From Agrobacterium tumefaciens (lineage in GTDB: Bacteria; Pseudomonadota; Alphaproteobacteria; Rhizobiales; Rhizobiaceae): 64,000 nt of DNA. Shown one piece after another: positions 1 to 64,000 of this stretch; positions within the stretch are counted from its first letter, which is position 1; the number at the start of each line of letters is the position of its first letter. Where the stretch lies: NCBI GenBank assembly GCA_025559845.1, contig CP048469.1, positions 1,426,001 through 1,490,000 on the forward strand, read 5' to 3'. The position numbers were made by a program, and so were the translations under genes. The notes under the pieces are model-generated. The model did no database searches and was not told the DNA's origin. It was given only the letters and a program-made list of their open reading frames with translations.

Positions 1-158
1 AACGCGAGGCGCGCTCGATCATCTACACCGCCAATTACGATGCGCTGAGCGGTCTGGTGCGCTTCCTGCTGGAAGACTGCTGCGCCGGACACCCGGACAT
101 CTGCAAGCCCATGTCCTGCAAATCAGAAATGAACGCGGACGGAAAACCAATTGTCTGA
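1..158 (+). CDS. ArsR-family transcriptional regulator, 3' end only
   Basis: The reading frame is open from the window edge (frame of base 3) and ends at TGA 156-158, giving the last 51 residues. The sequence YTANYDALSGLVRFLLEDCC followed by a Cys-containing tail (HPDICKP, MSCKSE) matches the C-terminus of ArsR/SmtB metalloregulators, which carry a dimerisation helix and a cysteine-bearing tail. Such proteins repress metal or metalloid resistance genes until arsenite or a metal ion binds. Its stop overlaps the start of the downstream MFS transporter by 8 bases, so the two are probably one transcript. The N-terminal winged helix lies outside the window, so the metal specificity cannot be judged. 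Confidence 0.75.
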   Translation, partial: REARSIIYTANYDALSGLVRFLLEDCCAGHPDICKPMSCKSEMNADGKPIV

Positions 159-1329
159 TCGTGTGCCTGTTGCCGCCGTCCTGCTGCTGGGCGTTACCCA
201 GAACATCGGTTACGGCACGCTCTATTACAGTTTCAGCATTCTCGCGCCCGATATGGCCGGGCATTTCGGGCTTTCGCAGCAATGGGTGTTTGCCGCGCTG
301 TCCGTGGCGCTCATGGTTGGTGGGTTGACGGCGCCGTGGCTTGGCACGCTGTTTGACCGGCTGGGCGCGGCAAAGGTCATGACGGCAGGCTCGGCGGTGG
401 CGGCGGCAGCACTGGTTGCCTGTGCCTACGCACCGGAAAAGGCATCCTACGCCGCCGCGCTGATCGTGATGGAGGTGGCGGCCAACCTCGTTCAGTATGG
501 CGCGGCCTTTGCGCTTCTGGTGCAGCTTCAGCCGCAGGTCGCCGCACGCAGCATCACCTATCTGACGCTGATTGCCGGTTTTGCCTCCACCATCTTCTGG
601 CCGATCACCACGGCACTGCACGCCCATCTGTCGTGGCAGCAGGTCTATCTGGTGTTTGCCGCCCTGAACCTCTTGATCTGCCTGCCGTTTCACGCCTGGC
701 TTGCCGCGACCGTGGTAAAGTCGCGCAATGCCCCTGCCCGCGAGGTTCAGCTTGTCGAAGGCGTCCTGCCTGGAGAGCATCGAAAGCTTGGATTTGTGCT
801 GATGGTGGCGGGCTTCTCCCTGACCTCGCTGGTCAGCGCCGCCGTGCTGGTGCACATGGTGCCGCTGCTGTCCGGCCTCGGGCTTGGCGCAACCGCCGCC
901 ATGATCGCCACCCTGTTCGGCCCCTCACAGGTGGCGAGCCGGTTGATCAACATGGTGTTTGGCAAGGGCATCGATGCGGCGCATCTGGCCATCATCGCCG
1001 CCGCGCTGATGCCGGCAGGCGTGATGACGCTGGCCGTTTCAGCACCCTCCATCGCGGGCGCCATGGTCTTCGCCGTGGTCTTCGGCATGGGCAACGGCCT
1101 GTTGAGCATCGTGATCGGCGCCTTGCCGCTCCACCTCTTCGGCAGCCAGGGTTATGGCAGGCTGCAGGGAAAGATGATGGCGGCGCGTCTGATCGTCTCC
1201 GCACTCGCCCCCTTCGCGCTGGCACTTGCCATGTCCGCCATTGGCATTGGCGCTTCGCTTGCGGTCACGGCAACCCTTGGCGCATCGGCGATCGCCCTCT
1301 TCGTCGGCTTGGCAAGACTGGCGCGTTAG
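151..1329 (+). CDS. MFS transporter, probably metalloid efflux
   Basis: A 392-residue, twelve-helix major facilitator protein starting at TTG 151, inside the end of the ArsR gene. GGA lies about 8 bases upstream of this start and no better ATG follows. The helix 2-3 loop has the family pattern (GTLFDRLGAAKV). Rhizobiaceae arsenic loci are known to carry an MFS arsenite/antimonite/methylarsenite exporter (ArsK) next to arsR. The overlap with an ArsR gene makes that role plausible here, but it is an inference from context, and another toxic substrate is possible. The stop overlaps the stop of the convergent DUF4405 gene by 4 bases. Confidence 0.8.
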   Translation: MSDRVPVAAVLLLGVTQNIGYGTLYYSFSILAPDMAGHFGLSQQWVFAALSVALMVGGLTAPWLGTLFDRLGAAKVMTAGSAVAAAALVACAYAPEKASYAAALIVMEVAANLVQYGAAFALLVQLQPQVAARSITYLTLIAGFASTIFWPITTALHAHLSWQQVYLVFAALNLLICLPFHAWLAATVVKSRNAPAREVQLVEGVLPGEHRKLGFVLMVAGFSLTSLVSAAVLVHMVPLLSGLGLGATAAMIATLFGPSQVASRLINMVFGKGIDAAHLAIIAAALMPAGVMTLAVSAPSIAGAMVFAVVFGMGNGLLSIVIGALPLHLFGSQGYGRLQGKMMAARLIVSALAPFALALAMSAIGIGASLAVTATLGASAIALFVGLARLAR

Positions 1330-2003
1330 ACACCTGATCTGCCGCGTCTGACAAGCAGCAGGACGTAATGGGTCACGGCGGCAAACAGCCCGACGATCGA
1401 CGCGTAGTTGACGAAGAACTGCAGCGTTGAGGCGTTGAAATCCCACATATCCAGCGCGTAGGTCAGCATCAGCTTCGAGCCGAAACCAATCTCGACCGTG
1501 CTTCTGACACCATGCGCTGCAACGGCCGCTGTCACCACCCGCAGACCCGCCGTGCGCCAGCGGCTTTTGCCGTCGAGACGCAACAGCGCGGCGCAGGCAG
1601 TCATCACCACCTGCCAGCGGGTGCCGAGATGGATGGCAACGACAAGCAGCACCCAATAGGCCGCAAACATGTGCAGCTCCCGCACAGCAAAGGCGCCGTC
1701 GAGCGCCATGAACGGCAGGAGGTCGCGCGAGATCAGCAGGCTCGTCACCAGCATGATCGTCATGCCCAGGGCGAGACAGGCGATGGTCGCCAGATTGACG
1801 ATGCGCACGGCATCAAGCCTGCGCTTCGCCACGCCGCCATACCAGCGCCGATTGAAGACATTGTGCCCGATGACCAGCGCGAACAGGGCCGTGCCGAAGA
1901 TCTCATGCGCAAGATTATCGAGCCACCAGTAGGCCAGACAGGCGACAATCAGCGCGATGGCAACGACATCGAGCAGCAGGCGCAGACGAAAGACGGCATT
2001 CAT
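1326..2003 (-). CDS. DUF4405-type cytochrome b-like membrane protein
   Basis: A 225-residue integral membrane protein with about six hydrophobic segments and histidines placed within them (LAHEIFGTALFALVIGHN, ELHMFAAYW, VAIHLGTRW). This is the layout of DUF4405 proteins, which resemble the haem-binding four-helix core of cytochrome b561 and ferric reductases. It probably carries electrons across the inner membrane. Its ATG overlaps the TGA of the upstream cytochrome P460-like gene by 4 bases (2000-2003), which indicates translational coupling and a shared function. It is the last gene of the minus-strand operon that begins near 5704. Haem binding is inferred from the histidines, not proven. 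Confidence 0.75.
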   Translation of the reverse strand: MNAVFRLRLLLDVVAIALIVACLAYWWLDNLAHEIFGTALFALVIGHNVFNRRWYGGVAKRRLDAVRIVNLATIACLALGMTIMLVTSLLISRDLLPFMALDGAFAVRELHMFAAYWVLLVVAIHLGTRWQVVMTACAALLRLDGKSRWRTAGLRVVTAAVAAHGVRSTVEIGFGSKLMLTYALDMWDFNASTLQFFVNYASIVGLFAAVTHYVLLLVRRGRSGV

Positions 2004-2473
2004 TCGAATTCGAACCGGCGCATGTCATTGAAGGTATAGAGGAAGTCCCGGTCTGCCCGCGATGTGTGGCAGCGCTGACAGCGCGCCGTGTTCTCTTCCA
2101 TGTTGATCGAGCCATCGGGCTTGAACCACTGAAACTGCCAGTCGGCGGTGCGGCGGTTTTCATCATAGTCCTGCCCCCAGCCCTCGCCTTTTTCCATGAT
2201 GAAATAACGGAAGACCTCGCCACCGCGATAATCGACCAGCGCCACATGCGTACCGTTGGGGATCGGCTCGCCCCGCTTGACCGCCTCGATCGCTTCCCGC
2301 GTCGTCATGATATGCTCCGTCACCTCACCCCGCGTCACCGTGGTGTAATGGACGAGCTTGCTGATATCCGGCATGGTCGCCCGCGTCGGCTCTGCCTGAA
2401 CCTGCATGCCGACGAGAACGACGGCGCCGGTGACGAAAGCGGCAGCACCCGCCATCCTGAAAACCTTATTCAT
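2000..2473 (-). CDS. Cytochrome P460 family protein
   Basis: A 157-residue exported protein. It has an N-terminal signal peptide (hydrophobic [18 protein letters not shown], cleavage near residue 27) and a single CxxCH haem c motif (CQRCH) at about residues 135-139. The preceding region, with [13 protein letters not shown] and [10 protein letters not shown], fits the cytochrome P460 fold, a periplasmic c-type haem family known from hydroxylamine and NO chemistry. The start overlaps the end of the cupin gene by 8 bases, and the stop overlaps the start of the DUF4405 gene. The pairing suggests a periplasmic haem protein exchanging electrons with a membrane b-type cytochrome. The substrate is unknown. 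Confidence 0.8.
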
Positions 2474-2957
2474 CGGCGCCCCCGTTTTTCAGGCCATATT
2501 GTGCGTCGGTCACGTGTTTCATCCACTCCACCGTCTTGCCATCAAGGGCTTCCGCAACGGCGATATGCGCCATGCCGCTTTCGGGCGACGCCCCGTGCCA
2601 ATGTTTGACGCCGGGCGGTATCCACACCACGTCTCCGGGAACGATCTCCTCAATCTCGCCATCCCAGTGCTGCACGCGCCCCACGCCCTCCGTCACGATC
2701 AGGGTCTGACCGAGCGGATGGGTGTGCCATGCGGTTCGGGCAGCCGGCTCGAAGGTAACGAGGCCACCACCAACCCGGGCGGGCGATGGCGTCTGAAACC
2801 GCGACTGCACTGTCACGGAGCCAGTGAAGTTTTCCGCAGAGCCTGCGGTCGCAGTCGCAACACTCGAACGCGTAACCTTCACGGCGCGGTCGGGTTCAGC
2901 AAAAGCTGCGGTGGCGCTCAGGGCTGCAGCGACAGTAACCAGCGATGTCGTGTTCAT
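2466..2957 (-). CDS. Exported cupin-domain protein
   Basis: A 163-residue protein with a Sec signal peptide ([18 protein letters not shown]) followed by one cupin barrel. The first cupin metal motif is visible as [14 protein letters not shown] and the second as [16 protein letters not shown], so the His/Glu-type metal ligands are present. It is close in form to the small cupins annotated as (R)-mandelonitrile lyase-like, often found beside CMD-family proteins. The start is supported by GAGG 8 bases upstream. It lies 3 bases after the CMD gene and overlaps the P460 gene. Export to the periplasm is unusual for this type of cupin and agrees with the exported character of the rest of the operon. 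Confidence 0.85.
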
Positions 2958-2960
2958 GGA

Positions 2961-3371
2961 TCAGTCCTCCGCAAACACGTCTTTGGCGATCGCGACAGCC
3001 GAGACACCACTCGGCCAGCCGGAATAGAAGGCCATATGCGTGATGGTCTCGACGATCTCCTCCTCCGTCAGACCATTCTGTCGGCCAAGACGGATATGTG
3101 AGCGCAACTGATCGGGACGATTGAGCGCAATCAGCGCCGTGATCGTCACAAGGCTGCGGTCGCGTTTGGAGAGTTCGGGGCGTTCCCAGATATCGGCGTA
3201 GAGGACACCATCGGTCAGTTCGGCGAGCTTTGGCGCGGTCTCGCCCATCAGTTGCTGGGCACGGCTCTGCTGTGGCGAAGGTGTCGTGGTCTGGGCTTGG
3301 GTCATCGTAACGGAAACGAGAATGAGAGTGACGCTGGTGGCGAAAAACAGGCTTCTGGTCAGTCGCTTCAA
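2961..3371 (-). CDS. Exported carboxymuconolactone decarboxylase-family protein
   Basis: A 136-residue CMD/AhpD-like helical protein. The region SKRDRSLVTITALIALNRPD and then HIRLGRQNGLTEEEIVETI is the typical CMD signature. The TTG at 3371 is chosen because AAGGAG lies 6 bases upstream and it gives a clean signal peptide starting MKRLTRSLFF. An ATG at 3392 would place that Shine-Dalgarno sequence inside the coding region. No CxxC is present, so it is of the decarboxylase/unknown type rather than an AhpD peroxidase. It sits directly upstream of the exported cupin, a common CMD-cupin pairing. The substrate is not known. Confidence 0.8.
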   Translation of the reverse strand: MKRLTRSLFFATSVTLILVSVTMTQAQTTTPSPQQSRAQQLMGETAPKLAELTDGVLYADIWERPELSKRDRSLVTITALIALNRPDQLRSHIRLGRQNGLTEEEIVETITHMAFYSGWPSGVSAVAIAKDVFAED

Positions 3372-3466
3372 AGGGAACTCCTTGCATGGCACAGGGGATG
3401 GCCGGGGCGATGCGGCATGGCAACGCCCTGATCTTTTTTCGAGGGGAATGAAAAAACGGGACGGTT

Positions 3467-4567
3467 TCAGACGAGCGTTCGGCCGAAGAACGGGGTCAGC
3501 TTGTCGAGCGCCGCATCGACATATTCCGGCACCCAGTAGGTTTCGATGTGTCTGGCGCCGGCAATCCTGAAGAGTTCCTTGTCCTTCGTGCCGGTGGCCC
3601 GGGGGAACGCGTCTTCCGTCATGTAAAGCGTATCGGCTTCGCTGCCGGCGATCATCAGCAAGGGGACGTCGATCAGCTCGATTTCGTCGGTCGCATCCCA
3701 GCGCATCAGATCCATCAGGCTGCTCATGGTGTAACGGAAGGTCGAGCCCGGATGCGCATGGGTGCGCCAGTAATAGTGATAACCCTGACGATAGAGATCG
3801 AAGGGCAAGGCTTCGATCTGCGCATCGGTCAGGTTGGCATCACCGGCATAAAGCACCTCTCCACCGGCCGCTTCCTGAGCGCGGGCGGCGGACGCCTGCT
3901 GCAGCCGCGTCTGTATCGTTTCGAGCTGCGAGTCCTGAAAACCGTTGCGGCGAACGCGGCCGGAATTGAACATGCTGAGCGTGGCAACCGCCCTGAAACG
4001 CTTGTCGGTCTTGGCCGCCGCCAGCGAATATCCGCCGCCGCCGCAGATGCCGAGCAGCCCCAGCCGCGCCGTATCGACACCGGGAAAACGGCTGATGAAA
4101 TCGGCCATGCCGTGAATGTCCTCGATGCGATGCTGCGGTTTGTCGACGCTGCGCGGCGCCCCGCCGCTTCCGCCCTGATAGGCTGCGTCGGCCGTGATGG
4201 TGATGAAACCGCGCTCCGCCAGACGCTGGGCGTAAAGCCCGGTGGTCTGTTCCTTCACGCCGCCATTCGGGTGAGCCAGCACGATGGCGGGGTATTTTTG
4301 CGCGGGGTCGTAATTGGCAGGGGTATAGACATTGGCAACGATGTCGAGACCAGCAAGCCTGTATGTCACCGGGTGGATATTCACCTTGCCCGGTTCGTTT
4401 TTGGTGATCGCACCGTCATAGACCAGCGTGAACGGGTTCTGTTTGTAATCGGCTGCGACAGCCTCGGTCGTGCTCATGGTTGATACTCCGAAAATTGCGC
4501 CGGAAACGAAAAACGCCGTGGCGCCGAGAAACCTGCGTCTCGCGCCGTTGATGATGTCATTGCTCAT
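3467..4567 (-). CDS. Tat-exported alpha/beta hydrolase, dienelactone hydrolase-like
   Basis: A 366-residue protein with a twin-arginine signal (RRRFLGATAFF, residues 10-20). An alpha/beta hydrolase domain then begins near residue 60. The nucleophile elbow reads LGICGGGGYS, so the nucleophile is cysteine in a GxCxGG context, as in dienelactone hydrolases. The acid and His are probably in the regions GSEAD and GARHIETY. AGGAG lies 8 bases upstream of the ATG. It is followed by the CMD gene after about 95 bases and preceded by a second hydrolase after 51 bases. It probably opens or cleaves an ester, lactone or polyketide-like substrate in the periplasm; the specificity is not predictable. Confidence 0.8.
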   Translation of the reverse strand: MSNDIINGARRRFLGATAFFVSGAIFGVSTMSTTEAVAADYKQNPFTLVYDGAITKNEPGKVNIHPVTYRLAGLDIVANVYTPANYDPAQKYPAIVLAHPNGGVKEQTTGLYAQRLAERGFITITADAAYQGGSGGAPRSVDKPQHRIEDIHGMADFISRFPGVDTARLGLLGICGGGGYSLAAAKTDKRFRAVATLSMFNSGRVRRNGFQDSQLETIQTRLQQASAARAQEAAGGEVLYAGDANLTDAQIEALPFDLYRQGYHYYWRTHAHPGSTFRYTMSSLMDLMRWDATDEIELIDVPLLMIAGSEADTLYMTEDAFPRATGTKDKELFRIAGARHIETYWVPEYVDAALDKLTPFFGRTLV

Positions 4568-4618
4568 GCAGAGGCTCCTTGTCAGATCGGGCCGGGTTTT
4601 TGCCCATGCGCCGCTTGC

Positions 4619-5704
4619 TCAATCGAGCGCCTTGTCGGTGAGGAATTGCGAGATCTGGTCGGCGATCTCGACGTTGTTCAGGTCCGACATCAGAAAATGC
4701 GTGCCGCCCTTGGTGCCCTTTTCCGGCAGGTGCACCAGCGTGGCGTCGCCACCGTGTCTGTTGACGGCATCGACCCAGAGCTTCGCCATCGCCAGCCGCA
4801 CACGCCAGTTGTCCTGGCCGCGCTCTGCGGTCGGTTCGGTCGGGAAATTGTCGCCGTAATAGATGACGATCGGCAGACGGGTCAGCTTTTCGAAATCGGC
4901 AGCAGGGACCGCCTCGCCCTTCAGCGTGCCAGCCGCACTCGGCATGTCGGCAGGCACCTCACCTTCTGGAAAGATGAAACCGCTGCCCGGCTCCAGCGCC
5001 ACGATGGCCTTGACGTTCGGGTTCCTGATCGCCGTCAGCCAGCCGGGGCCACCGGCCTGCGAATGGGTGAACAGAATGGCGGGACCGGTCCGGTCGAACA
5101 GAGCCGACATGGCATCCGAAATCACCTTCGCATCAAAAGGACCGGTATTGGGTGTGACCGAGCGGAAAAACTGGTCGAGTGCGGCCGGGTCACGCGAGAA
5201 CTGCACGTTCCCGAAATAATCGGGCCATTTGCCAATGCGGAACTGGTCGAAAAACAACTGGTCGTAAGGCGTCGGCTCGATGGTCGTCGCCACCGTGCTG
5301 TTGCCCGCCCGGCCCCGGCGCGGCTGATCGACGAGATAGGTGGAATAACCGCGACGCAGGAAGATGTTCTGAAAACCCTCACGTCCATCCGGCGTGGTTT
5401 CCCAGCTGCGCGCCGACTGAAAGGCACCATGCAGCATGACGATGGGCAGCGGCCTCGGGTTCTCCGGTACCTGATAGAAAACATAGGCGTGGTCGCCGTG
5501 GAGCGACTGTCCCTCGGCACTAGGCGCATTGTTGTTGTAGGTGCCCGGCGTCTTTGCCACCGTGCCGCCCACGGCAAAACTGCCCTGCTGCTGAATGACG
5601 ATGGGGCCGGGTTTGGCCGCCTCCGCCCATGCCGATGGCGATGCCATCAGGCCACCGGAGAGCACCAGTACCGACGCCAGCGATTTGAAATTCTGTCTCA
5701 TCAT
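4619..5704 (-). CDS. Exported alpha/beta hydrolase
   Basis: A 361-residue secreted hydrolase. The ATG at 5704 (or 5701) is preferred over a longer form because GAGA precedes it and it yields a signal peptide (FKSLASVLVLSGGLMASPSAWA). The oxyanion region is VMLHGAFQSARSW, the nucleophile region is LFTHSQAGGPG (Ser within HSQAG), and the C-terminal His is probably in GGTHFLMSD. The protein resembles large periplasmic esterases annotated only as alpha/beta fold hydrolase. It is the first gene of the minus-strand operon running to 1326, and its promoter should lie in the gap 5705-6014. Confidence 0.8.
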   Translation of the reverse strand: MMRQNFKSLASVLVLSGGLMASPSAWAEAAKPGPIVIQQQGSFAVGGTVAKTPGTYNNNAPSAEGQSLHGDHAYVFYQVPENPRPLPIVMLHGAFQSARSWETTPDGREGFQNIFLRRGYSTYLVDQPRRGRAGNSTVATTIEPTPYDQLFFDQFRIGKWPDYFGNVQFSRDPAALDQFFRSVTPNTGPFDAKVISDAMSALFDRTGPAILFTHSQAGGPGWLTAIRNPNVKAIVALEPGSGFIFPEGEVPADMPSAAGTLKGEAVPAADFEKLTRLPIVIYYGDNFPTEPTAERGQDNWRVRLAMAKLWVDAVNRHGGDATLVHLPEKGTKGGTHFLMSDLNNVEIADQISQFLTDKALD

Positions 5705-6014
5705 ACCCGTCTCAAGAATTGCGATGAGAAACGATATCGCGGTCGCTTTGACGGGATTAGCGGCTGGAAACCGGATGAGGTTATTAGCCCCACTTATCAA
5801 TCACAGAGTGTTGATTACTATTTCGACCTCACCCGAAAAAATACCGCTGCGCCAAAGCGGCTGAAAACCGTTCAAACGGCTGATCGCATTCGGATTTTTA
5901 CGAAATCTCGCAAAAAACGTCGCCACAAGATTGTCCAGATTCCCACGTTTGCGCGTTGATACCGGGAGTAGCCGTCTGCTTCGCTCCGCGGCTTACATCA
6001 ACTGTCGTGGAGAT
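5705..6014. other. Intergenic region between divergent genes
   Basis: These 310 bases separate the exported-enzyme operon (minus) from the cyclase gene (plus) and must hold both promoters. The stretch 5760-5910 is AT-richer than its surroundings. Small inverted repeats are visible, for example CCGTT-caa-ACGG near 5870. No open frame with a ribosome binding site was found. The cyclase frame stays open upstream of 6015 to a TTG at 5931, but that extension looks non-coding. Confidence 0.5.
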
Positions 6015-7328
6015 ATGCCGTTGGAGATAAAAACGCCTGCGCTCGATCCCGCCCTCCGCGCCACGGCATTTGCCGAACGTCGCGGTTTTGAGCTTGCGGT
6101 CTACGGCCGCACCGTTGCGGCGGTGCTGATGGCCGGAACGGCGTTCTGGGGGTATCACTATCCCAACAATCTCTGGGTCGCCGGGCTGTTTCTGCTGCTG
6201 GCGGCGATCGGTCTGCTGCCGCTGGCGGCCGAAGAGACGCGTTACGAAGTCCCCTCACGCTATGCCTTCTTTGCCATGGATGCGCTGCTGATTTCGGCCG
6301 TCCTGTCCTTCGTGCCATTGAGCAGCGGCGAGATGGTGCCGCAGAACCTCGTCTTTCTGACCAGCCGCGATCATTTTTATTACATCGTCATCGTCGCCTC
6401 GGTGCTGACGCTCTCCCCACGCCTCGTCGTATGGACCGGTGTGTGGTGCATGGCGGGGCTCTCGGCATCGATCGGCTGGATCGTTTTCAGCCTGGGCGAC
6501 TTCCTGACTTACGAAAACCTGCCGCTCGCGCCGAAACGGGAGGTGTTTTATTCGGTGGTGCTGAGCCCGCATTTTCTCGGCATGGCCTCCAGACTGCAGG
6601 AGGTGCTGATTATCGGCGCGGTCACGGGCATTGCCGCCCTCGCCGTGCATCGCGCCCGGCACATGGTGCAGGCCAGAGCCGTGGCCGAAACCGGACGGCG
6701 GCGCATGCAGCGGATCTTCGGCAAATACGTGCCGCCGCATGTGGTACGCGAACTTGCCAGCAATGAAGGCTATCTCCGCCCGCAGATGCGCGAGGCAACG
6801 CTGCTGTTTGCCGATGTCGAAGGTTTTACCGCGCTATCGGAACAGCTTTTCCCCGAAGTGCTGATTGCGGTGCTGAACGAACTCTTTTCCGCCACCGCAG
6901 GCGTCATTGCCCGCAATGGCGGTCTTGTCGTCAGCTACATGGGCGATGCCTTCATCGCCTCCTTCAACGCGCCGCTGCCGGTCGACGACCATGCCGAACG
7001 CGCCATCGCCTCGGCCCGCGAAATCCTGCGGCTGACAGACCAGAAAAAATTTGGCGGCCACAGCCTGAAACTGCGCATCGGCATTGCCACCGGCCCGGTT
7101 GCCGCCGGGACGGTCGGCAGCGATGACCGGCTGTCCTACACGCTTTACGGCGATACCGTGAACCTGGCGCAGCGGCTGGAAGCGCTGAACAAGGATCATG
7201 ACACGCGCTGCCTGCTGAGCGGCGAAACGGCAAAGGCGGCGGGCCATGCCGTCGGGCTGACCTATCTCGGCGCGGCGAATGTGCGCAACCGGCAAAAGCC
7301 CGTCGATCTCTATGTGCTGAACGACTGA
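6015..7328 (+). CDS. Membrane class III adenylate/guanylate cyclase
   Basis: A 437-residue protein. The N-terminal half (about residues 30-205) has five or six membrane segments. A short linker with RIFGKYVPPHVV, common in this cyclase group, follows, and the class III catalytic domain begins near residue 250. Both metal-binding aspartates are visible (FADVEGFT and SYMGDAFIASF), as is the transition-state Asn/Arg motif (GDTVNLAQRLE). It should therefore be an active nucleotide cyclase making cAMP, or possibly cGMP. The ATG at 6015 is chosen; GGAG lies only 2 bases upstream, so the start is not certain and a TTG at 5931 is the alternative. Rhizobiaceae carry many such cyclases, and the signal sensed is unknown. 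Confidence 0.85.
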   Translation: MPLEIKTPALDPALRATAFAERRGFELAVYGRTVAAVLMAGTAFWGYHYPNNLWVAGLFLLLAAIGLLPLAAEETRYEVPSRYAFFAMDALLISAVLSFVPLSSGEMVPQNLVFLTSRDHFYYIVIVASVLTLSPRLVVWTGVWCMAGLSASIGWIVFSLGDFLTYENLPLAPKREVFYSVVLSPHFLGMASRLQEVLIIGAVTGIAALAVHRARHMVQARAVAETGRRRMQRIFGKYVPPHVVRELASNEGYLRPQMREATLLFADVEGFTALSEQLFPEVLIAVLNELFSATAGVIARNGGLVVSYMGDAFIASFNAPLPVDDHAERAIASAREILRLTDQKKFGGHSLKLRIGIATGPVAAGTVGSDDRLSYTLYGDTVNLAQRLEALNKDHDTRCLLSGETAKAAGHAVGLTYLGAANVRNRQKPVDLYVLND

Positions 7329-7332
7329 AACC

Positions 7333-8226
7333 CTATCCGCGGTAACGCAGCGCATCGACCACCAGCGCAAAGGCTGGCGAGGCATGGCGCCGGTTCGGAT
7401 AATAGAGGTGGTAGCCCGCAAACGGCGCACACCAGTCTTCCAGCACCCGGATCAGCTCGCCCTTCGCAATGTGCTCCTCCACCAGATCTTCCGGCATATA
7501 GGCCAGGCCGAAACCGCGTTTGACGGCATCGAGCCGCATGGCGATGTTGTTGAATACGAGCTGCCCCTCGACACGGACCTTCAGTTCGTGGCCGTCCTTC
7601 TCGAACTCCCAGGCAAGAATGTTGCCATAGGTCGGCATGCGGATCTGGATGCAATTGTGGCTGGTCAGATCTTCGGGAACCTCCGGCCAGAGGTTCTGCT
7701 GGAAATAGGAGGGCGAACCGACCACAGCCATGCGCATTTCCGGGCCGATCCTGACCGCGATCATGTCCTTGGCCAGTTGTTCGCCAAGCCGCACGCCCGC
7801 GTCATAGCGCTCCGCAACAATGTCCGTCAGGCCGTAATCGACGGTGATCTCGACGTTGATATCGGGATATTGCGGAATGAATTTTTCAAGCGCGGGCGCA
7901 AGCACCGAGATTGCCGCATGTTCGCCGGTCGTGATGCGAATGGTGCCGGCGGGTTTGTCGCGCATGTCACTCAGCGCAGACAGCTCCGCCTGTATCTCAT
8001 CGAAGCGCGGTCCTGCCGTCTGCAACAGCCGCTCGCCCGCCGCCGTCGGTGAAACGCGGCGCGTGGTTCGGGTGAGCAGGCGAAGTCCCAGCCGCTCCTC
8101 AAGACCGCGCACCGTCTGGCTGAGCGCCGATTGCGAGACACCGAGCTTGACGGCTGCGCGGGTAAAACTCTCCTCGCGCGCCACGGTGACGAAGGCGATC
8201 AGATCGTTGAAATTTTCCTGCGGCAT
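7333..8226 (-). CDS. LysR-family transcriptional regulator
   Basis: A 297-residue LysR-type regulator. The N-terminal winged helix is clear (FTRAAVKLGVSQSALSQTV, residues 21-39), followed by a linker helix and a periplasmic-binding-protein-like effector domain from about residue 90. It is transcribed divergently from the MFS transporter starting at 8361, and a LysR-type box (8255-8271) lies between them. It is therefore likely to control that transporter and the aldo/keto reductase genes that follow. Its stop lies 4 bases beyond the convergent cyclase stop. The effector is not predictable. Confidence 0.9.
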   Translation of the reverse strand: MPQENFNDLIAFVTVAREESFTRAAVKLGVSQSALSQTVRGLEERLGLRLLTRTTRRVSPTAAGERLLQTAGPRFDEIQAELSALSDMRDKPAGTIRITTGEHAAISVLAPALEKFIPQYPDINVEITVDYGLTDIVAERYDAGVRLGEQLAKDMIAVRIGPEMRMAVVGSPSYFQQNLWPEVPEDLTSHNCIQIRMPTYGNILAWEFEKDGHELKVRVEGQLVFNNIAMRLDAVKRGFGLAYMPEDLVEEHIAKGELIRVLEDWCAPFAGYHLYYPNRRHASPAFALVVDALRYRG

Positions 8227-8254
8227 TTATTAGGTGTCCTTATAGCCTCATGCT

Positions 8255-8271
8255 GATTACTGCCTCTAATC
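8255..8271. promoter_or_regulatory. Probable LysR-type operator
   Basis: GATTA, 7 bases, TAATC forms a perfect inverted repeat that contains the T-N11-A core of LysR boxes. It lies between the divergent LysR gene and MFS transporter. Binding is inferred from geometry and position. Confidence 0.5.
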
Positions 8272-8360
8272 GATAAGGTCGGCAAGCAATATCTTCAGAG
8301 CATCGAAACCGCAGCCTTGCCGTGGAGGACGGCCAAGCGCCCGCGCAGAACGGAATGACG

Positions 8361-12694
<4,334 letters not shown>

Positions 12695-12708
12695 GAAAGG
12701 ACATTGAT

Positions 12709-13098
12709 ATGACCAGCCAGACCAGAACCATGCTGATGGCATCGGCTCTCGTGCTGACACTTGCCGGAGCGGCCGATGCGCAGGGCGTGAACCGCAGCCG
12801 ATATGTTGATGGTGACTATGAAGCGACCGGCCAATATGGCGGCCAGCCGTCTTTCGTAACCGTGCGCGTCACCTTGCAAAACGACATCATCACCGCCGTC
12901 ACGGTGACACCGCATGCCTATGTCCCAAGGTCGCTGGAACTGCAGCGCGCCTTTGCGGCGGCAGTGCCAGATGTCGTGGTTGGCAGGCGCATCGATCAGG
13001 TCAAGGTCGGCAAGCTGGCGGGGTCCAGCGGCACGCCGAAGGGTTTCAACGCGGCTCTCAGGCAGATCAGGGATCAGGCGGCGCGCAAAGCCGGATGA
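12709..13098 (+). CDS. Exported FMN-binding domain protein
   Basis: A 129-residue protein with a Sec signal peptide (residues 1-25, ending GAADAQG) followed by one FMN_bind domain. The flavinylation motif near the C-terminus reads LAGSSGTPKGFNAAL. It corresponds to the family SGA(T/S)xT pattern in which ApbE attaches FMN to the Thr or Ser. AAAGGA lies 9 bases upstream of the ATG. The gene sits 14 bases after apbE, so enzyme and substrate are made together. It should be a small periplasmic one-electron flavoprotein. Its redox partners are not in the same transcript; the DUF4405/P460 pair at 1.3-2.5 kb is one candidate. Confidence 0.85.
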   Translation: MTSQTRTMLMASALVLTLAGAADAQGVNRSRYVDGDYEATGQYGGQPSFVTVRVTLQNDIITAVTVTPHAYVPRSLELQRAFAAAVPDVVVGRRIDQVKVGKLAGSSGTPKGFNAALRQIRDQAARKAG

Positions 13099-13103
13099 GG
13101 CAA

Positions 13104-13123
13104 CGGCCGGTCGAAACCGGCCG
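13104..13123. terminator. Hairpin between convergent genes
   Basis: CGGCCGGT, loop CGAA, ACCGGCCG is a perfect 8-bp stem with a tetraloop. It lies between the FMN-binding protein gene (plus) and the MFS gene (minus). There is no T-run, so it may act as a bidirectional pause or termination hairpin. Confidence 0.55.
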
Positions 13124-13146
13124 CCACACATGTTCGGGGAACGGTG

Positions 13147-14319
13147 TTATTCCGCCGCCGCCCGGGCATACTCCGCATCGGCTCCAAGCCGTGCGATGAA
13201 GGCCAGAGCCAGCGCGATGAGCGACAGAATGGCGCCTGCCCAGTTTGGTGAGGCAAGACCGAAACCGGCCGCAATGGTGGCGCCGCCCGCCCAGGCACCA
13301 AGCGCGTTGCCGAGATTGAACATGCCGATATTGACCGAAGCGGCGATGGTTGGCGCACCGGCGGCATTGGCGCGGTCCATGACCAGCTTCTGGATCGGCG
13401 AAACCGTGGCAAAACCGAAGGCCGCCATGAGGAAGACCGAGGCCGAAGCGACCACGGCATTTTCAACGCCAGCCCAGAACACCATCAGGATGGCAGCCTG
13501 TGCGGCAAGCGTCACAAACAGCGTGCCGAACAGCGAGCGGTCGGCAAAACGCCCGCCCACCCAGTTGCCGACGGCAAGGCCAAGACCGAAGAGAACCATC
13601 AGCCGCGCCACACCGGCTTCCGAAAAACCACCCTCCTCGATCATCATCGGCGCGATATAGGTGATCGAGGTGAAGAAGGCCGCCGGGCCGAAAACGGTGA
13701 TGCCCATGGCCAGCAACACCTGCGGATCGGTGAAGGCACGCAGCTCGCGGCGCAGGGCAATGGCCTTGCCCGCCTTGATCTGCGGCACCAGCAAAGCAAC
13801 GCTGACAATGGTGACAACACCGATGGCGGCCGAAAGCCAGAACACCAGCCGCCAGTCATAGACCTGTGCCAGCCATGTCGCGGCGGGAACGCCGACGAGA
13901 TTGGCCATCGTCAGGCCGGAGAACATGAAGGCGATCGCACGCGCCTGCCGGTCAGGTGCCACCAGCGAGGCGGCGATGATGGAACCGATGCCGAAGAACG
14001 CACCGTGGTTGAAGGAGGTGATGATGCGTCCCGTCAGCGCAATCGACAGGGTCGGCGCAATGGCGGTGATGACATTGCCAAGCGTGAAGATGACCGCAAG
14101 ACCGATCAGCATCGTCTTTCTGGGCACCCTCGCCCCCAGCACGGTCAGAACAGGTGCGCCGACAAACACACCCAGCGCATAGGTGGTGGCCATGAGACCG
14201 GCCGTCGGTATGTCGACGCCGAACTCCTGGGCGATCTGCGGCAGGATGCCGGCGACGACGAATTCGGTCAATCCGATACCGAAAGCGCCGACGGCCAGCG
14301 CGAGAAGAGCCAAGGGCAT
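13147..14319 (-). CDS. MFS transporter, AraJ/YdhP-like (DHA1)
   Basis: A 390-residue, twelve-helix major facilitator protein. The N-terminus GIGLTEFVVAGILPQIA, and then LGARVPRKTML in the helix 2-3 loop, are typical of the AraJ/YdhP/YdeA sugar- and drug-efflux group. The ATG at 14319 has GGAG 7 bases upstream; an in-frame TTG at 14340 is not needed. It is divergent from an Lrp/AsnC regulator at 14408, and twin palindromic sites lie in the 88 bases between them. It probably exports an amino acid-like compound, sugar or drug. The regulator type favours an amino acid derivative, which is inference. Confidence 0.85.
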   Translation of the reverse strand: MPLALLALAVGAFGIGLTEFVVAGILPQIAQEFGVDIPTAGLMATTYALGVFVGAPVLTVLGARVPRKTMLIGLAVIFTLGNVITAIAPTLSIALTGRIITSFNHGAFFGIGSIIAASLVAPDRQARAIAFMFSGLTMANLVGVPAATWLAQVYDWRLVFWLSAAIGVVTIVSVALLVPQIKAGKAIALRRELRAFTDPQVLLAMGITVFGPAAFFTSITYIAPMMIEEGGFSEAGVARLMVLFGLGLAVGNWVGGRFADRSLFGTLFVTLAAQAAILMVFWAGVENAVVASASVFLMAAFGFATVSPIQKLVMDRANAAGAPTIAASVNIGMFNLGNALGAWAGGATIAAGFGLASPNWAGAILSLIALALAFIARLGADAEYARAAAE

Positions 14320-14347
14320 GATGAAACTCCAGATAGGCAATTGTCTT

Positions 14348-14394
14348 CCGAATAAAATTCGGCGTTAATGGCCATATGGTGGAATGAAATTCGG
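14348..14394. promoter_or_regulatory. Twin Lrp/AsnC operator sites
   Basis: CCGAAT-aaa-ATTCGG (14348-14362) is a perfect inverted repeat. A near copy, GGAATGAAATTCGG, lies at 14381-14394 and shares AATRAAATTCGG in the same orientation. The copies are 32 bp apart, about three helical turns, which fits Lrp-type octamers binding one face of the DNA. Both sit between the divergent Lrp and MFS genes. Confidence 0.6.
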
Positions 14395-14407
14395 AGGTAA
14401 AGCCTAA

Positions 14408-14905
14408 ATGGCAACTGAAGTTGAAGAAAAAGATACGGTTCGGCAAACACGCCATCACCCTGCCGATATCGATGCGACAGACCGAAAAATATTAGGCGTG
14501 CTCGCCGAGGATGCCTCCGCCAGCTACGCCGAACTCAGCAAGATCGTGAATCTCTCCGCCCCCGCCGTGCACGAACGCGTCAAGCGTCTGAAGCGCGATG
14601 GCGTCATCAAGGGCACGGTTGCCCAGCTCGACGGCTGCAAACTCGGCCGCTCGCTGCTGACCTTTCTGGTGATCGATACCAGCAGCTACAACGCAACGCG
14701 CGAATTGCTGAAATTCACCAAACGGCCCGAGGTCGAAGAGCTGCATACCGTGGCGGGCGATGGCTGCGTGCTGGTCAAAGTGCGGGCTGTCGATACGGAA
14801 TCGCTCGAAAACTTCCTGATGGAAATTCAAAGCCTCGAAGGGGTGCGCTCCGTGCGCAGTTACATCGCCCTTTCGACCTTTCTGGAGCGTGGGCCTTACC
14901 CCTGA
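14408..14905 (+). CDS. Lrp/AsnC-family transcriptional regulator
   Basis: A 165-residue feast/famine regulator. The N-terminal helix-turn-helix is at about residues 22-70 (SYAELSKIVNLSAPAVHERV), and the RAM ligand-binding domain follows (LLTFLVIDTSSYN, TVAGDGCVLVKVRAVD). It probably controls the divergent MFS exporter at 13147-14319 through the twin sites upstream of it, in response to an amino acid. The N-terminus has about 15 extra residues before the HTH compared with typical family members. Confidence 0.9.
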   Translation: MATEVEEKDTVRQTRHHPADIDATDRKILGVLAEDASASYAELSKIVNLSAPAVHERVKRLKRDGVIKGTVAQLDGCKLGRSLLTFLVIDTSSYNATRELLKFTKRPEVEELHTVAGDGCVLVKVRAVDTESLENFLMEIQSLEGVRSVRSYIALSTFLERGPYP

Positions 14906-14981
14906 ACGGCAGACATCACGGCGTCACGGGCTCATGGCGTCATGGCGTCGAAGATGGAACGGGGTCGATCGGGAGGGTGAC

Positions 14982-15473
14982 ATGCTGATTATTCTGGGCG
15001 GCCTGCCCGGTTCGGGAAAAAGCACCATCGCGCAGGCTCTCGCCGCACGCATCGGCGCCTGTTACCTCAGGGTCGATACGCTGGAGCAGGCGATCCGTTC
15101 GTGCCTGCCGGACGGATGCGATGTCGGACCGGCCGGCTACATCGGCCTTTACCGGCTGGCGGCGGACAATCTGCGGCTCGGCCAGACCGTGATTGCCGAT
15201 TCCGTCAACGCAACGGAGATCACCCGCAAGGCCTTCAGGCAGGTGGCGGCGGAGACCGACCGCCGATAAATCGAGATTGAAATCCGCTGCTCGGATGCGA
15301 CCACCCATCGTCACCGCGCGGAGACCCGCCCTTCGACCATCGAAGGCCTGACACCGCCCACATGGGCGGCAATCGAGGCGCGCAGCTTCGAACCGTGGAC
15401 GACTGACCTCAGCCTCGACACATTTCGCCTGTCGGTCGAAGACAGTGTGGCTAAGATCATGGCTTTGCTCTGA
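14982..15473 (+). pseudogene. P-loop (AAA) small-molecule kinase interrupted by an in-frame stop
   Basis: GGAGGG then ATG 14982 opens a frame with a clear Walker A (GGLPGSGKSTIAQAL) and the pattern RVDTLEQAIR then ADSVNATEITRKAF of small zeta-toxin/gluconate-kinase-like P-loop kinases. TAA at 15267-15269 ends it after 95 residues. The same frame continues without any shift to TGA 15471-15473 with family-typical sequence (IEIEIRCSDATTHRHRAE, ETRPSTIEGLTPPTW, WTTDLSLDT). The full protein would be 163 residues, and the stop removes the R-rich lid and C-terminal half. This is a nonsense-type pseudogene, or a sequencing error at one codon. Confidence 0.75.
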
Positions 15474-15580
15474 TGGATTGTCCCCGTGAGAATTACCACC
15501 GCAATTGTAAGGTTCTGACAACCTTGAACGTTTAAGTTGAGCATCATTGCTTGTGATGCCCGGCGCTCAAGGAAGCCAAG

Positions 15581-17182
15581 ATGCGGCGAAACATTGTTTT
15601 GACGATTGCATTCGGATTGGCAATTTGCGCCGGGGCTTTGCCGCTGCTCGCCGCAGTCTACATTTCACGCGAACGGGCCTTTGCGCTGGAACGACGGCAT
15701 CTGGCCGATTATGCCGACTGGACCGTGCAGCGCGGCGACCTCAACATTGCCCGCGCCCGCGCCGTACTCAAGGTGCTTGCAGCGGAAAATCGCCAGTCCT
15801 GCACGCCCGACGATATTGCCCGGCTGCAGAAACTGACGACCGACGCACTCTCCGTCGATGAGATTGCCGTGACGAACAACGGACAACTCGTCTGCGACAC
15901 CTGGGGGCTGGTCCGCACCGAGGCAACGCTGTTCGAGGACAGCATCGCGCTTTCCGAAGGCTATGAACTGCGCCTCAATGGCGGCGGTCTCTCGGACCCA
16001 GTCGATGGCATGATCGTGGTGAGCCAAGGCAATTACCACGCGCTTCTGAAACGCGAACGGCTGGTTGATGTGCTGCACGACACGCCCATGCTGCTCGGCA
16101 TCGCTTCGCTGGATGGTCAGCCGATTGCACTGTCCGGCGCTGCCGATCCGCAGCTTGTCTCGCGTCTGGTCAGCCAGGAAACCAGCGGCTTCAACGACAG
16201 GCAGGTCTTTTCCTCCCGGCGCGGCAAGGACTTTGCCGCCTTCGCCATTTCCAACCGCAGCGTCGTGGACTGGCGCACCGACGCCGAACTCTGGAAGATG
16301 ATCCCGGTTGGCATCGGCATATCGCTCGGCCTCATCGCGTTGATTGCCTGGGTGTCGCGGCAGCGATTGTCACTGGCCGGTGAACTGGCAATCGGTATTC
16401 GTCGCAAGGAATTCGTCGCCCATTACCAGCCGATCATCGATCTCGCGACCGGCCGCTGCATCGGGGCCGAAGCCCTGATCCGCTGGCAGCGCCCGGATGG
16501 CTCTTCCGTCCGGCCCGATCTTTTCATTCCCGTTGCCGAGCAGAACGGCATGATCGGCCAGATCACCGAAATCATGGTGCGCAACGTGCTTGAAACCATG
16601 AAGGATGCGCTTGCCGAACACCGCGACATGCACGTCGCCATCAACATATCGCCGCAGGATGTGGAGGACGGCCGGTTCCTGACCCAGATCGACGATCAGC
16701 TCCGGACCATCAAGGTCCAGACATCGCAGATCTGGCTGGAGGTGACGGAGCGCGGTTTCATTCAGGCTGATGCTGCCAGCGCCACGCTGACCAGAGCCCG
16801 CGACGCCGGACATGTGATTGCCATCGACGATTTCGGAACCGGCTATTCCAGCCTGTCGATGTTGCAGAGCCTGCCGGTGACGGTGCTCAAGATCGACAAG
16901 TCCTTCATCGATGCCCTCGGTCGCAATGCCGCCACCAGCCTCGTCACACCGCACATCATCGAGATGGCCCACAGCCTGAAACTCAAGATGGTCGCGGAAG
17001 GCATCGAAACCGCCGAACAGGAAGCGGTTCTGTACAAGGCCGGGGTGCAATATGGGCAAGGCTGGCTCTATTCGAAGGCCCTGCCCTTTGAGGAATTCAT
17101 GGCGTTCTACGAGCGGCGCAACGCCGATATCAAGGGCGGCGCCAAGATCATCCGCCCGGTTCACTTCAGCCATTCACGTTAA
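15581..17182 (+). CDS. CSS-motif/EAL c-di-GMP phosphodiesterase
   Basis: A 533-residue inner-membrane protein. It has an N-terminal transmembrane helix (residues 5-28), a periplasmic CSS-motif-type domain and a second helix near residues 243-263. A cytoplasmic EAL domain follows from about residue 272. The active-site blocks are complete: GAEALIRW, AINISPQDV, WLEVTERG, IDDFGTGYSSL, LKIDKSFID and VAEGIETAEQ. It should hydrolyse c-di-GMP. The periplasmic cysteines are present (RQSCTPDD and LVCDTWG), but the canonical CSS triplet reads CDT. In this family a periplasmic disulfide controls activity, so redox control is plausible. It is monocistronic and convergent with a LysR gene. Confidence 0.88.
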   Translation: MRRNIVLTIAFGLAICAGALPLLAAVYISRERAFALERRHLADYADWTVQRGDLNIARARAVLKVLAAENRQSCTPDDIARLQKLTTDALSVDEIAVTNNGQLVCDTWGLVRTEATLFEDSIALSEGYELRLNGGGLSDPVDGMIVVSQGNYHALLKRERLVDVLHDTPMLLGIASLDGQPIALSGAADPQLVSRLVSQETSGFNDRQVFSSRRGKDFAAFAISNRSVVDWRTDAELWKMIPVGIGISLGLIALIAWVSRQRLSLAGELAIGIRRKEFVAHYQPIIDLATGRCIGAEALIRWQRPDGSSVRPDLFIPVAEQNGMIGQITEIMVRNVLETMKDALAEHRDMHVAINISPQDVEDGRFLTQIDDQLRTIKVQTSQIWLEVTERGFIQADAASATLTRARDAGHVIAIDDFGTGYSSLSMLQSLPVTVLKIDKSFIDALGRNAATSLVTPHIIEMAHSLKLKMVAEGIETAEQEAVLYKAGVQYGQGWLYSKALPFEEFMAFYERRNADIKGGAKIIRPVHFSHSR

Positions 17183-17187
17183 GGCCG

Positions 17188-18069
17188 TCAGCCCGCACTG
17201 CGCGTGTGCTCGAAACAGTCGATCAGCATTTCGGTCAGCACCCGGACCTTTCTGGAAGGGTGCTGCCCCGGCGGGCGGATGACATAGATGCCGGCCGGCG
17301 GCGGCGGATAGCGGGTCATGACCGGCACCAGCGCACCGGAGGCGATGTGTTCGCCGGTAATGCCATCCGGCAACCAGCCGATGCCGAGACCGGCCAGCGC
17401 TGCCGCGGTCAGCGCCACGGCATTGTCGGCCTTGAACCGTCCGCGCGGATAGACCGTGATCGTCTTCTCTCCATCCAGAAACTGCCAGGCTTCCGTGCCC
17501 TGCATCAGCGCCTGATGATCGACAATTTCGGCCGGTGTCTTCGGCTCGCCATGTTTCCTGACATAGTCGGGGCTGGCGACCAGCTTGCCGTAGAGCGGGC
17601 CGACACGTCTGGCAATCAGGTTGGAATCCGCAAGATATCCGACGCGAATGGCGCAATCGAAACCTTCTGCGATCAGATCGACAAAGCGATCGCTGTAGGA
17701 TGTGTGCACATTGAGTTGCGGATGACGCTGCGCCATCTGCGCAAGCACCGGGGCAAAATGCGTCGGGCCGAAGGAAAGCGGCACGGCAATGCGCAGGCGC
17801 CCGCAAAGCTCTCCCGCCGGCAGGATGGTTTCTCTGGCTTCATCGATTTCGGCGCAGGCTCTGGCCGCATGATCGCGAAAGGTGATCCCGGCCTCGGTCA
17901 AGGCGGCACCCCGTGTCGTGCGGGCCAGAAGCTGGATGCCGAGTTCCGCCTCCAGCCGGATCAGCCGGCGGCTGACAATCGATTTCGACAGGTTGAGCCG
18001 CCGTGCGGCCGGTGAAACACCGCCGGCTTCGGCAACTTCCACGAATGTCCTGAGATCTTCGATATCCAT
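17188..18069 (-). CDS. LysR-family transcriptional regulator
   Basis: A 293-residue LysR regulator. The helix-turn-helix is at about residues 18-37 (GVSPAARRLNLSKSIVSRRL), and the effector domain begins near residue 90. The ATG at 18069 has GGAA 8 bases upstream; an in-frame TTG at 18105 is less likely. It is divergent from the isochorismatase-like hydrolase at 18227 and is its probable regulator. The 157-base interval holds the imperfect repeat GCGAA-N16-TTCGC near 18121-18146, but no convincing T-N11-A box was settled on. Confidence 0.88.
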   Translation of the reverse strand: MDIEDLRTFVEVAEAGGVSPAARRLNLSKSIVSRRLIRLEAELGIQLLARTTRGAALTEAGITFRDHAARACAEIDEARETILPAGELCGRLRIAVPLSFGPTHFAPVLAQMAQRHPQLNVHTSYSDRFVDLIAEGFDCAIRVGYLADSNLIARRVGPLYGKLVASPDYVRKHGEPKTPAEIVDHQALMQGTEAWQFLDGEKTITVYPRGRFKADNAVALTAAALAGLGIGWLPDGITGEHIASGALVPVMTRYPPPPAGIYVIRPPGQHPSRKVRVLTEMLIDCFEHTRSAG

Positions 18070-18226
18070 CTGGCGTTCCGGTTTGCGCGACACAGCTTGC
18101 CGCAAGTCAGCACTATCGTAGCGAAAAACGCAATGACAGTGTTCGCGCCACAGGCTGCGCCGCTGTCAGCGCAACCCTGTCGGCAAACGAACGTCACACC
18201 CAAAACGACAGCAAGAGGATGCATTC

Positions 18227-18880
18227 ATGACCTTTCGTAACGGCCTTGCTTCACTCCTTCGCCCCGAAGATTCGGTTCTGGTTCTGATCGACCATCAACC
18301 CTACCAGCTTGCCAACCTGAACAGCCACGAGCCGCAGATGGTGGTCAACAACGCGACGGCGCTGGCAAAAGCCGCAAAGGTGTTCGGCGTCCCCACCATT
18401 CTGACCAGCGTGATCGCCGATCGCGGCGGCCTGATCTTCCCGCAGATCACCGATGTCTTTCCGGGTCAGGAGGTGATCGACCGTACCTTCATCAACACCT
18501 GGCAGGATCAGACCGTGGTGGATGCCGTTAAGGCAACCGGACGCAAGCAGCTCATCATCGCCGGTCTGTGGACCGAGATCTGCGTTGCCATGCCGACGAT
18601 CCAGGCGCTGGGCGAAGGCTGGGATGTGACGGTGATTACCGACGCCTCGGGCAGCGTGTCCGTCGAAGCCCACGAACTTGCGATCCAGCGCATGATCGCC
18701 GCCGGCGCCAACATGATGACGTGGCTGGCACTGGCCGCCGAATGGCAGCGCGACTGGGCACGCACCGAACACGCCGCGGAACTGACGGATATCCTGAAGC
18801 ACCACGCGGCAGGCAGCGGCATCGCCTATCTCTGGGAGCAGCAGCTTCTCAACACCCCGGTCCCGACCACGGCTGGCTGA
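18227..18880 (+). CDS. Isochorismatase-family cysteine hydrolase (YcaC-like)
   Basis: A 217-residue cysteine hydrolase of the YcaC subgroup. The catalytic Asp is in VLIDHQPYQL and the nucleophile Cys in AGLWTEICVAMPTIQAL. The strand ending VITDASGSVS is typical of the subgroup. The residue where many isochorismatases have Lys falls in IDRTFINTW and is not clearly conserved. YcaC-like proteins are octameric and their substrate is unknown. AGAGGA precedes the ATG by about 8 bases. It is transcribed divergently from a LysR regulator, so it is probably induced by a small metabolite. Confidence 0.88.
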   Translation: MTFRNGLASLLRPEDSVLVLIDHQPYQLANLNSHEPQMVVNNATALAKAAKVFGVPTILTSVIADRGGLIFPQITDVFPGQEVIDRTFINTWQDQTVVDAVKATGRKQLIIAGLWTEICVAMPTIQALGEGWDVTVITDASGSVSVEAHELAIQRMIAAGANMMTWLALAAEWQRDWARTEHAAELTDILKHHAAGSGIAYLWEQQLLNTPVPTTAG

Positions 18881-18890
18881 TCATCGGCGC

Positions 18891-18905
18891 GGGGGTGGCG
18901 ACCCC
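18891..18905 (+). terminator. Weak hairpin after the hydrolase gene
   Basis: GGGGT, loop GGCG, ACCCC forms a 5-bp GC stem just after the stop codon at 18880, followed by a pyrimidine-rich stretch (atccccgtttcct). It could end the hydrolase transcript before the convergent barstar gene. Confidence 0.3.
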
Positions 18906-18946
18906 ATCCCCGTTTCCTCTGCCGGTAAAATTTGATGGCAAGCCTT

Positions 18947-19237
18947 TCAGGTGAAGGTTATGCGCGTCACGGTCGCCTCATTGGCGATTGCGGCAAGCGC
19001 ATCGAGGAAAGATGCGTTGCCGTCCCCGGTCCTCAGCGCAGACAGGTGCTCCGTGTGCGAAAAGATCAGGGCAACATCCCCTGGCCACCCCGGCCCGCCA
19101 CCTTCAATGGCATCCCAAAATGCATCCAGGTTACATCCAAACACCGCCGCGCCCTGCGGCTTGACCACGTCCAGATAGCGCTGCCAGAATTCCGCAGCCG
19201 ATCTGATCCCTGAACAATCGACAATGACCTCTCGCAT
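18947..19237 (-). CDS. Barstar-family ribonuclease inhibitor, orphan
   Basis: A 96-residue protein with the barstar signature. FGCNLDAFWDAIEGG matches the barstar helix and loop that plug the barnase active site, and both aspartates equivalent to barstar Asp35 and Asp39 are present in NLDAFWD. The length matches barstar (about 90 residues). In known systems barstar binds a secreted RNase in the cytoplasm before export. No barnase or RNase-like gene lies nearby, so the partner is elsewhere or foreign, for example a competitor's toxin. It is monocistronic, between the isochorismatase gene and a LysR gene. Confidence 0.8.
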   Translation of the reverse strand: MREVIVDCSGIRSAAEFWQRYLDVVKPQGAAVFGCNLDAFWDAIEGGGPGWPGDVALIFSHTEHLSALRTGDGNASFLDALAAIANEATVTRITFT

Positions 19238-19283
19238 ATCCCAACTATGGCTGTTGGCGGCGGGTCGTCAACCGTGCCATGTC

Positions 19284-20165
19284 CTAGACTGCATCCCGCA
19301 ATTTCTCCCGCAGGAACTCGATGAACCTCTGGGTTTTCGCCGGTAACAGCCGTGTTTCGGTGACGGCGTAGACTGGACCGGGCTCGCCGGTCCAGTCGGC
19401 AAGCACAGGCTGCAATGTGTCGGCTGCAAGCTTGTGGGCGACGACCCGTTCAGGCAGGAAAACGATCCCCATGCCATGCGCTGCCAGTTCGCGTACCATC
19501 GCCACGCTGTTGGCACGGTAGCGGCTCGAGGCATTGACGGTCATCTTCTCCTTGCCGCGATAGAGCGTCCACGACGGCCGCGTCGCGACGGTCAGACATT
19601 CGTGGCTCTCAAGATCATCAGGCCGTTGCGGTTCGCCTCGGTTCCTCAGGTATTCCGGCGAGGCGTAAAGACGGGAGGATATTCTGGCGATGACACGGGT
19701 AATCAGTCCCGTTCCCTCGGGAACGGCCATTCGGATGGCAAGATCGAACGGCTCGCCGACAAGGTCAACATTGCGCGGCGTCAGGTCCATGTCGAGCGTG
19801 ATACCCGGATAAAGCGCGGCAAATTCCGGCAGCAGCGGCGCGACATAGGTGGTCGCGAAATCCACCGGTAACGACACCCGCAGCACCCCGCTCGGCTGCG
19901 CCACCATGTTGCCCAGTTCCTCATGCGCAATGCGCGCTTCCTCGACAATGCGCTTGGCGCGCTCGTAATAAAGCCGCCCCGCCTCGGTCAGCTCGATTTT
20001 GCGCGTCGTGCGGTGCAGCAGCCGCAGGCCGATGGACTCTTCAAGTAGCGAGATACGCCGTGACAGTGTGGAATTGGGCATGCCGATCACGTCAGCAGCC
20101 TTGCTGAAACTGTTGGAGCGGACGACTTCCACGAAGAGCGCCATGTCATTCAGATAGTCCGACAT
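19284..20165 (-). CDS. LysR-family transcriptional regulator
   Basis: A 293-residue LysR regulator with its HTH at residues 18-37 (SFSKAADVIGMPNSTLSRRI) and an effector domain of the CrgA/DntR-like group. It is divergent from the old yellow enzyme gene at 20304. A strong T-N11-A box with 5-bp arms lies directly next to its start (20179-20199). It most likely activates the alkene reductase and SDR genes in response to an electrophile or quinone-like inducer. Confidence 0.9.
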   Translation of the reverse strand: MSDYLNDMALFVEVVRSNSFSKAADVIGMPNSTLSRRISLLEESIGLRLLHRTTRKIELTEAGRLYYERAKRIVEEARIAHEELGNMVAQPSGVLRVSLPVDFATTYVAPLLPEFAALYPGITLDMDLTPRNVDLVGEPFDLAIRMAVPEGTGLITRVIARISSRLYASPEYLRNRGEPQRPDDLESHECLTVATRPSWTLYRGKEKMTVNASSRYRANSVAMVRELAAHGMGIVFLPERVVAHKLAADTLQPVLADWTGEPGPVYAVTETRLLPAKTQRFIEFLREKLRDAV

Positions 20166-20178
20166 TATACCACCTAAT

Positions 20179-20199
20179 GAATAATCATTTCCATTATCC
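20179..20199. promoter_or_regulatory. Probable LysR-type operator
   Basis: ATAAT-catttcc-ATTAT (20181-20197), with partly matching flanks, is an inverted repeat with the T-N11-A core. A second short palindrome, TAATC-cc-GATTA, follows at 20205-20216. Both lie between the divergent LysR and alkene reductase genes and could form the recognition and activation sites. Confidence 0.55.
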
Positions 20200-20303
20200 G
20201 CCGTTAATCCCGATTATGGAAGAGATTATATTGCCCTCAGAACATCGAACCACCCAACCGCCCGGTTGATCGCAATCGAAACGGAACTCTGAGGAGACTA
20301 CCC

Positions 20304-21374
20304 ATGACCGATATCTGGAGCCCGGCACGCGTCGGCACACTTGATCTTGCAAACCGTCTGGCAATGGCGCCGATGACACGAAGCCGCGCAGACTATGACG
20401 GCGTGCCCGGCCCGCTGACATCAGAATATTACGCACAGCGCGCAGGTCTTGGCCTGATCGTCACCGAGGGCACGCAGCCCTCCGATGACGGACAGGGATA
20501 TCTGACGACACCCGGCATTTACACCGACGCCCATGTTGCGGCATGGAAGACGGTAACGGATGCCGTGCACGCCAAGGGATCGCACATCTTCATCCAGTTG
20601 ATGCATGTCGGTCGCACATCGCACCCGGACAACACGCCGCACCACCGCCCGGCACTCGCCCCTTCGGCCATTGCCCCCAACGATCAGATCTTTACCGCGA
20701 CCGGCATGCAGTCGATCCCTGAACCGCGTGAAATGACCGTTGAAGACATAAACCGGACAATCGCCGATTTTCGCCATGCGGCCAGACGTGCGGTTGAAGC
20801 GGGTGCGGACGGTGTGGAAATTCATGGCGCCAACGGCTACCTGCTACAGCAGTTCTTCGCGCCCAACGCCAACCAGCGCACGGATGCCTATGGCGGATCG
20901 ATCGAGAACCGCGCCCGCTTCGCCATCGAGGTCGCCAAGGCGATCGCCGATGAAATCGGGCCGGAGAAGACGGCAATTCGCCTGTCGCCGGGAGCAACGC
21001 TTGGCGGTCTCGATGAAGGTTCCGAAGGTCCGGAGCTCTACCGTTATCTGGTCGGCGAACTGAACAGACTGGGCCTTGCCTATGTCCACATCATGCACTT
21101 CGGCAACGAGGCGCTGCTGGCCGACATCCGCAGGCTCTGGCACCAGACGTTGATCGTCAACCGTCCGGGTCGCCCCCTCGCTGACATCGGCGCCGATATA
21201 TCGAGCGGACTGGCCGATATCGAATCCTACGGGCAGTTCGTTCTCGCCAATCCGGATTTCACCAGCCGGCTGAAGGATGGATCGGACATGAACCCGGCGG
21301 AACGTGCCACCTATTTCGGCGGCGATGCCAGGGGTTACACCGATTACCCGACGCGCGATAAAGCCGCCGCCTGA
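20304..21374 (+). CDS. Old yellow enzyme, NemA-like alkene reductase
   Basis: A 356-residue FMN-dependent ene-reductase (TIM barrel). Visible features are NRLAMAPMTRSRA near the N-terminus, SEYYAQRAGLGLIVTEG, the substrate His region VEIHGANGYLLQQF and the NQRTDAYGGSIENR block. It reduces activated C=C bonds of N-ethylmaleimide, nitro-esters and enones using NADPH. GAGGAG lies 7 bases upstream of the ATG. A divergent LysR gene with a palindromic box precedes it, and an SDR gene follows after 162 bases. The role is probably electrophile detoxification. Confidence 0.92.
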   Translation: MTDIWSPARVGTLDLANRLAMAPMTRSRADYDGVPGPLTSEYYAQRAGLGLIVTEGTQPSDDGQGYLTTPGIYTDAHVAAWKTVTDAVHAKGSHIFIQLMHVGRTSHPDNTPHHRPALAPSAIAPNDQIFTATGMQSIPEPREMTVEDINRTIADFRHAARRAVEAGADGVEIHGANGYLLQQFFAPNANQRTDAYGGSIENRARFAIEVAKAIADEIGPEKTAIRLSPGATLGGLDEGSEGPELYRYLVGELNRLGLAYVHIMHFGNEALLADIRRLWHQTLIVNRPGRPLADIGADISSGLADIESYGQFVLANPDFTSRLKDGSDMNPAERATYFGGDARGYTDYPTRDKAAA

Positions 21375-21536
21375 CAAACCATAGATCGCGTCATCACCTC
21401 TGGTCGGGGTTTTCCCCGGCCGGTTGCCGCATCGTCTTCTGGCAGAACTGCGTCATCATCGATCATTGCACCGGCTGCATTGCCGGGCGTAGAACAGGCC
21501 CGTTTCAGAACGAAATGTGCATAAGGAGATCGAACC

Positions 21537-22274
21537 ATGGGCAGATTCAGCGGCAAACGCATCTTGATCACCGGTGGCACAAGCGGCATGGGACTGGTTG
21601 GCGCAAGGCGCATCATTGCCGAAGGCGGAACAGTGCTTGTGACCGGCCTGAACGAACAGCGCCTGAAAGCCGCAGAGCGGGAATTCGCCGACAAGGCCGT
21701 GGTGTTCCGCAACGACGCTGCCGAACCGACTGCAACAGCCCTTGCCGAAACCGTGGCCTCGGCTGGTCCGCTGGACGGGCTGTGGCTGAACGCCGCCTTC
21801 GCGACCCTTGGCCTGCCGGAAGAGATTGATGCCGAAGGCTTCGACGCCATGATGGCGACCAATGTGCGCGGCCCGATGCTGCAGCTTGCAGCACTTTCGC
21901 CGCACCTCGTCTCCGGCGCATCGGTCCTGCTCACCTCTTCCAGCTCGACCTATGAAGGGGCGGCCGCAACCGCGCTCTACGCGGCAACCAAGGGTGCGGT
22001 CGTCGCCATGGCCCGCTCCTGGGCGTCGGCGCTGGCGCCGCGCGGCATCAGGGTCAACACACTGGTCCCCGGCCCGATCGAAACCAACTTCCGCAGCTTC
22101 CTGCCGGATGAAGCGCGGCAGGGTTTTGAGGATTTCGTCGTCAATCAGGTTCCACTCGGCCGGGCTGGCAGCGCAGATGAAGCGGCCGCCGTTGCCCTGT
22201 TCCTGCTTTCATCCGAAGCATCCTATGTCACCGGCAGCCAGTATGCCGTCGATGGCGGCCTCATCATGCAGTGA
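21537..22274 (+). CDS. Short-chain dehydrogenase/reductase
   Basis: A 245-residue classical SDR. The nucleotide motif is ITGGTSGMGLVGA, the NNAG-equivalent is LWLNAAFATL, and the catalytic Ser/Tyr/Lys are in SSSSTYEG and YAATKGAVV. The C-terminus carries YVTGSQYAVDGGLIMQ. AGGAG lies about 8 bases upstream of the ATG. It follows the alkene reductase, probably on the same transcript, and may act on related carbonyl products. The NAG motif variant (LNAA) is a mild departure from the family. Confidence 0.88.
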   Translation: MGRFSGKRILITGGTSGMGLVGARRIIAEGGTVLVTGLNEQRLKAAEREFADKAVVFRNDAAEPTATALAETVASAGPLDGLWLNAAFATLGLPEEIDAEGFDAMMATNVRGPMLQLAALSPHLVSGASVLLTSSSSTYEGAAATALYAATKGAVVAMARSWASALAPRGIRVNTLVPGPIETNFRSFLPDEARQGFEDFVVNQVPLGRAGSADEAAAVALFLLSSEASYVTGSQYAVDGGLIMQ

Positions 22275-22344
22275 GTGTCGCACCATCGTCATCCGCCTGG
22301 TTTAGTCGACGCCCTATCGAGACCTCCCAGGACAGGACTGCATC

Positions 22345-23007
22345 GTGACGATGACGACATCGCCGGACGAGACGAACGCTCGGCCGGCTCCCAAACTTGC
22401 CGAAACCTTCATCCACCCGACTGTGGGACTGCGTGAGGTCAAGATCGGCAAACACTGCGAAATCCTCGAGGCCACAAGGGTCGAATATTCGACGCTCGGG
22501 GATTTCAGCTATCTCGGTGAAAACTGCACGGTGGCAGATGCGCGGATCGGCAAATTCTGCGCCATTGCCGCATCGGTCAGGATCGGTGCACCGAACCATC
22601 CCATGCAGCGCCCCTCCCTGCACCGCTTCACCTATTGCACCGATTATTACTCCAGCGATGTCGGCCGCGATCACGCGTTTTTCGAAGATCGAAGACGCGC
22701 CATCGTCACCATCGGCAACGATGTGTGGATCGGCCACGGCGTCATCGTGCTGCCGGGCGTGACGGTTGGCGACGGCGCCGTTCTCGCCGCTGGTGCGGTC
22801 GTCTCACGCGATGTCGCGCCCTACACCATTGTTGGCGGCGTGCCCGCCCGCCTCATCCGCGAACGCTTTTCCCGCGAGATTGCCGGGCGGCTGGCGCGGC
22901 TGGCATGGTGGGACAGGCCGCACGACGAGATCGTGGCGCGCGCTGGCGAATTTCGTACCGACGACATCGAAGAATTCTGCCGCCTCTGGGAGACGGATGG
23001 CGATTGA
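22345..23007 (+). CDS. Left-handed beta-helix acyltransferase, phosphonate-cluster type
   Basis: A 220-residue hexapeptide-repeat transferase. The repeats run from about residue 25 (VGLREVKIGKHCEIL) through IGKFCAIAASVRIG to VWIGHGVIVLPGVTVGDGAV. It has the family features APNHPMQRPSLHRFTY, AGAVVSRDVAPY and WWDRPHDEI. This layout matches the subgroup usually encoded in C-P lyase (phn) operons and related to xenobiotic and chloramphenicol acetyltransferases. No phn gene is nearby here. The GTG at 22345 has GGA 7-8 bases upstream; ATG 22351 is an alternative. The acceptor substrate is unknown. Confidence 0.82.
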   Translation: MTMTTSPDETNARPAPKLAETFIHPTVGLREVKIGKHCEILEATRVEYSTLGDFSYLGENCTVADARIGKFCAIAASVRIGAPNHPMQRPSLHRFTYCTDYYSSDVGRDHAFFEDRRRAIVTIGNDVWIGHGVIVLPGVTVGDGAVLAAGAVVSRDVAPYTIVGGVPARLIRERFSREIAGRLARLAWWDRPHDEIVARAGEFRTDDIEEFCRLWETDGD

Positions 23008-23055
23008 CCGGGAATAAACGGCGATCTATCCCGCTCCTCAAGCCGGGGGCCATCC

Positions 23056-24261
23056 ATGACATTTCTCTTCAGCAGAACAGCCGCGACATCGACACCGATC
23101 CCGAAAACCGTCTGGTTGCTCGGGCTCGTCAGCCTTCTGATGGATATATCATCCGAGATGGTGCAGACATTGCTGCCGTTTTATCTGGTGTCAGGGCTTG
23201 GCGCGTCTGCAATCACCGTCGGTTTCATCGAAGGCATCTCGGTGGCAATCGCCACTGTGACCAAGCTGTTTTCCGGCGTGATTGCCGACTGGACCCGCAA
23301 CAGAAAGATGCTGGCCGTGATCGGATACGGGCTGGGCGCGGTCTCGAAGCTCGTCTTTCCGCTGGCAACCTCGGTTGATGCGGTGATTGCCGCCAAGGCC
23401 GTGGATCGGGTTGGCAAGGGCATACGCGGCACGCCGCGCGATGCGCTGATTGCCGATGTCACGCCACCGGAAATCCGCGGCGCGGCCTTCGGCCTCAGAA
23501 AATCACTCGATACGGTTGGCGGTTTTGTCGGCCCATTGGCGGCCATCGGGCTGATGTTTGCGCTGAGCGGCAATGTCTCGCTTATCTTCTGGATCGCTGT
23601 CATCCCGGCTTTCCTTTCCGTCCTTGTGCTGATGTTCGGCGTGAGCGAACCCGACCAGCCACCACGCAAGGCAAGCCCGGCTCCAACGATCGGCGAGATG
23701 ATGCGACTGAGCCGCGCGACATGGCTCGTCATCCTCGCCGCCTCCGCCCTCACCTTCGTCCGTTTCAGCGAGGCGTTCCTGCTGTTGAAATCGCAGGAGG
23801 CCGGTTTCCAGCCCGCCTGGATACCGATCACCATGGTCATCATGCACGCCATTTATGGCCTGACCGCCTACCCGACCGGACGCCTTTCGGATATCATCGG
23901 GCCGAACGGGCTGCTTGCCGCAAGCGTTGCAGTCCTGGCCGCCGCTTATGCCGTGCTGGCGCTTTCGACCTCGATCCCTGTCTTCCTCCTCGGCATTGTT
24001 CTCTGGGGTCTTCACATGGGGCTCTCGCAAGGTCTTCTCGCCACGCTGATTGCCCAATCCGCCCCGGCGCATCTCAAGGGCACATCCTTTGGCGCCTTCA
24101 ACCTGATGACCGGCTTCACCGTGCTCATCGGCAATGTCTTTGCCGGTTTCCTCTGGGAATTCTACGGCTCCGCCACCGCATTCACCACGGGCGCGGTCCT
24201 GTCGCTCTGCGCTTTGCCGGTGCTGCTGCTCGTATCGAAAAAATCTACGGCGCAAGCGTGA
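23056..24261 (+). CDS. MFS transporter
   Basis: A 401-residue, twelve-helix MFS protein. The family-distinctive block is DRVGKGIRGTPRDALIADV followed by FGLRKSLDTVGGFVGP, found in a group of transporters sometimes linked to metal or drug efflux. The first helix begins near residue 20 (VWLLGLVSLLMDISSEM). It starts 48 bases after the acyltransferase gene in the same direction and is followed by a GNAT gene, so a shared transcript is possible. The substrate is unknown. Confidence 0.85.
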   Translation: MTFLFSRTAATSTPIPKTVWLLGLVSLLMDISSEMVQTLLPFYLVSGLGASAITVGFIEGISVAIATVTKLFSGVIADWTRNRKMLAVIGYGLGAVSKLVFPLATSVDAVIAAKAVDRVGKGIRGTPRDALIADVTPPEIRGAAFGLRKSLDTVGGFVGPLAAIGLMFALSGNVSLIFWIAVIPAFLSVLVLMFGVSEPDQPPRKASPAPTIGEMMRLSRATWLVILAASALTFVRFSEAFLLLKSQEAGFQPAWIPITMVIMHAIYGLTAYPTGRLSDIIGPNGLLAASVAVLAAAYAVLALSTSIPVFLLGIVLWGLHMGLSQGLLATLIAQSAPAHLKGTSFGAFNLMTGFTVLIGNVFAGFLWEFYGSATAFTTGAVLSLCALPVLLLVSKKSTAQA

Positions 24262-24280
24262 ACTGGTATAGGTGCAGATC

Positions 24281-24718
24281 ATGATCAGCATTCGACCAGC
24301 ACGCCCCGGCGAGGGCGACCGCATCATGGATATCTGGAGAAGCGCGGTTGACGCCACGCATGGTTTCCTGCTGCCCGAAGACCGTATCGCCCTCGATGAA
24401 ATGCTCTGCGGTTTCCTGCCGCAGGCCCCGCTCTGGCTCGCGGTCGATGCGGCCGATCATCCTCTCGCCTTCATGCTGATCGACAGCGGCCATATGGAAG
24501 CGCTGTTCGTCGATCCGCGTCACAGCGGTAACGTCATTGGCGCCGCACTCGTCCGCCACGGCCTCTCGCTTCATCCTGATATGACAACAGACGTCAACGA
24601 GCAGAACGATCAGGCCATTGGCTTCTATAAGAAAATGGGATTTCGTGAAACGGGCCGCTCACCCCTAGACGGACAAGGCAGGCCTTACCCGCTCATTCAT
24701 CTGGCTTATGTGAACTGA
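24281..24718 (+). CDS. GNAT-family N-acetyltransferase
   Basis: A 145-residue GNAT protein resembling E. coli YjaB. Visible features are the N-terminal strand ISIRPARPGEGDRIMDIW, the acetyl-CoA-binding region HMEALFVDPRHSGNVIG and the C-terminal DVNEQNDQAIGFYKKMGF. The pyrophosphate loop Q/RxxGxG/A is degenerate (HSGNVIGAAL). The ATG at 24281 with AGGTG upstream is preferred over GTG 24272. It lies 19 bases after the MFS gene. The substrate is not known. Confidence 0.85.
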   Translation: MISIRPARPGEGDRIMDIWRSAVDATHGFLLPEDRIALDEMLCGFLPQAPLWLAVDAADHPLAFMLIDSGHMEALFVDPRHSGNVIGAALVRHGLSLHPDMTTDVNEQNDQAIGFYKKMGFRETGRSPLDGQGRPYPLIHLAYVN

Positions 24719-24794
24719 GCCATGCACGCATTGCGGCATTGCCAAAACACCCTATTCTGCTGCCTTGACGGGCAGCTTCCGGAGGTGGGGTGGC

Positions 24795-25613
24795 ATGAAG
24801 CAGACGGCACTGATAGAGCATATTGCAAGCGGGCTTCGCGACGATAAGGCGCTGGCTGGTCTTTTCCTCGGTGGAAGTTTTGGGCGTGGCACCGAGGACA
24901 GCTACAGCGATATCGACTTCATCGCTCTTGTCGAACCCGACGCGCAGACCGCAACGATCGCCAGATGGCGCGAATGCCTGCAGGCCATCACACCAGTCGT
25001 TTTCTGGCGGCAACGCGGTCAGGGAAACGTTCTCGTCAATGCAATCACGGTCGACTGGCTGCGATGCGATCTCTCCGTCATGCCGCCAGCATCCTTTACC
25101 GGGCGGGCCCGAAACACTGTCCGTCCGCTGATCGACAGGGACGACCGTTATGGCTCGTTACCGGAAACGCTGCCGGTCAAAGCCCCTGACACAGGCAAGG
25201 TGGAGTTTCTGATCGGCGAATTTCTCCGCGTCCTCGGGCTTCTCAATGTCGTGGTCGGCAGACGGGAATATGTAACCGCTGTCGGTGGCGCCGGCATGCT
25301 GCGCGATCATCTGGTGAGCCTGATGCTGGAAGCGGCCAATGTCGCCGGGCGTGGCGGAGCGCTGCATCTCAGCAAGGCCTTGCCCGAAGACGACATGCAA
25401 ACTCTTCTGCGTCTGCCGTTTCCGAAGCCGGAAAGACAGGCGGTCATCGACGCGAATTTTTCCATCGCCGAGCAATTCCTGCCGCGCGCCCGCGCGTTGG
25501 CAAAGCAGCTTGAACTGTCATGGCCCCACGACTTCGAGCAGGCCACCCTTCAGATGCTGGCAAGGTCGCTGGGACCAACACCAGACTGGAATGCGCTGTC
25601 GCCCGCATCATGA
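24795..25613 (+). CDS. Nucleotidyltransferase-domain protein
   Basis: A 272-residue protein with a minimal nucleotidyltransferase motif: GGSFGRGTEDSYSDIDF at about residues 28-44 gives the GS-x-D-x-D signature that binds Mg-nucleotide. The C-terminal half is helical. This two-part layout is typical of aminoglycoside nucleotidyltransferase-like proteins and their uncharacterised relatives. GGAGGTGG precedes the ATG by about 5 bases. There is no sign of co-transcription with a partner of the MNT/HEPN type. A resistance or modification role is possible but not shown. Confidence 0.8.
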   Translation: MKQTALIEHIASGLRDDKALAGLFLGGSFGRGTEDSYSDIDFIALVEPDAQTATIARWRECLQAITPVVFWRQRGQGNVLVNAITVDWLRCDLSVMPPASFTGRARNTVRPLIDRDDRYGSLPETLPVKAPDTGKVEFLIGEFLRVLGLLNVVVGRREYVTAVGGAGMLRDHLVSLMLEAANVAGRGGALHLSKALPEDDMQTLLRLPFPKPERQAVIDANFSIAEQFLPRARALAKQLELSWPHDFEQATLQMLARSLGPTPDWNALSPAS

Positions 25614-25759
25614 CGCAACCTTCACCGAAGTGAGCGATGCTCGTCTGCGTCTTTGACGCCTCTGGCGAAGCAGCTATCATGTGCCGCCGTCATCGGGCGA
25701 CCGGGCATGTCTCTTTCAGGTGACAGCCTGTCATGGCAGTGCGGGTGCGAGGTTCGATC

Positions 25760-26491
25760 ATGGCGCAGAACATTTACGACAACGCGGCTTTTTTTGCCGG
25801 TTACAGCCAGCTTCCGCGTCAGGTGCAGGGTCTGGATGGGGCGCCGGAATGGCCTGCCATTCGCGCCATGCTGCCGTCATTGACCGGCAAACGCGTCGTT
25901 GACCTCGGTTGCGGTTTCGGCTGGGCCTCGCGCTGGATGCATGAGCAGGGCGCGGCCTCGATGCTTGGCGTCGACCTCTCTGAAAACATGATCGAGCGGG
26001 CACGCGCCGACACGCCCTACCCTGCAATCGACTATCAAAGAGCCGATCTCGAAACGCTTGAATTGCCGAAGGCGTCGTTCGATCTCGCCTACAGTGCGCT
26101 CGCCTTCCACTATGTCAGCGATTTTGAGCGCCTCGTTCGCATGGTTCATGCCGCACTCGTTTCAGGCGGCGATTTCGTCTTCACCATCGAACATCCGATT
26201 TTCATGGCCGCCGACAAGCCGCAATGGATATCCGGTGACGACGGACGAAAGACCTGGCCGGTCAACGGCTATTCGATCGAGGGAGAGCGGCGCACCGACT
26301 GGTTCGCCAAAGGCGTTCTCAAATACCACCGCACGATGGCAACGACGCTGAACAGCCTTGTCGTCAACGGCTTCACCATCCGCGAAATCAGGGAATTCGC
26401 CCCGACGGCAGACCAGATCAGGCAGTTTCCTTCACTGGCGGAAGAACTTGAGCGCCCGATGATGCTGCTGGTCGCGGCACATCGCCCCTGA
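25760..26491 (+). CDS. Class I SAM-dependent methyltransferase
   Basis: A 243-residue Rossmann methyltransferase. Motif I reads VVDLGCGFGWASRWM (about residues 44-58), motif II LGVDLSENMIERA, and the post-motif region SFDLAYSALAFHYV. It is close to the small-molecule methyltransferases annotated as class I SAM-dependent. The ATG at 25760 has GAGG 8 bases upstream, better than an in-frame ATG at 25733. The substrate cannot be inferred. It stands alone between the nucleotidyltransferase and DUF4440 genes, all on the plus strand. Confidence 0.87.
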   Translation: MAQNIYDNAAFFAGYSQLPRQVQGLDGAPEWPAIRAMLPSLTGKRVVDLGCGFGWASRWMHEQGAASMLGVDLSENMIERARADTPYPAIDYQRADLETLELPKASFDLAYSALAFHYVSDFERLVRMVHAALVSGGDFVFTIEHPIFMAADKPQWISGDDGRKTWPVNGYSIEGERRTDWFAKGVLKYHRTMATTLNSLVVNGFTIREIREFAPTADQIRQFPSLAEELERPMMLLVAAHRP

Positions 26492-26538
26492 CGGACACCC
26501 CGTCCTACACCTCCCATTCCATGCCAGCCGGAGCTGCA

Positions 26539-26925
26539 ATGTCGTTTGATGCGAATGATATCGAGATGTTTTTCTCGCTGGAAACCAGCCTGCATCGCCC
26601 TAAGGTCAGATCGTCGCCGCAGGCGGTCTCCGATCTGCTGGCCGATGACTTCGTCGAGTTCGGCAAGTCCGGCCGCGTCTACGACAAGCAGATCACCATC
26701 GAGGCGCTGGCGCAGGAAGAGGTATCGGTGTCGACACCGCCGCTGGAGGTCGCCGACTTTACCGCAAAACCACTGTCGGAAGATGTGGTGCTGGTCACCT
26801 ACAAGAGCATCCGCCCGCTGGCGCAGGACCAGCAGAGCAACGAGACGCTGAGAAGCTCTATCTGGAAACGCATCGACGGTCGCTGGCAGATGATCTTCCA
26901 TCAGGGAACGCCAGTTCCCGTTTGA
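26539..26925 (+). CDS. DUF4440/SnoaL-like protein
   Basis: A 128-residue protein with the cone-shaped NTF2-like pattern: an N-terminal helix (DIEMFFSLETSLHRP), DLLADDFVEFGKSGRVYDK, and the closing strand SSIWKRIDGRWQMIFHQGTP. This matches DUF4440 proteins, found as stand-alone ligand-binding or isomerase-like folds of unknown role. GGAG lies 6 bases upstream of ATG 26539; an ATG at 26521 is in frame but poorly supported. Confidence 0.82.
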   Translation: MSFDANDIEMFFSLETSLHRPKVRSSPQAVSDLLADDFVEFGKSGRVYDKQITIEALAQEEVSVSTPPLEVADFTAKPLSEDVVLVTYKSIRPLAQDQQSNETLRSSIWKRIDGRWQMIFHQGTPVPV

Positions 26926-27108
26926 CGCGTATTTTCTGCTGTCCTCGATGGATGTGGGAGCGGGAGAGATCATCATCCTGTCCACCCTTGCAACACGGCC
27001 AAACCGCAGAGCCAGGAAGAGAAAAAAACGAGCAATCGAGCGCTTTTTCAACCCGCTTGCGCGCGATCAAAATGAGCGCTACCACAATCATGAATTGAGG
27101 GGCGGGAC

Positions 27109-28296
27109 ATGGAATCAATCGCGTATGACGTGCTGCAGATGGGGGCGTGGCAGACGCTCTTTTTAGTTTGGGGTATTGTGAGCGTCTCCGGCCTGTTGGC
27201 GGGCGCCCTGATACAGCTTCCCTGGAAAATGGGGCGATCTGCATACGTCCTGTCTAACGGATTTTCGTCGTTTCTGGTCGGGCTGACTTCCGTGTTGTCG
27301 TTAGCGGTGCCACATGCATCGGAAAACGGCTACCTCTCGCTCATCGTCGCCGCTTACTATGGATCTCTCATACCCATTGGTGCCTTTCTTGGCATCACTG
27401 CGGCGGCTCGATCACTCGATGCATATGGAACACGCAACAGATATATCTTGTCGTTCATTCCTGTCGCCAATCTTTTTCTCTTGTTTGCCAAGCCTAAAAA
27501 CCGCACCAGAACAAGCGGCATGAAAGCGACTGGCATCATCCTGCTCAGCTTCATTCTTGCGATGGCGGGACAGTCCGTATCGATGCGTGTCAAGGACACG
27601 ATTGAGAAAAGAAACACGACCGAGACAGCCTCTGAGGACAATGAACAGAGCCTCATCGCCGAACGCTACATCCAGCTCATTTCTTCCCGGTCCGACAACT
27701 TTCCAGACGCTCCGGTGAAGGCGACCAAGGTCGCGGTCAAAGCTGACACCAAAACCCTGATCCAGGTTTTGCAGATCGAGGCCCCCGATGAACAGCAGGC
27801 TCTACTTATCCGCGATGGCAGCATGTACGCGCTCTGCAACGCGGAAAACTTGAAGACGCTGTATTCATCAGGCGCAGCCGCAATGTTCAGCTATCAGGAC
27901 AAGGCGGGAAAAACTCTCGATACGGTGACAGCCAGCACCTCACTCTGTGAGATATGGAACACCGCGGTCGATGACGGAATGACAGCGATTGCAGCATCTG
28001 AAAAAACACCGGTAAAAATGGACGAAGTGTCGACCCTCATCCGAATGTCCTACGCCGATAAAACCCTCACCCGCTACATCACACTGAGCATCGCCTGGCC
28101 CGACGGGGTAGAGGCAGAGATCATAAGCGGCGAGTGTCAATTACCGCTATTCCAGGTGAACGTGGGTTTAACGCTTCGGAACGTCTACCTTACGGAGACA
28201 GGCGCACCGCTCGCTGCGATTTCCGCCGACTGGGATACCTGTCAGGCTCTAAGCAACCCGGAGCGGCCCACACAGCCAATCGACGATCCTTTATGA
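27109..28296 (+). CDS. Unknown membrane protein with two-cysteine repeats (paralog A)
   Basis: A 395-residue protein of no family I recognise. About five transmembrane helices fill residues 15-160, including LFLVWGIVSVSGLLAGALIQ and YILSFIPVANLFLLF, with the conserved blocks QLPWKMGRSAY and SLDAYGTRNRY. A hydrophilic C-terminal part follows, probably periplasmic. It contains two repeats of about 90 residues, each with a Cys pair at nearly fixed spacing (C-x36-C, ending SLCEIWN; and C-x34-C, ending DTCQAL). The next gene is a longer paralog with three repeats. GGGGCGGGAC lies just upstream of the ATG. Base composition is slightly less GC-rich than in the surrounding genes. Confidence 0.8.
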   Translation: MESIAYDVLQMGAWQTLFLVWGIVSVSGLLAGALIQLPWKMGRSAYVLSNGFSSFLVGLTSVLSLAVPHASENGYLSLIVAAYYGSLIPIGAFLGITAAARSLDAYGTRNRYILSFIPVANLFLLFAKPKNRTRTSGMKATGIILLSFILAMAGQSVSMRVKDTIEKRNTTETASEDNEQSLIAERYIQLISSRSDNFPDAPVKATKVAVKADTKTLIQVLQIEAPDEQQALLIRDGSMYALCNAENLKTLYSSGAAAMFSYQDKAGKTLDTVTASTSLCEIWNTAVDDGMTAIAASEKTPVKMDEVSTLIRMSYADKTLTRYITLSIAWPDGVEAEIISGECQLPLFQVNVGLTLRNVYLTETGAPLAAISADWDTCQALSNPERPTQPIDDPL

Positions 28297-28395
28297 GATC
28301 CAGGCGATGATCGGATGACGGCTGGCAGCAAGAGCTGATTGCTTGTCCCTTATTTGAAAAAGTTATTATCACAGCCCTTAATTGAAAGAAAAAGC

Positions 28396-29949
28396 ATGGA
28401 CACAATCGCGGCTGCGCTGGGATGGAGCATGCTGGCGATGCTCTTCTGGCAATGGGGCATCATGGCGCTTTCAGGCCTGTTCGCGGGTGCCCTGATACAA
28501 CGCCCGTGGAAGCTTGGCCGCGCCGCGTATTTCGCGTTGCTCAACCTTATTTTTTTGCTGTGGGGAGCAACGTCGTTTCTCGGAAAACTGATGCCTCACG
28601 CAGCGGCGAATGGCTATGCATTTGCCGTCGTGGCAGTATTTTTTGCCGCCATCGTGGTCCTGGGCGCGATCACCGGTATCTGTGCCGCGTCGCGGTCCCT
28701 TGATGTGTTTGGTACCCGCAACAGATGGCTTTACGCGTTCATTCCCTACCTGAACCTTCAACTGCTGCTGCCGCCCTCATCTTACCATCCGAACCCAGAT
28801 CGTGTCGGCCCCATAAAAGCGGCGGGGCTCTTCACCCTTGGCCTCACCCTGTGTGTTGGCGGACCGCTGATCATCCCGTCAATGTACAAGCCTTTCCTGC
28901 AGGCCATGGATGAATTGCCGCACCAGTCTCCTGAAGAAGCGATGAGAATGCAGTTTGAGACATTCAAACCGCATATCATCAAGAATTTTGCCGGCAGGCT
29001 TCCCTTGCCGATCGACGACAACAGGACTTTGATCGACGTAAGAGTCATAGGCAGAACCCTTATCCGCACGATTAAAATTCACGGCGATGGTGAAGCGGAT
29101 ACCGATCTGCTCACAGCTTACGAAACCCACGATGCCTGTAACTCACCGGAGGTCGAAGAGGTTTTCGATTGGACCGGAATTGCCGAAACCCGTTACTGGG
29201 ACAAGAACGACCAGCCCATCGTAAACGTGACGTTGGCGCGGTCTTCGTGTGAGGTCTGGAACAAGAACAGAGTTGAAGCGATGGCAGCAAAAGCGGATCG
29301 AAAATCGCTTGAACGGAGAATTACCGCCGCGCAAACGACAGGACGTTCCCTCGCCCACAGACAGGCGATGCAAATCGTATCCGATATGAGCCTGAAACCT
29401 CCGATGAACATGGGACCTGGGCTGACACTTACAGCGGTAAAAGCAGAATCTGACGCCGTTCTGCTTGTGATAAGCGCAACGGGCAACAAGGGAAAACCCG
29501 AGGAAACGAAGCTCCGCGAAATCTACACACGCTGCACCAACCCGGCCATCCGGAGAGATTTCTTTGACAGGGGCGTCAGCATATTGAGCCGTTACCACAA
29601 TCGTGACGACAACACTGTTCTGGAGGTGCGGATCAACACGGCTCAATGTCAGACCCTGGACGAACAGATCGACGCCCATATGGCAGGTCTGGCGAAGGTG
29701 AACTTTCTGGAAGGAGCTGAATATACGTATGATGCACCGCGTTACACGAACAAAAACTATATATTATATCTCTTCATGTCTGGCCCGATTTCCGCCGGGT
29801 TTGATGCCGATGCGAAAAAACGCATGTGCAGCGCGCCTCATTTCCAGACAGCCCTTCGTCTCGGCGTGACGATCTGGGCAATCATCATCCGCAATAGCGA
29901 CGAACCGTCGAAACAACTCTACGTGGACCGCGCCACCTGCGGCGTTTGA
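28396..29949 (+). CDS. Unknown membrane protein with three two-cysteine repeats (paralog B)
   Basis: A 517-residue paralog of the preceding gene. The membrane part aligns well (SGLFAGALIQRPWKLGRAAY; SRSLDVFGTRNRWLYAFIP), with about five helices up to residue 175. The C-terminal region holds three repeats with Cys pairs spaced C-x36-C (ACNSP to SSCEVWN), C-x37-C (RCTNP to AQCQTL) and C-x36-C (MCSAP to ATCGV). The first repeat is strikingly like repeat 1 of paralog A around YxDKxxxxxxxVT and SxCExWN. ATG 28396 is preferred over the TTG at 28339. No function is known; the Cys pairs suggest disulfides in a periplasmic ligand-binding or structural domain. Confidence 0.8.
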   Translation: MDTIAAALGWSMLAMLFWQWGIMALSGLFAGALIQRPWKLGRAAYFALLNLIFLLWGATSFLGKLMPHAAANGYAFAVVAVFFAAIVVLGAITGICAASRSLDVFGTRNRWLYAFIPYLNLQLLLPPSSYHPNPDRVGPIKAAGLFTLGLTLCVGGPLIIPSMYKPFLQAMDELPHQSPEEAMRMQFETFKPHIIKNFAGRLPLPIDDNRTLIDVRVIGRTLIRTIKIHGDGEADTDLLTAYETHDACNSPEVEEVFDWTGIAETRYWDKNDQPIVNVTLARSSCEVWNKNRVEAMAAKADRKSLERRITAAQTTGRSLAHRQAMQIVSDMSLKPPMNMGPGLTLTAVKAESDAVLLVISATGNKGKPEETKLREIYTRCTNPAIRRDFFDRGVSILSRYHNRDDNTVLEVRINTAQCQTLDEQIDAHMAGLAKVNFLEGAEYTYDAPRYTNKNYILYLFMSGPISAGFDADAKKRMCSAPHFQTALRLGVTIWAIIIRNSDEPSKQLYVDRATCGV

Positions 29950-30081
29950 AAAGCCGAGGGAACGGTCACATCAGAAACATCCACCGCTGTTGACCAATTC
30001 AGCGACAAAGATCCCCGATGCTGCCTTTTCAAAACGGCGTGTGTTAAGACGTCTGAAGTCGATCTTCTACCGTGATTGCCA

Positions 30082-30744
30082 ATGCCCGACGCGTCCACTT
30101 TTCTGACCTTTCTCATAGCACTCGCCGTTCTCGAAATAACGCCGGGGCCTGACATGATGCTGGTGATCGCACGTGGCGTTGGCCAAGGGCGCAAGATCGC
30201 ATTGCTGACAGTTGTCGGCATGATATTCGTTGCCGGTATTGTCCAGGTAAGTTTGCTGGTGTTGGGTCTGGCATCGCTCGTGGCGGCCTATCCGTCCGCC
30301 CTCACCGCGCTCCAATGGGCCGGTGCGGCATATCTGATCTACCTTGGTGCCAAAATGGTCTGGGCGAGCTTTGGGCCACAGTCCGAAGCACGGCTGAAAG
30401 CAAAACCGGTTTCCGGTTGGAAGGCCGTGCGCGAAGGCACGCTCAACAGCCTGACAAACCCGAAATCGCTGCTTTTCATGTTCACCTTCCTGCCGCTGTT
30501 TGTCGATCCGGGCGCAGGCCCTGTCTGGCTGCAGTTGCTGGTTCTGGGATCGATACAGAAACTGGTCGGCATCGTTTCTCTGGGTGGTGTGGCGATCGCC
30601 TCCGGCAGTGTCGGCCAATTCCTGCATCGTTGGCCAAAATTGCTGGCCTGGCAGGAACGTTTCACCGGCATCATCCTGCTGGGCCTCGGTATCAGGCTGC
30701 TGCTTTCCGGCAGCCCCTCACCCGCACCGGCGCCAGCGCGATAG
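30082..30744 (+). CDS. LysE-family amino acid exporter
   Basis: A 220-residue, six-helix LysE/RhtB-type exporter. The family motif LEITPGPDMMLVIARGVGQG is at residues 19-38, and the mid-protein NSLTNPKSLLFMFTFLPLFVD is typical. These pumps expel amino acids or homoserine-lactone-like metabolites. The ATG at 30082 is used instead of a TTG at 30076. It is monocistronic and ends in a possible bidirectional hairpin (30752-30781) shared with the convergent dehydrogenase gene. Confidence 0.9.
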   Translation: MPDASTFLTFLIALAVLEITPGPDMMLVIARGVGQGRKIALLTVVGMIFVAGIVQVSLLVLGLASLVAAYPSALTALQWAGAAYLIYLGAKMVWASFGPQSEARLKAKPVSGWKAVREGTLNSLTNPKSLLFMFTFLPLFVDPGAGPVWLQLLVLGSIQKLVGIVSLGGVAIASGSVGQFLHRWPKLLAWQERFTGIILLGLGIRLLLSGSPSPAPAPAR

Positions 30745-30751
30745 TGCGGTC

Positions 30752-30781
30752 CTCCCGCCAACCTCAGGAGGCTGACGGGAG
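30752..30781. terminator. Possible bidirectional hairpin
   Basis: CTCCCG (30752-30757) pairs with CGGGAG (30776-30781) around an 18-base interior that can itself fold (CCT..AGG). It sits between the convergent LysE and dehydrogenase genes. There is no T-run. Confidence 0.4.
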
Positions 30782-30802
30782 AGCGGTTAAATCGATCCGT
30801 GG

Positions 30803-31798
30803 TCAGGACGACAGCGAAACGACGATCTTGCCGATCTGCGCATTGCTTTCCAGAAAACGTGTCGCCTCCTGAATATCGTCAAACGCGAAGCTGCGAGAAA
30901 TCAGCGGCTTCAGCGCTCCGGTTCGCAGCCCCTCATTGATGAAGGTCTTCGCCCGCATCAGGATCGCATCGTCCGAAACGATCTCCGTGTAGAGGTAACC
31001 CTTCAACGTCAGGCTTTTGCCGAGGACGGCGAACTGCGGAAACGGTCCTTCGTCAGGGCTGAGGGCGCCATATTCCAGCAGGATGCCGCCAACGGACATG
31101 CATTCGGCAAGCTCGGCGATGGCGGGGCCGCCAATCGGATCGAAGACCACGCGGGCGCCTTTACCGGCCGTGATGTCGCTGACACGCGCCGGAAGATCCT
31201 CTTCCGCCGTGGCGATGACGTGATGCGCGCCGGCATCGAGCAGAGCCTGCGCCTTGGCGCTGGTCCGCGTTGTGGCAATCACGACAGCGCCAACGCTGCG
31301 GGCAATCTGGAATGCCGCGATGCCGACGCTGCTCGATGCGGCAGAGACGATGACGAACTCGCCCGCCGACAATTTCGCCTGTTCGATCAAGGCTCCCCAT
31401 GCCGTCACATATTGCATCCACGATGCGGCAGCCTGTTCGAAGGACAGATTTTCCGGATGCCTGACAACGTGCCGGGCCGGAACGTTGATGACCTCCCCAT
31501 ATGTGCCCCACCGCGCCATATCGAGTGTGGGGATGACGCTGACCGCATCCCCCTCTGCAAAACCGGAAACATGCCCGCCAAACGCCTTCACCGTACCGGC
31601 GGCTTCATAACCGAGCCTTGAGGGAAATTCGGCCTGTTGCAGATAGGCGTTTTTGCGAAACATCACCTCGGCGCGGTTGAGGCCAATGGCCTTCACTTCA
31701 ATCTGCACCTCGTCAGGTGCTGGTGCTGGAACTTCGATATCGTCGATCCGAAGCACCTCCGGCTCGCCGTATTCGTGAAACCGTACAACTCTCGTCAT
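30803..31798 (-). CDS. Zinc-type/quinone-oxidoreductase-like alcohol dehydrogenase
   Basis: A 331-residue MDR-superfamily oxidoreductase. The N-terminal GroES-like part includes APDEVQIEVKAIGLNRAEVM, and the Rossmann part includes SAASSSVGIAAFQIARSVGA. The tyrosine/cysteine zinc ligands of true alcohol dehydrogenases are absent, and the sequence is nearest NADPH:quinone reductases. ATG 31798 with AGGAG upstream is chosen over upstream frames. It is divergent from an HxlR regulator with an inverted repeat between them, the usual arrangement for quinone- or aldehyde-responsive detoxification. Confidence 0.88.
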   Translation of the reverse strand: MTRVVRFHEYGEPEVLRIDDIEVPAPAPDEVQIEVKAIGLNRAEVMFRKNAYLQQAEFPSRLGYEAAGTVKAFGGHVSGFAEGDAVSVIPTLDMARWGTYGEVINVPARHVVRHPENLSFEQAAASWMQYVTAWGALIEQAKLSAGEFVIVSAASSSVGIAAFQIARSVGAVVIATTRTSAKAQALLDAGAHHVIATAEEDLPARVSDITAGKGARVVFDPIGGPAIAELAECMSVGGILLEYGALSPDEGPFPQFAVLGKSLTLKGYLYTEIVSDDAILMRAKTFINEGLRTGALKPLISRSFAFDDIQEATRFLESNAQIGKIVVSLSS

Positions 31799-31888
31799 GC
31801 TGCTTACTCCTTGCATCTTTTCGCGCCCGGCCTTGGGAGCGGCGGGAACGGTCAGATGCAATTGGCAACTGGATGCAGAAATGAAAAT

Positions 31889-31927
31889 ACGGTAATCGAA
31901 TGCATATAGTGCCCAAAAGTATACCGT
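31889..31927. promoter_or_regulatory. Probable HxlR operator
   Basis: ACGGTA (31889-31894) and TACCGT (31922-31927) are perfect inverted half-sites separated by 27 bases. They lie immediately upstream of the HxlR gene, in the interval shared with the divergent dehydrogenase. The spacing fits an extended HxlR dimer site, but this is inferred only from symmetry. Confidence 0.4.
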
Positions 31928-31937
31928 CAGCGAGGTC

Positions 31938-32333
31938 ATGATGAACAAGGACAGGAATTACGACGAGGTGCCCGGCTGCACCATGTACGCGGCCCTGAAC
32001 CTGATCAGCGGCAAGTGGAAAGGCATGATCCTGTATCACCTGCTCAAGGGAACCCTGCGCTTTAACGCGCTGAAAAGAGAGCTTGGCGACTGTTCGCAAC
32101 GCCTTCTGATCAAGCAGCTTCGCGAGCTGGAAGATGACGGCCTTGTTGAACGCAAGGTCTTCGCGGTCATACCGCCGAGGGTCGATTATTCGATCACCGA
32201 AGAAGGCAGAACACTCGCCCCGATCCTGCTGGGTCTGCGCGACTGGGGACATGGCTGGCTCACCCGCCGCAACCTCGTTGCCCGCGACGACCATCTGCAA
32301 GCCGTGAAGCCCGAGACCAGCCCCTCTGCCTGA
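31938..32333 (+). CDS. HxlR-family transcriptional regulator
   Basis: A 131-residue winged-helix protein with the HxlR pattern: PGCTMYAALNLISGKWKGMIL at the start, RFNALKRELGDCSQRLLIKQL as the recognition region, and VDYSITEEGRTLAPIL in the wing. HxlR/YodB/QorR-type proteins respond to electrophiles or aldehydes, often through a Cys near the N-terminus; a Cys is present at about residue 13. It is divergent from the quinone-reductase-like dehydrogenase, its likely target. Confidence 0.9.
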   Translation: MMNKDRNYDEVPGCTMYAALNLISGKWKGMILYHLLKGTLRFNALKRELGDCSQRLLIKQLRELEDDGLVERKVFAVIPPRVDYSITEEGRTLAPILLGLRDWGHGWLTRRNLVARDDHLQAVKPETSPSA

Positions 32334-32340
32334 CCGGACG

Positions 32341-32853
32341 TCATGGGGAACTGTTCTCGAGGCCGCTGACAATCCCGGCGATGAAGGCGGTTTTTTCCGA
32401 GGTGTAACGGTCGCCATCATAGGGAAAACGGGCAGCAAGCCGGGTTTTCAAGGCCGCATAGGCCGCAGCCGTCTGCGGATTTTGGCGCAGGTGGTTTCGA
32501 AACAGCATTCGGGCCTGATGGGTCCGGTTTTCGGGCGGGCAGAGATAGCCCCTGAGCTGCGGCGAGGAATCTCTGTCGAGGAAGGCCCAGATATCATCAG
32601 CATGGCGATTGCCACGCGGCTCGAACCCGGCCCGGACAAGCACCACGCTCGCATCGGCAATGTCACCGGGGCCTGACACGGTCACATCGATATCGACAAC
32701 AGGCTTTGCCGAAAGCCCGGGAATGGCCGTGCTGCCGATATGATCAATCGCCACGACCCGGCCGCCGAGCATTGCCCGCAACCGCGCTGCGGCGCGTTCG
32801 AAATCTCGCGGCCAGTCCGGATCATATGTAACGATTTCAACCAAGGTCGGCAT
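32341..32853 (-). CDS. GrpB/UPF0157 family protein
   Basis: A 170-residue GrpB-family protein, related to nucleotidyltransferases. The signature blocks are VEIVTYDPDWPRDFERAAAR, VVAIDHIGSTAIPGLSAKPV and DIDVTV, giving a GS-x-D-x-D-like metal site. ATG 32853 has AGGG 8 bases upstream. Some GrpB relatives act in glutamate or CoA metabolism, but the biochemical role here is unknown. It is tail-to-tail with the HxlR gene and follows the amidohydrolase operon on the same strand. Confidence 0.88.
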   Translation of the reverse strand: MPTLVEIVTYDPDWPRDFERAAARLRAMLGGRVVAIDHIGSTAIPGLSAKPVVDIDVTVSGPGDIADASVVLVRAGFEPRGNRHADDIWAFLDRDSSPQLRGYLCPPENRTHQARMLFRNHLRQNPQTAAAYAALKTRLAARFPYDGDRYTSEKTAFIAGIVSGLENSSP

Positions 32854-32917
32854 GGAAAATCCCTGAAAACACCGCCATCCGTTTGGACAGGCTTTGCCTG
32901 CGGAGATCAAGCCATTT

Positions 32918-34075
32918 TCAGCCCCGTCTCAACCGCCGCTCAACGATGCCGACATGGAAGTTGGCGCCGTGGATCAGGCCGTCGTCGTTGAAATCGTAGC
33001 TGGCATTGTGCAGCGGCGCGGAGTTTTTGCCGTTGCCGAGAAAGACAAAGCAGCCCGGCACCTTATCCAGAAAACGGGCGAAATCTTCCGAACCGGTCAT
33101 CGGTTTGTCGGCGATATCGACATTCTCGCTGCCGTAGAGCTCCTCAGCCAGAGACAGCACCTCCCCGGCAAGCTCCGCATCGTTGACCAGCGGCACGAAC
33201 TCGCGGCTGTAGGCCACCTCTGCCGTGACATTGTAGGTCAACGCCGTTCCCTCGGCGATGGTGCGCATCTGCTGTTCGATGCGCGCGCTGACGCTCGGGT
33301 CGAAGCTTCTGGCATCGCCCAGAATGCGCGCCAGACCGGGTAGCGCGTTGCGCGTGCCATCGGTAATCAGTTCGGTCACGGAGACGACGCCGATATCGGC
33401 CGGATCGATGCGGCGCGACACGATGGTCTGCAGGTTGGTGACAAGCGCGCAGGCCGCCACCAGAACCTCGTTGCCCCAATGCGGACGGGCCGCATGACCG
33501 CCAACACCTGACAGCGTGATTTCGAAATTGTCCTCCGCCGACATGATGGCGCCGGGCCGGGTTTGCAGCAGACCGACAGGAAGACCGGGCATGTTGTGAA
33601 TGCCGTAGATTTCATCGAAGGGAAACCGCTGAAACAGCCCGTCATTGATCATCGCCAGAGCGCCCCGCCCCCATTCCTCGGCCGGCTGGAAGAGAAAGCG
33701 TACGGTGCCGTCAAAACCGCCCTCTTCCGCCAGGTGTCTGGCCGCACCCAAGAGCATGGCGGTGTGGCCATCATGCCCGCAGGCATGCATGACACCGGGG
33801 TTGCGCGATCTGTAAGCATGGTCGGCGTGTTCGGTGATGCGCAGCGCATCCATATCGGCCCGCAGCGCAATGGAGCGGTTGCCCGTGCCGCGTTTCAGCG
33901 TGCCGATAACGCCGGTACCGCCGACACCCTCCACCACTTCATCCAGCCCGAATTCCCTGAGCTTTGCTGCCACGAAGGCGGCTGTCGCCCGTTCCTCAAA
34001 GCCGAATTCCGGGTTGGCATGCAGGTGCTGGCGCCACTCTTTCATGGCGGCGTGAAGCGAGGAAATCCCGGTCAT
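32918..34075 (-). CDS. M20-family aminoacylase/amidohydrolase
   Basis: A 385-residue M20D metallohydrolase (hippurate hydrolase/IAA-amino acid hydrolase type). Metal-site blocks are visible: RADMDALRI, HACGHDGHTAMLLGAA, FQPAEEWGRGA and the dimerisation-domain VGGHAARPH. It hydrolyses N-acyl amino acids. Its ATG overlaps the TGA of the upstream Zn-dependent hydrolase by 4 bases (34072-34075), so the two are translationally coupled. It is the last gene of the diaminopropionate ammonia-lyase operon, where a deacylating step on an N-acylated diamino acid would make sense. Confidence 0.9.
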   Translation of the reverse strand: MTGISSLHAAMKEWRQHLHANPEFGFEERATAAFVAAKLREFGLDEVVEGVGGTGVIGTLKRGTGNRSIALRADMDALRITEHADHAYRSRNPGVMHACGHDGHTAMLLGAARHLAEEGGFDGTVRFLFQPAEEWGRGALAMINDGLFQRFPFDEIYGIHNMPGLPVGLLQTRPGAIMSAEDNFEITLSGVGGHAARPHWGNEVLVAACALVTNLQTIVSRRIDPADIGVVSVTELITDGTRNALPGLARILGDARSFDPSVSARIEQQMRTIAEGTALTYNVTAEVAYSREFVPLVNDAELAGEVLSLAEELYGSENVDIADKPMTGSEDFARFLDKVPGCFVFLGNGKNSAPLHNASYDFNDDGLIHGANFHVGIVERRLRRG

Positions 34076-35325
34076 GGCTTTACCTTTTGCGTATCTGTCA
34101 GTGATCTGACGACATCGAGCAGCACGTTGGCACCGGCGACAAGATCGTCATCTGCGGTAAATTCCCTGGGGTTGTGGCTGATGCCGCCAACGCTCGGCAC
34201 GAAGATCATGGCCGAAGGGGCAATCCGCGCCATCATCTGCGCATCATGCCCTGCCCCGGATGTCATGCGCCGCGAGCGAAGTCCCCGACCGGAGACAGCC
34301 TTTTCGATCAGCGAAACGATGCCGCTGTCGAACACAACAGGCTCAAACCGCGCCAGCCGCTCCACGCTTATGCTGACCTCTTCCTCCTGCTGCAGCCGCA
34401 GAAGAAAGGCAGCCAGCGCGGCCTCCTCGTCCTTCAGGCGCTGCTCATCCGGGTCACGCAGATCGACCGTGAAGGTGGCCCTGGACGGGATGACATTGAT
34501 GGCGTTCGGCTCAAAGGCCATGGTGCCGACAGTGGCAACCGTGGGCGTGTTGGAAGCGGCGGCCCGCTCCCGCAGAAAGGTGATGACGCGGGCGGCGGCA
34601 AGTCCGGCATCGCGGCGCATGGACATCGGCGTCGTGCCGGCATGGTTGGCATCGCCTTCAATAACGACCTTCTGCCAGGAAATGCCCTGCAGGTTTTCCA
34701 CCGCGCCAATCGGCAGACCCTCGCGCTCCAGGACCGGCCCCTGCTCGATATGCAACTCGATATAGACTTCCGGCTTCAGGAAACCGGGCTCATGCGGGCC
34801 GGCATAACCGATGCGGGCAAGCTCATCGCCAAGGATTGCGCCATCCGTGCCGATGGTTGCCAGCGCCTCATCGATGCCGAGACCGCCGGCATGAACGAGC
34901 GAACCCAGCATGTCAGGCGCGAAACGAACGCCTTCCTCATTGGTAAAGGCCGCAACGACCACAAGCATGGCAGGCACAAAGCCGTTTTCCGCAAGCGACT
35001 GGATAACCTCAAGCCCCGCCAGCACGCCGTAGCAGCCATCATAAATACCGGCATTGATAACCGTATCGATATGCGAGCCCAGCATCAGAGGTTGGGCGTC
35101 ATGTCCGGCCTCTGGCCGCCATATGCCGAAGATGTTGCCGATACGATCGATGGCTACCTCAAGACCGGCCTCGCGCAGCCAGGCGACGAACTGGTCGCGC
35201 CCGGCCTTTTCGCTGTCTGACGCGGCAAGGCGAATGAGGCGCCCTTCCTGATCCCGGCCGATATCGCCAAGCTGTCTCAACCGGCCAAGCAGCCTCTGGC
35301 GATCAATGGATATGCCGCTCATCAA
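34072..35325 (-). CDS. Zn-dependent N-carbamoyl-amino acid/allantoate amidohydrolase
   Basis: A 417-residue M20-type amidase of the AmaB/HyuC/AllC group. Visible blocks are LGSHIDTVINAGIYDGCYGV, NEEGVRFAPDMLGS, ELHIEQGPVLEREGLPIG and the late SGAGHDAQMMA. Such enzymes cleave N-carbamoyl amino acids, allantoate or ureido acids using two metal ions. It overlaps the ammonia-lyase gene upstream (35322-35325) and the M20 gene downstream by 4 bases each. Context suggests it removes a carbamoyl or acyl group from a diamino acid, which is inference. Confidence 0.9.
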   Translation of the reverse strand: MMSGISIDRQRLLGRLRQLGDIGRDQEGRLIRLAASDSEKAGRDQFVAWLREAGLEVAIDRIGNIFGIWRPEAGHDAQPLMLGSHIDTVINAGIYDGCYGVLAGLEVIQSLAENGFVPAMLVVVAAFTNEEGVRFAPDMLGSLVHAGGLGIDEALATIGTDGAILGDELARIGYAGPHEPGFLKPEVYIELHIEQGPVLEREGLPIGAVENLQGISWQKVVIEGDANHAGTTPMSMRRDAGLAAARVITFLRERAAASNTPTVATVGTMAFEPNAINVIPSRATFTVDLRDPDEQRLKDEEAALAAFLLRLQQEEEVSISVERLARFEPVVFDSGIVSLIEKAVSGRGLRSRRMTSGAGHDAQMMARIAPSAMIFVPSVGGISHNPREFTADDDLVAGANVLLDVVRSLTDTQKVKP

Positions 35326-36521
35326 GCCTTCTCCTCCGCCAGAACGGTGTCCGGCGACTGGCCGACAATCTCCTGATAGCGCAACGGATCGGTCGCGCCT
35401 TCGGTGTTGACCAGCAGCACGCGGGACGCATCGTTCAGACCGAGCGCCGCCTTGATGGCAGGATCTTGCGCAGCCTTGATGAGACCGGCAAGACCGACGC
35501 CGCCGCTTTCCCCCGAGACGATGGCGGGATCGCCGGGCAACGGACTGGCAAGCGAGCGCATGACTGCAATGGCGTCTTCCTCATCGACGGTCATGAAGGC
35601 ATCGGCCACCCGCGAGAGAATGCGCCATGCAACAAGCGACGGCTCGTAGCACTCCAGCATGGCCATGACGGTGGGTTCGCCATGCGGAATGACAACCGCA
35701 TGCCCCGCCTTGGCGGATGCGCAAAGGCAGGCCGCGCGGGCGGGATCAACCACCGTGAACACCGGCCGCCTCTCGCCAAACAGCACCGCCATATGCCCAG
35801 CGACGGCAGCCGCAATGCCGCCGACGCCGGACTGGATGAAGATGTGGGTCGGTGGTTCAGCAAGCGCGGCAAGCGCCTCGGTGACGATGGCGGTGTAACC
35901 CTGCATCACCAGACCGGGAATCCGCTCGTATCCCGGCCAGGAGGTATCGGACACGATCGTCCAGCCGCGCTCTTCGGCAACGCGGGCGGCGTGCCGCACG
36001 GAATCGTCGTAATTGCCCTCAACGCGGATCATCTCCGCCCCAAAACGGGCAATGGCCGCAACGCGCTCATCGCTGACACCGGAATGCACGAAGATTGCCG
36101 CGCTGGCGCCCACCAGTTGCGCGCCCTGGGCAACCGAACGGCCGTGGTTTCCATCCGTGGCGCAGGCAAAGGTCATGGTTTTGGCAATGGCCAGAACCTC
36201 GCCGCTATCCAGTTCGGCAATATCGACCGTGCGCCCCAGCCGCCGCGAGGCTTCTTCCAGCACCAGCCGGATCACGGCATAGGAACCGCCCAGCGCCTTG
36301 AAACTCTTGAGGCCCAGACGATGCCCCTCATCCTTGATATGGATGGCCCCGACACCAAGCTTTGCGGCAAGCGCCGGGAGTGAAACCAGCGGTGTGGCAG
36401 CATGGCCCACCCGGTAAGACAGGAAACGCGACACCTCGCTTGCCGCCGCACGGCCAAGCGTCTCCGCATCCGTTACATCCAGCGCGGCGCCATAAGCAGG
36501 GTTTTCATTTCGAAGAAACAT
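35322..36521 (-). CDS. dpaL: Diaminopropionate ammonia-lyase
   Basis: A 399-residue PLP enzyme of fold type II. The Schiff-base lysine is in RLGLKSFKALGGSYAV, the PLP-binding region in CATDGNHGRSVAQGAQ, and the glycine loop in IQSGVGGIAAAVAGH. Length and pattern match diaminopropionate ammonia-lyase (YgeX/DpaL), which splits 2,3-diaminopropionate to pyruvate and two ammonia. ATG 36521 has GGAG 6 bases upstream. It is first in a three-gene operon with two amidohydrolases. E. coli likewise places ygeX beside the M20 gene ygeY. A divergent Lrp/AsnC gene probably controls it. Confidence 0.88.
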   Translation of the reverse strand: MFLRNENPAYGAALDVTDAETLGRAAASEVSRFLSYRVGHAATPLVSLPALAAKLGVGAIHIKDEGHRLGLKSFKALGGSYAVIRLVLEEASRRLGRTVDIAELDSGEVLAIAKTMTFACATDGNHGRSVAQGAQLVGASAAIFVHSGVSDERVAAIARFGAEMIRVEGNYDDSVRHAARVAEERGWTIVSDTSWPGYERIPGLVMQGYTAIVTEALAALAEPPTHIFIQSGVGGIAAAVAGHMAVLFGERRPVFTVVDPARAACLCASAKAGHAVVIPHGEPTVMAMLECYEPSLVAWRILSRVADAFMTVDEEDAIAVMRSLASPLPGDPAIVSGESGGVGLAGLIKAAQDPAIKAALGLNDASRVLLVNTEGATDPLRYQEIVGQSPDTVLAEEKA

Positions 36522-36624
36522 CGCCATCTCCAATCTCGGTTGAAGAAAACATATTGCATTCACGACGATATTTGCGCTGATATCCGGGCGCTTATTTGCA
36601 ATTTTGTTTCATGAAAGCCGCCCG

Positions 36625-37101
36625 ATGCGCCGTTCACAGCCGCTTGACGATTTCGACCTGAAAATTCTGGCGATCCTGCAGAAAGACAATCTCACGCCGC
36701 AAAGAACGATCGGCGAAGCCGTAAACCTCTCCGCGCCCGCCGTGCAGCGCCGCATCAAGCGCATGACCGACATGGGCGTCATCAAGGCCAACGTCGCCGT
36801 GGTCGACCCCGACGCGCTGGGCCAGCCGATCACCATTTTCGTGGAAGTCGAAGTCATCAGCGAAACCGCCGCCCAGATCGAAGCCGCCAAGCAGCAATTC
36901 GCCAGCACACCCGAAATCCAGCAATGCTACTACGTCACCGGCGAAGCCGACTTCGTCCTCGTCCTCGTGGTCAGCGACATGGCCCGCTACGAAACCCTGA
37001 CCCGCGAACTGTTCTTCGGAAACAACAACGTCAAACGCTTCAAAACCTTCGTGGCAATGGACCGGGTGAAATCCGGGCTTGAGGTGCCGGTGGTGCGGTA
37101 G
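36625..37101 (+). CDS. Lrp/AsnC-family transcriptional regulator
   Basis: A 158-residue Lrp-type regulator with its HTH at about residues 22-41 (TIGEAVNLSAPAVQRRIKRM) and RAM domain from residue 60 (ITIFVEVEVISE; CYYVTGEADFVLVLVV). It is divergent from the dpaL operon and is the likely amino acid-responsive activator or repressor. ATG 36625 is used; the in-frame TTG at 36604 has no better Shine-Dalgarno. The 103-base interval contains two ATTTGC copies but no clear palindrome. It is the last gene before the AT-richer island. Confidence 0.88.
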   Translation: MRRSQPLDDFDLKILAILQKDNLTPQRTIGEAVNLSAPAVQRRIKRMTDMGVIKANVAVVDPDALGQPITIFVEVEVISETAAQIEAAKQQFASTPEIQQCYYVTGEADFVLVLVVSDMARYETLTRELFFGNNNVKRFKTFVAMDRVKSGLEVPVVR

Positions 37102-37107
37102 TCGTGG

Positions 37108-38097
37108 TCAGCATTGATAACAGAAATCGATAACTTCCTTAAAGCCGACCTGCTCATTACGCAGCCTACCCTCCAGTTCATTCAGTTGATTGATGGATAC
37201 AATCTCCTCGGAAGCTTCTATACTGAGTGAGAATGAACCTCCATAGACTTTCCCAATCCTAGTCAGTTCTCGGCTTAACTGCTTAAGGATGGAGTCCCTG
37301 AAAATCACCTGGACACGTCGGAACCTGATAAGACGATGGCAATCGAAGAAATCCGATCGCTTCTCCGAGTCATACTTTCTACCGTTCCAACCCGTCGCAC
37401 GCGTGGCTCGGTAGAAAGCCATGTCATGTGCCTCGCGCCATTGAGTAAAGTTGAAATAAGTGTGAGGGTTCGGATTCTCATGGGTTGCTTGAGGCTGTAA
37501 TGCCAAGGCAAGAGAGCCGTCGTACCTGTCTAGCGTTCCAAAGATCTTGTTCTGAGCTGATATCATCCGGCGGATTGCCGTTGGCCATTTAAAGAGCAAG
37601 ATTCTCCGCCTGTCCAGTAATCGAAGTTCACGTTCCAGCTTGCGCTCTGCTCCATCCTCTTGGCGCTCGACCCTGCTAGGCACGTACTGCACAAAGGATT
37701 TGTAAAGACTGAACACTCGCTCTGACCCAAGAGATATTAGATCAAAAGCGTCATCTGCATCGTGATCCCTAATGAAGTACAACGCCTTCCCGTGAAACAT
37801 CATCAATTGAGCGATGTCTTCAACTAGCTCTACAAGACGTTCAGTTTGTCCTCCGCGATGACGGGTAGCGATGTTGGCCAGCAGACGATCTGCAAGGTCG
37901 TTGTTACTTGTCTCAAGTTTAAGCGGGCTCGCTGAACCATGCATGCGGTGGTGGAATAGATTGACAAAGTCTTGTGTGAACAGATGTCGATTTAGGCCTT
38001 TGTCGCGCCTGCTACGACCAAAGATCAGCTCCTCTAACCAGTTCATCTCCTGATGGTAGAATTGGGTTTGGATCGGCATCGATCTAACAAACTTCAT
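37108..38097 (-). CDS. Unknown protein, island gene B
   Basis: A 329-residue soluble-looking protein with no motif I can assign. The N-terminus has an aromatic/acidic patch (QTQFYHQEMNWLEELIF). The middle has FHGKALYFIRDHDADDAFDL and a basic helix (RKLERELRLLDRRRILLFKW). The C-terminus ends DFCYQC. Its ATG overlaps the TGA of the 852-residue gene by 4 bases (38094-38097), so it is translationally coupled to it. Base composition is clearly AT-richer and codon use different from neighbours, indicating transfer. It could be a partner or effector of the upstream membrane protein. Confidence 0.75.
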   Translation of the reverse strand: MKFVRSMPIQTQFYHQEMNWLEELIFGRSRRDKGLNRHLFTQDFVNLFHHRMHGSASPLKLETSNNDLADRLLANIATRHRGGQTERLVELVEDIAQLMMFHGKALYFIRDHDADDAFDLISLGSERVFSLYKSFVQYVPSRVERQEDGAERKLERELRLLDRRRILLFKWPTAIRRMISAQNKIFGTLDRYDGSLALALQPQATHENPNPHTYFNFTQWREAHDMAFYRATRATGWNGRKYDSEKRSDFFDCHRLIRFRRVQVIFRDSILKQLSRELTRIGKVYGGSFSLSIEASEEIVSINQLNELEGRLRNEQVGFKEVIDFCYQC

Positions 38098-40652
38098 TCT
38101 GCTTCCCCCTCACCATTTGTCTTTCGGCTCAACTTCTTAGCCAAGTGAGTGATTCTCCAGTCGATCTTAAAATCCACTTTTCCTAGGGCAGGAAGTACCT
38201 CTAGCGCAAAAAACAGATCAGATGCCTCTGAGTGGAAGCTCAAGAATTCATTGATGATGTCGCTTGTATGCGCCCTACCACGTTCAAAGCCCATTCTATC
38301 GAAGTAGCCATCTTGTCTAGCCTGACGCTCAAAGGCCATACGCCACTCAATTCTGATAATGTTCCGTGGCGACGCGCCCCAGCTGAAACTATTTGTGTCA
38401 GATAGACGTAGCATTCTCGTTAGGTAGGCTTTCTTGTCCGCCACTCGACTGACGTAGTGCCGAAAGCACGTCCTGCTTATCAATTGAAGATCGGGATTTC
38501 CGTAGTACTCACTATAGATGATGGAGTAACCCACCACAGATGCAAGATCCTGCAATACTGTCGATATTAGGTGGAGACGGAACTCTGTAGAAATAGTTGA
38601 ATCTGGCTGAACAAATTTGTGGTCAGCGGCAAGAATAGCGAGCGGAATGAACACCTGCACTAATCGCTTAAGATTTTCCGCATTATTTTCCTGCAATGCA
38701 AGGATGCATTCTTCAGCTAATGTATAGTAAGCATGTCCGAACTGATCAGGAAGATCGTCGTCGTGCGAATAGCTCATCAGATGCTGCACGATTTCCGGAC
38801 CAGAGAGCAAGGCAGTAACTTCATCTTTGGCGGTGGCGTAAGAGGACGCCATAGCCAACACATCCGGTCGCTCCAGCTTATATTGCTCTTCTGAGTAATG
38901 TTCGTATTCAGTATACCGATTCAGGAGGCCAGATATCTGCTCCAGCCATTGCGGAAACTTCCAATAGGAATGAAGATTTGCAAGAAGCACTTGCGTCGCT
39001 TCTTCTATCAATCCTGACTTGATCAGACCTCTGGCGAAGTCGGGAACTTCCTTTTGATGAAATTCGGAAGCTTCTGGCAGGATCTTCGAGTATGTCCTTA
39101 GAAGTCGTTGGACAACCAACTGCTTAAGGTACTTTGGTTGAGAAAGTCGCTGTCCTTCGACGTCTATTTCGAATTTGATCCTGCGGCTTATGAAGGAGAC
39201 TTCGGCTTGTAAGAACGCCGGTAGTTGCCGCGTCGTATCCGTCGTCCATTCATTTGCTTCGAAAAAATCAACAAGTTCCTGCTCAAAAGTGAGCATACGC
39301 CTCATCGATTCTAGGCATAGAGAGCCACCCAATGCTGCCCAAGTGTCGCACAGATAGATCAGTGATTTCCTATTCGAAAGGCTCGCGGAAGAGGTATCCA
39401 AAAGACTCCGCTCGATTATGTTGCGAAGCTCCTTGATTTCGTTCATTCCAATTTCGAAGTGAAAACCTTTCGCGTAAACCGCGATACGCGAAGACAGCCG
39501 TCCCAGTAACTTCAGAGCTAAATTATACTTCCGGGCCTCAACAGCGAGCTCAACGTGGTTCTTTAGACGGCCTATGATCTCTTTCTCCAACCAATCGAGA
39601 TCAGCTTCTTCCTCCGGTGTGAGCTGACTACTTGTGCAAAGCGCCATAGTAGTGACAGTGTCCCCAGCGTAGAACCATTGCCTATGGCGCTGCCTGCGAG
39701 GGAACCAGTAGCTTTTTGGATCGATCTGCGGCTTCTTCTCCAAGTAGTGAATAAGGAGCTCAGTGTAGTCTTCGGTGAGGTTTGGTAGGGAGGCATCCCA
39801 CCCGCTAACGTCTGACGTGATGCGGTCATCGATGTAAGTCATCTGCTCAAACAAGCGCCTGGCCTGCAGGGAGTGATGATTAGCAAGTGACTTCGAGATC
39901 CTAGGGTTCGACGCGGCGGCTATGTGTTTAGATATACGCGGCAGTATCTCACTTCGAATAAGCGGATTCAAATCAAAGAAATTAAAAAGGCGCTGCCCAA
40001 GAGGGAACAACGTCAACGATGTTGCTAAGGTTAAGATAGTGGCTGCACAGTAAACTAGGTATCCCGGATCGAGACCCAGCATCGGTAACGCAGTAGCTGC
40101 GACGCAAAACGACGCGGAAAAGACTAGGGATTTAGAGTAGTTGCTCCCGACCTGCTCCGATGTCAAAAGCCAGACAATATCCCTTCTAAGTTTCGAGTGA
40201 CCAGAACTGAGTATGATCCCAATGGTAGCGAAATATATTGAGAATATGGACGCGAGAATCTGGGCGTATAGCCTAAGCTGATCCAAATAATAATCTAATT
40301 CAGAAGAAGGTATCGGCTTTAAAATCTCAAGCCCTCTACATAGGACTTCCTCCAAGAGGTAGAGAACAGCCAGAGATACCAGCAACCAAAACAGACCTGA
40401 CGTACTTAGCCAGAAAACTTTTCGCAGTATCAGAAGATCTGACTTGGCTCTTCCAGCAGCATCAATTCGCTTATAGATAGCGGCTTCGAAGCGGAATATC
40501 GAACGGCTGAAATAGTCTCTGGATGACCAGAACCAGTGCCGAGACATCATCCAAATCTTAATTCGTTGTAACAAGCAGGACCTACAAAGTTCTTCTACTG
40601 CATGAGAGACATTAAGAGTACCAGAATCGCTGGCTGACTGGTTGAAGATCAA
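38094..40652 (-). CDS. Unknown large membrane protein, island gene A
   Basis: An 852-residue protein with four predicted transmembrane helices in the N-terminal quarter (about 82-105, 130-150, 177-198, 203-222). A roughly 620-residue, mostly helical cytoplasmic region follows, without a recognisable catalytic motif (no Walker A, nuclease or protease signature). Regions such as NLALKLLGRLSSRIAVYAKG suggest helical-repeat architecture. The TTG at 40652 is the longest start and has no strong Shine-Dalgarno; ATG 40550 is an alternative. It lies first in an ATGA-coupled pair in an AT-richer segment between an Lrp gene and a TetR gene. The architecture is compatible with a defence or sensing system, but that is a hypothesis only. 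Confidence 0.72.
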   Translation of the reverse strand: MIFNQSASDSGTLNVSHAVEELCRSCLLQRIKIWMMSRHWFWSSRDYFSRSIFRFEAAIYKRIDAAGRAKSDLLILRKVFWLSTSGLFWLLVSLAVLYLLEEVLCRGLEILKPIPSSELDYYLDQLRLYAQILASIFSIYFATIGIILSSGHSKLRRDIVWLLTSEQVGSNYSKSLVFSASFCVAATALPMLGLDPGYLVYCAATILTLATSLTLFPLGQRLFNFFDLNPLIRSEILPRISKHIAAASNPRISKSLANHHSLQARRLFEQMTYIDDRITSDVSGWDASLPNLTEDYTELLIHYLEKKPQIDPKSYWFPRRQRHRQWFYAGDTVTTMALCTSSQLTPEEEADLDWLEKEIIGRLKNHVELAVEARKYNLALKLLGRLSSRIAVYAKGFHFEIGMNEIKELRNIIERSLLDTSSASLSNRKSLIYLCDTWAALGGSLCLESMRRMLTFEQELVDFFEANEWTTDTTRQLPAFLQAEVSFISRRIKFEIDVEGQRLSQPKYLKQLVVQRLLRTYSKILPEASEFHQKEVPDFARGLIKSGLIEEATQVLLANLHSYWKFPQWLEQISGLLNRYTEYEHYSEEQYKLERPDVLAMASSYATAKDEVTALLSGPEIVQHLMSYSHDDDLPDQFGHAYYTLAEECILALQENNAENLKRLVQVFIPLAILAADHKFVQPDSTISTEFRLHLISTVLQDLASVVGYSIIYSEYYGNPDLQLISRTCFRHYVSRVADKKAYLTRMLRLSDTNSFSWGASPRNIIRIEWRMAFERQARQDGYFDRMGFERGRAHTSDIINEFLSFHSEASDLFFALEVLPALGKVDFKIDWRITHLAKKLSRKTNGEGEAE

Positions 40653-40933
40653 CTTTGGCGTTCAACCGATAATATGCAATCACTATATGCTGGACAGCTC
40701 CAGAATTACCGTTCAACCCCACAGATGGAACGGAACCTCGTGTTTCGTCTGCTCACTACGAACCAGTCTGGAATGCCTATCGGTCTGTCTCACCGCTAAA
40801 AGCCTCATCTAATCAGCACGCACTCTGGGTATGTTCCTCCAAGCCCAAAGCACCGTTCTCTGTCGCACTCAAACAACTCTCATCACCACAACACTGCGAA
40901 CACATCCCCCCACCCCAAAACCATTATTTTTAT

Positions 40934-40945
40934 ACGAACGGTCGT
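40934..40945. promoter_or_regulatory. TetR operator, copy 1
   Basis: ACGAACGGTCGT is a near-palindrome. It differs at one base from the reverse complement of the second copy at 40964-40975. Centre-to-centre distance is 30 bp, nearly three helical turns. It lies upstream of the TetR-RND operon. Confidence 0.65.
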
Positions 40946-40951
40946 TTTTTA

Positions 40952-40980
40952 TTGCATTTAAATACGATCGTTCGTAAATA
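40952..40980 (+). promoter_or_regulatory. Probable promoter of the TetR-RND operon
   Basis: TTGCAT (40952-40957), a 17-base spacer and TAAATA (40975-40980) resemble -35 and -10 boxes. The second operator copy lies inside the spacer, which would allow direct repression of the operon by its own TetR protein. Confidence 0.45.
40964..40975. promoter_or_regulatory. TetR operator, copy 2
   Basis: ACGATCGTTCGT is the inverted partner of copy 1 at 40934-40945 (reverse complement ACGAACGATCGT, one mismatch). It overlaps the likely -35/-10 spacer of the TetR-RND promoter. Confidence 0.65.
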
Positions 40981-41110
40981 ATCTCGCGACTTGAGCGATT
41001 CCGGGTGATCCGTGTTTTGGTTTGTCTGTGGAAGATGCGAAAGTGCGAACAGATGGAACATGCCTGATGATTTCGTTTAGAACGGGGTGTGTTCTGATTT
41101 GGAGAGTGAC

Positions 41111-41668
41111 GTGGGCCGTATTCGCAAGATCATGAAGGATGACATTCTGGATGCTGCCGAGCGGGTGGTGGTGAAGCTGGGTGCTGCCGGGCTTTCCATC
41201 GATGCCGTGGCGCAGGAGGCTGGTGTCAGCAAGTCCACCGTCGTCTACGACCACAAGTCCAAGAGCGCCCTGCTGGAAGCCTTGATCGACCGCCGGATGC
41301 ACCAGGAACTGGAGCGTCAGGCGGAGCTGGTGGCTGCGGCGAAGGACACCCCTCACCCCGAGCTTTACGGCCGCATTACCGCGGCCGAGCGTGTGGTGGA
41401 TGATGTGGAGCGGGCTGTTGCCATTGCCATCAGCGCCTCGATGTCATCGGAAGAAAAGATCCAGCAGCAGATGCGCGAGTGGACCCAGACCGACCTTGAC
41501 GCAATCAGCAAAGGCCCGAAACCCAAGGCGGCGCTGATGGCTTACCTAGCCTTGTGCGGCTTCTGTGTCACCGAATTTTTTGGCTTCCACCAATGGAGCG
41601 ACGAAGAGCGGACAAGCATTCTTGAAGGTGTGCGAACGATCTACACATCCTTTCCCGACAAGACCTGA
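41111..41668 (+). CDS. TetR-family repressor of the RND operon
   Basis: A 185-residue TetR/AcrR regulator. The N-terminal HTH is at about residues 20-45 (LSIDAVAQEAGVSKSTVVYD), followed by the family YxHxKSKxxLL-like sequence. The GTG at 41111 has GGAGA 6 bases upstream; the GTG at 41087 and ATG at 41132 are alternatives. It lies 60 bases upstream of the RND adaptor gene in the same direction. Near-identical palindromes overlap the promoter before it, so autorepression together with the pump genes is likely. Confidence 0.88.
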   Translation: MGRIRKIMKDDILDAAERVVVKLGAAGLSIDAVAQEAGVSKSTVVYDHKSKSALLEALIDRRMHQELERQAELVAAAKDTPHPELYGRITAAERVVDDVERAVAIAISASMSSEEKIQQQMREWTQTDLDAISKGPKPKAALMAYLALCGFCVTEFFGFHQWSDEERTSILEGVRTIYTSFPDKT

Positions 41669-41728
41669 AATCCCGGCCTGACGGCTGAAATGGCCTGATG
41701 GCCTGACCCCAACATTGAGAGAACCACC

Positions 41729-42949
41729 ATGCAACGCAGCAGAACACTGCCGCGCCTGAAGGCGTGCCTTATTGCCACCTCGCTTCTGACCCTGACCGCC
41801 ATGGGCGCAACCACCGGCGCACGCGCCCAGGAAGGCATGCCCGCCATGCCGCCCGCCGCCGTTGGCGTGATAGACCTCAAGGCGCATGCCATTCCCGTGG
41901 TCAGCGAATTGCCGGGCCGCGTTGCGGCAACCCGCGTTTCCGAAGTTCGCGCCCGCGTTTCCGGCATCCTGCAGGAGCGCGTTTTCGAGCAGGGTGCTCT
42001 GGTGCAGCAGGGTGACGTGCTCTACCGCATAGACCCGAAACTGTTTCGCGTGCGTGTGGCCAGCGCCGAAGCGGCCCTGCGCCGGGCGGAAGCGACCCGC
42101 GACAACGCCAAGGTGCAGCTTGACCGCCAGAAGACGCTGCGCGAACGCAATGTCGCAACCGGCGTCGAATATGACACGGCTTCCGTCAATCTGGCGCAGG
42201 CGGAGGCAGATGTGGCTCTGCAGCAGGCCGCGCTGGAAGAAGCCCGCATCAATCTTGAATACACCGAGGTCCGCGCGCCGATCACCGGCATCATCGGCGG
42301 TGCGCTGGTGACCGAAGGTGCGCTCGTCACGGCTGACGGCACATCGAGCCTTGCGCTGATCCAGCAGATCGACCCTGTCTATGCCGACTTCACCCAGTCC
42401 GCGCAGGATCTGCTGGCGCTGCGCCGCGCCGTGAACGAAGGCAGGCTGCAGAGCCCTGCCCCCGGTCAGGCCAGCGTTGAACTGGTGTTCGACAATGGTG
42501 ATGTCTACCGCGAAAAGGGCAAGCTTCTGTTTTCCAGCGCCAATGTGGATTCCACCACCGGTCAGGTGACGCTGCGCGCCGAGTTTCCCAACACCGGCGG
42601 CGACCTGCTGCCCGGCATGTATGTGCGCGTGAAGATCGAACAGGCGGTGCGCCAGGATGCGATTACCGTGCCGCAACGCGCCGTAACCCGCACGCAGGAT
42701 GGCCGAGCCCAGGTCTATGTGGTGGATGCCGACAACATTGCAAAGCTGCGCGAGGTCGAACTCGGCCAGGCGCTTGGCCAGGAATGGGTGGTCGAAAGCG
42801 GCCTGAAGCAAGGCGAAAAACTCGTGGTGGACGGTGTGCAGAAGGTGCAGCCGGACGCCAAGGTGGCGCCTGAACCCTGGGCGCCCACCCCGCAGAAAGC
42901 CAGCGAGCAGGCCGCCGGTAACGGCGCTGCCGCGACGACGGGCCAGTAA
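41729..42949 (+). CDS. RND efflux periplasmic adaptor subunit
   Basis: A 406-residue membrane fusion protein (AcrA/MexA type). It has a signal peptide (residues 1-34, ending ARAQ) without a lipobox cysteine, then a lipoyl half-motif (VSEVRARVSGILQERVFEQG) and a coiled-coil hairpin (about residues 105-165). The second lipoyl half (INLEYTEVRAPITGIIGG) and a beta-barrel/membrane-proximal domain (GDLLPGMYVRVKIEQ) follow. It bridges the inner-membrane RND pump to an outer-membrane channel. GAGAG precedes the ATG by 8-9 bases. It is 9 bases from the pump gene, clearly co-transcribed. The Agrobacterium IfeAB system has the same regulator-adaptor-pump order. Confidence 0.93.
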   Translation: MQRSRTLPRLKACLIATSLLTLTAMGATTGARAQEGMPAMPPAAVGVIDLKAHAIPVVSELPGRVAATRVSEVRARVSGILQERVFEQGALVQQGDVLYRIDPKLFRVRVASAEAALRRAEATRDNAKVQLDRQKTLRERNVATGVEYDTASVNLAQAEADVALQQAALEEARINLEYTEVRAPITGIIGGALVTEGALVTADGTSSLALIQQIDPVYADFTQSAQDLLALRRAVNEGRLQSPAPGQASVELVFDNGDVYREKGKLLFSSANVDSTTGQVTLRAEFPNTGGDLLPGMYVRVKIEQAVRQDAITVPQRAVTRTQDGRAQVYVVDADNIAKLREVELGQALGQEWVVESGLKQGEKLVVDGVQKVQPDAKVAPEPWAPTPQKASEQAAGNGAAATTGQ

Positions 42950-42958
42950 GGAAAAACT

Positions 42959-45900
42959 ATGGCACAGTTCTTTATCAGCAGGCCGATCCTTGCCTGGGTC
43001 TTCGCCCTGTTCATTTCCATCGCGGGCATCATTGCCCTGCCCTTTCTGCCGATTGCGCAATACCCCAAGGTTGCGCCGCCGCAGTTGACCATTTCCACCG
43101 CCTACCCCGGCGCCTCGCCGCAGGAAATCTATCAGGGTGTGACGCGCCTGATCGAAGAAGAGCTGAATGGCGTCTCCGGCATGATGTATTTCGAGTCCAC
43201 CTCGGATACCTCCGGCTCCGTCAGCATCAACGCCACCTTCGAGGCGGGCACGGATATCGACCAGGCGTCGGTGGACGTGCAGAACGCTATCCGTCGCGTG
43301 GAATCCCGCCTGCCCTCGGCCGTGACCTCGCAAGGCGTGACGGTTGAAGAGGCCGCATCGGGCTTTCTGATGATGGTGACGCTGACCTCCACCGATGGCC
43401 GCATGGACGAAGTGGCGCTGGGCGATTACCTGAACCGCAACGTGCTGGGTGAACTGCGCCGTATTGACGGCGTGGGCCGTGCGCAGCTTTTTGCCGCCCA
43501 GCGCGCCATGCGCGTCTGGATCGATCCGGACAAGCTGGTTGGCCTGAACATGACGGCAGCAGACGTCAATGCCGCCATCACCGCGCAGAACGCGCAGGTT
43601 GCCGCCGGCCAGATCGGTGCTGCCCCCAACCCCGTGTCCCAGGACCTGACTGCCACCGTTCTGGTGCAGGGCCAGCTTTCCGATCCCAAGGCATTCGGAG
43701 AGATCATTCTGCGCGCCAACCCGGATGGCAGCACCGTGCTGCTGAAGGACGTGGCACGCATCGAACTCGGTGCGGAAAACTACAACTTCTCCAGCCGCCT
43801 GAACGGCCAGCCGAGTGCGGCAGTCGGCATCCAGCTTTCCTCCACGGGTAACGCCGTTGCCACCTCCAACGCCGTCAAGGCAAAGCTGGACGAACTCTCC
43901 GGCTTCTTCCCCACGGGCGTCGTTTATGACACGCCTTACGATACCAGCCCCTTCGTTTCGGCCTCCATCGAAAAGGTGCTGCACACGTTGATCGAAGCCG
44001 TTGTGCTGGTCTTCGTGGTGATGTTCGTGTTCCTGCAGAACTTCCGCTACACGGTCATTCCGACCCTTGTTGTGCCGGTGGCGCTGCTGGGCACCGTGGC
44101 GGTGATGTTTGCCACAGGCTTCTCCATCAACGTGCTGACCATGTTCGCCATGGTGCTGGCGATCGGCATTCTCGTCGATGACGCCATCGTCGTGGTCGAA
44201 AACGTCGAGCGCATCATGGCCGAGGAAGGCCTTTCGCCGAAGGCTGCCACCCGCAAGGCCATGAAGCAGATCACCGGCGCCATTCTGGGCATCACGCTGG
44301 TTCTTTCCTGCGTGTTCATTCCCATGGCGTTCTTCCCCGGCTCAACCGGCATCATCTATCGCCAGTTCTCGCTGACGATGGTGGTTTCGATTACCTTCTC
44401 CGCCTTCCTGGCGCTGTCTCTGACACCGGCGCTCTGCGCAACCTTCCTGAAACCCATCAAGAAGGGCCACCATGAGAAGAAAGGCCCGGCCGGCTGGTTC
44501 AACCGCAATTTTGACCGGCTGACCAACCGCTATGTCAGCGTGACCAACGGCATGGCGAAACGTGCCGGCCGGATGATGGTGATCTACCTCGCCCTCGTCG
44601 TCGGTCTCGGCTACCTCTTCATCAACCTGCCGTCGTCCTTCGTTCCGGCCGAAGACCAGGGCAATCTGCTGGTCGATATCCAGGGCCCGCCGGAGGCGAG
44701 CGCCAACCGCACGCTGGCATCGGTGGAACAGATCGAGGCGATCTTCCGCTCCGAGCCGGCGGTGAAGGATATCGTTGCCATTCAGGGCTTCAGCTTCTCC
44801 GGTAGCGGCGCCAATGCCGCCCTGATGTTCGTGACGCTGAAGGACTGGAGCGAACGTGGCGAAGGTAACTCCGCGCAGGACATTGCCGACCGTGTCAACA
44901 TGGCCCTGTTTGGCCTGAAGGATGCAACCAGCTTCGCGCTGTCGCCACCGGCCATCGAAGGCTTCGGCGCCACCGGCGGTTTCGCCTTCCGTCTGCAGGA
45001 CCGCAACGGCGTTGGCCAGGCTGCGCTGACGGCGGCTGCCGCCGACCTGATGGCCAAGGCCAGCCAGAGCCCGGTTCTTGCAGGCATGCGTGTGGAAGGC
45101 CTGCCGGATGCCGCGCAGGTGCTGCTGGTAATCGACCGTGAAAAGGCCAACACCTTTGGTGTGACCTTTGCCGATATCAACAACACCATCACCGCCAATC
45201 TCGGTTCGTCCTACATCAACGACTTCCCGAATTCGGGCCGCATGCAGCGCGTGATCGTGCAGGCGCAGGACCGTAACCGCCTGCAGGTGGAAGACCTGCT
45301 GAAGCTGAACGTGCGCAATGCCAGCGGCGGCATGGTTCCGCTGTCTTCCTTTGCCATTGCACAATGGCAGAAGGGCTCGCCGCAGATCGTCGGTTACAAC
45401 GGTTATCCGACCGTGCGTATTTCCGGCGAACCGGCGGCCGGCAATTCCTCCGGTGTGGCCATGGCGGAAATGGAACGTCTGGCGGGCGAAATGCCCGAAG
45501 GCATCGGCTTTGAATGGACGGGGCAGTCTCTGGAAGAGATCAAGTCCGGTTCGCAGGCGCCGTTCCTGTTCGGCATCAGCCTTCTGTTCGTGTTCCTGCT
45601 TCTGGCCGGTCTCTACGAAAGCTGGTCCATCCCGCTCTCGGTCATGCTCGTGGTGCCGCTCGGCATCATCGGCTCCGTGCTGGCGGTCATGGTCGCGGGC
45701 ATGCCCAACGACATCTACTTCAAGGTGGGCCTGATCGCCATCATCGGTCTCTCTGCCAAGAACGCGATCCTGATCATCGAATTTGCCAAGGACTATTATG
45801 CCGAAGGCAAACCGCTGCTGGAATCGGCGATCGATGCGGCAAAGCTTCGCTTCCGCCCGATCATCATGACCTCGCTTGCCTTCACGCTGGGCGTGGTGCC

Positions 45901-46129
45901 GCTGGTCATCGCCTCCGGCGCCAGCGCCGCCAGCCAGAACGCCATCGGTACGGCGGTTCTGGGCGGCATGATCTCGGCCACCGTCCTTGCGGTGTTCTTC
46001 GTTCCGGCCTTCTTCGTCTTCGTGCTGAAACTGTTCAGGACCAGGCGGCCGGTGGACGATGACGAGGCGGATCTGATGGAGGAAGAGACGCATCAGGCGG
46101 CGCGTCAAAAAGAGCTGAGCTCCGTTTGA
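42959..46129 (+). CDS. RND multidrug efflux permease (HAE1)
   Basis: A 1056-residue inner-membrane proton/drug antiporter, the usual length for AcrB/MexB proteins. It has twelve helices with two large periplasmic loops. The paired aspartates of helix 4 are in GILVDDAIVVVENVERIM, and the helix 10 Lys in GLSAKNAILIIEFAKD. The N-terminus FFISRPILAWVFALFISIAG is typical. It works with the adaptor encoded 9 bases upstream and an outer-membrane channel of the TolC type, which is not encoded here. GGAAAAACT lies before the ATG. A strong hairpin (46161-46198) follows. Confidence 0.95.
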   Translation: MAQFFISRPILAWVFALFISIAGIIALPFLPIAQYPKVAPPQLTISTAYPGASPQEIYQGVTRLIEEELNGVSGMMYFESTSDTSGSVSINATFEAGTDIDQASVDVQNAIRRVESRLPSAVTSQGVTVEEAASGFLMMVTLTSTDGRMDEVALGDYLNRNVLGELRRIDGVGRAQLFAAQRAMRVWIDPDKLVGLNMTAADVNAAITAQNAQVAAGQIGAAPNPVSQDLTATVLVQGQLSDPKAFGEIILRANPDGSTVLLKDVARIELGAENYNFSSRLNGQPSAAVGIQLSSTGNAVATSNAVKAKLDELSGFFPTGVVYDTPYDTSPFVSASIEKVLHTLIEAVVLVFVVMFVFLQNFRYTVIPTLVVPVALLGTVAVMFATGFSINVLTMFAMVLAIGILVDDAIVVVENVERIMAEEGLSPKAATRKAMKQITGAILGITLVLSCVFIPMAFFPGSTGIIYRQFSLTMVVSITFSAFLALSLTPALCATFLKPIKKGHHEKKGPAGWFNRNFDRLTNRYVSVTNGMAKRAGRMMVIYLALVVGLGYLFINLPSSFVPAEDQGNLLVDIQGPPEASANRTLASVEQIEAIFRSEPAVKDIVAIQGFSFSGSGANAALMFVTLKDWSERGEGNSAQDIADRVNMALFGLKDATSFALSPPAIEGFGATGGFAFRLQDRNGVGQAALTAAAADLMAKASQSPVLAGMRVEGLPDAAQVLLVIDREKANTFGVTFADINNTITANLGSSYINDFPNSGRMQRVIVQAQDRNRLQVEDLLKLNVRNASGGMVPLSSFAIAQWQKGSPQIVGYNGYPTVRISGEPAAGNSSGVAMAEMERLAGEMPEGIGFEWTGQSLEEIKSGSQAPFLFGISLLFVFLLLAGLYESWSIPLSVMLVVPLGIIGSVLAVMVAGMPNDIYFKVGLIAIIGLSAKNAILIIEFAKDYYAEGKPLLESAIDAAKLRFRPIIMTSLAFTLGVVPLVIASGASAASQNAIGTAVLGGMISATVLAVFFVPAFFVFVLKLFRTRRPVDDDEADLMEEETHQAARQKELSSV

Positions 46130-46160
46130 TCCCTCCGCGACTGTTTGATACCCCGTGAAT

Positions 46161-46198
46161 GACCGGCCCGTTTCTGAGCAATCAGCGCGGGGCCGGTC
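46161..46198 (+). terminator. Terminator-like hairpin after the RND operon
   Basis: GACCGGCCC (46161-46169) pairs perfectly with GGGCCGGTC (46190-46198) around a 20-base loop, 31 bases after the pump stop codon. It has no T-run, so it may be Rho-assisted or simply stabilise the transcript end. Confidence 0.5.
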
Positions 46199-46238
46199 GG
46201 CATAGATGACGAAGATCAAGACTGGCAGGAGTGCAGAC

Positions 46239-46928
46239 ATGGCCGACAAAACCGCCCGGACAATCGAAGGACGCAGACTTTCACGCGCTGATGTCACCGA
46301 ACTGGGACAGCCATCCCTGCCCGTGCATCTGGTCGATTGCGATTTCGAGGAAGCCGATCTTGCCGGTCTTGAATTCGAAGGCTGGATCTTCGAAAAGTGC
46401 CGCTTCGGCCGCACCGATCTGCGCGGCGCCAACCTTGAAGGCGCAAAATTCACCGCCTGCCGTGGTCCCTTTGCCGATTTCTCCGGTGCGGACCTGCCCG
46501 AAGTCACGTTTCAGGGCTGCGATTTCAACAACGCGTCTTTCGTGGAGGCCCGCGTCAACGACACCGCCTTTACCGGCTGCAAGCTGACCGGCGCCAACCT
46601 GACACGCCTGCGTGCCATGGGCATCAGCTTCAAGGACACGCTGCTCTCCGCCGCCCGCCTGCCCGGTCTTTCGTTCCGCAAGGCGCGCATCGAGGGCGTG
46701 GATTTCAGCATGGCCGATCTTGCCAGATGCGATTTCAGGGCAGCGGTGTTCGATCGATGCAGCCTGCGCGAAGCCAATGTGGTGGATGCCCGCTTCGAAG
46801 ACGCCGATCTGCGCGGCGCCGATCTCGGCGGTCTGCGCCTGATCGACGCGAAAAAGTTCAAGGGCGCGACGATCTCGCGCGAACAGGCCGGAATGCTGCT
46901 TGCCGAACTGGGTTTGAACGTCCGATAA
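46239..46928 (+). CDS. Pentapeptide repeat protein
   Basis: A 229-residue right-handed beta-helix protein with many A(D/N)LxX-type repeats, for example ADLAGLEFEGW, TDLRGANLEGAKF, ANLTRLRAMG and ADLRGADLGG. Size and form resemble Qnr/MfpA proteins, which protect DNA gyrase by mimicking DNA, but many pentapeptide proteins have other roles. ATG 46239 with AGGAG 7 bases upstream is preferred over ATG 46206. It lies between the RND operon and a PPOX-family gene in the same direction, 30 bases from the latter. Confidence 0.85.
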   Translation: MADKTARTIEGRRLSRADVTELGQPSLPVHLVDCDFEEADLAGLEFEGWIFEKCRFGRTDLRGANLEGAKFTACRGPFADFSGADLPEVTFQGCDFNNASFVEARVNDTAFTGCKLTGANLTRLRAMGISFKDTLLSAARLPGLSFRKARIEGVDFSMADLARCDFRAAVFDRCSLREANVVDARFEDADLRGADLGGLRLIDAKKFKGATISREQAGMLLAELGLNVR

Positions 46929-46958
46929 CAGGGCAAGGACGAACAAAGCGAGACACGC

Positions 46959-47432
46959 ATGAACGCCAGGATCAACGACGCCATCAGGACCGATATCGAA
47001 AATTCCGTACTGTGCTGGCTGGCGAGCGTCGATGCCGAGGGAACGCCGAATGTGAGCCCGAAGGAGATCTTCGCGTCGCACGGCGACGACCATATCGTCG
47101 TGGCCGATATCGCCTCCGCCAACACCGTCCGCAACCTGCGCGCCCAGCCCAGAGCCTGCGTCAGCTTCATCGACGTCTTTCGCCAACGCGGCTTCAAGAT
47201 CGTCGGCACCGCCCGGATTATCGAACCCGACGAACAGGACTTTCCGGTCTTCGGCGAAAGACTTCTGCAGATGGCAGGAACCGACTTCCCCATCCGCCAC
47301 ATCATCGCCATCAAGATCGACCGCATCTCGAGAATCTGGGCCCCGAGCTACACGCTCTTTCCCGAGCGCACGGAAGACGAGCGCATGGCGAGCGCACTCG
47401 AAACCTACGGCGTGACCCTGCGCGAGCGCTGA
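46959..47432 (+). CDS. Pyridoxamine 5'-phosphate oxidase-family protein
   Basis: A 157-residue split-barrel flavin-binding-type protein. The pattern CWLASVDAEGTPNVSPKEIF, then HIVVADIASANTVRNLRAQP and CVSFIDVFRQRGFKIVGTAR, is typical of small PPOX-family proteins that bind FMN, F420 or haem. The cofactor and substrate are unknown. It lies 30 bases after the pentapeptide gene and is the last host-type gene before the phage-like module. Confidence 0.87.
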   Translation: MNARINDAIRTDIENSVLCWLASVDAEGTPNVSPKEIFASHGDDHIVVADIASANTVRNLRAQPRACVSFIDVFRQRGFKIVGTARIIEPDEQDFPVFGERLLQMAGTDFPIRHIIAIKIDRISRIWAPSYTLFPERTEDERMASALETYGVTLRER

Positions 47433-47531
47433 CGGCAGGCACCACCGCCACGTGGGCGGGATATCGCTTTACCCATGCCAGCCTGACAACCATTTCCGCC
47501 CTATCCAGGAGCCAACACGAAAGGTTGGTTC

Positions 47532-48161
47532 ATGGCTTCGGTCGTTTCTATCTGCAATCTTGCCCTTTCCAATGTCGGCAAGTCCAACATCACCGATCTG
47601 ACGGAAAAGAGCGCCGAGGCGCGTGCTTGCAATCAGTTCTATGCTCACACGCGCGATGTCCTGCTGCAGTCCTATCCCTGGACGGCGGCGAGGAGGACGC
47701 AGTTTCTGGCGGAGGTCGACAATGACAAGCCGGGTGCCTGGCGTTACGCCTACACCCTGCCCTCCGATTGCCTGCAGGTGCGCTGGATCAGGCCGGTTTA
47801 TGCCGGGGATGGCGACGCGCTGAAGGAGTACAGTCAGGACCGTGACACGGTGGGACAGGAGCTGAAGCATCCTTATGAAATCGAGGGGCAGACGCTTTAT
47901 GGCAATCTCTCCCCCTGCGTGCTTCGCTACACGGCACGGCTGACCGACCCCACCAAATATTCACCGCTGTTCATCGAGGCGCTGTCCTGGCATCTGGCCG
48001 TTCGTCTTGCTATGCCCTTGACGCGCGACCCGAAAATTCGTGCCGATGCGTTGAAGGTGGCAACCAGCGCGCAGGCGAGCGCCGAACAGGCCGATGCCAG
48101 CGAGACGCGGCACACCTCCGACATCGTGACCGATTTCATCGCGGTGCGTGACCATGGCTGA
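47532..48161 (+). CDS. Phage tail tubular protein A-like (T7 gp11)
   Basis: A 209-residue protein with the features of podoviral tail tubular protein A: the start VVSICNLALSNVGKSNITDL, an early Cys/Asn helix (ACNQFYAHTRDVLLQSYPW) and the middle YAYTLPSDCLQVRWI. In T7-like phages this dodecameric ring joins portal to tail nozzle. AAGG lies 7 bases upstream of the ATG, inside a small hairpin (CCAAC/GTTGG). It overlaps the next gene by 8 bases. No portal, capsid or terminase gene precedes it; the upstream neighbour is a host PPOX gene. The frame is intact. Confidence 0.8.
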   Translation: MASVVSICNLALSNVGKSNITDLTEKSAEARACNQFYAHTRDVLLQSYPWTAARRTQFLAEVDNDKPGAWRYAYTLPSDCLQVRWIRPVYAGDGDALKEYSQDRDTVGQELKHPYEIEGQTLYGNLSPCVLRYTARLTDPTKYSPLFIEALSWHLAVRLAMPLTRDPKIRADALKVATSAQASAEQADASETRHTSDIVTDFIAVRDHG

Positions 48162-50250
48162 ATTTCGCGCCTACCAGCCCTCCTTTACCGCAGGCGAGCT
48201 TTCCCCTGCCCTTGGCGCCCGCATCGATCTCGCCAAATATGGCAGTGGCATGCGCACCGCGCTCAACGTGTTCATTCACCCGCATGGCGGGGTCTCGAAC
48301 CGGGCCGGGCTGGAGTTCGTGCATGAAATCAAGGACAGCGCCAGCCGTGCCCGGCTGATAAAATTCCAGTTCAACACCGAGCAGACCTATGTGCTGGAAT
48401 TCGGCCACAACTACATCAGGATTTTCCGCGACGGCGGGCTGATCGTGAAAGGCGAAGCCGCCTATGAAATTGCCACGACCTATACGGCCGCACAGGTGGC
48501 CGATCTGGTGTTCGTGCAGGAAGCGGACGTTCTCTATCTTTGCCATGTGGCCCATCCGGTCAGGAAACTCGGGCGGCTTGCCGATGACAACTGGACGCTG
48601 AGCAATGTCAGTTTTCAGCCGAAGATCGCCTCCCCGGTTCTGACCTCCGTCAACAAGCCGGGCGATACGGCCGGCAAGGCCGGTTATGTGGCAACCGTCT
48701 ATAACTACGTTGTTTCAGCCGTGGCGGAGAGCGGCGAAGAAAGCCTGCCATCCAACAGTGGCGGCGTGGTGAACGACCTTGCCATTCAAGGCGGCATCAA
48801 CCGCGTGACGTGGAACGGCGTGGCAGGCGCCGTGCGCTACATCGTCTACCGCGAAGACAACGGGATTTACGGCTATATAGGCGGCACGACGGGCCTGTCC
48901 TTCGATGACGAGAACATCACGCCCGACCTTGCCGACACACCGCAAACCGGCCGCAACCCCTTTAACGCCGCTGGCAGCTATCCGCGCTGCGTAACCTTCA
49001 TCGAACAGCGGCTGGCCTTCGCCTCGACCGAGGACGACCCGCAGGCGGTGTGGTTGAGCCAGTCTGCCAATTACGAGAATTTTGGTGTTTCCTCGCCTGC
49101 CAAGGCAAGTGACGCGGTGACGTTCCGTATCCGCGCCCGGCAGGTGAATGAAATCCGTTCGATGATTTCCGTGCGGGGTCTTCTGCTTCTGACCTCCGGG
49201 TCGGAATGGATCGTCACCGGCGGTTCGACCTCCGACGCCATTTCACCCTCTGCCCTGAAACTCGACAACCAGGGTTATCGCGGCGCGGCGAAGGTGCAGC
49301 CGATTGTGGTTGGCAACACGGTGCTGTTTGCCCAGCGGCTTGGCGGCGTGATCCGCGATTTCTCCTATGATTACACGCAGGACAGCTATGTCGGCAAAGA
49401 CCTGACGGTTCTTGCACGGCATCTCTTCAAGGACCGCGAAATTGCCGCCTGGGATTATTCGCAGGCGCCTGACTCCATCGTCTGGGTCGTACTCGATAAC
49501 GGCGCGCTGGTGTCGCTGACCTACATGAAGGAACAGGATGTCTGGGGCTGGACCCGCCATGAAAGCGGCCCTGATGGCGACGCGCATTTCGAAGACGTGA
49601 CGGTGATCGAGGAAAACGGCGAAGACGTCGCCTATTTCATCGTACGCCGCACGATCAACGGCGAGACGAAACGCTATATCGAGCGCCTGCACAGCCGCTC
49701 CTTCGCCACCGTTGCGGATGCATTTTTCGTCGATAGCGGCCTGACCTATAACGGCCCGCCCGCCTCCACCATCACCGGCCTCAATCATCTGGAGGGGCAG
49801 GATGTGGTGGCGTTGGCCGATGGCAATGTGGTGCGCAATCTGAAGGTCGCGGGCGGCGCTGTGACGCTGCAGAACACCGCCGCCAAGATCCATATCGGTC
49901 TGCCGATGACGGCGACCATCCAGACGCTGGACCTCGATCTCGGCCAGATTCAGGGGCTGGGCACCGTTCAGGGCCGGGCAAAATCCATCAGCGAAGTGAC
50001 GCTGAGAGTGGAAAGCACGCGCGGCATCTTCGTTGGCCCCAATGATGGCGGGCGCGATGACGACACGCTGGTGGAATACAAGCAGCGCCGCGACGAGGCC
50101 TGGAACGAGGCTATCAGGCTCTACACCGGCGACCTCAGGATCACCCCCAACTGGGACTGGACGGAAAGCGGCAGCATGTGGGTAAAGCAGTTCGATCCGC
50201 TGCCCATGACCATCCTCGCCATCATGCCGGATGTCACCCTTGGCCGCTGA
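48154..50250 (+). CDS. Phage tail nozzle/tubular protein B-like (T7 gp12)
   Basis: A 698-residue protein in the position and form of podoviral tail tubular protein B (nozzle). The N-terminus QPSFTAGELSPALGARIDL, then NVFIHPHGGVSNRAGLEFV and YVLEFGHNYIRIFRDGG, is characteristic of this family. An insertion at about residues 175-265 looks like a fibronectin type III-like domain (YNYVVSAVAESGEESLPSN; ITPDLADTPQTGRN). It begins inside the gp11-like gene and ends inside the gp13-like gene (20-base overlap), so the module is tightly packed and its frames are all open. Confidence 0.8.
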   Translation: MAEFRAYQPSFTAGELSPALGARIDLAKYGSGMRTALNVFIHPHGGVSNRAGLEFVHEIKDSASRARLIKFQFNTEQTYVLEFGHNYIRIFRDGGLIVKGEAAYEIATTYTAAQVADLVFVQEADVLYLCHVAHPVRKLGRLADDNWTLSNVSFQPKIASPVLTSVNKPGDTAGKAGYVATVYNYVVSAVAESGEESLPSNSGGVVNDLAIQGGINRVTWNGVAGAVRYIVYREDNGIYGYIGGTTGLSFDDENITPDLADTPQTGRNPFNAAGSYPRCVTFIEQRLAFASTEDDPQAVWLSQSANYENFGVSSPAKASDAVTFRIRARQVNEIRSMISVRGLLLLTSGSEWIVTGGSTSDAISPSALKLDNQGYRGAAKVQPIVVGNTVLFAQRLGGVIRDFSYDYTQDSYVGKDLTVLARHLFKDREIAAWDYSQAPDSIVWVVLDNGALVSLTYMKEQDVWGWTRHESGPDGDAHFEDVTVIEENGEDVAYFIVRRTINGETKRYIERLHSRSFATVADAFFVDSGLTYNGPPASTITGLNHLEGQDVVALADGNVVRNLKVAGGAVTLQNTAAKIHIGLPMTATIQTLDLDLGQIQGLGTVQGRAKSISEVTLRVESTRGIFVGPNDGGRDDDTLVEYKQRRDEAWNEAIRLYTGDLRITPNWDWTESGSMWVKQFDPLPMTILAIMPDVTLGR

Positions 50251-50707
50251 TCTCAACATCGTACCGGCCTGCCCCAGCCACATCCGCGCCATTGCATCGC
50301 GCATGCGGGCTGCGGACCGCCAAGAGGTGTTCGCCGCGTCCGGTCGCACACCGCTTGCGGCACTTTCCTATTCCTATCGCAAGTCATCCTGCTGCTGGAC
50401 GGCCATCTTCAATGGCCGCCCGGAACTGATGTGGGGCGTTGGCGACATCAACGTCCTCACCGGCGTTGGCGCCCCCTGGCTTTTGGGCACCGACGCGGTG
50501 GAGCAGAATTTTCGGGTGTTTCTTCGCATATCCAGCCATTGGCCGCAGCAACTGTTGCAGCGTTATTCCGTGCTCAGAAACTTTGTGGATGCCCGCAACA
50601 CGGTTTCCGTTCGCTGGCTCGAATGGCTGGGTTTTCGGCTGTTCGACCCCGTGGATATCAACGGGCATTCCTTCCGGCTTTTCGAAATGAGGGCGACCGA
50701 TGTGTGA
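50231..50707 (+). CDS. Phage gp13-like protein (DUF2833)
   Basis: A 158-residue protein with the DUF2833/T7 gp13-like pattern and a GNAT-like fold. Visible parts are IVPACPSHIRAIASRMRAADR, a central MWGVGDINVLTGVGAPWLLG, and the C-terminal NTVSVRWLEWLGFRLFDP. In T7 the corresponding protein is needed for particle assembly. It overlaps the nozzle gene (20 bases) and the next gene (8 bases). Although GNAT-like, it is unlikely to be an enzyme because the acetyl-CoA loop is missing. Confidence 0.78.
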   Translation: MSPLAADLNIVPACPSHIRAIASRMRAADRQEVFAASGRTPLAALSYSYRKSSCCWTAIFNGRPELMWGVGDINVLTGVGAPWLLGTDAVEQNFRVFLRISSHWPQQLLQRYSVLRNFVDARNTVSVRWLEWLGFRLFDPVDINGHSFRLFEMRATDV

Positions 50708-51209
50708 TTTGGGAATTGCGTTGACGCTGGGTTCAACCCTGCTGGGCGCGGCGGGACAGGTGCAGGAAGCAAAAGCAACTGCGGCGGCCAACCGCTATAA
50801 CGCCGAGGTCGCGACCATGAATGCGCAGATTGCCGACCGGCAGGCGAAAGACGCCATCGAGCGCGGCAAGCAGGAAGAGCAGCAAAAGCGCATGCAGACC
50901 GCCGATCTGCAGGGCCGCCAGCGTGCCGCCATGGCCGCGAACGGGCTCGACCTTTCCTTTGGATCGCCACTCGACACCATCGTCGACACGGCCCGTATGG
51001 GAGAGATGGATGCGCTGAACATCAAGACCAACGCCTACCGTGAAGCCTATGGTTACAAGGTGCAGGCCACCAACCAGCGCGCCAGCGCCACACTGGACCG
51101 CATGCGCGCCGACGCCGCGACAAAGAGCGGTTATCTGAGTTCCATCGGCACCATTCTCGGCGGCGGTAGCAACGCCTACGCGCAGGCCAATAAACTGGGT
51201 TATATCTGA
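50700..51209 (+). CDS. Phage internal virion protein B-like (T7 gp14)
   Basis: A 169-residue protein resembling T7-like internal virion protein gp14. An N-terminal hydrophobic segment (LGIALTLGSTLLGAAG) is followed by a long alanine-rich amphipathic helix (EAKATAAANRYNAEVATMNA) and NGLDLSFGSPLDTIVDTARM, then a Gly/Ser-rich C-terminus. In T7 such proteins are ejected and form a pore in the outer membrane for DNA passage. It starts 8 bases inside the gp13-like gene and is followed after 11 bases by the large core protein gene. Confidence 0.75.
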   Translation: MCDLGIALTLGSTLLGAAGQVQEAKATAAANRYNAEVATMNAQIADRQAKDAIERGKQEEQQKRMQTADLQGRQRAAMAANGLDLSFGSPLDTIVDTARMGEMDALNIKTNAYREAYGYKVQATNQRASATLDRMRADAATKSGYLSSIGTILGGGSNAYAQANKLGYI

Positions 51210-51220
51210 AGAGGTTCAAC

Positions 51221-53377
51221 ATGCCGACCGTTCCACGTTATCAGGATACCCAGCAGCATGTCGCCCTGCGCCCCGAATATACCGAGGGGTTGAGCGTGCG
51301 CGCCGACGCGGAAGCCTTTGGCGCCGGTGTTGGCCGCGGCATGCAGGTGCTGGCCAGAGGGCTCGAAACCGCTAGTGACGCCATGGTGCGCGTGCTGGAA
51401 CTGGATGACGCCAACAGCGCCAAGGATGCAGGCACACGTTACGCAGACTGGCAACGCAACGCGCTTTACGGCGAAAACGGCTTCCTGAAACTCTCGGGCA
51501 AAACTGCGCTCGACGCGCGTGCCGCTTTCGAACGGCAGGCCGGGCAAAAGCGCATGGAATTTGCCAGAGGGCTGACGCCGGGCGCCGCAAAACTTTACGA
51601 CCACAGCTCCCGCGAGGCGATGACCGGCCTGCTGGACAGCGCAATCAGCCACGTTGCCGAGCAGCGCAAGGCCTGGTTCACGGAGACCTCCAACCGCCGT
51701 ATCGCCGGTTATGCCAGCGATGCACTGGCGACCTACAACGATCCGGCAAAGGTTGACGCCGCCATAGAAGGCGGCCTGACTGAGCTGGATGAACAGGGCT
51801 ATATGCACGGCTGGAGCGCCGATGTGCTGGCAGAGCGCAAACAGCACTATGTTTCGGGCGTGACGAAAGACATCGTCGTCGATATTGCCGGCAGGGACGC
51901 GCTGGCTGCCGACGACTACATGGCAGAACGGCGCGGACAGCTTTCAGACGCCGACCGCAAGGAGCTGGAAACGGCGCTCGCAGGCCCCGTTCTTCAGGCC
52001 AGAGCAAACCGCAATCTGAGCGAGATTACCGGCAGCCTCTCCATCCCGACCTATGATGACGGGCGCCCGGCCGGACCGCGACGAGACCTTGTGGCCGGGA
52101 GTGCCAGCCCGGACGCCGGGCCTGGACCCGGCCCCACCCGTGCCCGCGCAGCCCTGTTGCCGCAGGATTACCGAACCTTTGCCGCGTCGGCCATAACAGG
52201 CCCGCAAAATGCCCCCTTCGGTCGACTTCCAGCGCTGCCGCGCGGCCCCTCGGGCATGATGAACGGCGACACGGAAACGGCGGTGACCGGTTTTCTGAAA
52301 AACGCCGCCGGAACGACTGTCGACCCCTCGGTCGGCCTTTGGTCCAGAGACGTTCTCAACGATGTGCTTGACCGCCAGGGTGTCACGCCAGGGCACAATC
52401 GGGAGCCCCGCTCCTATCTCCATTTCGGCACGGCCACCGATGCGCCTCGCCCCGGCGATATCGTCGTTTTCAACCGCGACAACGACATGGCCGATGTCGG
52501 TCTGTTTCAGGGCCATGATGCCAATGGCAGGATTCTGGTGCTTGGCAGCAATCACGCGCGGGCCGGAAGAATTGAGGTCACGGCTGAGGACCCGGCCCGA
52601 CTGCTTGGCATCCGCACAGCCGGAACTGTCGATCCCGACACCATGAAACTGGCCAATTACAGCCCGCGGGGTCTGAGCGAGATCGAACGGAAACTGGCTG
52701 CAATTACCGATCCCGATGAACGCGCCGCGACGAGGAACGTGCTGGACGCCCATTTCACTGCGCAGAAGCGCGCGATCGATGCCGCACGGGACGATGCCCA
52801 GCAGTGGGCGCAGGCGCAGGTGAAGTCCGACCCCGCGTTCGACCCGATGACCATGCCCGTCAAGACCCAGTCAACCATCGGTCCATCGGGCATGCGCGCC
52901 CTCAGAGACTACCACAGGACCGTGCGCCAGTCCGGTGAGCCGAACACTGACGAAAGCACGCTCTCCGAGCTGCAGAACCAGTATGCCAACGACCCGCAAG
53001 GCTTTGCAAAAGCGGATCTTTTCCAGCACCGCAGCCGGCTGTCCGATCAGGACTGGGAAAAGGTCACCGCATGGCGACAGGTGGCTCAGACCGACCGGAA
53101 AAGGGTGAAATCCGAAAGCTTCGATCTGAACCGCACCTTCACCCGTTCACGCGAATTGATGACGGAACTCGGCTTCATCAGATACCCCTCCAACATGACC
53201 GCCGAGGAGGCCAGACGCCTGGCGCAATTGCAGATCGGCCTCGCCGAAGACGTGACCGAATTCAAACGGCTGAACAACGGCAAGACCCTGACGGAGACCG
53301 ACATGCAGAAGATGCTCAACGACCGGCTGATCCCCATGATCGCCAGCCGTGCGCCGATCACCGGCGAGCGTTCGTGA
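51221..53377 (+). CDS. Phage internal core protein with degenerate NlpC/P60-like domain
   Basis: A 718-residue protein in the position of T7 gp15/gp16. Residues 1-270 are helical and core-protein-like. A Gly/Pro/Ala-rich linker lies at about 275-310. Residues about 345-465 resemble the NlpC/P60-like family seen in phage (APRPGDIVVFNRDN; ILVLGSNH; LLGIRTAG). The expected catalytic Cys is Ser (GLWSRDVLNDVL) and the expected GHVG histidine is lost (MADVGLF), so muralytic activity is doubtful. The C-terminal third is again helical. This is the last gene of the module, and no lysis genes follow. Confidence 0.72.
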   Translation: MPTVPRYQDTQQHVALRPEYTEGLSVRADAEAFGAGVGRGMQVLARGLETASDAMVRVLELDDANSAKDAGTRYADWQRNALYGENGFLKLSGKTALDARAAFERQAGQKRMEFARGLTPGAAKLYDHSSREAMTGLLDSAISHVAEQRKAWFTETSNRRIAGYASDALATYNDPAKVDAAIEGGLTELDEQGYMHGWSADVLAERKQHYVSGVTKDIVVDIAGRDALAADDYMAERRGQLSDADRKELETALAGPVLQARANRNLSEITGSLSIPTYDDGRPAGPRRDLVAGSASPDAGPGPGPTRARAALLPQDYRTFAASAITGPQNAPFGRLPALPRGPSGMMNGDTETAVTGFLKNAAGTTVDPSVGLWSRDVLNDVLDRQGVTPGHNREPRSYLHFGTATDAPRPGDIVVFNRDNDMADVGLFQGHDANGRILVLGSNHARAGRIEVTAEDPARLLGIRTAGTVDPDTMKLANYSPRGLSEIERKLAAITDPDERAATRNVLDAHFTAQKRAIDAARDDAQQWAQAQVKSDPAFDPMTMPVKTQSTIGPSGMRALRDYHRTVRQSGEPNTDESTLSELQNQYANDPQGFAKADLFQHRSRLSDQDWEKVTAWRQVAQTDRKRVKSESFDLNRTFTRSRELMTELGFIRYPSNMTAEEARRLAQLQIGLAEDVTEFKRLNNGKTLTETDMQKMLNDRLIPMIASRAPITGERS

Positions 53378-53416
53378 CCTTGTGGATGCAGGTGCGAAAA
53401 ACAGGAACGCCTGATC

Positions 53417-53824
53417 CTAGTGTTTCATCTCGGCAATGAATGCAAGAATGCCAAAGATGACAATCATGATCGAGCCGGTGTAAAGCCCTGCCGACGGGTT
53501 ACGTCCCCTCTGAACAAGACGGGAGACGAAAAAGCCCAACAGGCCAAAAAGGAAATAGGCAAGCGCAGCGCCCAATTGCTCGCCGACAAAGGCGCCCCAA
53601 CCCGAAACGGGAAAACGGCCAACGATTACGACTTTCACCAACTGTAAGCCGAGAGCCAGCAGCGCCATATTTCTGATGACCTGCCATCTCTGTCTTTTCC
53701 ATTGAGCCGGCGAAATACCCTCAACCACGTCCGTCATGAAATCCCCCAATACACCCGGCGCCGCCACTGTGAAACAGAGAGCAACCCAGGCAAAAATGAA
53801 TATCTCCGTGGGCACATGGCGCAC
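53417..53824 (-). CDS. Small membrane protein of unknown function
   Basis: A 135-residue protein with three or four hydrophobic helices (IFIFAWVALCFTVAAPGVLG, NMALLALGLQLVKVVIVG, ALAYFLFGLLGFFVSRLV, GSIMIVIFGILAFIAEM). No family is recognised. It faces the end of the phage-like module and could belong to the host side of its boundary. No good Shine-Dalgarno was identified for ATG 53824, and later starts are possible. Nothing suggests a holin beyond its size and helices, and its orientation argues against that. Confidence 0.6.
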   Translation of the reverse strand: MRHVPTEIFIFAWVALCFTVAAPGVLGDFMTDVVEGISPAQWKRQRWQVIRNMALLALGLQLVKVVIVGRFPVSGWGAFVGEQLGAALAYFLFGLLGFFVSRLVQRGRNPSAGLYTGSIMIVIFGILAFIAEMKH

Positions 53825-53953
53825 GGTAATTTTCTAAAACAGCGCCCCAATTGACGCCGCCATTATCGTTATGCAATCGCCAGGCAAGAATCCACACATG
53901 GTTGCAGCAAACACGAAATTGCAACAGCTCTGTTTACGCCGCGGGGAACGACA

Positions 53954-54793
53954 TCAGACCGGGATTTCGGTGATCTGCAGGGCTGCGAGACGGGCTGCAC
54001 TCTGCGGGTCATGGGCAAATTGGGTGATTGTCCGCCTGCGCTGGCAAAGTTCGCGCATTCGCCGCGTGGTATCGTGGTGGATGGCCGAATCGAAGGCGAC
54101 GCCGTCGACATGACCGGCGATCATGTCATTCTCGCTGTAGGACGCGTCGCCTGCGATCAACACGCATTGATCGCCCGTATCCACGACCACAGAGATGTGA
54201 CCTTGCGTATGTCCGGGGGTCGGAACGATATGAACCTTGCCGTCCCGCGTCAGCGTTTTACTGCTGCCGAAACTTTCAAAAGGACCATCGGTAAACTCGA
54301 CCTCCGTGGGTTTCAGCCATTGAGGATAATGCTTGTTGAGATAACCGGTGAGCGGGCCAGTGCGTGACAGCGCCGCATGCGCCTCCGGTTTGCTGAGCAA
54401 TATAGTGCTGTTGGGAAAATGACCTATGCCGCCAGCATGGTCGCCATGCATGTGGGTCATCACCACCCAGCGCACGTCCTTCGGGTCAAAACCCATGGCG
54501 CGGAGCCGCGGTCCAACCTCTTCTTCCGGTCGCACCCAACGGCGCTCGCAAAACTGCATGAAGGGATGCCACCACGGTTGATAACCCGGATCATTCGCAT
54601 GCGACGTTTCACCGGTATCGACGACGATAAGACCTTCGGGATGCTCAATCAGCCAGCAACCGATCGGCAATCTTGGCGACCAACTCCCATCGACAACGAC
54701 ATCCAGGGCGCGTGCCGGCCGGGCCGCAAAGCGGGCGAGCTGATGACGGCTCTTGATCTGGACATCGCCTGTTTGAATGCAATGAATTTTCAT
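53954..54793 (-). CDS. Metallo-beta-lactamase-fold AHL-lactonase-like hydrolase
   Basis: A 279-residue MBL-fold protein. The metal motif HMHGDHAGG is followed by the later His and Asp ligands in TPGHTQGHISVV and LIAGDASYS. Layout and length match the N-acyl-homoserine lactonase group (AiiA/AttM-like). The enzyme probably opens a lactone ring; quorum-signal quenching is the family precedent but is not proven for this gene. It is divergent from a TetR gene with a strong palindrome between them, so it should be induced by its substrate or a related ligand. Confidence 0.85.
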   Translation of the reverse strand: MKIHCIQTGDVQIKSRHQLARFAARPARALDVVVDGSWSPRLPIGCWLIEHPEGLIVVDTGETSHANDPGYQPWWHPFMQFCERRWVRPEEEVGPRLRAMGFDPKDVRWVVMTHMHGDHAGGIGHFPNSTILLSKPEAHAALSRTGPLTGYLNKHYPQWLKPTEVEFTDGPFESFGSSKTLTRDGKVHIVPTPGHTQGHISVVVDTGDQCVLIAGDASYSENDMIAGHVDGVAFDSAIHHDTTRRMRELCQRRRTITQFAHDPQSAARLAALQITEIPV

Positions 54794-54803
54794 GGTATCT
54801 ACC

Positions 54804-54827
54804 TTAACGCAGCATTTGCTGCATTAA
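54804..54827. promoter_or_regulatory. TetR operator between lactonase and regulator genes
   Basis: TTAAC-GCAGCA-tt-TGCTGC-ATTAA is a 24-base near-perfect palindrome. It lies 11 bases from the lactonase start and 20 bases from the TetR start, so one dimer could silence both genes. Confidence 0.65.
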
Positions 54828-54846
54828 GAAATAGGAGTGACAGGCG

Positions 54847-55476
54847 ATGCGGTCAAGTGGGTCGGACATTGGGCCGTTCGACAGGGTTCAGGAACGGCGT
54901 GGCGGTCGCAGCGAACGCGTGCGCGAAGCGGTGATGGATGCCGTACGGCGTCTGCTGCAGGAGGAAGGCTATAGCGGCCTTACCCACCGCGCCGTTGCCG
55001 CAATTGCCTCGGTGGACAACGCGACGATCTACCGTCGCTGGCCGACCCGCCCGCAACTTGTCAGTGACATGCTGCACGACATTTCCAACGATCTGGTTCC
55101 CATACCGGACACGGGATCAGTCGGGAGCGACCTTCAGGCCTATCTGGCCAGCATCGTGGCCATGCTGGCTAACCCAGGGACGAAGAAACTGGCACAGGCG
55201 TTTTTCGCCGCATCACTGGAAGGTGACGAGGTGGTGGGTCACGTGCTCGCCGAATTCTGGCAGGGACGGTTTTCCGGTTCCTATGTAATGCTCGATAAAG
55301 CCGTGCTTCGCGGCGAACTGCCGGAAAATCCGGATCATACCGCCATTATGGAGGCACTGGTGGCACCCGCATGGTTCAGAACCTTCATTAGCCGAATGCC
55401 CGTCGATCAAGGTTTCCAGCAACGTTGTGTCGGCGCGGCGCTGGCGCTTGCCCACAGTGGCAACACCCATCCCTGA
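54847..55476 (+). CDS. TetR-family transcriptional regulator
   Basis: A 209-residue TetR/AcrR protein with its HTH at about residues 40-60 (GLTHRAVAAIASVDNATIYR) and the family C-terminal domain (TetR_C type with YLASIVAMLANPGTKKLAQA). AGGAG lies about 9 bases before the ATG. It is divergent from the AHL-lactonase-like gene and almost certainly represses it and itself through the palindrome at 54804-54827. It ends at a hairpin shared with the convergent carbon-nitrogen hydrolase gene. Confidence 0.9.
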   Translation: MRSSGSDIGPFDRVQERRGGRSERVREAVMDAVRRLLQEEGYSGLTHRAVAAIASVDNATIYRRWPTRPQLVSDMLHDISNDLVPIPDTGSVGSDLQAYLASIVAMLANPGTKKLAQAFFAASLEGDEVVGHVLAEFWQGRFSGSYVMLDKAVLRGELPENPDHTAIMEALVAPAWFRTFISRMPVDQGFQQRCVGAALALAHSGNTHP

Positions 55477-55477
55477 A

Positions 55478-55502
55478 GCCAGCGGACAGAACGCCCGCTG
55501 GC
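55478..55502. terminator. Bidirectional hairpin
   Basis: GCCAGCGG (55478-55485) pairs perfectly with CCGCTGGC (55495-55502) around a 9-base loop. It lies between the convergent TetR (ends 55476) and carbon-nitrogen hydrolase (ends 55517) genes. There is no T-run. Confidence 0.5.
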
Positions 55503-55516
55503 CAGAGTTTCAGATG

Positions 55517-56506
55517 TCAGAACGTATCACGGCTGTCGCTTCGCGGATCGCTCTCCACATGGTGTGCGGCGTAGAGATCGGCGCGGGCCTTGCGGCGCCA
55601 TGGCCGTGCCGGATTGTCCCTGTCGACGAGGATATCGGTAACGGTGATCGATGCCTTGCCGTCTGCCGGGGCGCGGCTTGCCCAGCGGCCACCCGGCGAT
55701 GCAATGCCGGCTGGAACGGTGACACTTTGCGGCGCATGGGCCGCATAGCTTACCCAATAGGCATTGCTGGCGGCATGGCCCAGCACCTCTGCCGCAAAGG
55801 CCGGGGCAGCCGATGGGCTTTCACCGGTGGTCGAAAACAGCACGCAATCGACCTCAAGACGCTCATATTCGGCAAAGACTTCAGCGTAATGGGTTTCCAT
55901 GCCGATTGCGCAGCCAAAGCGGATGCCATCGACAGCGAATGTCACCGGGCCTTTTCCGGGCGAATACATAAACGAGATCTTCGTGTTCGACAGCATGCGC
56001 TCGTCGTAACGGGTCACCAGTTCACCGCGATCGGAGATGACGTAGAGGCTGTTGTGCGGACGATGCGGCGGTGTCAGCGCATGCACGGAGCCGAGCACCG
56101 TCCACAGGCGCAAGTCCTTTGCAAACGCGCTGATGGCCCGCAACTCGTCCCGCAGCGTCACCCAGTCGCAGCGCGACCAGTCGGATGGACCGATTTCCCT
56201 CGGGCCGTTGGCCGACATCAACCGCTTGTTGGGCGAAGACGTCGCCCCCTCCGGGAAATGGATGAGACGTGCGCCAGCCTGATGTGCATCCCGCATCAGA
56301 GCGCGAATTTCCGCCCCGCTCTCCCGCAACTGCGCGGGATCGCCGGGATAATTGAACAGCGACGTCTGCGCTACGGCAAGCCGCAACGAAGGCGCCTCGG
56401 GTGTTGGCGACGGCTGACGGATGTGGCGAAGAGCGGCGGTGTAGGATTCGCCGGTTTTGGCGGCGCGGGCGCGCACACGGCGTTTGAGATTTCCGTTCTG
56501 TGTCAT
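55517..56506 (-). CDS. Carbon-nitrogen hydrolase homologue lacking catalytic residues
   Basis: A 329-residue nitrilase-superfamily protein. The fold is clear from LRLAVAQTSLFNYPGD, the Glu motif LIHFPEGATS, and the NSLYVISDRGELVTRYDERM and FGCAIGMETHYAEVF regions. The triad is incomplete: Glu is present, but the Lys position reads YDERM and the nucleophile Cys position reads AIGME. It may therefore be catalytically dead or use a different mechanism. ATG 56506 with AAAGG upstream is preferred. It is convergent with the TetR gene and starts about 270 bases from a divergent alpha/beta hydrolase. Confidence 0.8.
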   Translation of the reverse strand: MTQNGNLKRRVRARAAKTGESYTAALRHIRQPSPTPEAPSLRLAVAQTSLFNYPGDPAQLRESGAEIRALMRDAHQAGARLIHFPEGATSSPNKRLMSANGPREIGPSDWSRCDWVTLRDELRAISAFAKDLRLWTVLGSVHALTPPHRPHNSLYVISDRGELVTRYDERMLSNTKISFMYSPGKGPVTFAVDGIRFGCAIGMETHYAEVFAEYERLEVDCVLFSTTGESPSAAPAFAAEVLGHAASNAYWVSYAAHAPQSVTVPAGIASPGGRWASRAPADGKASITVTDILVDRDNPARPWRRKARADLYAAHHVESDPRSDSRDTF

Positions 56507-56774
56507 TGTCGGGCCTTTCACGTCTCAGACGCAGTCCCCCAGCAACCCGCCCGAAACGACCGGACCATGGACAGGTGGCCTGAGACAAAAGTCCCTTTGC
56601 CTCCGTTCAAGACCATGCCGGGGAAGGTCAAGGAGGTTGGGCGCAGGCCACGCCTGAAGAAAGGATGGCGGGCAGCTCTCGATTCGTCAATCGAGCGCAA
56701 TGGCACATGGTCATCGGATCGGCTCGGCGCTAACGTGGCGCAGATTGCAGATTCGATGTTCAAGGCGAAATTTC

Positions 56775-57470
56775 ATGTCGATGCTTCTCGTTCCCGGCTT
56801 CATGCTCGATGCCGATCTCTGGCGCGATGTCCTGCCTGCCATCAGCGAATTCGGTCCTTTCGTGCATGCCGATCTGTCAAAGGACGGCTCGATCGAGGCG
56901 ATGGCGCGACGCACCCTTGCCGACGCGCCGGAGCGCTTCATTCTCGTCGGTTTTTCCATGGGCGGATATGTGGCACGCGAAATCGTGCGGCAGGCGCCGG
57001 AGCGTGTAAGCGCCCTTGTTCTGATCGCCACATCGGCCAGGGGCGATACGGAGGTGCAGCGCCAGCGCAAGGCCTCCGTCGCAACGCAAAAGACCAATCT
57101 CGCCTTCAAGGGATTGAGCGCGCCTGCCGTTGCCTCATCACTCCACCCCGACAACGCCGGCCGCAGCGATCTCATCGAGCGCATCCAGGCGATGGGCCAA
57201 AGGCTGGGAGCCGAGGTATTTCGCCAGCAATCCCTGCTCGACCGCGTCGACGAACAGGAAACGCTTGTTAACATTCACTGTCCATGTCTCGTCGTGGCTG
57301 GCGAAAACGACAGGCTTCGCAGCCGCGCCGAGACCGAGGAGCTTTACCACGGTATCAGCGGATCAAGCTTCAAGGTGATAGACCAGACCGGACACATGAT
57401 CCCGCTGGAGGCGCCGGACGCGCTGGCTGAGACCATCCGGCAATTTCTCGCCTCCGTTCCGGCAGGGTAA
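56775..57470 (+). CDS. Alpha/beta hydrolase
   Basis: A 231-residue hydrolase of the MhpC-like type. The oxyanion region is LLVPGFMLDADLW, the nucleophile elbow VGFSMGGYVA, the acid VVAGENDRL and the His DQTGHMIPLEAPD. ATG 56775 with AAGGCG upstream is used; the frame upstream looks non-coding. The 268 bases between this gene and the divergent carbon-nitrogen hydrolase gene show no other feature. It is cytoplasmic; the substrate is unknown. Confidence 0.85.
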   Translation: MSMLLVPGFMLDADLWRDVLPAISEFGPFVHADLSKDGSIEAMARRTLADAPERFILVGFSMGGYVAREIVRQAPERVSALVLIATSARGDTEVQRQRKASVATQKTNLAFKGLSAPAVASSLHPDNAGRSDLIERIQAMGQRLGAEVFRQQSLLDRVDEQETLVNIHCPCLVVAGENDRLRSRAETEELYHGISGSSFKVIDQTGHMIPLEAPDALAETIRQFLASVPAG

Positions 57471-57499
57471 AGTCTCCCCGGCCCCCAGCATGCAATGGC

Positions 57500-59038
57500 T
57501 CAATCCGCCACGACGTCAGCGTCGATATCCTCCGGTTCGAGATCGGCGACCACAGCGGCCTTGGGAAGAAGCACGATGATGGTGATGGCGCAAAGCGCCG
57601 TCGCTGCCGCCAGCCACCAGCAAAGGGTGGAAAAGGCCGCCTGATAAGCCTGCTGCAGAAGATGGACATCGATATCAGGTGACAGCGCTGCAGCCGAGGC
57701 CAGATCGCCGACGGCAAGACGCTGCCCGGTATTGCCAAGCACGCTGCCCGATAGGTGTGTGAACTGGCCGAGCGACGCGGCGATCAATGCCGACAGGGCG
57801 GCGCTGACGATGGCAAGCGCGATCCCCTCGCCAGCCACACGCACCGTGCTGAAGATGCCGGTCGCCATGCCCGCCCGCTCCGCTGGCACGACGCTGATCG
57901 AAAGGCCGTCCATCAGCCCCCAGGGCAAACCCGCGCCGATACCGATCACCAGCATCGGCAGCACGATGAGGCTGCCATCCTGAGCCGTGAAACCCGAGAG
58001 CCAGACGAGACCGAGCGCGGCGACCATCAACCCGATGCCGGAGATCAGGCCCGGCGCGACATGCCGCGCCAGCACGGTTGCCAGAATGGGCACCACCAGC
58101 ATCGGTGCAGACAGACCCAGCATGATGAAACCGGCCTCGATGGCGCCAAGCTGCGCGATGCCGATCAGCCGCAGCGGGATGATGACGAGAAGAACGACAA
58201 AGCAGGCGCAGGTGGCGACCGGCAGCAATTGTACACCGACAAAACGCGGATACCGGAAAAGCGAGAGATCGAGCATCGGCCTTTCCACGCGCATCTCCGT
58301 TACAATGAAGACGGCAAGCGACAAGAAAAATCCCGCAGCGAGCGCGATCAGGCCTGTGGTGCCGAGGGCCGACATTTCAATCATCGCCACGGTGAAGAGC
58401 GTCAGCATTACGGTGAAGCTTGCCGCTCCCAGCCAGTCGAGTTTCGCGGCGTCGGGATCACGCGTTTCGCGCATGCGCGGCGGACCGAGGATCAGGGCGA
58501 CGAGACCGATGATACCGCTTGCCAGAAAGATCGCCCGCCAGCCGATGCTTTCAATCAGCAAACCCGTCAATAACGGTCCGAAGGCAAGACCGACGCCGAA
58601 GGTGGTGCCGAGCAGGCCGAAAGCACGCGTTCTGGCATGACCATCAAATTCCTGCGCAAGTGCTGCCGTTCCACCGGCCAGTGCCGCAGCGGCGCCCACG
58701 CCCTGACAGGCGCGCAGCAGATCGATCAGCCAGACCGAACCTGCCAGCCCAAGCGCCAATGAGAAACCGACGAACAGGGCAAGGCCGATCAGAAACACCC
58801 GCCGTCTGCCATAACGGTCGGCCAAAGCTCCGGCCGCCATCAAAAGGCTGCCGAAAGTCAGCATGAAGGCATTGGTGATCCAGGTGAGCGCCGCCGGTGA
58901 TCCACCGAGATCCTGGCCGATGGCGGGCGTTGCCACGGCGCCCGCCGAAAAGCTTAAAGGCAGGGTCAACGCGGCAAGGCAAACGGCCGCCAGAACCGAA
59001 TTGCGGCTGGCCGATGGGGTTTGAGGTGTGACGGTCAT
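57500..59038 (-). CDS. DHA2-type MFS drug exporter
   Basis: A 512-residue, fourteen-helix exporter (EmrB/QacA-like). The loop motif MAAGALADRYGRRRVFLIG and the motif C-like FGVGLAFGPLLTGLLIESIG are visible, with a long hydrophilic C-terminus rich in acidic residues. ATG 59038 has GGAG 6 bases upstream. It is divergent from a LysR regulator at 59166, with repeated GAATTC-N-ATAAT sites in the 127 bases between them, and is probably induced by its own substrate. Confidence 0.88.
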   Translation of the reverse strand: MTVTPQTPSASRNSVLAAVCLAALTLPLSFSAGAVATPAIGQDLGGSPAALTWITNAFMLTFGSLLMAAGALADRYGRRRVFLIGLALFVGFSLALGLAGSVWLIDLLRACQGVGAAAALAGGTAALAQEFDGHARTRAFGLLGTTFGVGLAFGPLLTGLLIESIGWRAIFLASGIIGLVALILGPPRMRETRDPDAAKLDWLGAASFTVMLTLFTVAMIEMSALGTTGLIALAAGFFLSLAVFIVTEMRVERPMLDLSLFRYPRFVGVQLLPVATCACFVVLLVIIPLRLIGIAQLGAIEAGFIMLGLSAPMLVVPILATVLARHVAPGLISGIGLMVAALGLVWLSGFTAQDGSLIVLPMLVIGIGAGLPWGLMDGLSISVVPAERAGMATGIFSTVRVAGEGIALAIVSAALSALIAASLGQFTHLSGSVLGNTGQRLAVGDLASAAALSPDIDVHLLQQAYQAAFSTLCWWLAAATALCAITIIVLLPKAAVVADLEPEDIDADVVAD

Positions 59039-59103
59039 GAGAACTCCAGGCTTGGACATGCGGACGCGATCAACGCGCAAAGCCCATGTGCACCCGATGA
59101 CAG

Positions 59104-59156
59104 GAATTCGATAATCAGCCTCTTCGTCCTTTCATTGCAGACCAGAATTCTATAAT
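59104..59156. promoter_or_regulatory. Paired direct repeats, probable LysR sites
   Basis: GAATTC-g-ATAAT (59104-59115) and GAATTC-t-ATAAT (59145-59156) are direct repeats 41 bases apart, close to four helical turns. They lie upstream of the LysR gene and of the divergent MFS gene. They could be the recognition and activation sites of a LysR tetramer. Confidence 0.45.
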
Positions 59157-59165
59157 TTGCGAAGC

Positions 59166-60056
59166 ATGGATAAACTCAGCGAGATAGAAGCCTTCGTTCG
59201 CGTTGCCGAAAGGCTGAACTTTGCCAAGGCGGGGCAGAGCCTTGGCCTGTCGCCCTCGGCCATCGGCAAAAGCGTGGCACGGCTGGAATCCTCGCTTGGC
59301 GTACGGCTCTTCAACCGCACGACGCGGCAGGTCACGTTGACAGACGAAGGCACGATGCTGTTTGAGCGCTACAGCGCCATTCTCACCGACCTGCGCGACA
59401 CCCACGATGCCGTCAAGGATAACAAGGCCGCCCCAAGCGGCAGCCTGCGCGTGACGCTGCCGACCATCGGCTATCGTTTCCTCCTGCCTATCCTGCCGGA
59501 GTTTCGTCGGCTTTATCCTGACATCGATCTGGAATTCGATTTCAACGACCGGCGCGTCGACCTGATCGAAGGCGGTTTCGATGCCGCCATTCGCAGCGGC
59601 GCACTCGACGATTCCAGTCTGATGATGCGACGCCTCGGACCGTTTCGTTTCGTCGTCTGCGGCGCGCCTGACTATTTTGCCCGCATGGGCAGACCGCAGC
59701 AGCCCGGCCAGTTGCTGCACCATGACGCTTTGCGCTTTCGTTTCCCCTCATCCGGCAGGTTCCAGGACTGGCGGCTTGAAAATGGCGACAATGCGCTGGC
59801 CGGCATGCGTGTTGCGTTGACCTGCGGTAACATGGAAGCGATACGCGCCGCTGCAATCGATGGCCTCGGCCTTGGTTACATGCCGGAGTTTCTGGCAAAG
59901 GACGCCATTCGCGACGGCTTGCTGGAAAGTGTGCTGAATGAATATCTCGCAGCACCCGGCCACTTTTCGATCCTGTGGCCGGCAACGCGGTTCATGACCC
60001 CGCGCCTGCGCGCCTTCATCGATTTCGCCTCCGAAAACATGTTCAGGGACACCTGA
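59166..60056 (+). CDS. LysR-family transcriptional regulator
   Basis: A 296-residue LysR regulator with its HTH at about residues 16-35 (LNFAKAGQSLGLSPSAIGKS) and an effector domain of the CrgA group (TLPTIGYRFLLPILPEFRRL). ATG 59166 is used in place of a TTG at 59157. It is divergent from the DHA2 exporter, its probable target, through the paired repeats at 59104-59156. Downstream lies a dehydrogenase fragment on the opposite strand. Confidence 0.9.
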   Translation: MDKLSEIEAFVRVAERLNFAKAGQSLGLSPSAIGKSVARLESSLGVRLFNRTTRQVTLTDEGTMLFERYSAILTDLRDTHDAVKDNKAAPSGSLRVTLPTIGYRFLLPILPEFRRLYPDIDLEFDFNDRRVDLIEGGFDAAIRSGALDDSSLMMRRLGPFRFVVCGAPDYFARMGRPQQPGQLLHHDALRFRFPSSGRFQDWRLENGDNALAGMRVALTCGNMEAIRAAAIDGLGLGYMPEFLAKDAIRDGLLESVLNEYLAAPGHFSILWPATRFMTPRLRAFIDFASENMFRDT

Positions 60057-60076
60057 TCCGGAAGATAACCGGTGCT

Positions 60077-60262
60077 TCACGGCTCGACAAGCTGGACCAC
60101 CACCTTGCCCTTGGCCCGGCCGGCTTCGAGATAGGCAAAGGCTTCGGAGACCGCATCGAAGGGAAAGACGCGATCGATAACCGGCTTGATCGTGCCGGCA
60201 TCGATCAGGGCTGCGAGCGATCCGCAAGGAGTGGGCGGCCGGTGCCCCTTGGGAATAGGCAC
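60077..60262 (-). pseudogene. C-terminal fragment of a zinc-binding alcohol dehydrogenase
   Basis: An open frame of 61 codons encodes only the last part of an MDR dehydrogenase. SLAALIDAGTIKPVIDRVFP, DAVSEAFAYLEAG and RAKGKVVVQL are the standard C-terminal helix and strand of the family. The catalytic and Rossmann parts are absent, and the sequence before 60262 on this strand does not continue the homology. It is a truncated gene remnant and is unlikely to be functional. Confidence 0.7.
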
Positions 60263-60289
60263 TTTCCGCGATAATCGCGATAACCGAGA

Positions 60290-60565
60290 TCACCGCTTCG
60301 GAATGATCGTCACCCGGCATTCATCGTTGGTCTCCAGCCCGGCCTTGGTACATTGCGGTGCGGTCAGGTTGAAGAAGAAGACGTCCGAGCCCTTCCCCCA
60401 GGGCCTGATGTTGCGGGTGAACGGGCCTGTTTCATTGAGCAGGACATCCGCTGTAAAGGCACCGGTGCGACCGGCCACATGCTCGGGTTTCACCACGATG
60501 TAGCGCGGCAGAAACTCTTCCTTGCGCAAAATTCTCGTCGAGAACGTCACCCTGTCTTTGTCCAT
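60290..60565 (-). CDS. Small DUF1905-like protein
   Basis: A 91-residue protein with a DUF1905-like barrel pattern: RVTFSTRILRKEEFLPRYIV, then the turn TGPFTRNIRPWGKGSDVFFF and the closing AGLETNDECRVTIIPKR. ATG 60565 has AGGGG 7 bases upstream; ATG 60589 is an alternative. DUF1905 proteins are small and uncharacterised, sometimes fused to an OmdA-type domain that is absent here. It lies between the dehydrogenase fragment and an M20 gene on the same strand. Confidence 0.65.
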   Translation of the reverse strand: MDKDRVTFSTRILRKEEFLPRYIVVKPEHVAGRTGAFTADVLLNETGPFTRNIRPWGKGSDVFFFNLTAPQCTKAGLETNDECRVTIIPKR

Positions 60566-60614
60566 TACAGGCCCCTGTCGTCCAGACATCCCTGCACCCC
60601 CTTGGCCCCGGCCT

Positions 60615-61775
60615 CTAATCGAGCGGCATCCCGCGCTCGACCAAAGCCCGAAAATAGGCAATGCCATAGGGAATGGCGGCGTCGTTGAAATCGAAACCCG
60701 CATCGTGAACCGAAGGGCCGTCTCCGTTACCGATCAGCATGATGTTTCCGGGACGCGCTTCCAGCATGAAGGCAAAGTCTTCCGAGCCCATCAGCGGTTC
60801 CATGAAGCCATTGACCGCATTATCACCCACCAGTGACTGCGCTGCTTTTACCGCAAAAGCCGTTTCCAGCGGATGATTCACGGTGGGCGGATACATGCGT
60901 CTGTAAGTAACGGTTGCGCCAGCGCCGTAAGCGACCGCGACATGTTCGGCAATCTCCTTCACCCGTCTTTCGATGAGATCGCGGATCGCCGGGTCAAAGG
61001 TGCGCGTCGTGCCGCCCATCTCGGCCGATTGCGGAATGACATTTCCCGCCTTGCCGCCACCCATCCAGCCAACGGTCACAACGGCGCATTGGCGCGGATG
61101 GACGTTGCGGGACACGATGGTCTGCAACGCAAGCAGAATGTTTGCGCCAACGACAAGCGGATCGACACTGACATGCGGCGATGCGCCATGCGCGCCTTTG
61201 CCGTCGATCCTGATCCTGAAACCATCCGCAGATGCAGCAAGCGGCCCGCTGGCGGTCGAAAACTGGCCAATCGGCAGGCCGGGTTCGGTGTGCATGGCGT
61301 AAACTTCGCTGATGCCGAAACGGTCCATCAGCCCATCGTCGACCATCGCCTTGCCGCCGCCACCGCCTTCTTCCGCCGGCTGGAAGATCACCACTGCCCT
61401 ACCGTTGAAGGCGCGGCTACGGGTAAGCTCGCGCGCCGCCCCCAGCAACATGGCTGTGTGGCCATCATGCCCGCAGGCATGCATCACACCGTCAACGGTC
61501 GAGGCCCATGCGGCGCCGGTTTCCTCCTGAATTGGCAAGGCATCCATATCGGCCCGCAAGCCGATGACCTTTCCGCTGCTCTTTTCCTGACCATGAATAA
61601 CGCCGACCACACCCGTCTTGCCGATGCCTGTCACCACCTCGTCACAGCCAAATTCAGCGAGTTTTTCAGCGACAAACGCAGCCGTTCTGTGAACGTCGAA
61701 CTGCAATTCGGGATGGGCGTGAAGATCCCGCCGCCACGCCACCACATCGGCAAAATCGCCGTCAGGTCCAACCAT
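60615..61775 (-). CDS. M20-family aminoacylase/amidohydrolase
   Basis: A 386-residue M20D metallohydrolase. The blocks RADMDALPIQEETGAAW, HACGHDGHTAMLLGAA, FQPAEEGGGGGKAM and KGAHGASPH carry the metal and dimerisation sites. It is related to the other M20D protein at 32918-34075 but belongs to a different transcript. ATG 61775 has GGAGG 4 bases upstream. It follows the NAD(P)-binding protein gene by 19 bases, so the two are probably co-transcribed. It probably hydrolyses an N-acyl amino acid. Confidence 0.9.
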   Translation of the reverse strand: MVGPDGDFADVVAWRRDLHAHPELQFDVHRTAAFVAEKLAEFGCDEVVTGIGKTGVVGVIHGQEKSSGKVIGLRADMDALPIQEETGAAWASTVDGVMHACGHDGHTAMLLGAARELTRSRAFNGRAVVIFQPAEEGGGGGKAMVDDGLMDRFGISEVYAMHTEPGLPIGQFSTASGPLAASADGFRIRIDGKGAHGASPHVSVDPLVVGANILLALQTIVSRNVHPRQCAVVTVGWMGGGKAGNVIPQSAEMGGTTRTFDPAIRDLIERRVKEIAEHVAVAYGAGATVTYRRMYPPTVNHPLETAFAVKAAQSLVGDNAVNGFMEPLMGSEDFAFMLEARPGNIMLIGNGDGPSVHDAGFDFNDAAIPYGIAYFRALVERGMPLD

Positions 61776-61794
61776 GCCGCCTCCCGCGATTATC

Positions 61795-62448
61795 TTACGC
61801 CAACTGGCTTGCCGGTACGATGTGAACGCCGCCCGCCGGGCGCAGCGCGGCATCGAGTATGGCACGCGCAATCTTGTCGGCCGGATTGATGCGCCACTTT
61901 TTCGGCAACAGCGGGCCGAGAGCTTTCAACACCACCGTCATGGCACGCTCACCGAACCGGAACTCGTCACGTTGCCCGCCGATCAGACCCGGCCGAACCA
62001 GAGTGAGCGATCGAAAGCCGATTGTCTTGAGGCCATCTTCCACCTCGCCTTTCACCCGGTTGTAGAAAATCGATGAACGGCGGTCCGCGCCGATAGCCGA
62101 ATTGAGAACATAGGTCTGCGTGCCGTAGGCATGGGCAAGACGCGCCACCGCCAGCGGATAGTCATGATCCACCCGCCGGAACGCGTCCTGCGAACCCGCC
62201 GTCCTGATGGTCGTTCCCAGCGTGCAGATGACCGCATTTGCCCGCCACCAGTCGGCCGTCTCGGGCAACTGATCGAAATCCACCTGCGGCGAAATGAGTT
62301 TCGGGTGCGGCGGCAAAGGGCGGCGCGTGGGCGCGACAACGCGGGCAACAGCCGGATCTGCCAAAGCCAGCCTGAGAACATGACCTCCGACCATCCCCGA
62401 AGCCCCGACAAGCAGAAGCGTCGCACCCTCACCCGCCATATCCGCCAT
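61795..62448 (-). CDS. NAD(P)-binding (atypical SDR) protein
   Basis: A 217-residue Rossmann-fold protein. The dinucleotide motif is LLLVGASGMVGGHVLRLAL, followed by VICTLGTTIRTAGSQDAFRR and YVLNSAIGADRRSSIFYNRV, which matches the atypical SDR group that includes YwnB/HTATIP2-like proteins. The active-site YxxxK lies in FYNRVKGEVE. AGAGG lies 5 bases before the ATG. It is upstream of an M20 gene on the same strand. The substrate is unknown. Confidence 0.85.
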   Translation of the reverse strand: MADMAGEGATLLLVGASGMVGGHVLRLALADPAVARVVAPTRRPLPPHPKLISPQVDFDQLPETADWWRANAVICTLGTTIRTAGSQDAFRRVDHDYPLAVARLAHAYGTQTYVLNSAIGADRRSSIFYNRVKGEVEDGLKTIGFRSLTLVRPGLIGGQRDEFRFGERAMTVVLKALGPLLPKKWRINPADKIARAILDAALRPAGGVHIVPASQLA

Positions 62449-62568
62449 GCCGCCTCTCCCCGTCAACTGCCTTCAGATACGAGACAGGCTACCCGGTACG
62501 CGCTGCGGCGTCGATCCCTTGGCGGTGATCAGATGGAAGCGCGGCCATGAGACCGCGCATCCGAGGCA

Positions 62569-63552
62569 TCAGACCGCGACACCCTGCACCGCAGCCGCCA
62601 ATGGTTCCAGCCGATCCATTTCTTTATCGGTCAGGTGAATGGTGGCGGCGGCGACGTTTTCCACCAGCCGTTCGGGCTTGCGTGTGCCGGGAATGGGAAC
62701 GGTTTTCGCTTTCAATCTGTCGGACTGGGCATAGAGCCAGGCGAGCGCCAGTTGCGCAGGCGTGACGCCCTTGGAAGAAGCGATGTCTTCGATACCGGCG
62801 ACCAGCTTCATATTGGCTTCCAGGTTTTCAGCCGAGAAACGCGGGAAGTTCTGGCGCGCATCATCACCACTTAGTGACGCGGAAAACCCCTGCCCCGTCA
62901 GCAGGCCGCGCCCCAAGGGGGAATAAGGCACGATGGTCACCCCAAGCTCTGCCGCCGCCGGCACGATTTCCCGCTCGATATCGCGGGTGAAGATCGACCA
63001 TTCCGATTGCAGGGCGGCGATGGGATGAATGGCATGGGCGACGCGCAGCTCAGCGGCGCTGACGGCCGACAGACCAAGCCACTTCACCTTGCCCGCCTTG
63101 ACCAGATCGGCCATCGCGCCGATCGACTCTTCCAGTGGCACGGTCTCGATGCGCCGGTGCATGTAATAGAGGTCGATCACCTCCACACCCAGTCGCTTCA
63201 GGGAGCGATCCACCGCCGCCCTGATGAATTCAGGGCGGTTATCGATGCTCCAGTCATCAGGGTTATCGGGCGTGCGCGTGTAACCGAACTTGGTGGCGAT
63301 GATGACTTTGTCGCGGTTGGCCGTAACGAAAGGCGCCAGAAACTCCTCATTGGTGCCGACACCATACATGTCTGCCGTGTCGAACATGGTTACGCCGAGG
63401 TCCAGCGCCCGTTCCAGCGTTGCACGCGACTGGGCCACATCGGTAGCGCCATAAAATTCGCTCATGCCCATGCAGCCCAGTCCCTGAACGCCGATCATCG
63501 GGCCATTTGGACCAAGCTGAAGCTGAGGCATGGGGGTATTTTCGCTTGTCAT
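62569..63552 (-). CDS. Aldo/keto reductase, MerR-controlled
   Basis: A 327-residue aldo/keto reductase of the same broad group as the tandem pair at 9.8-11.8 kb. The catalytic residues are in MFDTADMYG, VIIATKFGYT and YYMHRRIETV, and the cofactor part is PIPGTRKPERLVENV. GGAGA lies 7 bases upstream of ATG 63552. It is divergent from a MerR regulator, and its promoter has the 19-base spacer characteristic of MerR activation (63583-63613). The role is probably reduction of reactive carbonyls. Confidence 0.9.
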   Translation of the reverse strand: MTSENTPMPQLQLGPNGPMIGVQGLGCMGMSEFYGATDVAQSRATLERALDLGVTMFDTADMYGVGTNEEFLAPFVTANRDKVIIATKFGYTRTPDNPDDWSIDNRPEFIRAAVDRSLKRLGVEVIDLYYMHRRIETVPLEESIGAMADLVKAGKVKWLGLSAVSAAELRVAHAIHPIAALQSEWSIFTRDIEREIVPAAAELGVTIVPYSPLGRGLLTGQGFSASLSGDDARQNFPRFSAENLEANMKLVAGIEDIASSKGVTPAQLALAWLYAQSDRLKAKTVPIPGTRKPERLVENVAAATIHLTDKEMDRLEPLAAAVQGVAV

Positions 63553-63582
63553 TTTTGGGTCTCCACTTTCTGACAAGCACCT

Positions 63583-63613
63583 CTTATAAGTATGGAGTAT
63601 AGTCTATAGTCAA
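63583..63613 (-). promoter_or_regulatory. MerR-type promoter with 19-base spacer
   Basis: On the minus strand TTGACT (63608-63613) and TATAAG (63583-63588) are separated by exactly 19 bases instead of the usual 17. The palindrome TATAG-t-CTATA (63598-63608) lies over the spacer. This is the classic architecture for activation by DNA distortion through a MerR-family protein, and it points at the aldo/keto reductase gene. Confidence 0.7.
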
Positions 63614-63619
63614 GGGTTT

Positions 63620-64000
63620 ATGATGCTGATTTCGGAATTTTCCAGAGCCACCGATCTGCCGGTCGATACGATCCGTTTCTACATCGCCAAGGGACTGTTG
63701 AAACCGGAGCGCAGCGCCAAGGGCGGCTCCAATCCTTACCAGATGTTCCGCGCGGAAGACGTGACGGCGGCACGCATGATCCGCCTGCAGCAGACGCTGG
63801 GTTATTCTCTCGGTGAAATCCTGGCGCTGAACGAGGAATATCGCGCCGGCGAAAATTCGTCAGAACGCACGATCGAGGTGCTGCAATCGCAGATAGCCAG
63901 GCTGGAAGAGCGCAAGGCCGCGCTGGATGCGGCCCTGTCGTTTCTGCGTGGCAAGGTGGACTGGATCAAGGCCGGCAAGCCCGATGACGCGCCGCGCCTT
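63620..64000 (+). CDS. MerR-family transcriptional regulator, 5' part
   Basis: The first 127 codons of a MerR regulator that runs off the window. The winged helix is clear (SEFSRATDLPVDTIRFYIAK; NPYQMFRAEDV), followed by a long dimerisation helix (ERTIEVLQSQIARLEERKAA). AAGGG lies before two adjacent ATG codons (63620 and 63623). It is divergent from the aldo/keto reductase and should activate it through the 19-base-spacer promoter. The effector region is beyond the window, so the signal is unknown. Confidence 0.88.
   Translation, partial: MMLISEFSRATDLPVDTIRFYIAKGLLKPERSAKGGSNPYQMFRAEDVTAARMIRLQQTLGYSLGEILALNEEYRAGENSSERTIEVLQSQIARLEERKAALDAALSFLRGKVDWIKAGKPDDAPRL

Follow-up and report, generated by a model that had tools for sequence, protein, structure and literature searches.

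A co-inherited pair of a membrane protein and a soluble protein in Agrobacterium tumefaciens as a probable anti-phage defence cassette

Introduction

In the published Kiwa model, KwaA forms tetramers in the inner membrane and KwaB dimers bind injected DNA without cleaving it (PMC12904381). We analysed a window of 64,000 nucleotides from Agrobacterium tumefaciens (contig CP048469.1, positions 1,426,001 to 1,490,000 of the forward strand) that holds two genes of the same layout, in which a four-segment membrane protein (A) is coupled to a soluble protein (B) of about 300–330 aa. A is about four times the size of KwaA, and we know of no KwaA with a cytoplasmic domain of about 600 residues such as A carries. 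B also differs in carrying a signature of its own, TxxxGWNxR. A second described system relevant here is a Type ISP restriction-modification enzyme, which in a sister genome of the species takes the chromosomal site of A and B but is unrelated to them in protein sequence. Searches of open-access PMC, including passages of PMC12904381 and PMC12847820, yielded no description of the pair.

Locus structure and composition

The initial annotation had described two minus-strand open reading frames joined by a 4-base ATGA overlap, and their coordinates and strand were confirmed, including the four shared bases (Table 1). The length given for B (329 residues) also stood, but that given for A (852 residues) is probably too long: the clade I homologues of A start at the equivalent of about its residues 27–35 in the alignment, so A is more likely about 818–826 aa long. 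The TTG at 40652 is probably too early, and the real start is probably codon 27 (TTG at 40574) or codon 35 (ATG at 40550). The ATGA overlap suggests that A and B are translationally coupled.

The segment is AT-richer than its surroundings, with a GC content of 0.45–0.52 inside and about 0.55–0.66 outside, and its codon use differs as had been claimed, with GC3 values of 0.53 for B and 0.52 for A against 0.71–0.81 in seven neighbouring genes. The cassette appears, on this composition, to be carried horizontally. We take the left border gene to encode an Lrp-like regulator; the right border gene presumably encodes a TetR-like regulator and is followed by what we take to be the MFP and RND genes of an RND operon. 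A repeat search found only short matches and no repeats flanking the variable block. Rfam, tandem-repeat and tRNA searches found none of these features, and promoter and terminator scans gave scores not above those of shuffled sequences.

Table 1 Features of the A and B locus in window coordinates.
Feature	Coordinates	Strand	Description	Basis
Left border gene	36604..37101	+	165-aa ORF	ORF
Variable block holding A and B	37096..40820	.		blastn against same-species sister genome L024
Gene B	37108..38097	-	329 aa, soluble partner	ORF, homologues, AlphaFold2 model
B signature TxxxGWNxR	37378..37404	-	T232-x3-G236-W-N-x-R240, common to both clades	alignments
ATGA overlap	38094..38097	-	A stop / B start	ORF ends and sequence
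Gene A as read	38094..40652	-	852 aa from a TTG; large cytoplasmic part after four membrane segments	ORF, hydropathy
A membrane segment 4	40005..40061	-	residues 198–216	Kyte-Doolittle
A membrane segment 3	40071..40127	-	residues 176–194	Kyte-Doolittle
Most conserved 40-residue block of A	40173..40292	-	residues 121–160, spans segment 2	alignment
A membrane segment 2	40203..40259	-	residues 132–150	Kyte-Doolittle
A membrane segment 1	40353..40409	-	residues 82–100	Kyte-Doolittle
Right border gene	41087..41668	+		ORF

Homologues and family searches

Neither protein had been assigned to a family in the initial annotation, and neither A nor B gave a match at E ≤ 10 in Pfam, NCBIfam, PHROGs or PADLOC. 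No helicase, nuclease or methyltransferase family of Pfam matched either of them, and sequence and profile searches against solved structures returned weak rows only. The two proteins nevertheless have many homologues at E ≤ 1e-3, numbering 276 proteins for B and at least 315 for A with the query included in each count, so the pair is not a product of chance. The homologues include clade I, to which the window pair belongs, and a distant clade II with approximately 20% identity to it. The B proteins of the two clades were aligned by hhalign with a probability of 99.7 (E 8.7e-27, 280 columns), and the clade I profile of A scored clade II A at 160 bits. When 32 homologues of A were searched against Pfam, scattered weak rows were obtained, the best being ABC2_membrane_3 (two members, E 0.0012); another was Imm68 in one of the 32 (E 0.0058).

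Some homologues of A (P0132, P0217) are named "DUF2254 domain-containing" by their source, and profile alignments with DUF2254 (PF10011) fell on membrane segments 2–4 of A. This assignment was not accepted: PF10011 matched neither A nor any of the 32 members at E ≤ 10, the hhalign probability was at most 3, and the alignment moved elsewhere after three clade II sequences were added. The best DUF2254 profile score against A was 29.3, compared with 23.6 for the reversed decoy. Nothing linking DUF2254 to phage defense was found in open-access PMC.

The shared layout would also suit a Kiwa-like mode of action, in which A would be a membrane sensor gathering at phage injection sites and B an executor that binds incoming DNA and blocks its use without cutting it, and so would the finding that no nuclease-like cluster of residues in B is common to both clades. 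However, the window pair gave no Pfam or PADLOC match to KwaA or KwaB at E ≤ 10, and the clade II pair had no match in PADLOC-DB 2.0.0 at E ≤ 0.01. An hhalign comparison of a broad B profile with nine KwaB proteins was not significant (probability 2.7 over 44 columns; reversed decoy 0.1), and the KwaB domain (PF16162) was not found in B by Pfam, PADLOC or hhalign. Homology to Kiwa is supported neither by hhalign nor by these family libraries, and we consider a Kiwa-like mechanism unlikely.

Co-inheritance and distribution

Co-occurrence of the two families had been proposed as a check on the pair, and A and B were found together at every examined locus with an intact B. At all 17 other clade I contig loci with intact B, an A homologue lies directly upstream, overlapping B by 4–20 nt in 15 loci and standing 1–2 nt apart in two. 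The pair also recurs at locus L033, at the distant-clade locus L095 and in three plasmid records that were found independently by the A query and the B query; the plasmids bearing it are those of Burkholderia and Paenibacillus. The gene order was the same at all loci examined, with the large membrane protein encoded ahead of its soluble partner. The A and B distances correlated closely (r = 0.977 over 19 pairs; 0.957 over 16 pairs within clade I), and 0 of 5000 permutations gave a correlation as high.

Each of 13 genomes contained a single copy of B. With the window's own genome counted in each, B occurred in one of 39 genomes of the genus (the own genome only), in three of 297 of the family and in two of 398 of the phylum; it was also present in two of 369 genomes of other classes. 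Clade I B was not found in 72,556 plasmid and 50,697 phage records, and a pattern scan of IMG/VR was also negative. A and B form a conserved, co-inherited and patchily distributed unit, and they display the combination of patchy distribution and horizontal transfer that serves as a criterion of anti-phage systems.

Exchange at the chromosomal site

Comparison with sister strains had been suggested in order to see whether the segment is missing as one block, and this was the case in the one same-species sister genome (L024). The blastn alignment of the window with this genome showed 98.4% identity up to position 37095 and 97.2% from position 40821, with no colinear match between them, and B was not found in L024. 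Between the same two border genes, L024 instead carries approximately 7.8 kb of other DNA that includes a gene for a Type ISP restriction-modification enzyme, the product of which matched PF18135 (E 3.8e-101), PF22240 and PF13156 and also had a PADLOC match. Exchange with a known defence system in a close relative was observed, on one sister genome only. This exchange marks a likely defence-cargo site in the species, where further unknown systems may be sought. In six other species of the genus (L025–L030), the approximately 8–9 kb upstream of the TetR-like gene carries other genes; these loci are uninformative on insertion because neither DNA search nor protein comparison located the Lrp-like gene in that stretch.

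Defence genes near the pair

Enrichment near known defence genes had likewise been proposed as a check. Such genes were detected at six of the 18 clade I loci and at none of the 20 control regions (Fisher p 0.007), in an imperfectly matched comparison: the controls came from eight genomes on long contigs, the case loci came partly from other genomes, and individually chosen proteins served to identify the six positive loci, while the controls relied on a bulk scan alone. When established systems only were counted, the numbers were four of 18 and 0 of 20 (p 0.04). The neighbours were PD-Lambda-4_A (L003), NERD + UvrD (L004), Septu PtuA/PtuB (L006), a type IIG enzyme (L008), PDC-M60 (L013) and a type I system (L016), and the distant-clade pair at L095 lies near a type I MTase gene as well as candidate restriction genes. 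Among the 120 case ORFs, 65 PADLOC families were matched at E ≤ 1e-30, of which 25 were among the matches listed. The 120 control ORFs, drawn from the 20 regions, gave four at the same threshold; these were judged to be housekeeping, and none was counted as defence.

An unrecognised pair that moves together between distantly related bacteria, lies in some genomes among defence neighbours and gives way to a restriction enzyme at the sister site is probably an undescribed membrane immune system. The genomic context lends support to the defence role that had been put forward as a hypothesis, and neither a well-described family, nor host-like composition together with conservation across all relatives, nor homologues that never occur together emerged from the analysis. 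From this context, we consider it probable that A and B constitute an undescribed two-gene cassette for defence against phages (or mobile elements).

A non-defence role, as a transport, envelope-stress or signalling pair hitch-hiking in variable islands, would agree with the result that no effector domain was recognised in A or B in Pfam, NCBIfam, PHROGs or PADLOC. It would also agree with the 12 of 18 clade I loci at which no defence gene was traced among the ORFs examined, and with the isolated position of the window copy, which has a regulator gene on one side and an efflux operon on the other. We nevertheless regard such a role as improbable, because the alternative cargo in the sister strain is a restriction enzyme, no control ORF counted as defence and the distribution is very patchy. 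A toxin-antitoxin or addiction module, in which B would be the antidote to a toxic membrane protein A and which would maintain itself on mobile DNA, is very unlikely. It would account for the operon of two overlapping genes, found both on transferred DNA and on plasmids, and for the VapC-type toxin and CopG-type regulator genes that directly adjoin the pair on a Burkholderia plasmid. However, the membrane protein precedes the soluble partner at each of the loci examined, usual toxins are far smaller than A and usual antitoxins shorter than B, and defence accounts better for the association with restriction and Septu genes.

Protein A and a candidate mechanism

The four N-terminal membrane segments previously assigned to A were recovered by Kyte-Doolittle hydropathy, and from the positive-inside pattern the long C-terminal part is predicted to be cytoplasmic. 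The block around segment 2 had a mean majority frequency of 0.92 among 32 clade I proteins, and residues Y129, Y140, G219, Q220 and R221 were kept in three of three clade II proteins. An LGQRxFxxF motif after segment 4 was kept in both clades. No pore or channel family was found to match A. The conserved positions around segment 2 include polar and aromatic residues, which suggests that the bundle is more than a mere anchor.

We propose that the cassette entered a site at which defence cargo is exchanged among strains of the species. A would reside in the inner membrane by means of its four-helix bundle, with the C-terminal part inside the cell, and B, made together with A through translational coupling, would dock on it. 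An infection cue would be recognised by the cytoplasmic arm of A, by B or by both. The membrane bundle would then execute the response; in the likeliest case it would open or perturb the inner membrane, and the infected cell would stop supporting the phage. That the bundle is the executor is a tentative assignment, less likely than not, made from its conservation.

More speculatively, and with considerable doubt, the pair may represent a new class of immune machine across phyla, in which the bundle would itself be the weapon, a gate shut by the cytoplasmic arm, and B the trigger that opens it, perhaps with a portal-like core, borrowed or mimicked from a phage structural module, that would sense or poison phage head assembly.

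Two families with hundreds of members from Pseudomonadota to Bacillota and without a match in four libraries seem to be an immune system. If this is true, a membrane-acting system was missed by the PADLOC models of 2023, and the present alignments could serve to construct models for both families.

Protein B

The AlphaFold2 model of B (pLDDT 75.6, pTM 0.73) showed an alpha-beta fold in the order helix, long beta meander, long helices. A metal nuclease reading, based on the clade I motif SDFFDC, was rejected because clade II does not retain the residues of this motif. Across its two clades B has no conserved acidic or histidine cluster, and a role as a sensor, an adaptor or a DNA or protein binder is therefore more likely than one as a metal nuclease.

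The order of elements in the B model resembles that of portal cores. In an hhalign test against 23 PF04860 proteins, the one portal family covered, the joint profile of both B clades in the expected register (53–184 on 68–202) scored 16.5 and the reversed decoy 16.8, and portal homology was not supported. The clade I profile alone reached 24.8 against 16.0 for its decoy, but that alignment covered 29 columns and lay in another register. PHROGs and a profile search of solved structures gave no portal homologue of B, and a portal-like core, as modelled, is kept only as a lead.

Separately, the sequence words around G103 of B look portal-core-like.

The gene pair and its composition

ORF reading reproduced exactly the coordinates and strand that the initial annotation gave for the membrane gene A and its soluble partner B, including their overlap. 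The G + C content was 47.3% for A and 48.4% for B, with GC3 of ~0.52 in the pair versus 0.71-0.81 in seven neighbouring genes, bearing out the AT-richer composition, and four hydrophobic segments were found near the N-terminus of A, where four membrane helices had been proposed. Their positive-inside pattern places the large C-terminal part in the cytoplasm. Start positions in homologues suggest that the true A start is codon 27 (TTG, 40574) or codon 35 (ATG, 40550). The database entry of one A protein (P0121, 766 aa) probably has a wrong start, since it would fall inside or beside membrane segment 1.

The two-gene finding is real, and four family libraries lack the pair: as the absence of a recognised motif had indicated, neither A nor B matched Pfam, PADLOC, NCBIfam or PHROGs at E <= 10. 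Solved structures gave weak rows only. Relatives at E <= 1e-3, query counted, numbered 276 proteins for B and at least 315 for A. DUF2254, a database source's name for some A homologues, was unsupported by Pfam or profiles. No description of the pair was found among the open-access papers listed by the literature searches.

Coordinates and neighbourhoods of the A/B pair in the window, the sister site (L024) and other loci
Locus	Coordinates	Feature
Window	38094-40652 (-)	A, 852 aa as read, upstream of B
Window	37108-38097 (-)	B, 329 aa
Window	38094-38097	A stop within B start
Window	40933-40976	Imperfect palindrome just upstream of TetR-like gene, inside shared right flank
Sister site	L024:2205-2993	262-aa ORF beside Type ISP enzyme
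Sister site	L024:3293-3925	210-aa ORF beside Type ISP enzyme
L002, L010		Integrases near pair
L003		PD-Lambda-4_A gene ~4.4 kb downstream
L004		NERD+UvrD candidate directly upstream
L005		Transposase near pair
L006		Septu PtuA + PtuB directly upstream
L008		Type IIG restriction enzyme directly upstream
L013		Candidate genes PDC-M60A and C, from ~1.1 kb downstream
L013	L013:3-7045	Presumed type IV secretion genes, upstream
L016		Type I restriction genes ~0.9 kb downstream, opposite strand, past one small ORF
L018	8733-10004	A, 423-aa frame
L019	9989-10456	B fragment, 155 aa, without A
L033	L033:13284-19136	Integrase + transposition gene with Mu-type C-terminal domain
L095 (clade II)		Type I methyltransferase, HNH protein and candidate restriction protein near pair
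L097	L097:8515-9092	CopG-type regulator + VapC-type toxin genes directly upstream
Plasmids (translated search)		Pair on NZ_CP021077.1 (Burkholderia glumae), NZ_CP032413.1 and NZ_CP020864.1 (Paenibacillus)
Window's genome	G000:C1:930656-931639	PF04860 portal gene
Window's genome	G000:C1:1823687-1824673	PF04860 portal gene

A and B as one unit and their distribution

A B-profile pattern scan of one genome per species (84,980 species), confirmed by tblastn, found 18 loci of clade I, the group containing the window pair, and an A homologue lay directly upstream of B in 17 of them. The eighteenth, L019, neighbours what we take to be a transposase; together with the short A of L018 it suggests that the pair also decays. 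In L010 and L011 the contig ends within 35 and 155 bases, respectively, of the A start, and A is likewise short there. In 15/17 loci the A stop overlapped the B start by 4 to 20 nt, whereas L003 and L006 have 1-2 nt between the two. B was present as one copy in each of 13 genomes examined whole. Pairwise distances of A and B were correlated across 19 loci (r = 0.977) and across 16 clade I loci (r = 0.957), with 0/5000 permutations as high.

The distribution of B is patchy: with the window's own genome included, it occurred in 1/39 genus, 3/297 family and 2/398 phylum genomes, and in 2/369 genomes of another class. One of the latter, G1077, gave a distant B (E 3e-21) at L095, where B (309 aa) and A (762 aa) share a 4-base overlap; among 24 genomes of its order, G1077 alone carried this clade II B. 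The L095 B had 122 protein relatives at E <= 1e-3. B profiles of the two clades aligned with a probability of 99.7 (E 8.7e-27, 280 columns), and clade II A scored 160 bits against the clade I A profile. With clade I A and, independently, clade II B as queries, translated searches of 72,556 plasmid records hit the same three records, with A and B adjacent in each. This places the pair in more than one phylum. Among the plasmid records clade I B had no match, and B of neither clade was found in phage records or, by pattern scan, in IMG/VR contigs. On the conjugative Burkholderia glumae plasmid (L097), IS66 elements lie on both flanks of the pair.

Insertion site

The sister genome G023, the only other same-species genome found, matched the window at 98.4% identity up to 37095 and 97.2% from 40821, with ~7.8 kb of different DNA between these flanks and no B match. 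The block was thus absent as one, and between these two genomes the site holds alternative cargoes, that of the sister being a defence system: a 1763-aa Type ISP restriction-modification enzyme with Type_ISP_C (E 3.8e-101), ISP coupler, Mrr-type nuclease, helicase and N6-methylase domains. The two small ORFs beside it had no confident Pfam or PADLOC family (the 210-aa ORF gave GA_3 below cut-off) and may be accessory defence genes. The palindrome in the right flank, matched at 81.8% over 44 nt by the sister copy's minus strand, is probably the operator of the TetR-like gene.

Neighbouring genes at other loci

One selection rule gave 120 case ORFs, the nearest at each of 18 clade I loci (L002-L018 and L033; at most seven per locus), and 120 control ORFs, six from each of 20 regions in eight of the same genomes. 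Case ORFs matched 65 PADLOC families at E <= 1e-30, the best 25 of which include restriction, Septu and PD-Lambda-4. Control ORFs matched four, mad3 (two ORFs), SspA, DndA and RTasPolA, which we take to be housekeeping ABC ATPases, cysteine desulfurase and DNA polymerase I; the mad3 row at L002 was likewise left out of the defence count. A defence neighbour was more frequent at the case loci, 6/18 versus 0/20 control regions (p 0.007), or 4/18 versus 0/20 (p 0.04) with L004 and L013, whose systems are candidates, excluded from the count. No defence gene was traced at the other 12 loci among the best 25 of 65 families, and PDC-S05, PDC-S68 and typeIV_RecD were case-set rows without locus assignment. 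At L033, ORFs adjoining the pair, presumably TniB and TniQ, together with the integrase and Mu-type gene suggest a Tn7-like or related element as the carrier, and the secretion-like ORFs at L013 indicate that the Vreelandella olivaria copy may sit in a conjugative element.

Predicted function

Co-occurrence, defence neighbours and the sister strain all support the defence role that the initial annotation offered as a hypothesis; as predicted from this context, the pair is probably a defence system. Residues 121-160 of A, around membrane segment 2, form its most conserved block (mean majority frequency 0.92, 32 clade I proteins), and 3/3 clade II proteins retain Y129, Y140, the LGQRxFxxF that follows the bundle and, in the cytoplasmic part, several acidic residues and tryptophans. 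As a mere anchor helix would vary, this conservation points to the bundle as a working part, most simply an executor that would disturb the membrane, a specific mechanism that we consider possible if on balance unlikely. In B, 21 positions are kept by >= 90% of 30 proteins from clade I and 85% of 29 from clade II; the main ones are MFxxD, G103, Q137, P140, P172, TxxxGWNxR, F259, Q263 and R267. With one acidic residue and zero histidines among the 21, a metal nuclease is unlikely, and sensing or binding would be the likelier role.

To our knowledge, Kiwa is the best-described analogue by its published mode of action (PMC12904381); its layout is the same, but no KwaA or KwaB match to the pair was found. 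The AlphaFold2 model of B was of middling quality (pLDDT 75.6, pTM 0.73), and its element order, with the register of an insignificant alignment, suggests at most a possible portal-like core. If this core were real, portal sensing would be a relevant precedent, the SpbK TIR system being described as sensing phage portals (PMC12847820). The two portal genes elsewhere in the window's own genome suggest two prophages or remnants.
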